Assembly: GCA_016789705.1 (NCBI GenBank)
Contig: JAEUQR010000110.1
Span: 1 to 44,268, forward strand
From: Acidobacteriota bacterium
GTDB taxonomy: Bacteria; Acidobacteriota; Vicinamibacteria; Vicinamibacterales; UBA2999
Direction of reading: 5' to 3'
Length of the DNA: 44,268 bases
Under the pieces are notes generated by a model, which ran no database searches, was not told the origin of the DNA, and worked only from the letters and a program-made list of their open reading frames with translations. The position numbers and the translations under genes were made by a program. Every line of letters starts with the position of its first letter. Position 1 is the stretch's first letter. Below are positions 1 to 44,268 of the stretch, piece after piece.

Positions 1-819
1 CAGGAGCACGTAGGGCCGGACCGCACCCGAGTACATCTCAGCAATCGGCGTCACCTCGTAGCGCACACCCGCCTGGGTGCCGGGAAACTCACGCTCGAGC
101 CGCCGCGCCAGGACGTCGATTGCGGCGCGGGCTTCGCCCACCCCGACGCCGGGCGCCAGCCGCGCCAGCACGACCCGGTCGCGCATGGCACGGTCAGCGT
201 AGTACGTAGGACTCGCCGCGATCCCGCTGCTGCGAAAGAGATCCGAGTGCGAGGGAAAGTTGAAACCCTCAGGCATCACGCCGTGGATCGTGTAGCCGGG
301 TGCACCATCGAGCGTCATCGTGCGGCCGACCACGTTCGGATCGCGGCCGAACTTTCGCACCCAGAGACCGTGACTGATGACGAGCCCGAAGCCACGCGAG
401 CGATCGAGCGCCGCCGGGAACGTCGTGCCCACCGCAGGGGCCACGCCCAGCACCGCGAACAGGTCGTGCGTGGTGATGGTCGCCTGCAGTTCCTCCGGCG
501 TGCCGAATCCGCTGGCGTTGTACATCCCCTGGTCGGTGTACATCGCCGCCGCGGCAATCTGCGGCAACCCGCGCAGATCATCGAGTTCCGGCGTGGACAG
601 GTTGCCGCCGGCCTCGTCGCCGCGTGAGGCCGTGATCCGCACGAGTTCGTGCGGCGCGCGGAACGGCGGCTCCCGCAGTAGCAGGCCGTCCACGGCGCTG
701 AAGATCGCCGCGTTGGCGCCGGTGCCAAGCGCCAGGGTCGCGACGACGACCAGGGTCAGTCCCGGGCGCCGCGCCATGCCCCGCAGGGCGTGCCGCACAT
801 CCGTCGCCAGCGTGTTCAT
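1..819 (-). CDS. ADOP-family ABC transporter permease, C-terminus beyond window (partial)
   Basis: This is the N-terminal 273 codons of a MacB/FtsX-type permease of the acidobacterial duplicated (ADOP) family; the frame is still open at position 1. The start is the ATG at 817-819, preceded by a strong AGGAGG site. The protein opens with a short cytoplasmic piece (MNTLATDVRHALRG), one membrane segment at about residues 18-40, and the family hallmark GANAAIFSAVDGLLLR. A MacB periplasmic core domain follows, with ISHGLWVRKFG and GRTMTLDGA. It lies 54 bp downstream of a full-length paralogue on the same strand, so the two are probably co-transcribed. Full-length relatives have about 800 residues, so roughly two thirds is missing. 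Substrate and partner ATPase are unknown; export of peptides, lipids or drugs is the usual guess for this fold. Confidence 0.88.
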   Translation of the reverse strand, partial: MNTLATDVRHALRGMARRPGLTLVVVATLALGTGANAAIFSAVDGLLLREPPFRAPHELVRITASRGDEAGGNLSTPELDDLRGLPQIAAAAMYTDQGMYNASGFGTPEELQATITTHDLFAVLGVAPAVGTTFPAALDRSRGFGLVISHGLWVRKFGRDPNVVGRTMTLDGAPGYTIHGVMPEGFNFPSHSDLFRSSGIAASPTYYADRAMRDRVVLARLAPGVGVGEARAAIDVLARRLEREFPGTQAGVRYEVTPIAEMYSGAVRPYVLL

Positions 820-873
820 GTGTCTCCTCCTTCTGCGCGCCGCATCCGGCGGCGTTCGAACTCCGGGTGGCTG

Positions 874-3279
874 TCAGTCCGCCCGCAACGCCACGGCCGG
901 GTCGACCGCCGCCGCGCGCGACGCCGGCACTACGCAAGCGAGCGCCGCAGCGCCCGCCAGCACGAGCGGCGCGCCAAGGAGGGCGAGCGGATCGAACGGC
1001 GACACGTCGTAGAGCAGCGCACCGAGCAGACGCCCGCCGCCTGCGGCCGCCACGACGCCCACGACGATACCCACGCCCACGGGCCGCAGCCCCTGCCGCA
1101 GCACCAGCCGCCGAATCGCCGCGGCTTCGGCCCCGAGGGCCGCTCTGACGCCGATCTCGCGCTCGCGAAGAGCCACGGCGTAGGCGAGCACCCCGTAGGT
1201 GCCGACCGCCGCCAGCAGCAGCCCGACCAGGGCCAGGCCGGCAAGGACGGTGGCCGAGAGCCGCGGCTGCCAGCGGGCGTCGGCCAGCCGATCGGTCATC
1301 GTCCGCACGTCGAAGATGGACTGGTTCGGATCGACGTCGCGGATCGCGCCACCCACGGCGCCGGCGAGCGCGGCAGAGGCCCCCGTGGACCGCACGACGA
1401 AGAACGCATCGCCGCTGAAGGTCTGTTCGGCCGAGACGTAGAGGTCGAGGCCCGGCCCCTCGTCGAGGGTGCGGGCGCGCACGTCACCCACCACGCCCAC
1501 GATCTCGTAGACCGCCGCGATGTCGGTACTCACACCGGTGCCAGCCGTGCGCTGGGTCGTGCGCACCCGCTGACCCACCGGATTGGCCGTGCCCCAGAAG
1601 CGCCGTGCCGTCCTGGCACTGACGACGGCCACCGGCACGGTGCCGAGGCGATCGCCGGCGGTGAACACGCGCCCCTGGAGGCGCGGAATTCCCATCGCTG
1701 AGAAGTACGAGGGACTCACGGCCTGGTGGTTCACGAAGACGTCATCGGCGGCCGCGGTTGCGGTCTCCCGGCCTTCGACCCGCATCGTCCGCGTGGTGTC
1801 GGGCCGGCCACCAAACGGCAGCGTCTCGTTGTGTCCAACGGCGACCACGCCCGGAAGCGCCGACAGCCGCTCCACGGCGCGGCGATAGAAGAGCGCGATG
1901 GGCTCGACCGTGCTGTAGGGGCGCGACGGCGGATCGACGCGGAACGTCAGCAGGTCCGCGGCGCGAAAGCCGGGGTCGACCTGCTCGAGCGCGCGCATCG
2001 AACGCGTGAGGAGCACCGCCGTCGAAAGCAGCACCACCGCCACGGCCACCTGCACGGCGACGAGCGTCTGCTGCCAGCGCTGGGTGCGCGGACTGCCCGC
2101 GGTGCGCCGCGTGCCCTCGAGCAACGCCTCGCGCGGGTCCGCGCGCGACAGCAGCACCGCCGGCGCCACGGCCACGATGACCACCACCGCGATTGAGAGC
2201 AGCATGGCGAACGCCACCACCTGCCAGTCCATTCGCACGTAGAGCCACGACGGCAACTGCAGCCGGGCCAGCGCTATGAGTCGCATGAGGCTGGCCCCCA
2301 CTGCCAGGCCGAGCAGGCCGCCGCCAGCGGCGAGCACGGTGGCCTCGGCGGCCACGAGCGACAGCAGATGGCCGCGCGTGGCTCCAAGCGCGGTCCGCAC
2401 GGCCAGTTCGGCTCTGAGCCCCACGGCGCGCGCCAGCAGCAGATTCGTGACGTTCGCCATCGCCAGCAGCAGCGCCACCATCACCGCCACGGCCAGGAGT
2501 GTCAGGTACGGCCGCGCCCGTCCGACAAATTCGTCGCGCAGCGGCCGCACGACGAGGCGGGTGTGACGATTGGTCTCGGGATACTGGCGCGCGAAGCGGT
2601 CGGCAAACCCCGCCAGTTCGGTCTGCGTCTGCGCGAGTGTGGTCGCGCCCCGCAGCCGGCCGACCACGGTGAAGCGACGGGCGTCAGGCGCCGTGAATCC
2701 GGTGACGGCACGAAACACCTGCACGCCCGACGGGTAGTCGAACCCCGGCGGCAGCACGCCGGTGACGGTGTAGTCGCCGGCATCAAGCTTCACCGCCCGG
2801 CCGACGATGCCCGGGTCACCGCCGAACCGGCGCTGCCAGAGACCATGGGTGAGCATGACGGTGGACTGCGTGGTCCAGTCGAGTGTCGTCGGCCACACGG
2901 CCCCCACGACCGGCCGCGCTCCCAGTACGTCGAACAATGTGCTCGTACCGATGGTCGTGACCATCGACTCCGGCAGCCCCTCGCCAGTCATGTTGTATTG
3001 GCTGGGATAGAACGCGGCGAGTGCCGCGAGCGCTCGGGAGTCCTGTTCGATCTCGCGCAGTTCGCGCGCCGCCAGCTTGCCCCGCTCGCCATCGATCTCG
3101 GCCTCGAGCGCCACCAGTCGATCGGCGTCCGGGAATGGCAACGGCCGCAGCAGCAGGCCATAGACCACGCCAAACACGGCGACGTTGGCGCCGATGGCGA
3201 GACCGAGGGTGACGACAACGGCGGCGGCAAGTGCCGGGCGGCGTCGCAGCGCACGAAGGGCGTGGGACAACGCCGACAT
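874..3279 (-). CDS. ADOP-family ABC transporter permease (MacB/FtsX-like), full length
   Basis: An 801-residue membrane protein with the duplicated MacB_PCD-FtsX architecture. It has an N-terminal membrane segment at about residues 17-40 containing AIGANVAVFGVVYGLLLRPLPF, a periplasmic core domain to about 240, and a first FtsX block near 270-390 with LLAMANVTNLLLARAVG. A second periplasmic core follows at about 430-640, then a C-terminal FtsX block with GTYGVLAYAVALREREIGVR and a last helix ending in AVALRAD. Length and domain order match the ADOP family, which lacks its own ATPase domain. Its ATG overlaps the stop codon of the upstream hydrolase by one base (TGATG), indicating translational coupling. 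A second, partial ADOP gene follows 54 bp downstream. What it moves is not deducible from sequence. Confidence 0.93.
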   Translation of the reverse strand: MSALSHALRALRRRPALAAAVVVTLGLAIGANVAVFGVVYGLLLRPLPFPDADRLVALEAEIDGERGKLAARELREIEQDSRALAALAAFYPSQYNMTGEGLPESMVTTIGTSTLFDVLGARPVVGAVWPTTLDWTTQSTVMLTHGLWQRRFGGDPGIVGRAVKLDAGDYTVTGVLPPGFDYPSGVQVFRAVTGFTAPDARRFTVVGRLRGATTLAQTQTELAGFADRFARQYPETNRHTRLVVRPLRDEFVGRARPYLTLLAVAVMVALLLAMANVTNLLLARAVGLRAELAVRTALGATRGHLLSLVAAEATVLAAGGGLLGLAVGASLMRLIALARLQLPSWLYVRMDWQVVAFAMLLSIAVVVIVAVAPAVLLSRADPREALLEGTRRTAGSPRTQRWQQTLVAVQVAVAVVLLSTAVLLTRSMRALEQVDPGFRAADLLTFRVDPPSRPYSTVEPIALFYRRAVERLSALPGVVAVGHNETLPFGGRPDTTRTMRVEGRETATAAADDVFVNHQAVSPSYFSAMGIPRLQGRVFTAGDRLGTVPVAVVSARTARRFWGTANPVGQRVRTTQRTAGTGVSTDIAAVYEIVGVVGDVRARTLDEGPGLDLYVSAEQTFSGDAFFVVRSTGASAALAGAVGGAIRDVDPNQSIFDVRTMTDRLADARWQPRLSATVLAGLALVGLLLAAVGTYGVLAYAVALREREIGVRAALGAEAAAIRRLVLRQGLRPVGVGIVVGVVAAAGGGRLLGALLYDVSPFDPLALLGAPLVLAGAAALACVVPASRAAAVDPAVALRAD

Positions 3280-4292
3280 CAGTGGCGCCCGAACCAGTCG
3301 CGGACCCGTTGCCGCGCGTCGAGCCAGTGGCGGGTGAGCGGATGATCATCGCCTTCGTAGATGACCAGGCCATACGGACGCCCCACGGTCTGGAGCGCGC
3401 CCGCGAGCGCCAGGGCGTTCCCGGGCCACACCCGCCAGTCAGCGCCGCCGTGCAGCAGGAGCAGTGGCGCGCTGATGGCCTCGGGCCAGTGGACGGCCGA
3501 CCGCGCGCGCAACTGTGCGTCCTTGTCACGCGCGTAGTCGGGCATGAGGTCGCGATAGACCTCTTCCATGTCGCCGCGGTGCGCGAGACTGGCGGCGAGA
3601 TCGGCAGGGCCGCCGATGGTGGCCGCGGCTCGCACGCGCAGGCCGGCCTTGAGCGCGAGATACGTCATCATGCCGCCGCGCGAGACGCCCAGCATGTAGA
3701 CGCGGTCGGGGTCCACGGTGGGCAAGGCGCGGCCGAGCGTGGCGATGTGCAGAATGTCGCGGACATCCGCGCCACCCCACTCCTCGCGGCCTTCCCCGCC
3801 GTCGTTGCCGCGATACTGCGTGGCGACGACGACATACCCGTCGAGCGCCCAGCCGGCAAAGTCCACGAGGTCTCCAGTGCGGATGGCACCGAAGTCCTGC
3901 GTGCCGCCGCGATTGAACACCAGCAGCGGGTGGGGACCGAGCGTTTTCGGTTCAACGATGAACCCGGTGACGCGCAGTCCGTCGCTGCCGTAGTGCACCT
4001 TGCGGCACACGATGCCGTCGCCCTGGCGAAGCGCACGAAACCACGGCTCAGGCGTGTTGCGCCGGAACACGGCCTCGTCGGAGCCGCCGTCCTTCGCGTC
4101 CGCAGGCGCGCGTGCGCGGAGCGCGGCGACGTACTCGTCGTAGGACGCAAACGCCATCGGGCACGCCGCTGCGTCAAGGAGCGCACCATCGGCGGGCGGC
4201 TCGGCCGCCCCATCGGCCACCGACAGGCACAGCAACACGGCGCTACCAAGCGAGCCGAGGCGCCAGCGAAGATCCCTCAGTGGTGACCGCAC
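3279..4292 (-). CDS. Secreted alpha/beta hydrolase, prolyl-oligopeptidase (S9)-like
   Basis: Predicted 337-residue exported serine hydrolase. From the GTG at 4292 the N-terminus (VRSPLRDLRWRLG then a hydrophobic run ending VADGAAEP) reads as a signal peptide. An upstream ATG at 4358 would add 22 residues in front of it. The GTG is favoured because GATAGT sits 7 nt upstream, like other starts in this window. The catalytic triad is visible: Ser204 in GVSRGG, Asp285 in HGGADWRV and His317 in EGDDHPL, with the strand-turn QYRGNDGGEG typical of dipeptidyl-aminopeptidase/acyl-peptidase folds. It probably cleaves peptides or esters in the periplasm. The gene ends overlapping the ADOP permease start by one base, so the hydrolase leads a three-gene operon. 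Exact substrate is unknown. Confidence 0.85.
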   Translation of the reverse strand: MRSPLRDLRWRLGSLGSAVLLCLSVADGAAEPPADGALLDAAACPMAFASYDEYVAALRARAPADAKDGGSDEAVFRRNTPEPWFRALRQGDGIVCRKVHYGSDGLRVTGFIVEPKTLGPHPLLVFNRGGTQDFGAIRTGDLVDFAGWALDGYVVVATQYRGNDGGEGREEWGGADVRDILHIATLGRALPTVDPDRVYMLGVSRGGMMTYLALKAGLRVRAAATIGGPADLAASLAHRGDMEEVYRDLMPDYARDKDAQLRARSAVHWPEAISAPLLLLHGGADWRVWPGNALALAGALQTVGRPYGLVIYEGDDHPLTRHWLDARQRVRDWFGRH

Positions 4293-4299
4293 GGGACTC

Positions 4300-4305
4300 A
4301 CTATC
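4300..4305 (-). promoter_or_regulatory. -10-like hexamer, 7 nt before the hydrolase GTG
   Basis: GATAGT on the minus strand ends exactly 7 nt before the GTG at 4292. No Shine-Dalgarno is present and no convincing -35 is seen. The spacing fits a leaderless transcript, though the first base departs from the TANNNT pattern of the other cases. Confidence 0.4.
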
Positions 4306-4436
4306 GCGAGCGGCACACGCAGACGGTAGCGGCAACCCACGAACGGACGCCCAGGCACGGTGAGTGGGCGCGGGCCGGCGCCGATGGTTGTCTGGCGGGC
4401 GCACCCTGCCGGGCGCGCCGCAGCAGGCCCTGACGT

Positions 4437-5207
4437 TCAGCGGCCGCTGTACAAGGCGAAGGCTGCCCCCTGCGGGTCGACGCCCATCACCACCTGCCCG
4501 CCGGGGACATCCGCCGGGCCGTTGACGATGGTGCCACCCGAGGCGCGCACGCGGTCGGCCGCCTGCACGACATCGGGTACCTTCACGTAGAGCAGCCACG
4601 CACTCGGCATCGTGATGCCGGCGGGCTTCCGCATGACGCCGCCGATCGAATGCGCTGCGCCGCGCCCGAACATCTGATAGGTCCCCATCGGCCCCATGTC
4701 CATCGCTTCGGTCGGCTGCCAGCCGAAGAGTGTGGTGTAGAACGCCAGGCCGGCCGCGGGATCGCTCGTATGAAGTTCGAGCCATGCCAGGTCGCCAGGC
4801 GCGGGGGCGGTCTCTGGCCCCGGTTCGCTCTCGGGCGCGTACAGCGAGAACGCCGCGCCGTCCGGATCGCGCATGGTCTGCAGGCGCCCCACAGTGGGCA
4901 CCTCGATCACGGGCGTGAGCGCGCCGCCACCGAGACGCTCCACGGTCGCGGCCCGCGCGTCCAGGTCGTCGACGCCGACGTACACCATCCAGTGCGGGGG
5001 CACGCCCTCGGCCTTCAACTCGTCGGGCAGCGCCATCAATCCGCCGACGGGCGTGCCGTCAGCCCGCAGCCACTCGCTGTAGGGCATGCCCAGCCCTTCG
5101 GAGTCCTTCACGCTCCAGCCAACGACGTGCGTGTAGAAGTTCCGTGCGGCGGCGACGTCGGTGGTCGCGAGTTCGAACCAGAGCGGGCGGCCGAGTCGTG
5201 CGTGCAT
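4437..5207 (-). CDS. VOC-superfamily protein with two glyoxalase-like domains
   Basis: A 256-residue cytoplasmic protein made of two vicinal-oxygen-chelate modules. Domain 1 (about residues 5-118) begins GRPLWFELATTDVAAARNFY. Domain 2 (about 133-250) begins DLAWLELHTSDPAAGLAFY. Each has the beta-alpha-beta-beta-beta signature with a conserved F-Y-x3-(F/V)-G-W turn. This arrangement resembles the mycobacterial Cfp30B group of two-domain glyoxalase-like proteins, whose substrates are mostly unknown. The ATG at 5207 is chosen because GAGGAGG lies just upstream; an open frame extends to 5327 but encodes basic, proline-rich sequence with no family similarity. It is transcribed alone, divergently from the TonB receptor. 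No catalytic reaction is claimed. Confidence 0.9.
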   Translation of the reverse strand: MHARLGRPLWFELATTDVAAARNFYTHVVGWSVKDSEGLGMPYSEWLRADGTPVGGLMALPDELKAEGVPPHWMVYVGVDDLDARAATVERLGGGALTPVIEVPTVGRLQTMRDPDGAAFSLYAPESEPGPETAPAPGDLAWLELHTSDPAAGLAFYTTLFGWQPTEAMDMGPMGTYQMFGRGAAHSIGGVMRKPAGITMPSAWLLYVKVPDVVQAADRVRASGGTIVNGPADVPGGQVVMGVDPQGAAFALYSGR

Positions 5208-5512
5208 CCGAATCCTCCTCCTCGGGCCGGAGTGGCCCCGGGGGAGTCTGCCATCATCCCGTCGCTCCAATGTGACGAAGACGCTGGGCCACACGATCTG
5301 GATGGGACGAGTGGCGGGGCGCCGCACAGCACCACATCAGCGAGGCGAAGCGGCATCGCCACGGGCGCGCGCCGCTGCACACGGGCAGGCGTCGACCACC
5401 GGGCACCGCGCCGGAGCCATTCATTGGAATTCGAACGATGGGCCGGTCCCGCCGCAGGACCATGGCCGCTTCGTCGCGGCACGTTCGCCCGACGTCTGCA
5501 TCGGAGCCAAGC
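5208..5512. other. Divergent intergenic region between VOC gene and TonB receptor
   Basis: About 305 bp without a supported gene. It holds the Shine-Dalgarno sites of both neighbours (GAGGAGG before 5207, GGAG before 5513) and a near-palindrome TTGGAATTCGAA at 5424-5435. I see no convincing paired -35/-10 boxes and no riboswitch consensus. Confidence 0.5.
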
Positions 5513-7975
5513 GTGAAGCGTGTCGTTCAGTTCGTCATGTGTGTCCTCGTCGCCGCGCTGGCGTCGGCCGCCCAGGCCCAGTCGGTGCCTGTGGTCGAAG
5601 GCCGCGTTGTCGACAGCGAGTCTGGCCGGCCGGTCGCCGACGCGCGTGTCGCGGTGAACGGCTCGTCGGGATCGACGTTGACGGGCGCCGACGGGCGCTT
5701 CGTGCTGAGTGGTGTTACGCCGGGCCTGGTCGCGCTGGTTGTCTCCCGGGACGGCTTCGAAACCGTGCGAGCGGAGGTAACAGTGGCGGCGAGTGGCGCC
5801 ACGACGGTGGAGGTGCGGCTGCCGTTTGCGCTGACCGTCACTGAGTCGATCGTTGTAGGCGGCCGTGTCGTCGGGGCCCTGGGTCTCGAGAGCACTCCGA
5901 CGGGTGCCTCCAGGCTCGGTCTGGCCGCGCTCGACATTCCCGCGTCGATCGACGTGCTCGACAGTGCCGTGATGGAGGCGCGCGGCTACCAGAAAGTCAG
6001 CGACGCGGTGTCGCGCCTCGCGGGCGTGGTTGCCGGCGAACACCCCACCGCCCCCTCGTCGTTCACGATGCGCGGCTTCACCGCCAGTCAGGTGTCGATT
6101 CTGCGCGATGGTCTGTGGCTCGGGCCGAGCACGATGGTGATGCGCCCGCAGAACACCTTCAACCTTGACCGCATCGAGCTGCTCCGTGGACCGGCCTCGG
6201 TCATCAACGGCCAGGGCGCCGTGGCCGGCACCATCAACGCCGTCACCAAGACGGCCGAACCGGTGGGCGACCATCAGTGGCGCGGCCTGCTCTCGTACGG
6301 CCGCTTCAATACCTATCAGGCGGCGGCCGGCGCCGCCGGTCCGATCACCGAAAACGCCTGGTATCGCGTGGATGTCAGCCGCAATGGATCGGACGGCTGG
6401 GTCGACCGCATGACATCGGGATCGTCGAACGTTACCGCCAGCGTGTTGTGGCGGCCGACGCCGAAGGTGCGCCTGAAGTTGACCTCAGACGTGCTCGACG
6501 ACGATTTGCCCCAGTACTTCGGCACGCCGCTCATGCCGACGTCCTTCGCCGTCAACCCGCTCGACGTCATCCGCACGACCACTGGCGAGACCATCGACGC
6601 GCGTACGCGCTTTGTGAACTACAACGTCGACGATGGCATCGCCCGGGCACTGCAGGTGCTCGTGCGTGCCGACGCCTCGGTGGACCTCACCGATCGCATC
6701 TCGCTCCACAACGTCGCCTACGGTTTCGACGCCGAGCGCGAGTGGCAGAACGCCGAGGGCTACGTCTTCTGCACCACGGTCGTCGATGTCTGCTCGCGCG
6801 TGGGTGACATTCAACGCTACTACGGCTACTTCCTCATCAGCCACGACCAGCGGATGTATGGCGATCGGTTGACCATGAACATCACGACGCCGATTGCCGG
6901 ACGCGACCATCGTGCGGTTGTCGGCGTCGAAGCGACCACACTCGATTTCGAGCGCACCCGCGGCTTCCGTCGGCGCGTGCCGGTGGCCCCAGGCGACAGC
7001 GTGAGTCTGTTGTCGCCGACTCCTGGCCAGTACGGCCCGGTCGAACTGCGCGGTATCAGTCCCACGACCATCACGCAGTGGGGCGTGTTCGCGGAGGACT
7101 CGCTGGCGGTCACGAACCGCCTTCGACTGTCGGGTGGACTCCGCTACGACGGCCTCGACCTCGACCGCCGCAACCTCAGCCCCGATCGCGTGCCCGAGGC
7201 CGGCGGCTTCGAACGTTCGTACACCTGGTGGAGCTGGCGCGCCGGCGCCGTGGCCACACTCGGCAAGGGTGTGGTGGCCTACGGGCAGTACAGCAACGCC
7301 AAAGATCCGGTGTCGTCGAACATCTTCCTGGTCAACGCCGCTCAGAACTTCGACCTCACACAGGCCGTTCAATGGGAGGTCGGGCTCAAGGCCGACCTGG
7401 GCCGCGGACGCACGCAGGCCACGCTCGCCTGGTTCGACATCGACCGCGACGACGTGCTCGATCGCTTCGCGCTCGACAGCGCCACCAACATCGGCGGGAT
7501 CACCTCGCAGGGACTCGAGGCCGCCGCCACCGTGCAGGTGACCGACGACATCCGCATCGGCGCCAACTTCGGCATCACGGACTCTGAGTATCAGCCGTCG
7601 GCCAACTTCGTGCGCTTCGCGGGCAACCGCGCCGCCAACGTGCCAAGGGTCACGGCCAACGGCTGGGCGAGCTACCAGAACATCGGTGGCCTGCCCCTCG
7701 AGCTGGGTGGTTCGTATCGCTTCGTAGGTGATCGCTTCGGCAGCAACGCCAACACCGTCACTATGAAGCAGTACACCGTGCTCGACACCTACGCGGCGTG
7801 GACGCGTGGGCGGTATCGCGTCACGGCACGCATCGACAACCTGACCGACGCGGTCTATGCGTCGTGGGCCGATCCGTTCTATCTGCAGCAGAACGACCCG
7901 TCGTTCCTCTATGCCAACCAGCTGATGCTGGGTGCACCGCGGACCTTCGGGGTGCAGCTGCAGGTGGGCTTCTGA
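5513..7975 (+). CDS. TonB-dependent siderophore-type receptor
   Basis: An 820-residue outer-membrane receptor. The GTG at 5513 is preferred over the ATG at 5438: it has a GGAG site upstream and starts a clean signal peptide (VKRVVQFVMC... cleaved near AQA-QS). Residues about 27-107 form a CarboxypepD_reg-like domain (VVEGRVVDSESGRPVADARV). The plug spans about 135-235, with SFTMRGFTASQVSILRDG and RIELLRGPASVINGQGAVAG. The rest is a 22-strand-type barrel ending in the aromatic VQLQVGF. The plug matches siderophore receptors such as the FhuA/FpvA type more than SusC-like ones. A DUF5916 gene starts 8 bp after its stop codon, so the pair is probably one operon. The ligand is not known; an iron chelate is inferred only from family. 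Confidence 0.92.
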   Translation: MKRVVQFVMCVLVAALASAAQAQSVPVVEGRVVDSESGRPVADARVAVNGSSGSTLTGADGRFVLSGVTPGLVALVVSRDGFETVRAEVTVAASGATTVEVRLPFALTVTESIVVGGRVVGALGLESTPTGASRLGLAALDIPASIDVLDSAVMEARGYQKVSDAVSRLAGVVAGEHPTAPSSFTMRGFTASQVSILRDGLWLGPSTMVMRPQNTFNLDRIELLRGPASVINGQGAVAGTINAVTKTAEPVGDHQWRGLLSYGRFNTYQAAAGAAGPITENAWYRVDVSRNGSDGWVDRMTSGSSNVTASVLWRPTPKVRLKLTSDVLDDDLPQYFGTPLMPTSFAVNPLDVIRTTTGETIDARTRFVNYNVDDGIARALQVLVRADASVDLTDRISLHNVAYGFDAEREWQNAEGYVFCTTVVDVCSRVGDIQRYYGYFLISHDQRMYGDRLTMNITTPIAGRDHRAVVGVEATTLDFERTRGFRRRVPVAPGDSVSLLSPTPGQYGPVELRGISPTTITQWGVFAEDSLAVTNRLRLSGGLRYDGLDLDRRNLSPDRVPEAGGFERSYTWWSWRAGAVATLGKGVVAYGQYSNAKDPVSSNIFLVNAAQNFDLTQAVQWEVGLKADLGRGRTQATLAWFDIDRDDVLDRFALDSATNIGGITSQGLEAAATVQVTDDIRIGANFGITDSEYQPSANFVRFAGNRAANVPRVTANGWASYQNIGGLPLELGGSYRFVGDRFGSNANTVTMKQYTVLDTYAAWTRGRYRVTARIDNLTDAVYASWADPFYLQQNDPSFLYANQLMLGAPRTFGVQLQVGF

Positions 7976-7983
7976 CCGCTCGC

Positions 7984-10164
7984 ATGCGTACAGGGCTGGC
8001 GGCCGCCGCCATCCTGCTCGACCTCACCGCGGTCGCATCAGCACAGGTGCCGCAGGCGTTTCCGCCGCCCGCGGTGCCACTGGAGCTCCGCGCGATCCGC
8101 GCCGACGCGCCTCCGGCGATCGATGGGCGCCTGGACGAACCCGTGTGGACACGGGCGCCGCTCGCCAGCGCCTTTGTGCAGGCGGAGCCGCGCCAGGGCG
8201 ACCCCGCCACGGAGGCCACCGAGGTGCGCGTCGTCTTCGACGCCGACTTCCTCTACGTGGGAGTGGTCTGCCACGACTCGACCGGCGACACCGAGCTGCG
8301 CGTGCGCGACCTCCGGCGCGATTTCGACGATACGACCGACGACTTCTTCGGCATCGCCATCGACGGCGTGCAGGATGGCAGAAGCGCCGTCGTGTTCCGC
8401 GTGAACCCGCGCGGTGCGCTGCGCGATCAACAGACCGTGGACGGCGGCCTCGCCGACGTGGACTTCGACGCGGTGTGGACGGCACGCACGTCACGCGACG
8501 CGCGCGGCTGGAGCGCCGAGCTCGCCATTCCGTGGGCGACGCTGCGCTACCGCGAGGGCCACGGCACCTGGAACGTCAACTTCCACCGTATGCACCGCCG
8601 CAAGAACGAAAGCTCCGGGTGGTCGCCGTGGCCACGCGTGATGCAGCCCTTCCGCATGGATTACGCCGGACACCTCACGGGGCTCGAGCCGCCGCCACCG
8701 GGACGCAACCTGCGGCTGCAGCCCTACGTGGTGGGTGAGGCGACTCGCGCCGATACCGCCGGCGGCCGTATCGAACGCGACACCGCGGAGGTCGGCACCG
8801 ATCTCAAGTGGGCCATCACGCCCAACACCGTGCTCGACCTCACCGTGAACCCCGACTTCGGCCAGACCGATGTGGATCGGCAGGTGGTGAACCTCACGCG
8901 GTTCAGTGTGTTCTTCCCCGAACGCCGCCAGTTCTTTCTCGAGAACCGCGGTGTGTTCTTCAGCGGCAACGGCGGACGCTTCGAGCCGTTCTTCTCGCGC
9001 CGCATCGGTCTCGACGGCGCCGGCGAACCGCTGCCGATTCGCGCCGGCGCGCGCGTCACCATGCGCTCGGCCGGGCACGCCTTTGGCGCGCTCGCCGCCT
9101 CGCAAGGGGGCGCCGGCACCGAGAGTGAATTCGGCGTCGTGCGCTACGTGAAGAACTTCGCCGGCCAGAACCGCCTGGGCGGCATCGTGGCGGTGCGGAA
9201 CGACCGCGGCGGCGACTCGAACGTGGTGGCGGGTGTGGACGGGTTCTGGCGGATGTCGTCAACCGCGTTCATCCGCGGCACCGTCACGCAGTCGGCCACG
9301 AGTGGCGAGGGCGGCGAAGGCGTGGGCGGGTACGTCTGGATCGCCAATGACACCAACCGCGGCTACTTCGGCTACATCAGCGAACTCGTCACCCGCGGCT
9401 ACGACGCCCGCAGCGGCTTCGTCGTGCGCAACGACTACATCCGCATCAGCCCGGCCGTGACGCTCGACTGGCGGCCCTCCTGGCGGCCGCGTTTCGTCCG
9501 CCGCATCCAGCCGGGGTTCACGCTGGAACACTTCATCGACCCGAAGGGCGGCGCCGTGCAGGAAGGGTTCCTGTCGCTGCGGCCCTTCACGCTGCAGTTC
9601 GAGAACGGCGGCACGCTGCAGTACTCCGCACTGCCCAACTGGCAGCGGCTGCGCACGCCGTTCCGTCCGGTGCCGGGTGTGGCGGTGCCGCCTGGGTCGT
9701 ACGACTATCTGCGACACGCCATCACGCTGCAGACCGACCCCTCGACGCGCGTGGCGTTCCGCTTCGAAGGCCAGGTGGGCGGCTACTTCGACGGCACGCT
9801 CGAGACCTGGCGCGGCGTGTTGCAGGCCACGCCGGATCCGCGCGTGGCGGTGAGCGCCGATTACACGATCAACCGGCTCGACGGCGTGGGCGGGCTGCGG
9901 TCGGCGCTCACGACGCACCTGCTCGGCCTTGAAACGCGTCTGGCGACCACCCCGCGCCTGCAGCTCGTGAGCTTTGTGCAATGGAACACGGTGGCGCGGC
10001 AGTTCACGGCCAACGCGCGTCTGGCGTGGGAATACCGTCCGCTCTCCTTCTTCACGATCGTCTACAACGACCGCTCGCCGGTGGATGGCCGCGGCGTGAT
10101 GACACCCGCCCCGTTCACGTCGCGACAGCTGCTCGTCAAGCTCACGTGGCTGCGACAGTTGTAG
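7984..10164 (+). CDS. DUF5916 outer-membrane protein with N-terminal CBM9-like domain
   Basis: A 726-residue exported protein. The ATG at 7984 begins a signal peptide (MRTGLAAAAILLDLTAVASA). A carbohydrate-binding-family-9-like domain follows (about residues 30-210, with APPAIDGRLDEPVWTRA and VRVVFDADFLYVGV). After it comes the DUF5916 region, recognisable by TVNPDFGQTDVDRQVVNLTR, FFPERRQFFLENRGVF and a series of amphipathic strands to the C-terminus LVKLTWLRQL. The family is common in Bacteroidota and Acidobacteriota and is predicted to form an outer-membrane barrel; its role is undefined. It starts 8 bp after the TonB receptor stop, suggesting joint expression and perhaps a joint role in envelope transport. 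The CBM9-like fold does not by itself show sugar binding. Confidence 0.88.
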   Translation: MRTGLAAAAILLDLTAVASAQVPQAFPPPAVPLELRAIRADAPPAIDGRLDEPVWTRAPLASAFVQAEPRQGDPATEATEVRVVFDADFLYVGVVCHDSTGDTELRVRDLRRDFDDTTDDFFGIAIDGVQDGRSAVVFRVNPRGALRDQQTVDGGLADVDFDAVWTARTSRDARGWSAELAIPWATLRYREGHGTWNVNFHRMHRRKNESSGWSPWPRVMQPFRMDYAGHLTGLEPPPPGRNLRLQPYVVGEATRADTAGGRIERDTAEVGTDLKWAITPNTVLDLTVNPDFGQTDVDRQVVNLTRFSVFFPERRQFFLENRGVFFSGNGGRFEPFFSRRIGLDGAGEPLPIRAGARVTMRSAGHAFGALAASQGGAGTESEFGVVRYVKNFAGQNRLGGIVAVRNDRGGDSNVVAGVDGFWRMSSTAFIRGTVTQSATSGEGGEGVGGYVWIANDTNRGYFGYISELVTRGYDARSGFVVRNDYIRISPAVTLDWRPSWRPRFVRRIQPGFTLEHFIDPKGGAVQEGFLSLRPFTLQFENGGTLQYSALPNWQRLRTPFRPVPGVAVPPGSYDYLRHAITLQTDPSTRVAFRFEGQVGGYFDGTLETWRGVLQATPDPRVAVSADYTINRLDGVGGLRSALTTHLLGLETRLATTPRLQLVSFVQWNTVARQFTANARLAWEYRPLSFFTIVYNDRSPVDGRGVMTPAPFTSRQLLVKLTWLRQL

Positions 10165-10285
10165 GCGGCACCTGCGGCACAGTCGACGTCCGGGGGCGCA
10201 ACAGGCGATGGTCGCGCGCTTCGCGCACGTGCTGCTTCAGGCAGGCGGTGAAGGGTGTGCCGCCGGTGCCGCCGGTGCCGACGTC

Positions 10286-10312
10286 GCCCTGGGCGCCGGG
10301 ATGTCCCAGGGC
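10286..10312. terminator. GC-rich hairpin after the DUF5916 gene
   Basis: GCCCTGGG (10286-10293) and CCCAGGGC (10305-10312) form a perfect 8-bp stem with an 11-nt loop, about 120 nt after the DUF5916 stop. No U-tract follows, so terminator function is uncertain. A short tandem (GCCGCCGGT)x2 lies just upstream. Confidence 0.35.
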
Positions 10313-10363
10313 CAGCTAGCGTCGAACCGCGCGATCCGGTCACCAGATGCCACGCGCAGACCC

Positions 10364-10369
10364 TATTAT
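10364..10369 (+). promoter_or_regulatory. -10 box TATTAT, 7 nt before the DUF885 ATG
   Basis: TATTAT (5 of 6 to TATAAT) is followed by exactly 7 nt and the ATG at 10377. Transcription would start at or next to the start codon. No Shine-Dalgarno and no good -35 are seen. Confidence 0.6.
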
Positions 10370-10376
10370 GGCGGGC

Positions 10377-12047
10377 ATGTTCCGTCCGCTTCTTGTGCTC
10401 CTGCTGGTCGTCGCGGCTGGTGTGACCGGTCACACGCAGTCATCCACCTACGGTCAGCTCCTGACGCTCTTCGACGAATGGCGTCGCTTCGAGGAACCGC
10501 CGCGGCTGGCGGGCGGCGTGCCCGACTACACGCCGGCGACCAACGCGGCACGCCTCACCACCTTGCGTGCGCTGCAGCAGCGCCTGGCCGCCATCAACCG
10601 CACGGGCTGGACCGTGTCGCAGCAGGTGGACCACCACATCGTGCGGGCCGAGATGAACGGGCTCGAGTACCACCTGCGCGTGCTGCAGCCGTTCGCGCGC
10701 GACCCGGCGTACTACGTGTCGATCGTCACCGACGAGTCCGACACGCCGGCCAAGGAAGGCCCGGTGATTCACGGGGCGATCAAGCTCTACGACTACCCGA
10801 TCTGGCCGCGCACGGGGCTCGACAGCGTGCAGCCACTGCCGCCGGCGCAAGCCCGCGAGCTGGCCACGCGCCTGCTGACCATTCCGCCGCTGCTGCAGGC
10901 CGCGCGTACAAATCTGGCCGCCGGCAACGCCCGCGACCTGTGGGTGGGCGCCGCGCGCGCCTTCGAGGAACAAGCCGAGGCCCTCGATACGCTCCGCGAC
11001 CGTGTGGCGAACAGCCACGAAGGGCTGGCCACGGCCATCGGCGCCGCGCGCACCGCCACGGCGTCGTTCACCGAGTGGGTGCGCGCGGAAACACTTAAGA
11101 AGACTGGCCCCTCAGGCATCGGCCGCGAGCACTACACCTGGTATCTCAGAAACGTGCTGCTCCTGCCGCTCTCGTGGGAAGACGAAGTGGCCATCACCAA
11201 GCGCGAGTTGGCCAGGGCCCACACGTCGCTGCGCCTCGAAGAGAACCGCAACCGCCGCCTGCCACCGCTCGAGGTGGCCGAGACGCCCGAGGCGTACCAG
11301 GCGCTGCAGGAGCGCGCGATTGCGCGCTACATGAAGTGGGTGGCCGACGAACGCATCCTGACCATCGAGCCGTGGATGGAACGCGCCCTGCGCGAGCGGG
11401 TGCAGCCGTTCATGCCGGCCGCCACGCGGAACTTCTTCATGCAGGCGACCCAGCGCGATCCCATTCCGCTCTGGACGCACCTGTACCACTGGTGGGACAA
11501 CATGCGGATTCGGATGGCGCCGCATGCAAATCCCATCCGAAAGGGACCGCTCCTCTACAACGTCTGGATGAGCCGCGCCGAAGGCATGGCCACGGCGATG
11601 GAGGAGTGGATGATGCACGCTGGGCTCTACGACCAGTCACCCCGGTCGCGCGAGATCGTCTGGATCATGCTGATGAACCGGGCCGCCCGCGCCGTGGGCA
11701 ATCTGTTCGCGCACGACAACCAGCTCTCCATGGAGCAGGCCGGCGACATTCACGTCAACTGGACGCCGCGCGGATGGATGCGGCGGGATCCGCTGCTCGG
11801 CTTCGAACAGCACCTGTATCTGCGTCAGCCCGGCTATGGCGCCAGCTACATTACCGGCGGGCGGTTGATGGAGGAAGTCATCGCCGAACGGGCCCGGCAG
11901 CTCGGCAGCGGCTTCAGCATCGAGCGGGTGATGAACGAGATCAACGCCGCCGGCATGATTCCGGCCTCGCTCATCTACTGGGAGGTGACCGGCGACGATC
12001 GTATGGTGCGCGAGCTGACGGAGGGACGTCCGCTGCCGCCGCGGTGA
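10377..12047 (+). CDS. DUF885-family secreted protein (putative peptidase-like)
   Basis: A 556-residue exported protein. The ATG at 10377 is chosen because it begins a signal peptide (MFRPLLVLLLVVAAGVTGHTQ) and because TATTAT lies 7 nt before it; an ATG at 10368 would add three residues. The C-terminal half matches the DUF885 pattern: WMSRAEGMATAMEEWMMHAG, a helix with MNRAARAVGNLF, and QPGYGASYITGGRLMEEV. In typical DUF885 members a His-Glu-x-x-Pro-Gly-His segment precedes the E-G-W/M helix, and I do not find it here. The proteins are often annotated as peptidases, but activity is poorly established and may be absent in this one. The gene converges on the NicX/M29-like gene with only 12 bp between stops. 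Confidence 0.82.
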   Translation: MFRPLLVLLLVVAAGVTGHTQSSTYGQLLTLFDEWRRFEEPPRLAGGVPDYTPATNAARLTTLRALQQRLAAINRTGWTVSQQVDHHIVRAEMNGLEYHLRVLQPFARDPAYYVSIVTDESDTPAKEGPVIHGAIKLYDYPIWPRTGLDSVQPLPPAQARELATRLLTIPPLLQAARTNLAAGNARDLWVGAARAFEEQAEALDTLRDRVANSHEGLATAIGAARTATASFTEWVRAETLKKTGPSGIGREHYTWYLRNVLLLPLSWEDEVAITKRELARAHTSLRLEENRNRRLPPLEVAETPEAYQALQERAIARYMKWVADERILTIEPWMERALRERVQPFMPAATRNFFMQATQRDPIPLWTHLYHWWDNMRIRMAPHANPIRKGPLLYNVWMSRAEGMATAMEEWMMHAGLYDQSPRSREIVWIMLMNRAARAVGNLFAHDNQLSMEQAGDIHVNWTPRGWMRRDPLLGFEQHLYLRQPGYGASYITGGRLMEEVIAERARQLGSGFSIERVMNEINAAGMIPASLIYWEVTGDDRMVRELTEGRPLPPR

Positions 12048-12059
12048 ACCGACGACCCG

Positions 12060-13049
12060 TCAGCCCCGGGGCCGCATCGCCGGTGGAACGAAACGTCCGT
12101 CGCTCAGAATCGGCGTGCCATCGAGCCACACGCTCGCGCGACGCAGGCACAAGCCAAGATGCCCGCGCGACCGATTGCGCCCGCCGAATGCGGCGTCGTC
12201 GTTGCTGCCGATTTCGATCTGGACGTTGCCGTCGAAAGCCTCCGTGTGGGCGCAGCCGCCCGCCTCGGGTGAGGTGAACAGGTGCGGTCCCCACTCGGCG
12301 CGTGCGTCCATGCCCCAGGCCATGTGGCCGGCCACGAAGGCGCCGGCGTCCCCACTGGCCGTGATCTCCTGGCGGATCCGGGTCGCGTCGTCTCCGCCCT
12401 CGAACGCCACCGCACGACCACGCTCGAACCGGATCGTGACGGGATGCTCCACGAACAACCCCAGCTTGAAGCAGCAATCACCGGCATCGAGCACCAGGCG
12501 CCCTTCAAGGGTGCCCTCGAGCTGTGCGGTCTGCACCATCCCGGCGGTCCAGAAGTCGAGCTCACCGCGCCGGTCGGCGACACCATCATTCGCGAGGGCG
12601 CGACGGCCCGTCTTGTCCATCCGCAACTGTGTGCCCGCCGGTGAAGTGATCCGGATCTCGCGCGCCGGACCGAGCAGCGCTGCCCCGGCCGTGACCCGAC
12701 GCCGCACCTCGGCGTCGTATGGCAACCGGCGGAGCACCGCCGCCGGCTGCATCGCCGCCAACACGCGGGCGCCGCGGTCGAGCGCGGCGCGAATCTCCGG
12801 GCGATAGTGCAGCGTGAACGACGTCATGTAGACGACGAGCCCGGCGTCGAGCACCGGCTCCAGGGCGCCGCCGTCGAGCGGCCGGTTGGCGTCGAGCACC
12901 ACGCCACTCGTCACGGCACCCAGCCGGCGCGCCGCCTCCAGGCACGCGGCCGCGCACGCAGGATCCCAGCGCGTGTCGGTGATGGCGAGACAGCGCTCGC
13001 CGCTCGCAAGGCCGCTCGCGGCGAGCTGGTGACAGAACAGATCGACCAC
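12060..13049 (-). CDS. NicX/M29-like protein (2,5-dihydroxypyridine dioxygenase fold)
   Basis: A 329-residue protein without signal peptide. Its C-terminal half resembles NicX, the 2,5-dihydroxypyridine 5,6-dioxygenase whose fold is shared with M29 aminopeptidases. Shared landmarks are LDAGDCCFKLGLF, GHMAWGMDARAEW (His242), EAFDGNVQIEIGSN and RGHLGLCLRRASVWLDG (His297). NicX binds Fe(II) through two His and an Asp in an H-x-D pair. Here the equivalent positions are His242, His297 and Gly299, so the third ligand appears lost. Ring-cleavage chemistry is therefore doubtful, and a peptidase-like or different metal role is possible. The GTG at 13049 is the first start in frame; no Shine-Dalgarno is clear. 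No nicotinate-pathway genes are adjacent. It is divergent from the CocE hydrolase, 55 bp away. Confidence 0.75.
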   Translation of the reverse strand: MVDLFCHQLAASGLASGERCLAITDTRWDPACAAACLEAARRLGAVTSGVVLDANRPLDGGALEPVLDAGLVVYMTSFTLHYRPEIRAALDRGARVLAAMQPAAVLRRLPYDAEVRRRVTAGAALLGPAREIRITSPAGTQLRMDKTGRRALANDGVADRRGELDFWTAGMVQTAQLEGTLEGRLVLDAGDCCFKLGLFVEHPVTIRFERGRAVAFEGGDDATRIRQEITASGDAGAFVAGHMAWGMDARAEWGPHLFTSPEAGGCAHTEAFDGNVQIEIGSNDDAAFGGRNRSRGHLGLCLRRASVWLDGTPILSDGRFVPPAMRPRG

Positions 13050-13091
13050 GGATGCGCAGGCACGCTACCACGAACGGGCTGCGGATCGCGG

Positions 13092-13097
13092 TACACT
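13092..13097 (+). promoter_or_regulatory. -10-like TACACT, 7 nt before the CocE-family ATG
   Basis: TACACT is followed by exactly 7 nt and the ATG at 13105, with no Shine-Dalgarno between. It fits a leaderless start. No -35 is obvious at 16-18 bp. Confidence 0.5.
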
Positions 13098-13104
13098 GCC
13101 CGGC

Positions 13105-14988
13105 ATGCGTGTGCGCCTGATCCTCTTCGCCCCCTTCGTGGCCGCCGCGACGCTGGCCGCCCAGCAGCCGGCCGTCGAGCCGCCGAACCCCGTGCGTGCC
13201 GCCTACACGAAGTACGAGCACCTGATTCCGATGCGCGACGGCGTGCGGCTCTTCACGTCGGTCTACGTGCCCAAGGCCTGTACGGCGCCACAACCGATGG
13301 TGATGCAGCGCACGCCGTACTCGGTGGCGCCGTACGGCATCGACAACTACCGCACCAGCATCGGTCCATCTGACCACTTCCTCAAGGCCGGCGTCATCGC
13401 CGTGTACCAGGACGTGCGCGGACGGTACCTCTCTGAAGGCGAGTGGGTGGAAGTGCGGCCCCACAACCCGAACAAAACGGCCAAGGCGATCGACGAAAGC
13501 ACCGACACGTGGGACACGATCGACTGGCTCGTGAAGCACGTGCCCTGCAACAACGGGCGTGTGGGCATGTGGGGCATCTCGTATCCGGGCTTCTACGTCA
13601 GCGCCGGCATGATCGACGCCCATCCCGCGCTCAAGGCCGTGTCGCCGCAGGCGCCGGTGACCGACTACTTCATGGGCGACGACTCGTTCCACAACGGCGC
13701 GTTCATGCTGGCGGCCAATTTCGGGTTCTACACGAGCTTCAAGCCGCAGCCGGCGCCCACGCGGCCGCAGCCGGCCGTGCCGTTCGACTTCGGCACCCCC
13801 AGCGGCTACGAGTTCTATCTGCAGATGGGGCCGCTCTACCCGGGCGCCGCCCGCTACGGTGTGGCCGAAAATCCCTACTACCGCATCAACCTCGAACACA
13901 CCTCCTACGACGCCTTCTGGCAGGCGCGCGCGATCTGGAAACACTTCAAGGGCATCACTCCTGCCGTGTTGACCGTAGGCGGCTGGTACGACGCGGAAGA
14001 CCTGGCCGGACCGCTGCTCACCTACAAGACCCTGCGAAATGACAGCCCGCAGACGAAGAACCATCTGGTGATGGGGCCGTGGACCCACGGCAGCTGGGCG
14101 CGCGGCGATGGCCGCACCGTGGGCAATTTCGACTTCGGGCAGGACGTCTCGGCGCACTACCGCGAGCACGTCGAGTTCCCGTTCTTCATGCAGCATCTGA
14201 AGGAGACCACGGGCACCCCGGTGGCCGCGGCCACGATGTTCGAAACCGGCACGAATCGCTGGCGCACGTTCGACGCGTGGCCACCGCCAACGGCCACGCC
14301 GCGAACGATGTACCTCGGAGCCTCGGGCGCGCTCGCCACGACGGCGCCGAAGGACGCTGACGCCTTCGACCAGTACCTGAGTGACCCGAACAAGCCCGTG
14401 CCCTACGTGGGCCACGTGCAGATGGGCATGCAGCGCGACTACATGACCGAAGACCAGCGCTTCGCCGCCACGCGGCCCGACGTGCTCGTCTACCAGACCC
14501 CACCGCTCGAGGACGACCTGACGGTGCTCGGCGGCATTGCTGTAGACCTGCACGTCTCGACGTCAGGCACCGACTCGGACTTCGTCGTTAAGGTGATCGA
14601 CGTCTTCCCCGCCGACTACCCGACGCCGGAATGGAAAGGTCCGCAGCCCGAACCGGCCAACCGTGTGCGCATGGCCGGCTACCAGCAGCTCGTGCGCGGC
14701 GAGCCCTTCCGCGGCAAGTTCCGCCAGAGCTTCGAGGCGCCGGTGCCGTTCGTGCCGAACCAGCCTGACCGCATTCGTTTCACGTTGCCGGACGTGGCCC
14801 ACACGTTCCGCCGCGGCCACCGGCTGATGGTGCAGGTGCAGAGCTCGTGGTTCCCGCTCGTCGATCGCAACCCGCAGGTCTTCGGCGACATTCCGAAGAC
14901 GCGCCCGGAAGACTTCCGCATCGCCACGCAGCGCGTCTATCGCAGCGCGGCACGGCCGTCGTCGATCACGATCAACGTCGAGCGATAG
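13105..14988 (+). CDS. CocE/NonD (S15) family secreted hydrolase
   Basis: A 627-residue exported serine hydrolase. The signal peptide is residues 1-19 (MRVRLILFAPFVAAATLAA). The alpha/beta-hydrolase domain carries the nucleophile Ser159 in MWGISYPGF, the acid Asp296 in GGWYDAEDLAGPL and His328 in GPWTHGSW. The upstream YQDVRGRYLSEGEW segment is typical of CocE, X-Pro dipeptidyl-peptidase and alpha-amino-acid ester hydrolases. The C-terminal part (from about 480) is the beta-rich X-Pro C-terminal domain, with LHVSTSGTDSDFVVKVIDVFP and FRRGHRLMVQVQSSWFP. Likely reactions are hydrolysis or acyl transfer on peptide or amino-acid esters; family members differ too much to name the substrate. TACACT sits 7 nt before the start, with no Shine-Dalgarno. 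The exported DsrE-like gene follows on the same strand after 47 bp. Confidence 0.92.
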   Translation: MRVRLILFAPFVAAATLAAQQPAVEPPNPVRAAYTKYEHLIPMRDGVRLFTSVYVPKACTAPQPMVMQRTPYSVAPYGIDNYRTSIGPSDHFLKAGVIAVYQDVRGRYLSEGEWVEVRPHNPNKTAKAIDESTDTWDTIDWLVKHVPCNNGRVGMWGISYPGFYVSAGMIDAHPALKAVSPQAPVTDYFMGDDSFHNGAFMLAANFGFYTSFKPQPAPTRPQPAVPFDFGTPSGYEFYLQMGPLYPGAARYGVAENPYYRINLEHTSYDAFWQARAIWKHFKGITPAVLTVGGWYDAEDLAGPLLTYKTLRNDSPQTKNHLVMGPWTHGSWARGDGRTVGNFDFGQDVSAHYREHVEFPFFMQHLKETTGTPVAAATMFETGTNRWRTFDAWPPPTATPRTMYLGASGALATTAPKDADAFDQYLSDPNKPVPYVGHVQMGMQRDYMTEDQRFAATRPDVLVYQTPPLEDDLTVLGGIAVDLHVSTSGTDSDFVVKVIDVFPADYPTPEWKGPQPEPANRVRMAGYQQLVRGEPFRGKFRQSFEAPVPFVPNQPDRIRFTLPDVAHTFRRGHRLMVQVQSSWFPLVDRNPQVFGDIPKTRPEDFRIATQRVYRSAARPSSITINVER

Positions 14989-15035
14989 GACGCCAGCACG
15001 ATCGGGTGTAGGGTATGTCTTTCCACGGAGGAATA

Positions 15036-15587
15036 ATGAACAGACGCACGATGATGACGACACTCGCGGGTGGTGCGGTGGTGGCCAGCCTGGCCGAGAC
15101 CTCGGAGGCGGCGCCGGCCCCGAACGGCTCGTTGCCCGTGGCCAGCGCCTCGGTAGCCAAGGACTTTCCAGGCGCCACCGAGCGGCCGAACCCAGCCACC
15201 GACTACAAGGTGGTGTTTTCCGTCTCGGCGAAGGTGAAGGACGACGAACTGCACCCGACGCTGAAGATGATCGGCATGTACCTGAACACGCTGGCGCAGG
15301 CCGGCGTGCCGGCCAGGAACCGGCATATCGCCGCGATGTTCCATCAGGGCGGCGGCGATGCGGTGTTCTCGAACGAGGTCTACAAGGCGCGCCACAACGG
15401 CGTCGACAATCCCAACATCGCGGCGCTCAAGGAGCTGCACGAGGCCGGCGTCGAGCTGCGGGTGTGCGGGCAGGGGCTCATCGGCAAGAAAGTCGAGGCG
15501 TCGCAGCTGTTGCCGGGCGTGCAGGCCGATCTCTGGGCCCTGGTCACGATGATCAGCCTGCAGGCGCGAGGATACGCGCGGATCTGA
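15036..15587 (+). CDS. Exported DsrE/DsrF-like protein
   Basis: A 183-residue protein. The ATG at 15036 is chosen for the GGAGGA site 4 nt before it; an ATG at 15015 lacks one. The N-terminus (MNRRTMMTTLAGGAVVASLAE) has a twin-arginine-like start followed by a hydrophobic stretch and an Ala-rich cleavage region, so Tat export is plausible. The rest is a DsrE-like fold: KVVFSVSAKVKDDELHPTLK, then VEYKARHNGVDNP-type helix-strand repeats, IAALKELHEAGVELRVCGQG with a single Cys, and a C-terminal DLWALVTMISLQARGYARI. Cytosolic DsrE/TusD relatives transfer sulfur through a conserved Cys; exported members have no firm role. It lies 47 bp after the CocE hydrolase, with its own ribosome site, and may be co-transcribed. 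Confidence 0.82.
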   Translation: MNRRTMMTTLAGGAVVASLAETSEAAPAPNGSLPVASASVAKDFPGATERPNPATDYKVVFSVSAKVKDDELHPTLKMIGMYLNTLAQAGVPARNRHIAAMFHQGGGDAVFSNEVYKARHNGVDNPNIAALKELHEAGVELRVCGQGLIGKKVEASQLLPGVQADLWALVTMISLQARGYARI

Positions 15588-15650
15588 TCCAGTCACCGCC
15601 TCGAAACGACCACTGGTCTGGTGACGCGGGCGCCTGAGGCCCGCGTCCCC

Positions 15651-15656
15651 TACGCT
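15651..15656 (+). promoter_or_regulatory. -10-like TACGCT, 6 nt before the DUF418 GTG
   Basis: TACGCT is followed by 6 nt and the GTG at 15663. This spacing, the same as at other genes here, is the main reason to prefer that start. No Shine-Dalgarno is present. Confidence 0.45.
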
Positions 15657-15662
15657 CCCGTG

Positions 15663-16904
15663 GTGCCGTCCGCTACCTCCGTCCCCGCTCGCTCGGCCGC
15701 CGGTCCGACCACCGTCAGCGAACGGCTCCCGCTCCTCGACGCCATTCGCGGCATGGCGCTTGGGGGCATCCTGCTCGCCAATCTCACGAGCTTCTTCGGG
15801 GCCGACATGCTCGACGCGGCCGGTCGCGCCGCGCAGCCCGCCGCGGCCGTCGGTCAGGCGGTGCTCTTCGGCGTGGACTGGCTCGTTGAAGGCAAGTTCT
15901 ATTCGGTGTTCTCGATGCTCTTCGGCATCGGCTTCGCGTTGCAGGCGGCCCGCGCCGGCGCCCGCGGGCACGACATCGGGCCGTTCTTCCGGCGGCGCAT
16001 GGCCGTGCTCGTCCTCATCGGGCTCACGCACATGTACGCGCTGTGGGCCGGCGACATCCTGCTGCTCTACGGCGTGATGGGGCTGCTGCTGCCGTGGCTG
16101 TGGCGCTGGCCGTTACCCTCGCGCCTCGCCGCGATGGCAGGGCTGTTCACGTTGCCGTTCGCCACGCACCTGATGGTGTGGTTGTCGGACGGGGCCCTCG
16201 ACCCGCGTGCGCCGTTTGCAGCGGTGGGCGCGAGGCTGCGCGAGGCGTTCGGCATCGCGTCACGCTCGACCCTCGAACTGTTCGCGCGCGGATCGTCGCT
16301 CGACTACTGGGCGTGGAACACGGCCTATGCGGTGGTCCGACCGGGCACCTATCTGCAGGCCGGACGGCCCGCGAAGGTGCTGGCGCTGTTCCTGCTCGGC
16401 GCGTGGCTGGCGACCACGGTGCTGCCTCGGCTGGCCGGCTCGAGGCGCCTGCTCTGGCGCACCGCGTGGCTCGGCGGCACGCTTGGACTGCTGGCGAGCG
16501 GCGTTTACGCGGCGATCAAGGCCGAGGCGCGCTCGACGTTCGAGCTCTCCGGCGTGGGCCTCGTGCAGACGGCGGCGTACACACTCGGAACGACCCCCTT
16601 GGCGCTCGCCTACATGGCCGTCGCGGCACTCGCGTGGCAACAGGCCGCCTGGCAGGCACGCCTCGCGTGGTTCGTGCCGCTCGGACGTATGGCACTGAGC
16701 GTCTACCTGACACAGACGCTGCTGCAGCTGCTGCTGTTCTCGTCGCACGGCGCGCGCCTGGCCGGTCGCCTGCCGATCGCGCTGCTGCCAGCGGTGGCGC
16801 TGGCGATCCTCGTGACACAGCAGGGCGTGTGCCGGTGGTGGCTGGCCCGGCATGCGCAGGGGCCCGTCGAGTGGGTCTGGCGGCGCGCCACCTACGGCCG
16901 CTGA
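15663..16904 (+). CDS. DUF418-domain membrane protein (YeiB-like)
   Basis: About 413 residues with roughly ten hydrophobic segments. The N-terminal motif RLPLLDAIRGMALGGILLANL and the following FSMLFGIGFALQAARA are characteristic of the DUF418/YeiB family. So is the C-terminal block GRMALSVYLTQTLLQLLLF, which resembles acyltransferase-3-like membrane proteins. Function is not established; a role in modifying or transporting envelope components is often guessed. The GTG at 15663 is preferred because TACGCT lies 6 nt upstream; an in-frame GTG at 15621 would add 14 residues. It converges on the DUF2911 gene, with a strong hairpin between them. Confidence 0.86.
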   Translation: MPSATSVPARSAAGPTTVSERLPLLDAIRGMALGGILLANLTSFFGADMLDAAGRAAQPAAAVGQAVLFGVDWLVEGKFYSVFSMLFGIGFALQAARAGARGHDIGPFFRRRMAVLVLIGLTHMYALWAGDILLLYGVMGLLLPWLWRWPLPSRLAAMAGLFTLPFATHLMVWLSDGALDPRAPFAAVGARLREAFGIASRSTLELFARGSSLDYWAWNTAYAVVRPGTYLQAGRPAKVLALFLLGAWLATTVLPRLAGSRRLLWRTAWLGGTLGLLASGVYAAIKAEARSTFELSGVGLVQTAAYTLGTTPLALAYMAVAALAWQQAAWQARLAWFVPLGRMALSVYLTQTLLQLLLFSSHGARLAGRLPIALLPAVALAILVTQQGVCRWWLARHAQGPVEWVWRRATYGR

Positions 16905-16917
16905 ACGCCTGTACGAT

Positions 16918-16964
16918 GGACATGCGGCGGGCGGCGGGCGCAGCCGCACCGCCGCCGCATGTCC
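16918..16964. terminator. Long hairpin between convergent DUF418 and DUF2911 genes
   Basis: GGACATGCGGCGG (16918-16930) is perfectly complementary to CCGCCGCATGTCC (16952-16964), giving a 13-bp stem with a 21-nt loop that can itself pair partly. It lies 13 nt after the DUF418 stop and 15 nt from the DUF2911 stop, so it could serve both transcripts. No U-tract is present on either strand. Confidence 0.6.
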
Positions 16965-16979
16965 TGGGCAGGGCGAGTC

Positions 16980-17618
16980 TTACATCAACGTGAACGGCAC
17001 CACGGCCATCGTCGTGTCCCACATGATGGCCAGCTTGCCGCCCTTGTCGGTGATGTCCACGAAGCTCCAGGTGAGCTGGTCGACACTGCTCGGCAGGGTC
17101 GACAGCGTCATCGGCGCCCGCACCACGTCCTTGTCGGCCGTGTAGCCATACGCGCCCCAGAGGGCCGCCTTGTTCTTCGGATCGAACGTCGTCTGAATCG
17201 CCCACGACGACAGCACGAAGGTCCAGTTGTTCTCCTTCGCATCGATGTAAACGGTGTATTCACCGGGCTGGATGTGCGTGTTGCCGATCATGATGGCGAC
17301 GTCGGTCTTGAGGCGCGTGGCCACGTTGGCGCCTGCCCGCCAGATCGGTGCGCCGGCCAGGATCGCCTTGCCGTAATCGGCGCCGCTGCCGAAGATGCTC
17401 GAGCGGCCGCGCAGGTGAGGACGGCCGTACGTGATGTCCATCCACTTGCCACCCTGATACGTGGTGGTCTTGTCGGTCTTCACCCACGTGCCGCCCACCT
17501 CGGCGCTGGCGGTGCCGACACCGCTGGCCGGGCGCGCCGGTGGCTGCTGGGCGGAAAGCGACACCGTCGCGGCAAGCGCGACCGCGGCGAGAAGAGCGAA
17601 CGTGCGAACTCGGGTCAT
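16980..17618 (-). CDS. DUF2911-domain secreted protein
   Basis: A 212-residue exported protein. The ATG at 17618 has AGGAGA close upstream and begins a signal peptide (MTRVRTFALLAAVALAATVSLSAQQ); the longer frame to 17690 is not supported. The DUF2911 region follows: WMDITYGRPHLRGRSSIFG, GAPIWRAGANVATRLKTDVA, QPGEYTVYIDAKENNWTFVLS and a C-terminal LTWSFVDITDKGGKLAIMWD. DUF2911 proteins occur widely in Bacteroidota and Acidobacteriota and have no assigned biochemical role; a beta-sandwich fold is likely. It is divergent from the substrate-binding protein gene and has its own leadered start, unlike several neighbours. Confidence 0.88.
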   Translation of the reverse strand: MTRVRTFALLAAVALAATVSLSAQQPPARPASGVGTASAEVGGTWVKTDKTTTYQGGKWMDITYGRPHLRGRSSIFGSGADYGKAILAGAPIWRAGANVATRLKTDVAIMIGNTHIQPGEYTVYIDAKENNWTFVLSSWAIQTTFDPKNKAALWGAYGYTADKDVVRAPMTLSTLPSSVDQLTWSFVDITDKGGKLAIMWDTTMAVVPFTLM

Positions 17619-17834
17619 CGGATCTCCTGAGATAGTGGGTGAGCTAGAGATGTGACCACCGGCTGCCGTTGTCGTCAACGCCGCGCCCACCGAACGGCCG
17701 TTTGGCGGCCGCCGTCAGTCGCGGCGAACGGCTGGGTGGTCGACCAAGGGGCCGTCCGGATCGGATGCGGTCACCTGCGCTGCCGGCCAGCGCAGGATGC
17801 GGTGCCCAGGCATCGCGACCCCGGAAGGACGTTG
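17619..17834. other. Structured leader region before substrate-binding protein 1
   Basis: This 216-bp divergent interval holds a palindrome TGGTCGACCA (17737-17746) and a perfect 9-bp hairpin CCTGCGCTG/CAGCGCAGG (17774-17782 with 17788-17796). The hairpin is flanked by direct repeats GGATGCGGT (17763-17771, 17795-17803). CGTCC at 17753-17757 could pair with GGACG in the Shine-Dalgarno region (17827-17831). It looks like a regulatory leader but matches no riboswitch consensus I can recognise. Confidence 0.45.
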
Positions 17835-17840
17835 ATGCTC
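17823..17840 (+). repeat. 18-nt initiation block, copy 1
   Basis: GGAAGGACGTTGATGCTC: a Shine-Dalgarno, 5-nt spacer, ATG and CTC codon. It is identical to the minus-strand block at 23795-23812 upstream of receptor A. Confidence 0.8.
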
Positions 17841-19211
17841 ACCGCTGTCTTCGTCACCGTCGACGGGTCGATAACGACCACTCGTCGGGGCGAGCTCGAC
17901 ATTTGGCGCGGCGACACACATCGTCCCTCCGTGGTCAGTGTCTACGGCGGATGGACCCTCGGCGCGCCGGCGACGTCCGCGGGCCACCGCGCGGTGGCCG
18001 CGCTGGCCGCGGGCCTCGTGGCTGTCGCGACCAGCGCGTGCCGGCAGGTGGATGCCGTGGCGCCCATCACGTGGCCGGCGCGCGCCACCCACCTGCCGCT
18101 CGTGTCGAACCTGACAGACCACTGCCCCGATGTGTTCGAGGCGGGTGCGGACTACTTTCCTCAGAAGGCGGTCATCCGCCACGCCGGCGCGTTCACCGTC
18201 ACCTACCACGGCCACTACAAGGTGGTCGAGATCGCACCTCATATCGGCGAAGGCGAGACCACACGTTTTGTGCTGGTGCAGTGCGGCACGCCCGTGCCAC
18301 ACGACGTCGCCGACGCGCATGTGGTCACCGTGCCGATTGCCCGGGCCGTGCTCGCCAAGACCGAGCTGGCCGAAGCGCTGGATGCACTCCAGGTCGTGGA
18401 CCGCCTGGTGGGCGTGGCCTCGATCCTCCCGATTGCGACGAAGTCGATTCTCGAACGCCACCGCCAGGGCCTGGTGCAAGAGGTTGGCAGCGGCACACAT
18501 TCGAGCATCGAGCTCGCGATGGGCGTGGCCCCCGACGTCGTCTTCACGTTCTACTCGGCGTTTGCCGACGCCAACATGCATCCGAAGCTGCTCGACGTCG
18601 GCATCGCCGGCGTGCCCGTGGCCGACCATTTCGAAGCCACGCCGCTCGGACGGGCGGAATGGGTGAAGCTGCTGGCCCACTTCTTCAATGCCGAAGGCAC
18701 CGCCAACACGATGTTCGATGCGGTGGAAGCGCGGTACACCGCCCTGCGGGCCCGCGCCGCCGGTGTCGCGCACCGTCCGGCCGTGATGCTGGGCTGGCCG
18801 AACACCCGCATTGAATGGGCGCTCAATGGCGGCCGAAACTTCGCCGCGCGCCTCGTCGCCGATGCCGGCGGGCGCTACGTGTGGGACTCGGATTCGCGGC
18901 GCAGCCTCGACCTGGCACCGTTCGAACGCGTCTTCGATCTGGGCGGCACGACCGACGTGTGGCTGGGCCGGTCCCTCGGCACGGCCTCGCGCGAGCGGCT
19001 GCTGTCGTGGTCGCCACAGCTGGCCCGGTTCGGCCCGGTGGCGCGCGGCGCGATCTGGACCGACGACAAGGGGCGGCTGCCTTCCGGCGCGACCCCGATC
19101 GGCGTCGAAGCCTTCGGCCGGCCGGACCTGCTGCTGGCCGACATGATCGCGATTCTCCACCCGGCGCTGATGCCAGGACATGAGTTGCGCTACCACGAGC
19201 GTGTGCAATGA
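17835..19211 (+). CDS. FecB/BtuF-type ABC substrate-binding protein 1 (metal-chelate uptake)
   Basis: A periplasmic binding lipoprotein of the iron-chelate/cobalamin class, 458 residues from the ATG at 17835. That ATG has a GGAAGGA site, but the signal sequence lies well inside: AVAALAAGLVAVATSAC with lipobox Cys69. The first 50 residues are therefore either an odd extension or a fused leader frame, and a GTG at 17931 is an alternative start. The mature domain has DYFPQKAVIRHAGAFTVTYHGHYKVVEI, the mid-helix EWVKLLAHFFNAEG and the C-terminal LADMIAILHPALMPGHEL, all typical of this group. The permease 1 ATG overlaps its stop (ATGA). The chelate could be a siderophore, haem or cobalamin; sequence does not decide. 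Confidence 0.88.
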   Translation: MLTAVFVTVDGSITTTRRGELDIWRGDTHRPSVVSVYGGWTLGAPATSAGHRAVAALAAGLVAVATSACRQVDAVAPITWPARATHLPLVSNLTDHCPDVFEAGADYFPQKAVIRHAGAFTVTYHGHYKVVEIAPHIGEGETTRFVLVQCGTPVPHDVADAHVVTVPIARAVLAKTELAEALDALQVVDRLVGVASILPIATKSILERHRQGLVQEVGSGTHSSIELAMGVAPDVVFTFYSAFADANMHPKLLDVGIAGVPVADHFEATPLGRAEWVKLLAHFFNAEGTANTMFDAVEARYTALRARAAGVAHRPAVMLGWPNTRIEWALNGGRNFAARLVADAGGRYVWDSDSRRSLDLAPFERVFDLGGTTDVWLGRSLGTASRERLLSWSPQLARFGPVARGAIWTDDKGRLPSGATPIGVEAFGRPDLLLADMIAILHPALMPGHELRYHERVQ

Positions 19212-20275
19212 CGCCCACCCGCAGCACCACCTCCCGCCGGCGCCGAGCTGTCTCGTGGTTCGTTATGGCGGCGCTCGCCATGCTCGCCGCCTTCCTGCTC
19301 GAACTCGCCCTCGGTCCGGTGCGGATTCCGGTTTCGCGTGTCGTCGGGCTGCTCATCGGCACGACGACGAGTCCAGACACCTGGCACGACATCGTGCTGG
19401 CGTTCCGGCTGCCGCGGGCGCTGAACGCGCTCGTCTCGGGCGCGGCCCTCGGCGCCAGCGGCCTGCTGCTGCAGACGCTCTTTCGCAATCCACTGGCCGA
19501 CCCGTTCGTGCTCGGCATCATGCATGGCGCCAGGCTCGGCGTGGCCGTGCTCGTCGTGGTCATGGGCGTGGCCGCGAGCGCCCTCACCTCGCGGCTCGGT
19601 GATGCCGGCGTGCTTGCGACGTCACTTGCGGCCGGTGCCGGCGCACTTGGCGTGCTGCTCGTCATGCTGGCGCTGGCGCGGCGCGTGAACACGGTGACGC
19701 TGCTCATCTCCGGGCTGCTCATCGGCTATGTGTGCATGGGGCTCATCTCCGTGCTGCTGCACTTCGTGGATGAGGTGCAGGCACGGGCCTTCGAACAATG
19801 GGAAAACGGCAGCTTCGACGGCGTGACGCGTCTGCAGCTGCTGTGGCTCACACCGATGACCGTGGCCGGCCTCACGATGCTGATGGCCCTGTCGAAGGCC
19901 CTGAACGGCCTGCTGCTCGGCGAACAGTACGCCGGCTCGCTCGGCGTCCACGTGGGGCGCACCAAGGCGCTGGCGTTCGGGGCACTGGCCCTGCTCGTCG
20001 GGCCCGTCACGGCGTTTTCCGGCCCGGTGCCGTTCCTCGGCCTGGTGGCCGCGCACGTGGCCCGCGGCGGGCTGGCCACGGCCGACCACCGTCTGCTGCT
20101 GCCGGCGAGCGCGCTGGCAGGCGCCGTGCTGGGCCTCGCCGCCGACGTGGTCGTGCATCTGCCGTGGAATCGGCACTTCCTGCATCTCGATGCGGTCATC
20201 GGGATCATCGGCGCTCCTGTCGCCCTGTGGGTGCTGCTCCGCCCCTCGTCGCGACACCTGCGCAGCACGCTCTGA
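19208..20275 (+). CDS. FecCD-family ABC permease 1
   Basis: A 355-residue inner-membrane permease with about nine or ten transmembrane helices. FecCD landmarks are FRLPR (66-70), LLLQTLFRNPLADPFVLGI (86-104), GYVCMGLISVLLHF, LLGEQYAGSLGVHVGR and the C-terminal HFLHLDAVIGIIGAPVALWVLL. In many FecCD proteins the last motif reads ELPVG or LPLNA instead. The ATG at 19208 overlaps the binding-protein stop by four bases (ATGA), so translation is coupled; the ATPase starts 9 bp downstream. The three genes form a complete ABC importer for a metal chelate. It is paralogous to permease 2 at 24031, with which it shares the whole C-terminal pattern. FecCD permeases normally work as dimers, here either homodimers or a mix of the two. 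Confidence 0.92.
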   Translation: MTPTRSTTSRRRRAVSWFVMAALAMLAAFLLELALGPVRIPVSRVVGLLIGTTTSPDTWHDIVLAFRLPRALNALVSGAALGASGLLLQTLFRNPLADPFVLGIMHGARLGVAVLVVVMGVAASALTSRLGDAGVLATSLAAGAGALGVLLVMLALARRVNTVTLLISGLLIGYVCMGLISVLLHFVDEVQARAFEQWENGSFDGVTRLQLLWLTPMTVAGLTMLMALSKALNGLLLGEQYAGSLGVHVGRTKALAFGALALLVGPVTAFSGPVPFLGLVAAHVARGGLATADHRLLLPASALAGAVLGLAADVVVHLPWNRHFLHLDAVIGIIGAPVALWVLLRPSSRHLRSTL

Positions 20276-20284
20276 GTCACACGC

Positions 20285-21319
20285 ATGCAGACACACGTTC
20301 TCGCGCTCGAACATCTGGGGGCCGGCTACGCGGTGCCACGACAGCCGGCACGACGCGTCGTCGGTCCCGTGGACCTAACGCTCCGGGCCGGCGAACTCGC
20401 CTGCCTGCTGGGCCCGAATGGCGCCGGCAAGTCCACGCTGCTGCGCACGCTGGCCGGCATGCAGGCGCCGATTGAAGGGATGGTGCGCCTGCGTGGCGAG
20501 AACGTGCACACCCTGGCCCCGCGCGATCTCGCACGCCAGTTGAGCGTGGTGCTCACGGAAAGGGTCACCGCCGGCCTGCTCACGGTGTACGAGCTGGTGG
20601 CTCTAGGTCGCCATCCCTACACCGACTGGACGGGCCGCCTGCGCGACACGGACCACGCCATCGTCGAACGGGCGCTGCGCAGTGTGGGCGCAGACACGCT
20701 GGCGCATCGCCTCGTGGCGGAGCTCAGCGACGGCGAGCGGCAGAAGTGCATGGTGGCGCGGGCGCTCGCGCAGGAGCCGTCGGTGATGATCCTCGACGAG
20801 ATCACCGCGTTCCTCGATCTGCCGCGCCGGGTCGAGGTGATGCGCACGCTGGCGCGTCTCGCGCACGAGCATGCGTGCGCGATCCTGTTGTCCACACACG
20901 ACCTCGAACTGGCGCTGCATACCGCCGATACGCTCTGGGTGTTGCACGAGGGCCGGATCCTGGCCGGGCCGCCAGAAGCGCTCGTACTGGATGGCACGTT
21001 CGAAGCCGCCTTCGCCGCCGATGGCCTGGAGTTCGACCGCCACCGCGGCGCGTTCCGCAGCCGGCAGCGTGGCCACGGGCAGGTGACGGTGTTCGGTGAC
21101 GGGCTCGAAGCCCGCTGGACGCGCAGCGCGATGGAGCGCCTTGGCTTCGAACTGGCGCCCGATGCCGAGCACCGCGTCACGGTGATGGTGACAGGGTCTG
21201 GCACGGCGTGGCAGCTCGGCGGCCGCTTCGGGTTGGCGCAGTTCACGTCACTCGACGCCTGCCTCTCGGCGCTTCAACGGCCGGCCGCGCCTCCAGACGA
21301 CGCGAGCAGTCTCCTCTGA
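20285..21319 (+). CDS. FecE/BtuD-type ABC transporter ATP-binding protein
   Basis: A 344-residue ATPase for metal-chelate import. It has Walker A GPNGAGKST (43-51), LTVYELVALGRHPYT (99-112, typical of iron-chelate ATPases), signature LSDGE (147-151, Asp instead of the usual second Gly), Walker B VMILDE (167-172) and the switch His205 in STHD. LDEIT replaces the more common LDEPT. After about residue 255 a C-terminal extension of roughly 80 residues goes beyond the standard NBD; its role is unknown. The gene starts 9 bp after permease 1. It is the only ATPase near the two FecCD permeases of this island, so it may power both. It converges on receptor A with 54 bp between stops. Confidence 0.93.
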   Translation: MQTHVLALEHLGAGYAVPRQPARRVVGPVDLTLRAGELACLLGPNGAGKSTLLRTLAGMQAPIEGMVRLRGENVHTLAPRDLARQLSVVLTERVTAGLLTVYELVALGRHPYTDWTGRLRDTDHAIVERALRSVGADTLAHRLVAELSDGERQKCMVARALAQEPSVMILDEITAFLDLPRRVEVMRTLARLAHEHACAILLSTHDLELALHTADTLWVLHEGRILAGPPEALVLDGTFEAAFAADGLEFDRHRGAFRSRQRGHGQVTVFGDGLEARWTRSAMERLGFELAPDAEHRVTVMVTGSGTAWQLGGRFGLAQFTSLDACLSALQRPAAPPDDASSLL

Positions 21320-21373
21320 TGCGCAGACCGGGCAGCGCGTCACCGAGCGCCGCACGGTCCGTGACACCGGTGC

Positions 21374-23695
21374 TCACCGCAACACGGTCTTCGCCGTCAG
21401 CACGACCCGGCGCGTGTCCCACGGGATGATCCCGGTGCTGCCAAAGGCACCGCGCATCGGCCGGCGCTGGTCGAAGAGGTTGACGACGTTGAGCTGCACG
21501 CCGAGACGACCGCGCTCCCAAAAAAGCGCCGCATCGGTGATCCAGCTGCTGGGAATCGTCAGACTATTGGCCAGGTTCGCCTGCTGCTCCCCTTGGCCGG
21601 TCACGCCACCGGCGACCGCCACAGTGCCGAACGCGCGAGGTGGCAACGCGTACTTCGCCCACAGGCGACCGGTATGCCTGGGCACGTTCATCAGCTGATT
21701 GCCGACCCGAATCGCCGTATCCCTCGTGACTGCTCCATCGATGAACGCGTAGCCCGCCAGCAGCCCGAGGCCCGAGGTTGCCTGCCAGGTGGCATCCAGC
21801 TCGAGGCCGCGTGCACGCTGCTCCCCGGTCTGCAGCTGCAAGCCGACGTTCACGGGATCGGCCACGAGCCCGCCCGTCTGCGTCAGATGGAACACCGATG
21901 AGGTGAGCGACACGGCGCCGGCCAGTTCGACCTTGACTCCACCTTCCCACTGGCGACCTTGCTGGGCACGAAACGGGCGCCCCGACTGATTGGCTGTGCC
22001 GTCGGCCACCCCAACGAGCCCTTCGCCGTACGATCCGAAGACCGCCACCGCCGGCACGGGCCGAAACGACACGCCGACGCGGGGGCTGAACGCGTCATCC
22101 ACACGGTCGGCCTCCCGCGACTCGACCACGAACTCTCGCGCCTTCTCGATGCGGTCATAGCGCACACCGACCGTGGCGTCGAGCCTGGGCGACAACGCGA
22201 CCTGGTCCTGCACGTAGGCAGCCGTGCCCCCGATCCGGTCGATCGTGTGATCGAGCAGGAACACGCCAGTCACCGGTAGGTCGTAGACCGGCGCCGCGAT
22301 GTTGAGCGGGGCGATGCCGCCACTGAAGAACTGCGAGTCGTACTCGAAGGCCGCCCAGTCGACACCCGCCACGAGCGTGTGCTGGATCGCGCCAGTCCGG
22401 AACGTGCCGGTGGTCCAGGCGTCGAGCGCCACCTCGCGCTCGGTTTCGTCGAAGCGGGTGAAGCGGCGGGTCAGAGTGCGGTTGTCGGCCTGCAGCGCCC
22501 GTGGTCCCACGGAGGGCATGTCGAGTGTGTTAGCCGTGAGCCGCGCGGCCGCCACGAGCGACCACGTGGTCGAGAGGCGGTGCGTCATGCGAGCCGTGCT
22601 CTGCCACCCCGTGTTGACGGTGGCGCCCGCCGACGGCTCGCCGATGAACAGGTTGTAGGGGGTCGAGAAGTCGTTGACGCCGACCACAGTGCCGTAGGCG
22701 GGCAAGGCCACGAAGCGCACGCCCTCGCGCCGCCGATAGTCGGTCTTGAAGAGCACGGTCGTCGAGCGCCCGAGGTCGAACTCGACGGACGGCGCGATCT
22801 GAAAACGTTCGACGGAAACGAAGTCGATCGGGGTGTCGCGGTTCTCGAAGTCGAGCACGGCGCGCGCCCGCACCGTGCCGGATCCGTTCACCGCGCCGGT
22901 CACATCAATCGTCGGCTGCACGAGCCCCCACGAGCCGGTGGAGAACGACACGCGGGCCTGGCGCTCGCGTTCGGGCGACTTGGTGACGACGTTCACGGTG
23001 CCGCCGAGACCACCGCGGCCGTAGATGGCGGCGGCCGGCCCCTTCGCGACGTCGATACGTTCGATGTGCGCCACCGCATCGGGCTGATCGTTCAGGCCGT
23101 ACGTGTTGCGCAATCCATCGACGGCGATATCGAGCGTGTTGAAGCCGCGGATGCTGAACGAGCGGAACACCTCGGCGCTGTTGCGGAGGGACGAAAAGCC
23201 GCTGACGTTCCGCAGGGCGTCGCTGAGAATGAGTGGACGCTGGTCGGCGATGACCTGGGCGGTCACTACCTGAATCGGCTGCGGCACCCGCAGAATCGGA
23301 GTCTGCACGCGGCTCCCCGTGTCGGTCCCGGTCACCCGATAGTCCCGTCCCACGACGACCGATGTGTCGGTGAAGCCGGCCACGTCGAGGGTGACCTCGA
23401 TTTCATTCGTGCCGGCTGCGTCGACCGTCAGCGACACCTGCCGGGACGCGAACCCGGGTGCGGAGACGACGACCGTGCGCGGCCCCACCGGCAGCGCCAG
23501 TACGAAACGGCCGTCGGCGCCACTGACCGTGGACACGGCACCAGACGCGATACTCGCGCCGGCCACTGCCGCGCCGGTGGCGTCGCGAACGATGCCGGAC
23601 AGGGTCGGGGTGGTCGGCTGCGCAGCGTGCGACGGCACAACGTGAACGACCGACGACAAGAGCGTGAACAGCGTGGGGAGTGTGCGAGTGAACAC
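21374..23695 (-). CDS. TonB-dependent siderophore receptor A
   Basis: A 773-residue outer-membrane receptor. The GTG at 23695 is preferred: it has ACGGAGG 4 nt before it and begins a signal peptide (VFTRTLPTLFTLLSSVVHVVPSHA). The frame stays open upstream to 23932, including an ATG at 23800 with its own GGAAGGA site. A CarboxypepD_reg-like domain (LSGIVRDATGAAVAGASI) is followed by a plug with FRSFSIRGFNTLDIAVDGLRN and RIDVAKGPAAAIYGRGGLGG, then a siderophore-type barrel. It sits inside the ABC uptake island in opposite orientation, and is the likely outer-membrane partner of one or both importers. The leader region has a palindrome and a hairpin (separate entries). Ligand unknown. Confidence 0.9.
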   Translation of the reverse strand: MFTRTLPTLFTLLSSVVHVVPSHAAQPTTPTLSGIVRDATGAAVAGASIASGAVSTVSGADGRFVLALPVGPRTVVVSAPGFASRQVSLTVDAAGTNEIEVTLDVAGFTDTSVVVGRDYRVTGTDTGSRVQTPILRVPQPIQVVTAQVIADQRPLILSDALRNVSGFSSLRNSAEVFRSFSIRGFNTLDIAVDGLRNTYGLNDQPDAVAHIERIDVAKGPAAAIYGRGGLGGTVNVVTKSPERERQARVSFSTGSWGLVQPTIDVTGAVNGSGTVRARAVLDFENRDTPIDFVSVERFQIAPSVEFDLGRSTTVLFKTDYRRREGVRFVALPAYGTVVGVNDFSTPYNLFIGEPSAGATVNTGWQSTARMTHRLSTTWSLVAAARLTANTLDMPSVGPRALQADNRTLTRRFTRFDETEREVALDAWTTGTFRTGAIQHTLVAGVDWAAFEYDSQFFSGGIAPLNIAAPVYDLPVTGVFLLDHTIDRIGGTAAYVQDQVALSPRLDATVGVRYDRIEKAREFVVESREADRVDDAFSPRVGVSFRPVPAVAVFGSYGEGLVGVADGTANQSGRPFRAQQGRQWEGGVKVELAGAVSLTSSVFHLTQTGGLVADPVNVGLQLQTGEQRARGLELDATWQATSGLGLLAGYAFIDGAVTRDTAIRVGNQLMNVPRHTGRLWAKYALPPRAFGTVAVAGGVTGQGEQQANLANSLTIPSSWITDAALFWERGRLGVQLNVVNLFDQRRPMRGAFGSTGIIPWDTRRVVLTAKTVLR

Positions 23696-23710
23696 AGGGC
23701 CTCCGTAGTG

Positions 23711-23742
23711 GGCGACGAGCGTGACAGGACGCTCGTTGCGCC
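23711..23742 (-). promoter_or_regulatory. Leader hairpin just upstream of the receptor A ribosome site
   Basis: On the transcript strand ACGAGCG pairs with CGCTCGT around an 8-nt loop. GGCG/CGCC extends the stem after a 2-nt bulge, about 11 bp in all. It ends a few bases before ACGGAGG. The loop holds CGTCC, complementary to GGACG in the upstream initiation block. Confidence 0.4.
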
Positions 23743-23794
23743 GCACGTTCTGTTCGATGGATGGACGAGTGAGGCTGGCGAACGGGGCGCGGGC

Positions 23795-23812
23795 GAGCAT
23801 CAACGTCCTTCC
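23795..23812 (-). repeat. 18-nt initiation block, copy 2
   Basis: On the minus strand this reads GGAAGGACGTTGATGCTC, identical to 17823-17840. The ATG (23798-23800) is in frame with receptor A, 35 codons before its GTG. Confidence 0.8.
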
Positions 23813-23831
23813 AAGTCGTGTCACGTCTTGG
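23811..23831. promoter_or_regulatory. 21-bp palindrome, candidate operator for receptor A
   Basis: The sequence is CCAAGtCGTG, a central T, then CACGtCTTGG. The 10-base arms are symmetric except for one mismatched pair (lower case). It overlaps the start of the GGAAGGA initiation block, a position where a bound repressor could block expression. Confidence 0.45.
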
Positions 23832-24017
23832 TGTGCTTGGGTCGGACCACGTGCGGCCATGATCGAACGACCACTGGCACCTAGTCTTTCGGCCATGGCC
23901 GCTCCGCGCGCGGTGGTCTCGTACGGTGGCACGCCACCCGGCGCGGCGAACTGACCATCGGCCTCACCGAAACGACCGTCGGCGCGGTTCGCATCGACCG
24001 CCGGCCGTGCCTCCCGG
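23832..24017. other. Intergenic remainder between receptor A and permease 2
   Basis: The full gap between the two starts (23696-24030) is 335 bp. The part near receptor A carries the leader elements listed separately. In 23832-24017 I see no further gene, riboswitch consensus or convincing promoter, although the receptor A frame stays open up to 23932. Confidence 0.5.
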
Positions 24018-24023
24018 TAGCCT
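24018..24023 (+). promoter_or_regulatory. -10-like TAGCCT, 7 nt before the permease 2 GTG
   Basis: TAGCCT, then GCCGGCC (7 nt), then the GTG at 24031. No Shine-Dalgarno. Same spacing as the other leaderless candidates. Confidence 0.45.
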
Positions 24024-24030
24024 GCCGGCC

Positions 24031-25089
24031 GTGTCCCGCGTCACCTCACTCGCGCCGGTGTCGCAGGCCCCGCGGTGGCTGAGCCTCGCACTTCCCGCGA
24101 CGCTCATCGCACTGCTGGCCGTGTCGCTCACGACGGGTCCTGCACAGCTCGGCTGGCGCGACCTGGCCACCGGGCTGACCGCCGCACCCGAATCGCCGGC
24201 CGGCGTGATCCTGTGGAACCTGCGCCTGCCGCGCATCGTCGCCGCCGTCATTTGCGGCGCCGCCATCGGGCTCGCCGGTCTGCTGATGCAGACACTCTTC
24301 CGAAATCCGCTGGCTGACCCATGGGCCCTCGGCGTCACGGCGGGCGCCCAGCTGGGCGTCGCGATGGCAGCAGCCGGAAGCGCCGTGGTGGGCATGGACC
24401 TGCTCGCGCATCTGGGCGTGATGAGTCAGCTCGGCGTGATCGGTGGCGCGGCCGCCGGGTGCGCCGCCGTGATGACCGTGCTCGCGGTGGTGTCGCGACG
24501 TGTGACGCCGGTGACGCTGCTCGTCCTTGGCCTGATGATCGGCTACCTGTCGCAGGGTCTCGTGAGCCTCATCCTGCACTTCACCACGCGCACCCAGGGG
24601 CGGGTCTTCGATGCCTGGAACGACGGCACGTTCGCCAACGTGACGTGGACACACCTGCGCGTGCTCGGGCCGGTCATCGCGGCCGGCGCCCTCGGGACGT
24701 TGTGGCTGCGCAAGCCGCTCGACGCGCTGCTGCTCGGCGACAACTACGCCGCCTCGCTGGGAATGCCGGTGTCACGCATGCGGCGCGCCGCCCTGGCGGC
24801 GACGCTGCTGCTCGCGGCGCCGGTCACGGCCTACTGCGGGCCTATCGCGTTCCTTGGCCTTATCGCGCCCCATCTCACGCGGGCGCTGACACGGGCGGCG
24901 TCACATCTGGTGACGGTGCCGCTCGTGGCGCTCGTCGGGGCCTGCCTGGCCGTGGCGTCGGACCTCGTGGTGAATCTGCCGTGGGAACGTCACTTCCTGC
25001 ATCTGAACGCCGTCAACGGCCTCGTGGGCGCGCCGCTGGTCATCTGGCTGCTGCTCCGCCACCGCGCACTCCGGCAACTGGAGGGATGA
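24031..25089 (+). CDS. FecCD-family ABC permease 2
   Basis: A 352-residue inner-membrane permease from the GTG at 24031 (TAGCCT 7 nt upstream, no Shine-Dalgarno). It has NLRLPR (63-68), LLMQTLFRNPLADPWALGV (84-102), GYLSQGLVSLILHF, LLGDNYAASLGMPVSR and the C-terminal HFLHLNAVNGLVGAPLVIWLLL. It is clearly paralogous to permease 1. Gene order differs from the first set: here the permease precedes its binding protein, and their stop and start overlap by four bases (ATGA). No ATPase gene accompanies it; the nearest is at 20285. It would carry a metal chelate from the periplasm to the cytoplasm, probably powered by that shared ATPase. Confidence 0.9.
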   Translation: MSRVTSLAPVSQAPRWLSLALPATLIALLAVSLTTGPAQLGWRDLATGLTAAPESPAGVILWNLRLPRIVAAVICGAAIGLAGLLMQTLFRNPLADPWALGVTAGAQLGVAMAAAGSAVVGMDLLAHLGVMSQLGVIGGAAAGCAAVMTVLAVVSRRVTPVTLLVLGLMIGYLSQGLVSLILHFTTRTQGRVFDAWNDGTFANVTWTHLRVLGPVIAAGALGTLWLRKPLDALLLGDNYAASLGMPVSRMRRAALAATLLLAAPVTAYCGPIAFLGLIAPHLTRALTRAASHLVTVPLVALVGACLAVASDLVVNLPWERHFLHLNAVNGLVGAPLVIWLLLRHRALRQLEG

Positions 25090-26315
25090 CCGTGCCGCCC
25101 GTCTGCATCGCCCTGCTCCTTGCGCTGCTGTGGACCGCCGGCTGCGCCCCGGCGCCCACCGAGACACGCCGCGATACGTCGCCTGACGCGGCCGGATTCA
25201 CCACCCGGATCAGCGTGAAACACGCGCAGCAGTTTTCGGTGGAGTACCGCGGCGACCTCGCCGTGCTGCGAGTATCGGCGCTGCTCATCTCGTGGTCCCG
25301 CCCGGGCGATGCCGAGCCGCGCACCGAGACGATCGTGCTCGCCCCCCGCGGTCTCGACGCGCCGCGTCTGACGGGTGACCTCGCCGGCCTCCCGATCGTC
25401 CGGGTGCCGGCTGAACGGGTGGCGACCAACGCCGAGGCCGACGATGCCATCCTCACCGCCATCGGCGCCGCCGACCGGCTGGTGGCGGTGGGCGGCGTCA
25501 CAACCTACGACGACGCCATTCGCGCACGCGTCGAGCGTGGAAAACTCGGCCAGATCGGCTACACGTGGCATGCCGCGCCGAACCTCGAAGTGCTCGTGAG
25601 CCGCCGGCCCGATCTGCTGCTCATGCGGCTTGTGAACCTCGACCAGTCCGACGCGCTGGCGCGGGTGCGCGCGGCCGGCGTGCCGGTGGTCCCGAGCTTT
25701 CAGTGGGCCGAACCCACGTATCTGGGAGCGCTCGAGTGGGTGAAGCTGGCGGGCCTGCTGACCGGGCGCGAGCGTGAGGCGACCGAATATTTCGACCGCG
25801 TCGCCGCGGACGCCGCCCGGATGGCAGCCGTGGGTGCGGCCCGCCCTACGCGTCCCGCGGTGCTCTGGGCCTACTACGGCGGCGGCCAGCGCTGGTTCGC
25901 GTATCACAAGGGCATCGAGGAGTCGTTCATCCACGACGCCGGCGGGCGCAGCGCGCTCGCCAGTCTCGCGCAGCCCTGGCGTGATGGCGGCACCGCGCTT
26001 TCGACCGAACAGCTCACGGAACTCGCGCGCGATGCGGACGTGTGGATCATCGGTGACACCCACGCAGTGACCGACACAGGGGGCCTGGACCTGCCACCGG
26101 CGCCGGTGATGCAGCTCTTCAAGCCCTGGCGCGAGCGTCGCCTCTGGCACAACTACAAGCGGCGAAAGCCCGCCGTCAACGCCTTCGACTGGTACGAGCG
26201 GCACGCCCTGCGTCCCGATCTCGTGATCGCCGACCTACTGGAGACCATGCATCCCGGAGCCGTGCCCGGCCACGATCTGCACTTCTTCGACCGGTTCGTG
26301 CCCGCCGGCCGCTGA
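25086..26315 (+). CDS. FecB/BtuF-type ABC substrate-binding protein 2
   Basis: A 409-residue periplasmic lipoprotein. The ATG at 25086 overlaps the permease 2 stop codon. The signal peptide ends in lipobox LWTAGC (Cys20). The mature part has RISVKHAQQFSVEYRGDLAVLRV, DRLVAVGGVTTYDD, GALEWVKLAGLLTGRE with the connecting helix of the class III binding-protein fold, and a C-terminal VIADLLETMHPGAVPGHDLHFFDRF. That last motif parallels LADMIAILHPALMPGHEL in binding protein 1, so the two are distant paralogues. It lacks the DYFPQK segment of protein 1, suggesting a different ligand. Receptor B follows 165 bp downstream, after a structured leader. Specific chelate unknown. Confidence 0.88.
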   Translation: MTVPPVCIALLLALLWTAGCAPAPTETRRDTSPDAAGFTTRISVKHAQQFSVEYRGDLAVLRVSALLISWSRPGDAEPRTETIVLAPRGLDAPRLTGDLAGLPIVRVPAERVATNAEADDAILTAIGAADRLVAVGGVTTYDDAIRARVERGKLGQIGYTWHAAPNLEVLVSRRPDLLLMRLVNLDQSDALARVRAAGVPVVPSFQWAEPTYLGALEWVKLAGLLTGREREATEYFDRVAADAARMAAVGAARPTRPAVLWAYYGGGQRWFAYHKGIEESFIHDAGGRSALASLAQPWRDGGTALSTEQLTELARDADVWIIGDTHAVTDTGGLDLPPAPVMQLFKPWRERRLWHNYKRRKPAVNAFDWYERHALRPDLVIADLLETMHPGAVPGHDLHFFDRFVPAGR

Positions 26316-26364
26316 TGCCGCACAGGGGTAGCGCCATGACCACGATTGCTCGCCTCGCTCCACA

Positions 26365-26434
26365 CACACGAACGAGCGGCGCGACGATTCGTTGGCAGTC
26401 CCGCGCCGTTCGTGTGCGCTGACGCGCCGCTCGT
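26365..26434 (+). promoter_or_regulatory. Overlapping inverted repeats before receptor B (two alternative hairpins)
   Basis: Arm A1 CACACGAACG (26365-26374) pairs perfectly with CGTTCGTGTG (26407-26416). Arm B1 ACGAGCGGCGCG (26372-26383) pairs perfectly with CGCGCCGCTCGT (26423-26434). A1 and B1 overlap, so the two stems exclude each other. The position, 47 nt before the likely start, suits a switch or an operator. No ligand or protein can be named. Confidence 0.5.
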
Positions 26435-26480
26435 GTAAATGGCTTGGACGCCATCCGCCGCGATCGCTCTGAATGCCGGG

Positions 26481-28922
26481 ATGATTCAGCACACTCGCGT
26501 CTTCCGGCGGCTCGCGACCGCCTTCGCGTTCGTGATGGCGCTCACGGGCGCCCGGTCGGCCCAGGCACAGGCGCCGGTGCCGCTCGCGGGCACCATTACC
26601 GACACGTCGGGCGGCGCGCTTCAGGGCGCCACGGTGGAAGCTGCGGCGACCGACGCCGGCACTGCCCGCGTGGTCGTGGCCGTGACCGATGCGGACGGCA
26701 CGTACCGCCTGTCGCTGCCACCGGGCGGATACCGCGTGCGCGTCAGCCTGAACGGCTTCGCTGACGCGAGCGCGGTGGTTCGTGTCGGCCCGGCGACGCC
26801 TGCGACGCACAACGCCTCGCTGGCCCTGGCCGGCTTCACCGAGAACACCGTCGTTGTCACCGCCACACGCAGCGAACGGCCACTTCGTGACGTGCCGGCC
26901 ACGCTGAACGTCGTGACGCAGGACGAGATCGTGACGAAGGGCATGCGCTACATCGGCGACGAACTGCAGAGCGTACCCGGGGTCTTCGTGCAGAAGAACG
27001 ACGAAGGTGCGTATACGTCGATGACCATCCGTGGCGTGCCGGAACAGCACCACAACGAGACGTTCCTGGCGCTGCTCGACGGCGTGCCCTTCGTCTCGGG
27101 CAACGACGAAGTGGATCTCGAGGCGATTCCGGCCGACATCGTCGACCGCGTCGAAGTTGTGAAGGGGCCGATGTCGGCGCTCTACGGCCGCGGGTCCGTG
27201 GCCGGCGCCGTGAACTACATCTCGCGGCCGGTGCCGCTCACCCAGGCCGGTCTCGCCACCGCGTCGTTCGGCAGCTACGCCTACGCCCGCCCCGCCGTCT
27301 CGAACGGCTGGTCGACCGATGGCGGCCGCAGCCATACCTTCCTGAGCAGCTACGGCGAAACCAAGGGCGGCTGGCGCGACAACACCGAGCGCACGGCGGC
27401 GAACCTCTTCGTCAAGAACCAGACCTTTCTGTCGCAGAAGACCGACCTCGTGCTCTACGGCAACATCCACGACTACCGCCAGAACGTCGGCAGCCACATC
27501 CCGATGCGCGCCGACGGATCACTCGTAGACGTGACCGGCGGACGCCGCGCCAACTACAACATCCTGGATTCCTACTACGACAAGCGGATCTGGATGGGCT
27601 CGGCCGTGCTGCGCCACACGCCGAACGACCGCTGGACCGTGCGGACGGTGGTGCACGGCCGCCACAACGACTCGTCGTCCAACCTCGGGTTCAACGAGGG
27701 CGTCGACGAAGCGAGCGGCAGCATCCAGTGGAACGGCTTCAATGGCCTGTCGACGCAGCGGGTGTTCTTCGTCGAACCGCAGGTGACCTACACGGGGCCG
27801 CGGCTGCGGGTCGTGGCCGGCGGCAGCTTCGAACGGGTCGACGGCACGAGCCAGGAGTTCTGGACGGGGCAGTACGGCTTCTCGTTCACCGACTTCAACT
27901 TCTACTTCTATTCCCAGAAGCGCAGCTACGAGACGGGCGAGTTCCTGAATCGCGACGAGTGGATCACCGACCCGCTGCTCGACGCGGAGTACTCGGCCAA
28001 CATCGCCGCCGGCTACGTGCAGGCGGAAGCCAATCTCGGCGCCCGCGTGACGCTCACCGCGGGTGTGCGCGCGGACCGTTTCGCCCGCGCGGTCAACTAC
28101 CTGCCCTACACGACGGCCGAAGGCCCGCAAGCCGCATCGACCGTGGATGACTCCGACGCCCATCTCAGTCCGAAGGCGGCGCTCTCCGTGAAGCTCACGG
28201 ACCACGTGACGGCCTACGGCGCGTTCGGTGAAGGCTTCAGTCCGGCGTTCGGCCCCATCTGGGCGTTCGGCGGCCGCAACGTCAACCTCAAGCCCGAGAT
28301 CGCCCGCAGTCTCGAAGGCGGCCTGAAGGGCGACCTCTTCAACAGCCGCCTCTCATTCGGCGCCGCCGCGTATCGCATCATCCGCCGCGACCTGCTGCAG
28401 CTCGTGCTCGATGGCCCCGGCACGCGCACGACCAACGCCGGCCGCCAGGAATCGCAGGGCGTCGAGTTCGACACCCGGCTCGCGCTGCGCCGGGGTGACC
28501 GCGCAACGCAGGCGTACGCGCGGTATGCCTATACCGACTCTCAGTGGAAGGACAACCGGATCGTCCTCGACTTCACCAACGAGGTCATCGACCTGACCGG
28601 CAAAGCGCCCGCGCGTGTGCCGGCACACCAGCTGTCGGTCGGCCTGACGCAGCAGCTGAGCGACCGGTTGGCATCGACGGTCTGGTACGACTACGCGGGC
28701 GAGTACTTCATCGACGGTCTCAACCGCACGACGGCTCCAGGCGTGGGGCTGCTGAATGCCTCGCTCACGGCACGCCTCACGCGCAGCATGGAGGCGCAGG
28801 TGACGGCCACCAACCTCACCAACAAGACGTTCTACTACTACTGGGGTACCAGCCGGGGGCCATCGGAGGCGTATCCCGCCCAGCCGTTTCAGCTGCTCGG
28901 CGCGCTCCGCGTGCGCTTCTGA
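26481..28922 (+). CDS. TonB-dependent receptor B
   Basis: An 813-residue outer-membrane receptor from the ATG at 26481, which begins a signal peptide (MIQHTRVFRRLATAFAFVMA... ending SAQA). An ATG at 26439 would add 14 residues. Neither start has a clear Shine-Dalgarno. A CarboxypepD_reg-like domain (LAGTITDTSGGALQGATV) is followed by a plug with TATRSERPLRDVPATLNVV, MTIRGVPEQHHNETFLALLDG and RVEVVKGPMSALYGRGSVAG, then a barrel ending FQLLGALRVRF. The plug is of siderophore/vitamin type; the tandem His in EQHHNE is noted but not interpreted. It follows binding protein 2 and precedes the M1 peptidase by 97 bp, so it may belong functionally to either group. Ligand unknown. Confidence 0.9.
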   Translation: MIQHTRVFRRLATAFAFVMALTGARSAQAQAPVPLAGTITDTSGGALQGATVEAAATDAGTARVVVAVTDADGTYRLSLPPGGYRVRVSLNGFADASAVVRVGPATPATHNASLALAGFTENTVVVTATRSERPLRDVPATLNVVTQDEIVTKGMRYIGDELQSVPGVFVQKNDEGAYTSMTIRGVPEQHHNETFLALLDGVPFVSGNDEVDLEAIPADIVDRVEVVKGPMSALYGRGSVAGAVNYISRPVPLTQAGLATASFGSYAYARPAVSNGWSTDGGRSHTFLSSYGETKGGWRDNTERTAANLFVKNQTFLSQKTDLVLYGNIHDYRQNVGSHIPMRADGSLVDVTGGRRANYNILDSYYDKRIWMGSAVLRHTPNDRWTVRTVVHGRHNDSSSNLGFNEGVDEASGSIQWNGFNGLSTQRVFFVEPQVTYTGPRLRVVAGGSFERVDGTSQEFWTGQYGFSFTDFNFYFYSQKRSYETGEFLNRDEWITDPLLDAEYSANIAAGYVQAEANLGARVTLTAGVRADRFARAVNYLPYTTAEGPQAASTVDDSDAHLSPKAALSVKLTDHVTAYGAFGEGFSPAFGPIWAFGGRNVNLKPEIARSLEGGLKGDLFNSRLSFGAAAYRIIRRDLLQLVLDGPGTRTTNAGRQESQGVEFDTRLALRRGDRATQAYARYAYTDSQWKDNRIVLDFTNEVIDLTGKAPARVPAHQLSVGLTQQLSDRLASTVWYDYAGEYFIDGLNRTTAPGVGLLNASLTARLTRSMEAQVTATNLTNKTFYYYWGTSRGPSEAYPAQPFQLLGALRVRF

Positions 28923-29006
28923 CGGCATGTCTGCTGCCTGCGCCGTCCCTGCGGCACGTTGTCGCAGCCACGCCCAGGACGTCCGTGACGGCGGCAGGAG
29001 CTGCGA

Positions 29007-29012
29007 TAGGCT
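29007..29012 (+). promoter_or_regulatory. -10-like TAGGCT, 7 nt before the M1 peptidase ATG
   Basis: TAGGCT is followed by exactly 7 nt and the ATG at 29020. A possible -35, GTGACG at 28985-28990, lies 16 bp upstream. The architecture predicts a leaderless mRNA. Confidence 0.5.
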
Positions 29013-29019
29013 AGATGGC

Positions 29020-31356
29020 ATGACCCGATACACAGCATCCGTCGTCGCGTTCGTGCTGGCAATTGTCACGCCCGCCTTCGCCCAGCCACAGGGCGCGCCG
29101 CCCGACAAGTTCCGGCAGCTCGAAGAGATCCTGCCCACGCCGAATGAGCAGCGCACCGCCTCGGGCGCGCCGGGCCGGGCCTACTGGCAGCAGCGCGCCG
29201 ACTACGACATCGACGTCACGCTCGACGACGTGAAGCAGCGCATCACGGGCAAGGAGACGGTGACCTACTACAACCAGTCACCCGACCCGCTGACCTACCT
29301 CTGGCTGCAGCTCGACCAGAACCTGTTCCGCAAGGATTCCGACACGGCGCTCACCGCCCCGGCGCCGTCGCTCGAGCGGCCCACCTTCGAGACCCTCGAT
29401 ACGCTCGTGAACCGCGACTTCGACGGCGGCTTCCAGATCGCCGCGGTGACCGACGCCACCGGCAAGCCCCTGCCGCACACGATCGTGAAGACGATGATGC
29501 GTATCGACCTCGCGGCGCCGCTCGCGCCCGGCAAGTCGGTGGTCTTCGGCGTGGCGTGGAGCTACAACATCAACGACGCCAAGCGTCTCGGCGGCCGCTC
29601 CGGCTACGAGTTCTTCCCGAAGGACGGCAACTACATCTACGAGATCGCGCAGTGGTTTCCGCGCCTGGCCGCCTACAACGACGTCAGCGGCTGGCAGCAC
29701 AAGCAGTTCCTCGGCTCGGGCGAGTTCACGCTCGAGTTCGGCAACTACAAGGTGCGGATCACGGCGCCGAACGATCACGTCGTGGGCGCCACCGGCGTGC
29801 TGCAGAACCCGCAGGCGGTGCTCACCGCGGCGCAACTCCAGCGGCTCGAACAGGCGAAGACGGCCAGCGCGCCCGTGCTCGTCGTGACGCCCGCGGAAGC
29901 CAAGGCGGCGGAAGCCGGCAAGGCCACGGGCACGAAGACCTGGGTGTTCCATGCGGAGAACGTGCGCGATTTCGCCTTTGCCTCGTCGCGCAAGTTCATC
30001 TGGGACGCGCAGGGCCACCGCTCGGGCACGCAGCCGGTGCTGGCGATGTCGTACTACCCGAACGAGGGCAACCCGCTCTGGGCGCAGTACTCGACCGCCG
30101 CCATCATCCACACGCTCAACCTCTACTCGCGGTATTCGTTCGACTATCCGTACCCGATCGCCATCTCGGTGAACGGGCCGGTGGGCGGCATGGAATACCC
30201 GATGATCTGCTTCAACGGGCCGCGTCCGGAGCCCGACGGCACCTACACGGCCCGCACGAAGTACGCCCTCATCTCGGTGGTCATCCACGAGGTGGGCCAC
30301 AACTACTTCCCGATGATCGTCAACACCGACGAGCGGCAGTGGACCTGGATGGACGAAGGCATCAACTCGTTTCTGCAGTTCCTCGCCGAACAGGAGTGGG
30401 AAGACAACTACCCGTCGCGCCGCGGCGAGCCGAAGAACATGGTCGAGTACATGACCGCGCCCGGTCACGACCCGATCATGACCAACTCGGAATCGGTGAA
30501 GGAACTGGGCAACAACGCCTACGGCAAGCCGGCCACCGCGCTCAACATCCTGCGCGAGACGGTGATGGGGCGCGAGCTCTTCGACTTCGCCTTCCGTGAA
30601 TACAGCCGCCGCTGGAAGTTCAAGCGGCCGATGCCGGCCGACTTCTTCCGCACGATGGAAGACGCCTCCGCCATCGACCTCGACTGGTTCTGGCACGGCT
30701 GGTTCTACACGACCGACCACACCGACTTGTCACTCGACGACGTGCGGCATTTCACGCTCAACACGAAGAACCCCGAGACCGAGAAGACGCTGCAGCGCCA
30801 GCAGCAGACGGCGGCTCCCACGACCCTCTCGGCCGAGCGCTACAGGGACACGCCGAAGCTCGTCGAACAGAACCCGGCACTCGCCGACTTCTACAACCGC
30901 TTCGACCCGCTGGCCGTGACCCCCGCCGACCGCGAGGAGTACCAGAAGGTGCTCGGCGCGCTCACCGACAAGGAGAAGGCGCTCATCGGCTCAAACAAGA
31001 ACTTCTACGTGATGCGCTTCTCGAACGTGGGCGGGCTGGTGATGCCGATCATCCTGAAGCTCGACTACGTGGACGGCACGTCCGAGGAGCTGCGCATCCC
31101 GGCCGAGATCTGGCGGCGCGATGCGTCGAAGGTGTCGAAGCTGGTCATCACCGACAAGGTGCTCTCGCAGGTCACGCTCGATCCGAAGCTCGAAACGGCC
31201 GACACGGATCTCAGCAACAACTTCTTTCCGCGCAAGCCCGTGATGACGCGTTTCCAGCTGTTCAAGCAGCAGCAGCAGACCACGCCGAATCCCATGCAGC
31301 AGCTCGAGCGGAAGCCGGGCACCGACGCGCCGCGCCCGCAGGGGCCCGGCCAGTAG
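29020..31356 (+). CDS. M1-family zinc metallopeptidase, secreted
   Basis: A 778-residue exported peptidase. A signal peptide (MTRYTASVVAFVLAIVTPAFA) precedes an M1 N-terminal beta domain (about 60-290, DYDIDVTLDDVKQRITGKET). The catalytic domain has GGMEYP (389-394, the GAMEN equivalent) and HEVGH (423-427) with Glu446 in WMDEGIN, exactly HExxH-x18-E. A less conserved C-terminal part (about 590-778) ends in a Gln/Pro-rich tail. M1 enzymes are mostly aminopeptidases; this secreted Bacteroidota/Acidobacteriota type has no known substrate. TAGGCT sits 7 nt before the ATG. The DUF6702 gene starts 17 bp after its stop, so they form an operon, a neighbourhood I also recall from Bacteroidota. Confidence 0.93.
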   Translation: MTRYTASVVAFVLAIVTPAFAQPQGAPPDKFRQLEEILPTPNEQRTASGAPGRAYWQQRADYDIDVTLDDVKQRITGKETVTYYNQSPDPLTYLWLQLDQNLFRKDSDTALTAPAPSLERPTFETLDTLVNRDFDGGFQIAAVTDATGKPLPHTIVKTMMRIDLAAPLAPGKSVVFGVAWSYNINDAKRLGGRSGYEFFPKDGNYIYEIAQWFPRLAAYNDVSGWQHKQFLGSGEFTLEFGNYKVRITAPNDHVVGATGVLQNPQAVLTAAQLQRLEQAKTASAPVLVVTPAEAKAAEAGKATGTKTWVFHAENVRDFAFASSRKFIWDAQGHRSGTQPVLAMSYYPNEGNPLWAQYSTAAIIHTLNLYSRYSFDYPYPIAISVNGPVGGMEYPMICFNGPRPEPDGTYTARTKYALISVVIHEVGHNYFPMIVNTDERQWTWMDEGINSFLQFLAEQEWEDNYPSRRGEPKNMVEYMTAPGHDPIMTNSESVKELGNNAYGKPATALNILRETVMGRELFDFAFREYSRRWKFKRPMPADFFRTMEDASAIDLDWFWHGWFYTTDHTDLSLDDVRHFTLNTKNPETEKTLQRQQQTAAPTTLSAERYRDTPKLVEQNPALADFYNRFDPLAVTPADREEYQKVLGALTDKEKALIGSNKNFYVMRFSNVGGLVMPIILKLDYVDGTSEELRIPAEIWRRDASKVSKLVITDKVLSQVTLDPKLETADTDLSNNFFPRKPVMTRFQLFKQQQQTTPNPMQQLERKPGTDAPRPQGPGQ

Positions 31357-31373
31357 CCTCACCAGGCACGCCC

Positions 31374-31859
31374 ATGCGTCGCTGGCTGGCTGTGGTCATG
31401 CTGCTGACGGGCCTTGTGCCCGTCGCGGCCGACGCGCACAAGTTCTACGTGAGCCTGACCACGGTGGAACACAACACCGCCGAGCAGTCGCTCGAGATCA
31501 CGATGCGGCTCTTCGCCGACGATCTCGAGGCGGCGGTGGCGCGAGAGACGGGCAAGCCGCTCACGCACGGCCAGCCAGGTTTCGAGGCGGCGGTGTTCGC
31601 CGTGGTGCGGCGCGCCCTCACGGTGCGGCAGGCCGACGGGCAACCGCTCACGCTCGCGTGGGTGGGGCTCGAGAACAAGGTGGACGTGACCTGGGTCTAC
31701 GTCGAGGCGCCGCGGGTGCCGTCCACGACCGGCTTCACGCTGCGCGACACGATCTTCACGGACCTGTTCCCCGAGCAGGTGAACATGGTGCACGTGAAGG
31801 ACGCGCGCGGCCGCCGCGCGATCGACTTCCGCGGCGGCGATTCGTTCAAGCCCTTCTGA
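31374..31859 (+). CDS. DUF6702-family small secreted protein
   Basis: A 161-residue exported protein with signal peptide MRRWLAVVMLLTGLVPVAADA. The mature domain begins HKFYVSLTTVEHNTAEQSLEI, followed by TMRLFADDLEAAV, WVGLENKVDVTWVYVEAP and DLFPEQVNMVHVKDARGRRAI, the defining pattern of DUF6702. The family has no assigned function. It follows the M1 peptidase by 17 bp and converges on a HupE/UreJ_2 gene, a neighbour combination that suggests a shared envelope or metal-related task. The mature protein starts at or near His, so the N-terminal His could take part in metal binding; that is inference only. Confidence 0.85.
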   Translation: MRRWLAVVMLLTGLVPVAADAHKFYVSLTTVEHNTAEQSLEITMRLFADDLEAAVARETGKPLTHGQPGFEAAVFAVVRRALTVRQADGQPLTLAWVGLENKVDVTWVYVEAPRVPSTTGFTLRDTIFTDLFPEQVNMVHVKDARGRRAIDFRGGDSFKPF

Positions 31860-31863
31860 GGCG

Positions 31864-32085
31864 GGCCGCCGTTGTGCCGGCGGGGTGTCCGGTCGTCGGG
31901 CTCCGATGAGTCGCGTCGGTCACTCGCACCTTCCGGCGGCTTGTCCTGCCGTCCAAAGCACTTCTGGGGGCCCCCATCCCCTGATCTGACTGTCACCCGC
32001 ACTCACGGTGCGAGTGTCGGCATTCCGAGCGACGACGACTCATAGTCGCCCGCCGACCGGACACCCCGCCGACCCAACGGCGGCC
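31864..32085. repeat. 222-bp element with long imperfect inverted repeats
   Basis: Arm segments pair in order. 31864-31874 with 32075-32085 match 11/11, and 31878-31895 with 32054-32071 match 18/18 (CGGCGGGGTGTCCGGTCG). 31897-31901 with 32048-32052 match 5/5, 31906-31913 with 32036-32043 match 8/8, and 31921-31930 with 32007-32016 match 10/10. A palindrome TGGGGGCCCCCA (31965-31976) lies near the centre. It fills almost the whole gap between the convergent DUF6702 and HupE/UreJ_2 genes. It may be a two-way terminator or a degenerate MITE-like element. I see no target-site duplication and no coding frame. Confidence 0.75.
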
Positions 32086-32094
32086 GGATGGCGA

Positions 32095-32646
32095 TCAGGG
32101 CAGGAAGGCGCGCTGCACGCACCAGAAGGCGCCCGCAGCCGCAATCGCCGCCGACGCGGGCACAACGACGCGGGCGCGATACCACGGCGCCCGCCGGCAC
32201 CAGGCGAGCGCGGCAAGCAGTGCCGCCACCACGACGAGCTGGCCGCCTTCCACGCCGAGGTTGAAGGCGAGCAGCGACACCAGCAGGTCCTCGGACGGCA
32301 GGCCGAGGCTCACGAGGGCGCCGGCGAAGCCGAGCCCGTGCAGTAGGCCGAAGCCGAAGGCCATCGCCGGCCGACGCCAATGGAAGCGTGCCGTGAAGAT
32401 GTTCTCCGTGGCCACCGCCACGATCGAGAGCGCGATGAGCGGCTCGACCACCGCCGCCGGCATCCGCACGACGCCGGTCACGGCCAGCGCCAGCGTGAGG
32501 GCGTGTGCCACCGTGAACGCGCTGACCTGCCAGACGAGCGGCCGCCACGAGGGCGACGCCAGCACGAGGCTGGTGATGAAGAGCACGTGGTCGAACCCAC
32601 GCGGCAGGATGTGCTCGAAGCCCAGCGTGAGATAGGTGGGGAACAC
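32095..32646 (-). CDS. HupE/UreJ_2-family membrane protein
   Basis: A 183-residue inner-membrane protein with about six helices. The GTG at 32646 is chosen because homology begins immediately (VFPTYLTLGFEHILPRGFDHVLFI) and TACGAT lies 6 nt upstream. The long upstream frame is basic and non-homologous. Polar residues lie within or near helices: His12, Asp19-His20, His48, Glu81, His103 in LLHGLGFAGAL, and Asn129/Glu133 in AFNLGVEGGQL. The classical HupE/UreJ family contains nickel/cobalt permeases; whether the _2 subfamily carries metal is unproven. It converges on DUF6702 and is divergent from the acid phosphatase, with 44 bp between starts. Confidence 0.87.
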   Translation of the reverse strand: MFPTYLTLGFEHILPRGFDHVLFITSLVLASPSWRPLVWQVSAFTVAHALTLALAVTGVVRMPAAVVEPLIALSIVAVATENIFTARFHWRRPAMAFGFGLLHGLGFAGALVSLGLPSEDLLVSLLAFNLGVEGGQLVVVAALLAALAWCRRAPWYRARVVVPASAAIAAAGAFWCVQRAFLP

Positions 32647-32652
32647 GCTGGC

Positions 32653-32658
32653 ATCGTA
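32653..32658 (-). promoter_or_regulatory. -10-like TACGAT, 6 nt before the HupE/UreJ_2 GTG
   Basis: On the minus strand TACGAT, then GCCAGC, then GTG. There is no Shine-Dalgarno. It is back to back with the plus-strand box at 32679. Confidence 0.5.
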
Positions 32659-32678
32659 TCGCGCCGCCGCGACACCGC

Positions 32679-32684
32679 TATGAT
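32679..32684 (+). promoter_or_regulatory. -10 box TATGAT, 6 nt before the acid phosphatase ATG
   Basis: TATGAT (5 of 6 to TATAAT) is followed by 6 nt and the ATG at 32691. No Shine-Dalgarno and no good -35. Confidence 0.55.
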
Positions 32685-32690
32685 TTCGCG

Positions 32691-33434
32691 ATGATGTTCC
32701 GCAGCACTGTCGTCGTCCTGCTGTTCGTGTCCGCGGCGTGCCGCTCCGCCGCCCCGCTGCCCGCACCCACGGCCGCGCCCGCCGCGCCCACGGCCGCCGT
32801 GGCGATACCCGATGCCATTCGCTGGGTGCGCGACGCCGCGGAATATCGTGCCGCCACGCTGCAGGCGTACCGGCTGGCCACGAGCAGCGTCGAAGCCGCC
32901 GCGGCCGGACGCGCCCCCGGCTCGTGGGCCGTCGTGCTCGATGCCGACGAGACGGTCATCAACAACGTCACGTATCAGCTCGAACGGGCACAGCAGGGAC
33001 TCCCCTACTCAAGCGAGAGCTGGGCCGCCTGGGTGCGGCGCCGCGAAGCCACGCCGATCCCCGGGGCGGCGGCATTCCTCGCCCGCGTGCGGGCGCTCGG
33101 CGGGCGCATCGCCATCGTGACCAATCGTCTGCAGTCGGAATGTGCGGACACGGCGGCCGTGTTCGAGCGGCACCAACTGGCACACGACGCACTGCTCTGC
33201 CGGCCCGACGGCGGTCCGTCCGACAAGAATCCGCGGTTCGAAGCGGTGGCGGCGGGAAAGACGCCGGCGAGCGCCACCCCGGTCGAGATTCTCGTGTTCG
33301 TGGGCGACAACATCCTCGACTTCCCGCGACTGTCCCAGCCGTCGGCCCTGGCCGCCGAGGCGGCCCTGGCGCCGTTCGGCACGCGTTACGTCGTGCTGCC
33401 GAACCCCATGTACGGGAGCTGGCAGCCCCGCTAG
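32691..33434 (+). CDS. HAD-superfamily acid phosphatase lipoprotein (class C-like)
   Basis: A 247-residue lipoprotein with a signal peptide ending in FVSAAC (Cys17). An Ala/Pro-rich linker follows, then a HAD phosphatase domain. Motif I is VVLDADETVINN (nucleophile Asp84, Asp86), motif II is AIVTNR (Thr144), motif III is Lys179 in SDKNPRF and motif IV is VGDNILDF (Asp206, Asp210). The DxDET form with an outer-membrane lipoprotein anchor fits class C acid phosphatases such as the e(P4) type, which dephosphorylate nucleotides outside the cytoplasm. Phosphate or nucleoside scavenging is the likely role. TATGAT lies 6 nt upstream, with no Shine-Dalgarno. Receptor C follows on the same strand behind its own promoter. 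Confidence 0.9.
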   Translation: MMFRSTVVVLLFVSAACRSAAPLPAPTAAPAAPTAAVAIPDAIRWVRDAAEYRAATLQAYRLATSSVEAAAAGRAPGSWAVVLDADETVINNVTYQLERAQQGLPYSSESWAAWVRRREATPIPGAAAFLARVRALGGRIAIVTNRLQSECADTAAVFERHQLAHDALLCRPDGGPSDKNPRFEAVAAGKTPASATPVEILVFVGDNILDFPRLSQPSALAAEAALAPFGTRYVVLPNPMYGSWQPR

Positions 33435-33450
33435 ATCCGATCGGACGAGC

Positions 33451-33480
33451 TTGACCGGCGATCCGATTTCGCCGTATCGT
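33451..33480 (+). promoter_or_regulatory. Promoter of receptor C: TTGACC - 18 bp - TATCGT
   Basis: TTGACC (33451-33456) and TATCGT (33475-33480) are separated by 18 bp, a good sigma70-type pair. Transcription would start near 33487, inside the AT-rich palindrome. Confidence 0.55.
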
Positions 33481-33482
33481 TG

Positions 33483-33512
33483 ATATCAATTTTGATGACT
33501 CAAAATTGGTAT
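33483..33512. promoter_or_regulatory. 30-bp AT-rich palindrome, candidate operator for receptor C
   Basis: ATATCAATTTTGA (33483-33495), spacer TGAC, and TCAAAATTGGTAT (33500-33512) are inverted repeats with one mismatch in 13. A second palindrome TTGATATCAA (33480-33489) overlaps it. The AT-rich stretch stands out sharply from its surroundings and covers the predicted transcription start. A dimeric repressor site (for example a metalloregulator) is the simplest reading; it is not a classical Fur box. Confidence 0.65.
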
Positions 33513-35966
33513 TTAGCCAAGGCCGCTCTCTCGGGCCGGCTCCTGGCGCCAGTGACGAGCGCCGTCGTGCGGCTGGTGCTGGCTTCCAGCGTGGCGCTGG
33601 CCCTTGACGCGCCTCACGCGGCCTCGGCGCAGGTCACGACCCTGATCCGCGGCGTGGTCGTGGACGCACAGGACGCGGCCGTACCCGGCGCCACCGTGAC
33701 CCTGCGGCAGCCGTCGAGCGGCCTCGAGCGCGTGGCGGTCTCGGATGCCTCGGGCCACTTCGACCTGCCCAACCTGCCGGTGGGCACGCACGACCTCACC
33801 GTGACACTCGACGGCTTCACACCGGCCACCGCGCGCGTCGTGGCGGCCACGGGCGCACCGGTCGACGTCACGCTGCGCCTCGCCGTGGCGACGATGACCG
33901 ACACGGTGGTGGTGCGCCCTGAGCAGACGGCCGTGGACGACACCACCGCCGGCACCCGGCACGCCGTGAGTGTCACGCGCATCGAGCGCTTGCCGGTGGC
34001 CGGCGCGAGCCGCGGCCTCGAAGCGGTGCTCGTCGGCTTCCCCGGCTTTGCGCAGAACGCCAACGGCGCCATCCACCCGCGCGGAGCGCACAACCAGATG
34101 ACGTATGTCATCGACGGCCTGCCGATCAGCGATCAGCTCACCGGTGCCTTCGCGAACGCGCTCGATGTGGGTGTGGTGCAGACGGCGGAGCTCATGACCG
34201 GCAACATCCCGGCGGAGTTCGGCGGCAAGGTGTCGGGCGTCGCCGTGCTCGGCAGCAGAAGTGGCCTCGGCACGGGCCGGACCTCCACCGGCTCGGTCTC
34301 ACTCGCCGGCGGAGGCTTCGGCACGGCGCAGGGGGCGCTGCAATGGGGCGGTGAACGCGGACGCCTCGGCTACTTCGGGTCGCTCACCTCGATGACCACC
34401 GCGCGGTTCCTCGATCAGGTATCGCGCGACAACCTGCACAACGCCGGCGCCGTCGTGCGCGGCTTCGGGCGCGCCGATGTGCGGCTCACGCCGCAGGACA
34501 CGCTGCGGCTGCACGCCATGGGCGGCACGTCGCGCTTCGAACTCGCCAACCTGCGCTCGCAGGAGGCGGCCGGACAGGATCAGCGGCAGCACCTCGCGGA
34601 TCTCTCGGTGTGGGGCGCGTATCTGCGCCCGCTCGGCATCGCGAGCACGGTGGATGTGACGCTCGGCGCGCGCACGACATCGGCGGAGCTTCGGCCGAGC
34701 GCCGGCGACACGCCGGTCACCGCCGCGCAGGACCGGCGTCTGTCGACCTTCACCGCACAGGCCCGCTACACGCGGCAGGCCGGCCGCGTGAGCGTGCGCG
34801 CCGGGGCCGACGTACAGGCATTCCCCGTGCGCGAGCGCTTCACGATGGCACTCACGTCGTTCGCGCTGAACGTGCCCGGCACCGACGCCTACAACCCGGC
34901 GCTCACCGCGCACGATCTCACGCGCGGCGGCACGCCGTTCCGCTTCGACGAGGCGCGCGCCGGCACCTTCGCGAGTGTGTTCGCGCAGACCACCGCGCAG
35001 CTCGGCGACCTCACCCTCAACGCCGGCCTGCGGCACGACGAGTACCAGTTCCTCGTGGCCGGCCGTCAGCTCCAGCCGCGCGTCGGTGTGTCGTACCGCG
35101 TCGGCGGGCGCGACCTCGTGCTGCGCGCCTCCTACAACCGCACCTTCCAGACGCCGCCGAACGAGAACCTGCTGCTCTCGAACTCCGAGGCCGCCGGACG
35201 TCTCGCGCCAGACAGCGTGCGCGCGGCGCTCGGCAGCGCCACGCGCGCCATCCGCCCGGAGCGTCAGGACGTGTTCGAAGCCGGCGCGCAGTTCGCGCTC
35301 GGCGGACGCGTGACGTTCGACGGTGCCGTCTACCGCAAGCTCTCGCGCGATCAGCAGGACAACAACAACTTCTTCGACACCGGCATCATCTTCCCCACGA
35401 CGCTGGCGCGCCTGAAGGTCACGGGCATGGAGGCGCGCGCCACGCTGCTGCCGCTCCGCGGTGTCTCGGGATCGCTCAGCGTGACATCTGCCCGCGCCAT
35501 CGCCACGCCGCCCTTCACCGGCGGCCTCTTCCTGGGTCAGGAGGCGGTGGACCTGCTCTCCGCAGGACCGTTCGCGATCGACCACGACCAGCGGCTGAGC
35601 GTGCATGCCACGGCGGGCGTCGATCCGTCAGGGCCGTGGTGGATGAGCGCCACCGCGCGTTACGACAGCGGGCTCGTGGCGAACCCCTCGAACCCGGCGC
35701 AGGTGGCAGCCGATCCCGACTTCGCGGACCTGCTGCCATATGTGGACCTCACGGCCGCGACGCCACGCGTCCGGCCGCGCACGATCGTCGATCTCGCAAC
35801 CGGCGTCGACCTCACGAACGGCCGCGGACGCCGCACCTGGGGCGTACAGGCGCAGGTCACGAACCTGCTGAACCGCACGGCGCTCTACAACTTCCAGTCG
35901 GTGTTCGTGGGCACGCGGCTGGTGCAGCCGCGCACGGCGTCGCTGCGCGTCACGCGCTACTTCTGA
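33495..35966 (+). CDS. TonB-dependent receptor C
   Basis: An 823-residue outer-membrane receptor if the ATG at 33495 is used. A GTG at 33552 gives a more compact signal peptide (VTSAVVRLVLASSVALALDA... ending AASAQ) and is an equal candidate, because neither start has a Shine-Dalgarno. The CarboxypepD_reg-like domain (IRGVVVDAQDAAVPGATVTL) is followed by an unusual plug: RLPVAGASRGLEAVLVGFPG, IHPRGAHNQMTYVIDGLPI and ELMTGNIPAEFGGKVSGVAV. This is the acidobacterial type rather than the siderophore type. The barrel ends RTASLRVTRYF. It converges on DinB with 6 bp between stops. The palindrome over its promoter suggests tight regulation; the ligand is unknown. Confidence 0.9.
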   Translation: MTQNWYLAKAALSGRLLAPVTSAVVRLVLASSVALALDAPHAASAQVTTLIRGVVVDAQDAAVPGATVTLRQPSSGLERVAVSDASGHFDLPNLPVGTHDLTVTLDGFTPATARVVAATGAPVDVTLRLAVATMTDTVVVRPEQTAVDDTTAGTRHAVSVTRIERLPVAGASRGLEAVLVGFPGFAQNANGAIHPRGAHNQMTYVIDGLPISDQLTGAFANALDVGVVQTAELMTGNIPAEFGGKVSGVAVLGSRSGLGTGRTSTGSVSLAGGGFGTAQGALQWGGERGRLGYFGSLTSMTTARFLDQVSRDNLHNAGAVVRGFGRADVRLTPQDTLRLHAMGGTSRFELANLRSQEAAGQDQRQHLADLSVWGAYLRPLGIASTVDVTLGARTTSAELRPSAGDTPVTAAQDRRLSTFTAQARYTRQAGRVSVRAGADVQAFPVRERFTMALTSFALNVPGTDAYNPALTAHDLTRGGTPFRFDEARAGTFASVFAQTTAQLGDLTLNAGLRHDEYQFLVAGRQLQPRVGVSYRVGGRDLVLRASYNRTFQTPPNENLLLSNSEAAGRLAPDSVRAALGSATRAIRPERQDVFEAGAQFALGGRVTFDGAVYRKLSRDQQDNNNFFDTGIIFPTTLARLKVTGMEARATLLPLRGVSGSLSVTSARAIATPPFTGGLFLGQEAVDLLSAGPFAIDHDQRLSVHATAGVDPSGPWWMSATARYDSGLVANPSNPAQVAADPDFADLLPYVDLTAATPRVRPRTIVDLATGVDLTNGRGRRTWGVQAQVTNLLNRTALYNFQSVFVGTRLVQPRTASLRVTRYF

Positions 35967-35972
35967 CCGACG

Positions 35973-36470
35973 CTAGCCGCCCACTTCGCGGTAGTAGCGA
36001 ATGAGGTCGAGCGGCGGCGGCGAGTGCCCCATCGCGCGGATCATCGCCGATACCTGGCCGCGGTGGTGGGTGCCGTGATTCACCACGTGCAGCACGATCT
36101 GCCAGAGCGGCGTGCTGTACGGGTTGCCCTTGAGGTCGTGGTAGGCCACCGACACCGACGCGTCCTGCAGCGCGTCGCCCCACGCCTCCCAGCGTGCCAG
36201 GAGCGCCGGCCATTCATGCTGGACGACCGGCCATTGCAGGTCCACGGCGGGATCGAAGAACACCGCCGGCGGCGCGCCCTGGATGCGGCCGAGCCACATG
36301 CGGTCCGCCGCGTAGATATGCGCGAGCGTGCCGAGCACGCTCTTGTCGGCGCTCTTGTGGTCGCGCGTGAGCTCCTCGGGCGAGAGCGCCGCGGCCGCCT
36401 CGACGATACGCGCGGAGGCCCACGTGGTGTAGTGCAGATGCGTGCGCAGGACGGTGACGGGCACGGACAT
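35973..36470 (-). CDS. DinB-family protein
   Basis: A 165-residue cytoplasmic four-helix-bundle protein. The ATG at 36470 is chosen because family similarity begins at once (MSVPVTVLRTHLHYTTWASAR) and TATGCT lies 6 nt upstream. The metal-binding residues of the DinB/YfiT fold are visible: His51 in LAHIYAADRMW, and His132 and His136 in LHVVNHGTHHRGQ. Members include thiol transferases (bacillithiol or mycothiol S-transferases) and many proteins of unknown role, so only the fold is claimed. A longer frame to 36725 lies antisense to the M16 gene and is not supported. It is divergent from the M16 peptidase, 76 bp between starts. Confidence 0.9.
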   Translation of the reverse strand: MSVPVTVLRTHLHYTTWASARIVEAAAALSPEELTRDHKSADKSVLGTLAHIYAADRMWLGRIQGAPPAVFFDPAVDLQWPVVQHEWPALLARWEAWGDALQDASVSVAYHDLKGNPYSTPLWQIVLHVVNHGTHHRGQVSAMIRAMGHSPPPLDLIRYYREVGG

Positions 36471-36476
36471 GCGCCC

Positions 36477-36482
36477 AGCATA
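36477..36482 (-). promoter_or_regulatory. -10-like TATGCT, 6 nt before the DinB ATG
   Basis: On the minus strand TATGCT, then GGGCGC, then ATG. No Shine-Dalgarno is present. Confidence 0.5.
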
Positions 36483-36535
36483 CCGCCGGGCGCCCTGCCC
36501 ACGGGAAACTGCCGGCCGCCGGTGCCAGCTGCGGA

Positions 36536-36541
36536 GATACT
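36536..36541 (+). promoter_or_regulatory. -10-like GATACT, 5 nt before the M16 peptidase ATG
   Basis: GATACT, then GAGGC, then the ATG at 36547. The spacing is one base shorter than in the stronger cases. A weak GGAG lies at 36533-36536, so leadered initiation is also possible. Confidence 0.3.
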
Positions 36542-36546
36542 GAGGC

Positions 36547-39408
36547 ATGCACCGTCCCTCGATGCGTCCCCGTCCGTGGCTGCTCGCCTGCGCCGTGCTC
36601 GGCGCCGCCAGCCAGCTCGTCATCGCGCAGAGTGCCGTCACGCCGCCTCTGCCGCCCCGCGTGCCGGCGCCGACGCTGGCGCCCGGCGACACGATTGCGG
36701 TGGATCCGCAGATCACGGTCGGCACGCTGCCGAACGGCCTGCGCTACTACGTGCGCCCGAACGGACAGCCGCGCGGCCGCGCGGAACTGCGGCTCGTCGT
36801 GAAGACCGGGTCGGTGCTCGAGGACGACGACCAGCGCGGCCTGGCCCACTTCGTCGAGCACATGGCCTTCAACGGCACGACGCACTTCCCGGGCAACGCG
36901 ATCGCCACGTTCATGCAGGGCATCGGCATGCGCTTCGGCGCCCATGTCAACGCGCACACGAGCTTCGACGAAACGGTGTACGAACTGCAGGTGCCCACCG
37001 ATCCCGAGGTGCTCGACCAGGCGCTGCTCATGATGGAAGACTGGGCGCGCGGCGTCAGCTTCTCCCCCGAAGAGATCGACAAGGAGCGGGGCGTCATCCT
37101 CGAGGAGTGGCGGCTCGGCCTCGGCGCCGACGCGCGCATGCAGAACACCGTGATGCCCGTGCTGCTGCGCGGGTCGCGCTACGCGGAGCGTTCACCCATC
37201 GGCCTGCCCGACGTCATCCGCTCGGCGCCGTACGCCCGCCTGCGACAGTTCTACGCCGATTGGTACCGGCCGGATCTCATGGCCGTCATCGCCGTGGGCG
37301 ACTTCGACCGCGCGGCCATGGAGGCCCGCATCAAGGCGCACTTCGCGCCGATGCCCGCGGCCGTCTCGCCGCGGCCGCGCACCGCCCACACCGTGCCCGG
37401 TCACCCCGGCACGCTCTACGTCGTGGCCACCGACCGCGAGGCGCGCGCCACCACGGTGGGCCTGATCGGCAAGATGCCCGCGCGTGACCAGCGCACCGTG
37501 GGCGTCTATCGCCAGCAGATGGTGGAGCGGCTGTTTGCCGGCATGCTGAACGACCGGCTGGACGAGATCGCCCGCACGCCTGGCGCGCCGTTCCAGGCGG
37601 CCCGTGCCTCACGCGGCCTCTTCGTGCGCACGATGGAAGCTACGTCGATGCAGGCGCTCGTGGCCGATGGCGGCGCCGAGCGGGGGCTGGCGGCGCTCGC
37701 CACCGAGGCCGCACGGGTCGCCCGCTTCGGCTTCACGGCCACGGAGCTGGCCCGGCAGAAGGTGAGCAGCCAGCGCTATCTGCAGCAGGCGCTCGCCGAG
37801 AAGGACACGAACCCCTCGGCGCCCCTCGCCGAAGAGTTCATCCGCAACTTCATGAACGACGAGCCGCTCCCCGGCATCGTGGTCGAACAGCGCATGGCGC
37901 AGCAGCTCATGCCCGGCATCACGCTCGAGGAAGTGAACCGGCTGGCCGCCACCTGGCTGCCGGACGCAAGCCGCGTCGTGGTCGTGAACGCGCCCGAGCG
38001 TGCGGGCGTCGTGGCCCCGACGCAGGCGTCACTCGCCGGCGCACTGGCCGGCATCGACACCCGCGCGCTGACGGCCTACGTGGACAAGGTGAACACGGCG
38101 CCGCTTCTCGATCCGCTGCCGTCGCCCGGCCGCGTCACGGCCACGACCACCAACACCCCGCTCGGCCTCACGGAATGGCGCCTGTCGAACGGCGCGCGCG
38201 TCGTGCTGAAACCCACGACCTTCAAGGCCGACGAAGTGCTGTTCCGGGCGGTGAGTCCGGGCGGCACGTCGCTCGCGGCGGATGCCGACTTCGTGGCCGC
38301 GGTGACGGCGGAAGACGTGGTGTCGGAGGGCGGACTGGGCCGCCTCTCGCTGACCGACCTCGAGAAGGCGATGTCCACGCGGAACGTGGCCGTGCGCGCC
38401 GACATCGGCTCGACCGACGAAGGGCTGGCCGGCGGCGCCTCGCGCGACGATCTCGAGACGATGTTTCAGCTCATCCACCTGAACTTCACGGCGCCCCGCG
38501 CCGATCGCACCGCGTTCTCGGTGCTCACGGCCAATCTGAAGCGCATGCTCGCCAACCAGGAAGCCGAGCCCGACGCCGTCTTCGAACGCGCCGTGGTGTC
38601 GGCGCTCACCGGCGACCATCCGCGCGCCCGGCCGCTCACGCCGGCGATGGTGGACCAGATGAACCTCGATCGCTCGCTCGCCTTCTACAAGGATCGGTTC
38701 GCCGACGCCAGCGACTTCACGTTCGTCTTCGTCGGCAGTTTCGAGGTCGAGGCGATGCGGCCGCTCGTCGAGCGGTATCTCGCGTCATTGCCCTCGCTCG
38801 GCCGCCGCGAGGCGCCGCGGGACGTCGGCATTCGGCCGCCGCAGACGGTCGTGCGCCGCGAGGTGCGCAAGGGCGTCGAGCCGAAGAGTCAGGTGCGCAT
38901 CGTGTTCTCGGGGCCCTTCGAGAACACCGAGGCCAACCGCCTGCTCGTCTCGACGATGGCGGCGACGCTCAGCGGCAACCTGCATCGCACCCTGCGGGAA
39001 GACGAGGGCGGCACCTACGGCGTGAGCGTGGAGCCGGTATTCGGCTTCCGTCCGGTGCCCGAGTACCGCGTGTCGATCAGCTTCGGATGCGACCCGGCAC
39101 GCGTCGACGCGCTCGTCGCCGACGCCTGGCGCGTCGTCACGGCGTTCAAGGAGACCGGTCCATCGCGCGGACAGCTCGCCGACGGCCGCCTCGCGGCGAT
39201 TCGTGACCTCGAGACGAACCTCCAGCAGAACCCGTACTGGCTGAACCGGCTCACGCAGGCCATCGCGCGCGACGAAGACATGGCCACAGCCATCGACCCG
39301 CGCGGCTTCTACGACACGCTCACCGTGGAGGCCGTGCGCGACGCCGCCCGCCGCTATCTCGACGACACGCGCTACGTGCAGGTCATCCTGCGGCCCGAGC
39401 AGCGCTGA
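36547..39408 (+). CDS. M16-family zinc peptidase (pitrilysin/insulinase type), secreted
   Basis: A 953-residue exported protein with signal peptide MHRPSMRPRPWLLACAVLGAASQLVIA. The N-terminal M16 domain carries the inverted zinc motif H101-FVE-H105 in LAHFVEHMAFNGTTHF. The downstream acidic helix is EEIDKERGVILEEW, where Glu180 and Glu187 match the conserved pair and Glu187 is the likely zinc ligand. An inactive-type second half begins about residue 535 (LTEWRLSNGARVVLKP) and has no HxxEH, as usual for two-domain M16 enzymes. It probably degrades short peptides in the periplasm. It stands alone between the divergent DinB gene and the convergent M28 peptidase (21 bp away). Confidence 0.94.
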   Translation: MHRPSMRPRPWLLACAVLGAASQLVIAQSAVTPPLPPRVPAPTLAPGDTIAVDPQITVGTLPNGLRYYVRPNGQPRGRAELRLVVKTGSVLEDDDQRGLAHFVEHMAFNGTTHFPGNAIATFMQGIGMRFGAHVNAHTSFDETVYELQVPTDPEVLDQALLMMEDWARGVSFSPEEIDKERGVILEEWRLGLGADARMQNTVMPVLLRGSRYAERSPIGLPDVIRSAPYARLRQFYADWYRPDLMAVIAVGDFDRAAMEARIKAHFAPMPAAVSPRPRTAHTVPGHPGTLYVVATDREARATTVGLIGKMPARDQRTVGVYRQQMVERLFAGMLNDRLDEIARTPGAPFQAARASRGLFVRTMEATSMQALVADGGAERGLAALATEAARVARFGFTATELARQKVSSQRYLQQALAEKDTNPSAPLAEEFIRNFMNDEPLPGIVVEQRMAQQLMPGITLEEVNRLAATWLPDASRVVVVNAPERAGVVAPTQASLAGALAGIDTRALTAYVDKVNTAPLLDPLPSPGRVTATTTNTPLGLTEWRLSNGARVVLKPTTFKADEVLFRAVSPGGTSLAADADFVAAVTAEDVVSEGGLGRLSLTDLEKAMSTRNVAVRADIGSTDEGLAGGASRDDLETMFQLIHLNFTAPRADRTAFSVLTANLKRMLANQEAEPDAVFERAVVSALTGDHPRARPLTPAMVDQMNLDRSLAFYKDRFADASDFTFVFVGSFEVEAMRPLVERYLASLPSLGRREAPRDVGIRPPQTVVRREVRKGVEPKSQVRIVFSGPFENTEANRLLVSTMAATLSGNLHRTLREDEGGTYGVSVEPVFGFRPVPEYRVSISFGCDPARVDALVADAWRVVTAFKETGPSRGQLADGRLAAIRDLETNLQQNPYWLNRLTQAIARDEDMATAIDPRGFYDTLTVEAVRDAARRYLDDTRYVQVILRPEQR

Positions 39409-39429
39409 CGGCAGGCCCGGCCGCCGCCG

Positions 39430-40815
39430 TTACTTCGGCAGGCGCTCGGGCATGTCGGCGATGACGTAGGTCATCGTCGCAATCGCGGCCGCCGCCTTCG
39501 AGACTTCCTCGGGCGCGATGCGGTCCACCGTGTCGGCCGGCGTGTGGTGAATGGTGAAGTACCGCGTCGCATCGCCGTTGTAGGCCATCATCGGCACCTT
39601 GCCGGCGGCCGAGATCGGACCGATGTCTGCGCCACCGCCGCCAGGACCAACCGGCGGGAAGCCGAGCGGCGCAAGCAGCGAGGCGATGTCGTCGATGGTG
39701 CGGCGCGCGGCGTCGGACCCGGTGAAGCCGAGGCTCGCCGGCGCGAACACGCCGGAATCGGATTCGAGCGCGAAGATGTGGTCGCCGGCCGACGCCAGGT
39801 AGGCGTCCTTGTAGGCGTTGCCGCCGCGCATGCCGTTCTCTTCGTTCGTGAAGAGCCCGAGACGCACCGTGCGCCGCGGCTGGATGCCGAGACGCTTCAT
39901 GAGGCGCAGCGCCTCCCACGTGGCGATGCAGCCCACGCCGTCGTCCGACGCGCCCATGCCGACATCCCACGAGTCGAAGTGGCAGCCCACGAGCACGATC
40001 TCCTTCGGGAACTCGCGGCCGACGATCTCGCCGAAGACGTTGGCGGACTCGGCATCAGCCTCGAACTTCGCCTCCATTTTCAGGCGCACCCGCACGCGCA
40101 GGCCGCGGTCGCTCAGCCGCTGGATGCGGTTGGCGTCTTCCGCGGCGATGGCCGCCGTCGGGATCTTCGCCACACCCTGGCCGTAGTTCATGCCGCCGGT
40201 GTGCGGCGTACGCAGCCCCATCGGGCCCACGGCGCGCACGAACGCGGCCACGGCACCGTGTTTCGCTGCCGCGGTGGCGCCGCCGCCGCGATACGCGACC
40301 GTCTCGCCGTAGGTCGTGTAGGGCACGTTGAAGAGGACGATCTTCCCTGTCGCCTGCGCGGCGCGCGCCTCGAGGTCCTTGAAGTCCTTCACGACCAGCA
40401 CGTCGGCTTCGATGCCGGCGGCGGGCGTCGCCACGCTGCCACCGAGGCCGAGCATCGCGATCGGATGTTCGGGCGGTTCGACGATGACCGCACTTTCCTG
40501 GCCGCGCACCCAGCGCGGCACCATGACTTTTTCGGCGCGAACGCTTGCGAGGCCGTCCTTCGTCATCGTCGCCTGCGCCCAGCGGATGGCGCGCGTCAGG
40601 TTCTCCGACCCCGAGATGCGGTTGCCGTAGGTGTCGGTCAGCTCGGCCAGCCTGGTCCACGCGAAGCTGTCGGCCTGCGCCGCCTGCTGGAGCTTCGCGA
40701 CGTTGTCGCGGAAGGGCGCCAGCCAGGCCGCGCCGGTTGGCGCCTGCGCGCCGGAAGGAGTGAGCGCGCCGTACACGACAACGGCGGCCAGGGCACAGAT
40801 AGAGGTCCGGAACAT
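39430..40815 (-). CDS. M28-family metallopeptidase (carboxypeptidase Q-like), secreted
   Basis: A 461-residue exported di-zinc peptidase from the ATG at 40815. That start is preferred to the ATG at 40824 because TAGAAT lies exactly 7 nt upstream and the signal peptide then begins MFRTSICALAAVVVYG. A PA-like insertion occupies about residues 125-250. Metal ligands of the M28 fold are visible: His279 in GCHFDSWDVG, Asp291/Asp292 in GASDDGVG, Glu325/Glu326 in TNEENGMRGG, Asp353 in LESDSG and His424 in IHHTPADT. It likely releases amino acids from peptides in the periplasm. It is transcribed towards the M16 gene and lies 53 bp downstream of the ZnuD-like receptor on the same strand, but with its own promoter. 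Confidence 0.93.
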   Translation of the reverse strand: MFRTSICALAAVVVYGALTPSGAQAPTGAAWLAPFRDNVAKLQQAAQADSFAWTRLAELTDTYGNRISGSENLTRAIRWAQATMTKDGLASVRAEKVMVPRWVRGQESAVIVEPPEHPIAMLGLGGSVATPAAGIEADVLVVKDFKDLEARAAQATGKIVLFNVPYTTYGETVAYRGGGATAAAKHGAVAAFVRAVGPMGLRTPHTGGMNYGQGVAKIPTAAIAAEDANRIQRLSDRGLRVRVRLKMEAKFEADAESANVFGEIVGREFPKEIVLVGCHFDSWDVGMGASDDGVGCIATWEALRLMKRLGIQPRRTVRLGLFTNEENGMRGGNAYKDAYLASAGDHIFALESDSGVFAPASLGFTGSDAARRTIDDIASLLAPLGFPPVGPGGGGADIGPISAAGKVPMMAYNGDATRYFTIHHTPADTVDRIAPEEVSKAAAAIATMTYVIADMPERLPK

Positions 40816-40822
40816 GCCGGAC

Positions 40823-40828
40823 ATTCTA
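40823..40828 (-). promoter_or_regulatory. -10 box TAGAAT, 7 nt before the M28 peptidase ATG
   Basis: On the minus strand TAGAAT (5 of 6 to TATAAT), then GTCCGGC (7 nt), then the ATG at 40815. The box overlaps the alternative upstream ATG, which argues against that start. Confidence 0.6.
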
Positions 40829-40868
40829 TCCGCGCCGGCCGCCGTGGCCGCGCTGGTTGTCGCCGCGT

Positions 40869-43124
40869 CTAGAACTTCACCGAGTACACCAGACGGAACT
40901 GCCGGCCCATCTCGGGCACGACGTCCTTCAGGAAGTTCAGGTGGTTGCGATAGAGGCGGTCGGTGGCGTTGTCGAGGCGCGCCGTCACCGTCTGCAGGGT
41001 GCGGCCCGACTGCACCGAGTAGGTGGCGTAGAACCGGAACAGGCCGTAGCCGGCCGTTTCCGTCTCGCTGCCGAACACGCGGTCCTGCCGCGCCACGGCG
41101 GTGGCGTTGCCGCCCACTTCGAGGCGGCCGGTCGTGTAGCGCAGACCGGCCATCAGGCGCTGCGGCGGGATACGCGGCAGCGGCTCGCCGTCGCTCGTGC
41201 GCTCCGCGCGCACGAGGTCGTAGGTGAACTCGGCGCCCAGCCGCTCGGTGAGCGTGACGTCGGCGTGGGCTTCGACGCCCCAGAGCGTGGCGTCCGCGCC
41301 GTTGTACTCGGCGAACGGGAACTCGCCTTCGTGGCCGTGCCCCTCTTCACCTTCTTCGCCTTCTTCGTGTTCGACGCCGAAACGGGCGTCGAACTCTTCT
41401 TCCCGCTCCTCGAACTCCTCTTCGGTGAGCGGGCTGCGGAAGATGAAGTCGTTGATGGCGTTGCGGAAGAAGGTCAGTTCGCCGCGCACGCGCGACGAGC
41501 GCGCGCGCAGCGACACGTCGAAGCCGAGGGCGCGTTCCGACTTCAGGTCGGGGTTGCCGATCTCGAAGGTCAGATTGCCGGGGTGCGGGCCGAAGAAGTA
41601 GAGCTCTTCGAGCGCCGGGTTGCGGGCGGCGCGTGCGAGGCTGGCCGCGATGACGAAGTTGTCGTTGGCGGCCCTCGGCCGGATGAGCGCGCCAACCGAG
41701 CCCGAGAACTCCGTGAAGTCGCGCGCCGGCAGCCCGGCCTGCGGCTCGAAGCTCGTGCGATCGACACGGCCACCGAACTGCAGGCTGAAATGCGGCCACG
41801 TCAGCTCTTCGTAGAGGAACGCGGCGGCCGTCTGCTGATCCACCGGCGGCGACAGCGCCTCAGCGCCCTCAGCACTGAACTCGCGGTTCAGGAACCACCC
41901 GCCGATCGAGCCAGCGAGGCGCCCGGCCGGCTTGTGCGAGAGCAGCAGTTCCCCTTCCACCGTGTTGTTCCTGAACTGCGTGCCCACTTCCTCGCCCTCG
42001 AGTTCCGAGTGCGTGTAGCGGCGCACGCCGAGTGTGGCGCGATACGAGGTGAGCACGCCGTCGAGGCCCTGGCCGCCGGCGCGGGCCGAAAACGCGTGGC
42101 GCTTCGGCGTGAGGCTGATCTCGCCCTCTTCGAGCACGGGCACGCCGTACTTGGTGTCGTCGTAGCCGTAGCTCACGCCGGCGTACTGACGGTCGCCCGT
42201 CCAGGAGCCGCCGACGTTCATGAAGCCGCTGCGCGACTGCGAGTTCTCGACCTCGCCGTCGGGCGTGTTGTAGCTGTCGGCCCGCTGACCGCCGCCGCCG
42301 AGGTGCAGGGCGAACTTTCCGTTGCCCACGTGCACGTCGCCGGCGCCGCCGGCCGGCGTGGAGTTGCTGCCGAGGTTCAGCGTGAACGAGCCCGTGGGCG
42401 CCGTGACCTTCTCGGTCGGGATCTGGTCGGTGACGATGTTCACGAGGCCGCCGATCGCGTTGGCGCCGTAAAGCAGCGTCGCCGGGCCGCGCACGACTTC
42501 GATGCGCTGCGCCGAGGCGGGATTCACGGGTACGCCGTGGTCACCCGACTGGCTCGAAAGGTCGCCCATGCGCTGGCCGTCCTGCAGCACGAGCACGCGG
42601 TCGCCGTCGAGGCCGCGGATGACCGGACGCGCCGGGCCGGGCCCGAGTGACCGCATCTGCACGCCGGGCTGATACTGCAAGGTCGCGCCGATGGTGTCCT
42701 GCAGTTCGCGCTGCAGCTCTTCGTTCGAAAGCACCGAGGTGGGCTGGAACGACTCGAACTGCGGCCGCGGATTGGGGCTGACGGACAGCACCTCGGCGAA
42801 GTGCAGGTCGAGGTCGACCTCGAGGTCGAGCGTGGCGCCGCTCGCGCCGACGGTCACCTCGGTGCGGCGGCTGCTGTAGCCCTCGGCACGCACGGAGACG
42901 TGATAGTCACCCGCGGGGATGTTGTCGAAGGTGTAAGTGCCGTCGGCCCCGGTGCGGGCCTCGCGCCGGAGTTCCTCGACGACCACGGCCGCGCCGGCCA
43001 TCGCGTCGCCGCCGGCGCGGGTGACCTTGCCGGTCAAGGCCGACTGCGCCTGCGCCGGCAGCGCGGTCGAGACGAGGGCGGCCATGGCCAGCAGCAGTGT
43101 CTTCATCAGGGTCAGGTGACGCAC
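40869..43124 (-). CDS. ZnuD-like TonB-dependent receptor with acidic/His-rich segment
   Basis: A 751-residue outer-membrane receptor. The GTG at 43124 is supported by GGAGG 8 nt upstream. After the signal peptide (ending ALPAQAQ) comes a CarboxypepD_reg-like domain (LTGKVTRAGGDAMAGAAVVV). The plug has RPVIRGLDGDRVLVLQDGQR, GDLSSQSGDHGVPVNP and RIEVVRGPATLLYGANAIGG. The plug sequence, the barrel end DRLYRNHLNFLKDVVPEMGRQF and an acidic/His segment at residues 564-603 (for example VEHEEGEEGEEGHGHEGE) resemble ZnuD, the zinc receptor of Neisseria and relatives. Zinc or another divalent metal is the likely cargo; direct evidence is lacking. The M28 gene follows on the same strand. Confidence 0.9.
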   Translation of the reverse strand: MRHLTLMKTLLLAMAALVSTALPAQAQSALTGKVTRAGGDAMAGAAVVVEELRREARTGADGTYTFDNIPAGDYHVSVRAEGYSSRRTEVTVGASGATLDLEVDLDLHFAEVLSVSPNPRPQFESFQPTSVLSNEELQRELQDTIGATLQYQPGVQMRSLGPGPARPVIRGLDGDRVLVLQDGQRMGDLSSQSGDHGVPVNPASAQRIEVVRGPATLLYGANAIGGLVNIVTDQIPTEKVTAPTGSFTLNLGSNSTPAGGAGDVHVGNGKFALHLGGGGQRADSYNTPDGEVENSQSRSGFMNVGGSWTGDRQYAGVSYGYDDTKYGVPVLEEGEISLTPKRHAFSARAGGQGLDGVLTSYRATLGVRRYTHSELEGEEVGTQFRNNTVEGELLLSHKPAGRLAGSIGGWFLNREFSAEGAEALSPPVDQQTAAAFLYEELTWPHFSLQFGGRVDRTSFEPQAGLPARDFTEFSGSVGALIRPRAANDNFVIAASLARAARNPALEELYFFGPHPGNLTFEIGNPDLKSERALGFDVSLRARSSRVRGELTFFRNAINDFIFRSPLTEEEFEEREEEFDARFGVEHEEGEEGEEGHGHEGEFPFAEYNGADATLWGVEAHADVTLTERLGAEFTYDLVRAERTSDGEPLPRIPPQRLMAGLRYTTGRLEVGGNATAVARQDRVFGSETETAGYGLFRFYATYSVQSGRTLQTVTARLDNATDRLYRNHLNFLKDVVPEMGRQFRLVYSVKF

Positions 43125-43149
43125 GATCGGAACCTCCAGTAACCGGCCT

Positions 43150-43179
43150 AGCGTAGTGGTCGGACCGCCGCCTTACCAA
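43150..43179 (-). promoter_or_regulatory. Promoter of the ZnuD-like receptor: TTGGTA - 18 bp - TACGCT
   Basis: On the minus strand TTGGTA (43174-43179) and TACGCT (43150-43155) are 18 bp apart, leaving a short leader that holds GGAGG at 43133-43137. I find no recognisable Zur box. Confidence 0.4.
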
Positions 43180-43260
43180 CGGCTGTCCCGCGAACAGACG
43201 TTCCAGGCCAATGAGTGGCGAGCGGCGGCCGACGAACGGTGCGCGTTCCCGCCGAGGCAG

Positions 43261-44268
43261 CTACAGGGCAGCGCGCCGGGCCACGACCAGCGCGGCGGCA
43301 CCGGCGACCCAGACGGCCATGACGGCCAGGGCCCCGGTGAGATCACCGGCCTCGCCGTCGTCCCGATGGTCGTGCCTCGGCGCCGCCTGCCAGTTCACCG
43401 CCGAGAGGGGCGCCTCGTCGAACACGATCGGGAAGAAGTGCTGCTTGAGGCGCTCGTGGTAGGCGCCGACCGATTCCAGGTAGCCGAGGTGCGCCGGAAG
43501 GTCCGTGCGCGCCGTCCGGTCGAACGCGGCCTGCACGAGCGCCGGCGGCACGAGCGGCCACCAGCGGCTCACCCAGCCGTGTCGCGCGCGCAGCGTGTCG
43601 AAGTACGACGCCGCCGCGGCGGCCGCGGCGTCGTCGCCACGCTGCTGCATGGCGTAGTACCAGGCGTTCGAGTAGCGGTTGGTCGGCACCGGCACGTCTT
43701 TCCACTGCGGATACCGCGCATAGAAGGCGGCCATCGTCTCGCCCACGGGACGGTCCCAGCTCCGGTGGTAGCCGTGCCGCTGCTGCACGGTGAGCTCGAG
43801 GGCTTCGCGCGCCGGGAAACGTGCCGCCCCCGCCGTGGTCACGAGCGCGGGCCCGACGACGACCCAGAGCACCCACAGGCCGAGCATCACGAGCGCATTG
43901 ACGTCCGACGCGCGGCCGAGGAGTGCCACGACGGCGGCGGCCATCGCCCAGACAGCGAGGTAGGCGAACGCCACGAGCGGCACGACCACGACGCGGGCGT
44001 CGAGCGGCGCGCCCACGAGGAGGGGCGCCGCCGCCGTCGTGCCGACGACGAGCGCGGCCACGACCGCGAAGCGCACGCCGAGCTTGAGCGCCAGCATCCG
44101 CAGCGCCGACACCGGTTCGGCCCGCACGAGCGGCCACGTGCCGGCTTCACGTTCCGACGAGACGACATCATGACAGACGGCGATGACGAGGAGCGGCGCC
44201 AGCGCAATGAGGACGAAGGCGAAGTCGAAGGCGCCGAGCGCCGCGAGCAGCGGGCTCGTGATGTCGGC
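43261..44268 (-). CDS. DUF3526-type ABC-2 permease, N-terminus beyond window (partial)
   Basis: The C-terminal 335 residues of an inner-membrane permease; the frame is open at the window edge (ADITSPLLAALGAFDFAF...). It shows hydrophobic segments near the cut end, with VIAVCHDVVSSEREAGTWPL, the ABC-2/DUF3526 junction motif. Further segments include VVAALVVGTTAAAPLLVG and AVVALLGRASDVNALVMLG. A large extracytoplasmic part follows (RHGYHRSWDRPVGETMAAFYARYP, WKDVPVPTNRYSNAWYYAMQQ), then a last helix before the C-terminus RRAAL. DUF3526 permeases usually sit next to an ABC ATPase and a second permease, expected upstream outside this window. Substrate unknown. Confidence 0.85.
   Translation of the reverse strand, partial: ADITSPLLAALGAFDFAFVLIALAPLLVIAVCHDVVSSEREAGTWPLVRAEPVSALRMLALKLGVRFAVVAALVVGTTAAAPLLVGAPLDARVVVVPLVAFAYLAVWAMAAAVVALLGRASDVNALVMLGLWVLWVVVGPALVTTAGAARFPAREALELTVQQRHGYHRSWDRPVGETMAAFYARYPQWKDVPVPTNRYSNAWYYAMQQRGDDAAAAAAASYFDTLRARHGWVSRWWPLVPPALVQAAFDRTARTDLPAHLGYLESVGAYHERLKQHFFPIVFDEAPLSAVNWQAAPRHDHRDDGEAGDLTGALAVMAVWVAGAAALVVARRAAL

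Follow-up and report, generated by a model that had tools for sequence, protein, structure and literature searches.

What acts at the AT-rich palindrome that overlies the promoter of receptor C, a TonB-dependent receptor gene in a Vicinamibacterales genome? The gene lies in a window of 44,268 nucleotides (the whole stretch of DNA analysed), and an initial annotation had read the palindrome as a repressor site. The passage of manganese over the Gram-negative outer membrane is little explored, with a few receptors (MnoT, a Stenotrophomonas TonB-dependent receptor) and porins (MnoP) implicated. From comparisons with related genomes and with known operators, we predict with high confidence that a repressor of the DtxR/TroR type, probably activated by Mn(II) or Mn/Fe(II), uses the palindrome as its operator and would thereby block production of a TonB-dependent metal receptor.

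The palindrome, the promoter and the gene start

The 30-mer at positions 33483-33512, ATATCAATTTTGATGACTCAAAATTGGTAT, is made up of a left arm ATATCAATTTTGA, a TGAC centre and a right arm TCAAAATTGGTAT, and as first described it forms a 13+4+13 palindrome with one mismatch (12 of 13 arm pairs). It falls in the AT-richest stretch of a window with a GC content of 69.5%; when the whole window was scanned, all 30-mers with at least 22 A/T were confined to positions 33475-33517. Palindrome length was dropped as stand-alone evidence, since about 1.5 places with a palindrome of equal length are expected per Markov-shuffled window, and GC-rich palindromes of such length also occur in the real window, at 31413 and 43605. 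An AT-rich palindrome (at least 18 A/T among the 26 arm bases) was found in none of 200 Markov shuffles.

Comparison with relatives narrowed the conserved element. The 13-bp arms do pair at 33483-33512, but the conserved core is shorter, ATTTTGA-N4-TCAAAAT, present here as ATTTTGA-TGAC-TCAAAAT at 33489-33506 (a DtxR/TroR-type box, no strand assigned). TTTTGA-N4-TCAAAA is common to 57 sites in related genomes and the next position prefers A/T, while the outermost 5 or 6 positions of each arm show no conservation across all 57, so that the 13-bp arms were dropped as the conserved unit for pooled sites. At receptor and porin sites the outer arms do form a palindrome and covary, with 64 pairs where 43.8 are expected; this test is inflated by sequence relatedness, yet the dtxR sites of related genomes give no such excess. 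Because wobble pairs are not in excess, the covariation is probably a matter of DNA, and the outer-arm pairing perhaps marks a wider footprint or a stronger site.

The same pairing might instead act in the mRNA, as a 5′-terminal hairpin that exposes or masks the start codon, or that makes the transcript more stable. Folded as RNA, the palindrome gives a 13-bp hairpin (−10.8 kcal/mol, z −5.5) whose pairing is perfect in G003 and G004, the two congeneric species with the receptor, and the outer-arm covariation would agree with such a role. However, every DNA palindrome would fold likewise, G-T pairs number 17 vs. 15.8 in shuffles (no enrichment, and thus no RNA-specific signal), the ATG in the loop is not conserved, and the same core also precedes dtxR and occurs between divergent genes. 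We therefore regard a role in the mRNA as very improbable.

The promoter elements reported earlier were found as described: a putative −35 element, TTGACC (33451-33456, forward strand), and a putative −10 element, TATCGT (33475-33480, forward strand), with an 18-bp spacer. TTGAC and TATCGT are kept at the same places in G003 and G004, together with the palindrome, while sequence farther upstream is not kept. Between TATCGT and the palindrome there are two bases, and the operator core covers the predicted transcription start of receptor C. The gene itself (33495-35966, forward strand) has four candidate start codons: TTG at 33480, TTG at 33492, ATG at 33495 and GTG at 33552. The initial annotation had the palindrome cover the first ATG, and the ATG at 33495 does overlap the 4-base centre. 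This ATG is not conserved (G003 has GAGTA there). Translation may therefore begin at another codon, and we rejected the ATG as a settled start.

The upstream neighbour, a gene for a HAD acid phosphatase of class B (PF03767; 32691-33434, forward strand), stops 54 bp short of the operator core. At that distance from a stop codon the palindrome could in principle be a terminator of the phosphatase gene, or it could be a chance palindrome. Its stem is AT-rich, unlike that of an intrinsic terminator, the shuffles did not reproduce it, and conservation in orthologous promoters, with a second copy at dtxR, already refutes both readings, to which we assign a negligible probability.

The gene order in the window from 28927 to 39408 (peptidase M1-like, DUF6702, acid phosphatase, receptor C, M16 peptidase) is the same in G004 (L041), and an M16 gene also lies downstream of the receptor in G003 (L039). 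A gene with a periplasmic siderophore/B12-type binding-protein domain is located about 7 kb upstream in the window.

A second genomic copy and a DtxR-family regulator

The genome (5.03 Mb, 199 contigs) contains exactly two TTTTGA-N4-TCAAAA sites. The second (contig 132, 14338-14353) occupies the short gap between a divergent dtxR-family regulator gene (contig 132, 14421-15149) and a feoA-feoB operon. The search for further copies that the initial annotation had proposed returned this one in the genome and others in orthologous promoters, rather than none. The copy at dtxR/feo, the orthologous promoters and the association with the DtxR family strongly support the earlier proposal that the palindrome would serve as a repressor operator on the receptor promoter.

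The regulator gene encodes a protein of 242 aa with three domains above cut-off: PF01325 (Fe_dep_repress HTH, 41.5 bits), PF02742 (Fe_dep_repr_C dimerisation, 109.7 bits) and PF04023 (FeoA/SH3-like, 48.9 bits). Its relatives in the PDB are 5zr4, 8pvt and ScaR. MntR of the B. subtilis/E. coli type, which is strict for Mn, has Asp8 and Glu11 as metal ligands and no SH3 domain. In the present regulator both ligands are absent, replaced by Asn and Lys in 40/40 orthologues, and a FeoA domain is present. Also invariant in the 40 are H77, E99, E102 and H103, as well as DtxR E83 and H98, and Glu rather than Cys stands at DtxR position 102. The regulator scores under the cut-off of the NCBIfam MntR models (180 vs. 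350 bits for the Mn-regulator model). On these features it is classified as a DtxR/MntR family member, not a strict B. subtilis/E. coli-type MntR.

On the opposite side of the second site lies a gene for a 342-aa FeoA/DtxR-like fusion, followed by feoB. This fusion (L003, 13304-14332, minus strand) carries DtxR dimerisation and FeoA domains, gives no significant HTH match and sits directly before feoB; it may serve as a metal-sensing FeoA partner instead of binding DNA as a regulator. Apart from the regulator and this fusion, the genome encodes no Fe_dep_repr_C protein, but it does encode two Fur-family proteins.

In related soil bacteria the box recurs at dtxR. TTTTGA-N4-TCAAAA occurs at one to four sites in 39/59 of these genomes vs. 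1/59 for a reversed control pattern. Site context was read from the 10-kb flanks of the sites. Of 32 site-bearing dtxR loci, all picked via a perfect site, 31 have the core at a distance of 44-89 bp upstream of the regulator gene. Eight dtxR orthologues come from genomes that lack a perfect site: in three of them a site with one mismatch stands 69 bp upstream, and in the other five there is no box upstream (G011, G015, G053, G054 and G058). The divergent partner at dtxR loci is FeoA-DtxR/FeoB (eight loci), a small multicopper oxidase (MCO), usually with a ZIP-like transporter, or MntH (seven loci); the MntH that was tested exceeds the cut-off of the NCBIfam Mn-uptake model (627 vs. 430 bits). 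A wider scan of the phylum with ATTTTGA-N4-TCAAAAT found 8 genomes outside the order vs. 3 with the control pattern, which is near background, so the box appears to be essentially a trait of the order Vicinamibacterales. Our literature search found no paper connecting Vicinamibacteria and DtxR.

A Fur, Zur or other non-DtxR regulator might be thought to bind here, given that Fur-family proteins are encoded in the genome and that the promoter concerned is that of a TonB receptor gene. The match to a 19-bp Fur box (GATAATGATAATCATTATC) is 11/19, a level that 18% of shuffles equal, and the box tracks dtxR, standing upstream of it at 31 of the 32 loci; we see scant likelihood in a site of this kind. 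The Corynebacterium (C. diphtheriae) DtxR box (TTAGGTTAGCCTAACCTAA) matches at 9/19, equalled by 82% of shuffles, and the consensus sequences of B. subtilis MntR and of IRO/RirA match no better than shuffles. The absence of a textbook match noted earlier thus stands for Fur, C. diphtheriae DtxR and B. subtilis MntR, but not for TroR of Treponema. Against the TroR operators of T. denticola and T. pallidum, taken from oligonucleotides in PMC2628430, the site matches at 16/19 in each case, its match to the core TroR-type dyad is 14/14, and none of 500 shuffles does as well.

By sequence, then, the operator is TroR-like. The T. denticola operator has the same TTTTGA-N4-TCAAAA core and its mutation lowered repression by TroR, which responds to Mn and Fe (PMC2628430). 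The likeness extends to the protein, since both regulators carry Glu at DtxR position 102 and end in an SH3/FeoA-like domain, and to the position of the operator, which in the tro operon is at a metal-import promoter and here at the promoter of a putative metal-uptake gene. The systems differ in their targets: Treponema TroR acts on an ABC importer encoded in the tro operon itself. The present regulator, from another phylum, has FeoAB, MntH or MCO/ZIP as its divergent neighbour, and outer-membrane protein genes carry the box as well. DR2539 of Deinococcus radiodurans, a dual Mn/Fe repressor, offers a second comparison, by residues and domains rather than by operator sequence: it shares Lys at MntR position 11, DtxR His98, an SH3-like domain and control of mntH, according to the accessible portion of PMC3327659, in which no outer-membrane receptor target is reported for it.

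Receptor C orthologues and an alternating porin

The only Pfam domain found on receptor C is an N-terminal carboxypeptidase-regulatory-like domain (PF13620), and the Pfam Plug and barrel models are silent on it. Its AlphaFold model (15 orthologues, pLDDT 73) has a barrel, and the best Foldseek matches of the model are PqqU, PirA, BtuB and FrpB (E about 1e-23 to 1e-27 for PqqU, BtuB and FrpB). In its modelled fold, with plug and beta-barrel, receptor C is a TonB-dependent outer-membrane receptor.

Receptor C is present in 15/162 genomes of the order (the copy studied here and fourteen at 55-90% identity). The box is at the gene start in 13 of these 15 with up to two mismatches (12/15 within one), and is absent from six paralogues at 31-36% identity. 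In one genome (G010) the receptor adjoins dtxR and both genes have the box. In the two exceptions, G012 and G023, the divergent neighbour of the receptor is an E. coli-type MntR (187 and 179 bits with NF008273, whose cut-off is 153), and the box is of the type ATGTAGC-N4-GCTACAT, with one mismatch in G012 (ATGTAGCCTCGGTTACAT) and three, a weaker case, in G023. No orthologue of the regulator scored above 36 bits in these two assemblies, which are only 81-83% complete. Receptor orthologues from Bryobacterales (~50% identity) show yet another box, TTTAGG-N4-CCTAAA, which 17/63 start windows contain, compared with 3 sites over 304 kb of other sequence. Since three distinct boxes stand at the starts of orthologues, we conclude that one receptor family is under three predicted operators, all of the DtxR-family type, the Bryobacterales one being DtxR-like by its box sequence.

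In the same-genus species without receptor C (G001 and G002), the second box sits on a Porin_O_P-type gene. This porin is found in 41/162 genomes and receptor C in 15/162, never together (hypergeometric P = 0.0099, phylogeny uncorrected), and the best-sampled genera, g1 and g2, each include porin-type and receptor-type genomes. A TTTTGA box with up to two mismatches is present at 18 of the 35 porin loci examined, one of the 35 lies directly after dtxR, and two loci (G041 and G058) have an MntR-type box beside an E. coli-type MntR. At about 13 of the 35, mostly from one family, no box of any kind was found. Receptor and porin start windows taken together (8.0 kb) contain 29 sites with at most one mismatch vs. 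8 in the other 202 kb. The simplest reading of these patterns is that receptor C and the porin would be alternative outer-membrane entries for one metal, with the porin a candidate Mn channel. The box singles out a receptor family and a porin family as candidates that could stand in for each other with that metal, and provides a readable marker of a metal regulon in the Acidobacteriota order Vicinamibacterales, which is poorly cultured.

Proposed mechanism and metal

We infer binding, the sensing metal and the transported substrate, and the position of the box together with the regulator family argues for repression rather than activation. The repressor would be the protein encoded on contig 132 beside feoA-feoB. 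Once the cytoplasm holds enough Mn(II), or Mn(II)/Fe(II), the metal-loaded dimer of this protein would bind ATTTTGA-N4-TCAAAAT over the predicted transcription start and exclude RNA polymerase, turning receptor C off. When the metal is scarce, the repressor would release the site and receptor C would be made, allowing the metal, free or chelated, to cross the outer membrane; import over the inner membrane would then proceed through FeoB here, a step that in relatives would fall to MntH or a ZIP transporter. The copy of the box that lies between dtxR and feoAB would provide co-regulation and autoregulation.

The metal is probably Mn or Mn/Fe, and a dual Mn/Fe response is quite possible. Porins and ZIP proteins are known routes for Mn (reviewed in PMC9334652), which favours manganese. 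Manganese is also favoured by MntH, which takes the place of FeoB opposite dtxR at seven loci, and by the E. coli-type MntR that in other genomes adjoins receptor C and porin orthologues with MntR-like boxes. The same operator and repressor might nevertheless serve an IdeR-like iron regulon, with iron as signal and substrate and receptor C as a receptor for a siderophore or iron chelate. DtxR and IdeR sense iron, and iron may be the main signal here, as suggested by FeoA-FeoB divergent from dtxR in this genus, where FeoB is annotated as an iron transporter; the siderophore/B12-type gene ~7 kb upstream and the likeness of the Bryobacterales box to DtxR/IdeR boxes also count for iron. Against it, besides MntH and MntR, the regulator has Glu instead of Cys at DtxR position 102, two Fur proteins are on hand for iron, and ferric siderophores are not expected to pass a porin. 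We consider an iron regulon unlikely, though well ahead of the mRNA and Fur readings, and retain manganese, alone or with iron, as the preferred metal.

TonB-dependent receptors have been tied to Mn supply in other bacteria. The TBDR-pTFP locus of Stenotrophomonas maltophilia is under MntR, and its receptor is of the CQNC type, with a CQNC motif in the plug (PMC13217887). The regulator and box differ from those described here, and receptor C was rejected as a CQNC-type Mn receptor, there being no invariant cysteine among its 15 orthologues. MnoT of Burkholderia, linked to Mn supply, is likened by description and not by sequence. The same holds for MnoP of Bradyrhizobium, which is under another regulator, Mur. 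MnoP is an outer-membrane Mn channel, comparable to the role proposed for the Porin_O_P-type porin (review PMC9334652).

What is new here is a regulon and a candidate manganese receptor family; the kind of operator is already known. We hold it evenly balanced whether a family of Mn-acquiring TonB-dependent receptors, widespread in Acidobacteriota and functionally interchangeable with the Porin_O_P-type porin, has receptor C as its first recognised member. Receptor and porin would then share a single outer-membrane slot of a Mn regulon in which regulator and operator have been exchanged among three DtxR-family solutions: the TroR-like one with TTTTGA-N4-TCAAAA, the E. coli-type MntR one with ATGTAGC-N4-GCTACAT, and the DtxR-like one with TTTAGG-N4-CCTAAA.

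The box was also observed beside other genes of the order. In other families, non-orthologous TonB-dependent receptors start right after it (L077, L079, L082 and L085, site near 5001), and in two other families ICMT/PEMT (isoprenylcysteine methyltransferase-like) genes lie beside it (L076 and L081, around 5001). At L043, L045, L052 and L060 (sites 5001, 4533, 5001 and 5001) it adjoins a gene with a Yip1 domain, with a divergent TraF_2-like gene across the box in three of the four and an HlyD/CusB-type membrane-fusion gene at L060; L054, L056 and L063 are possibly also loci of the Yip1 type. A metal export or envelope operon is a possible identity for this Yip1/TraF_2-like target.
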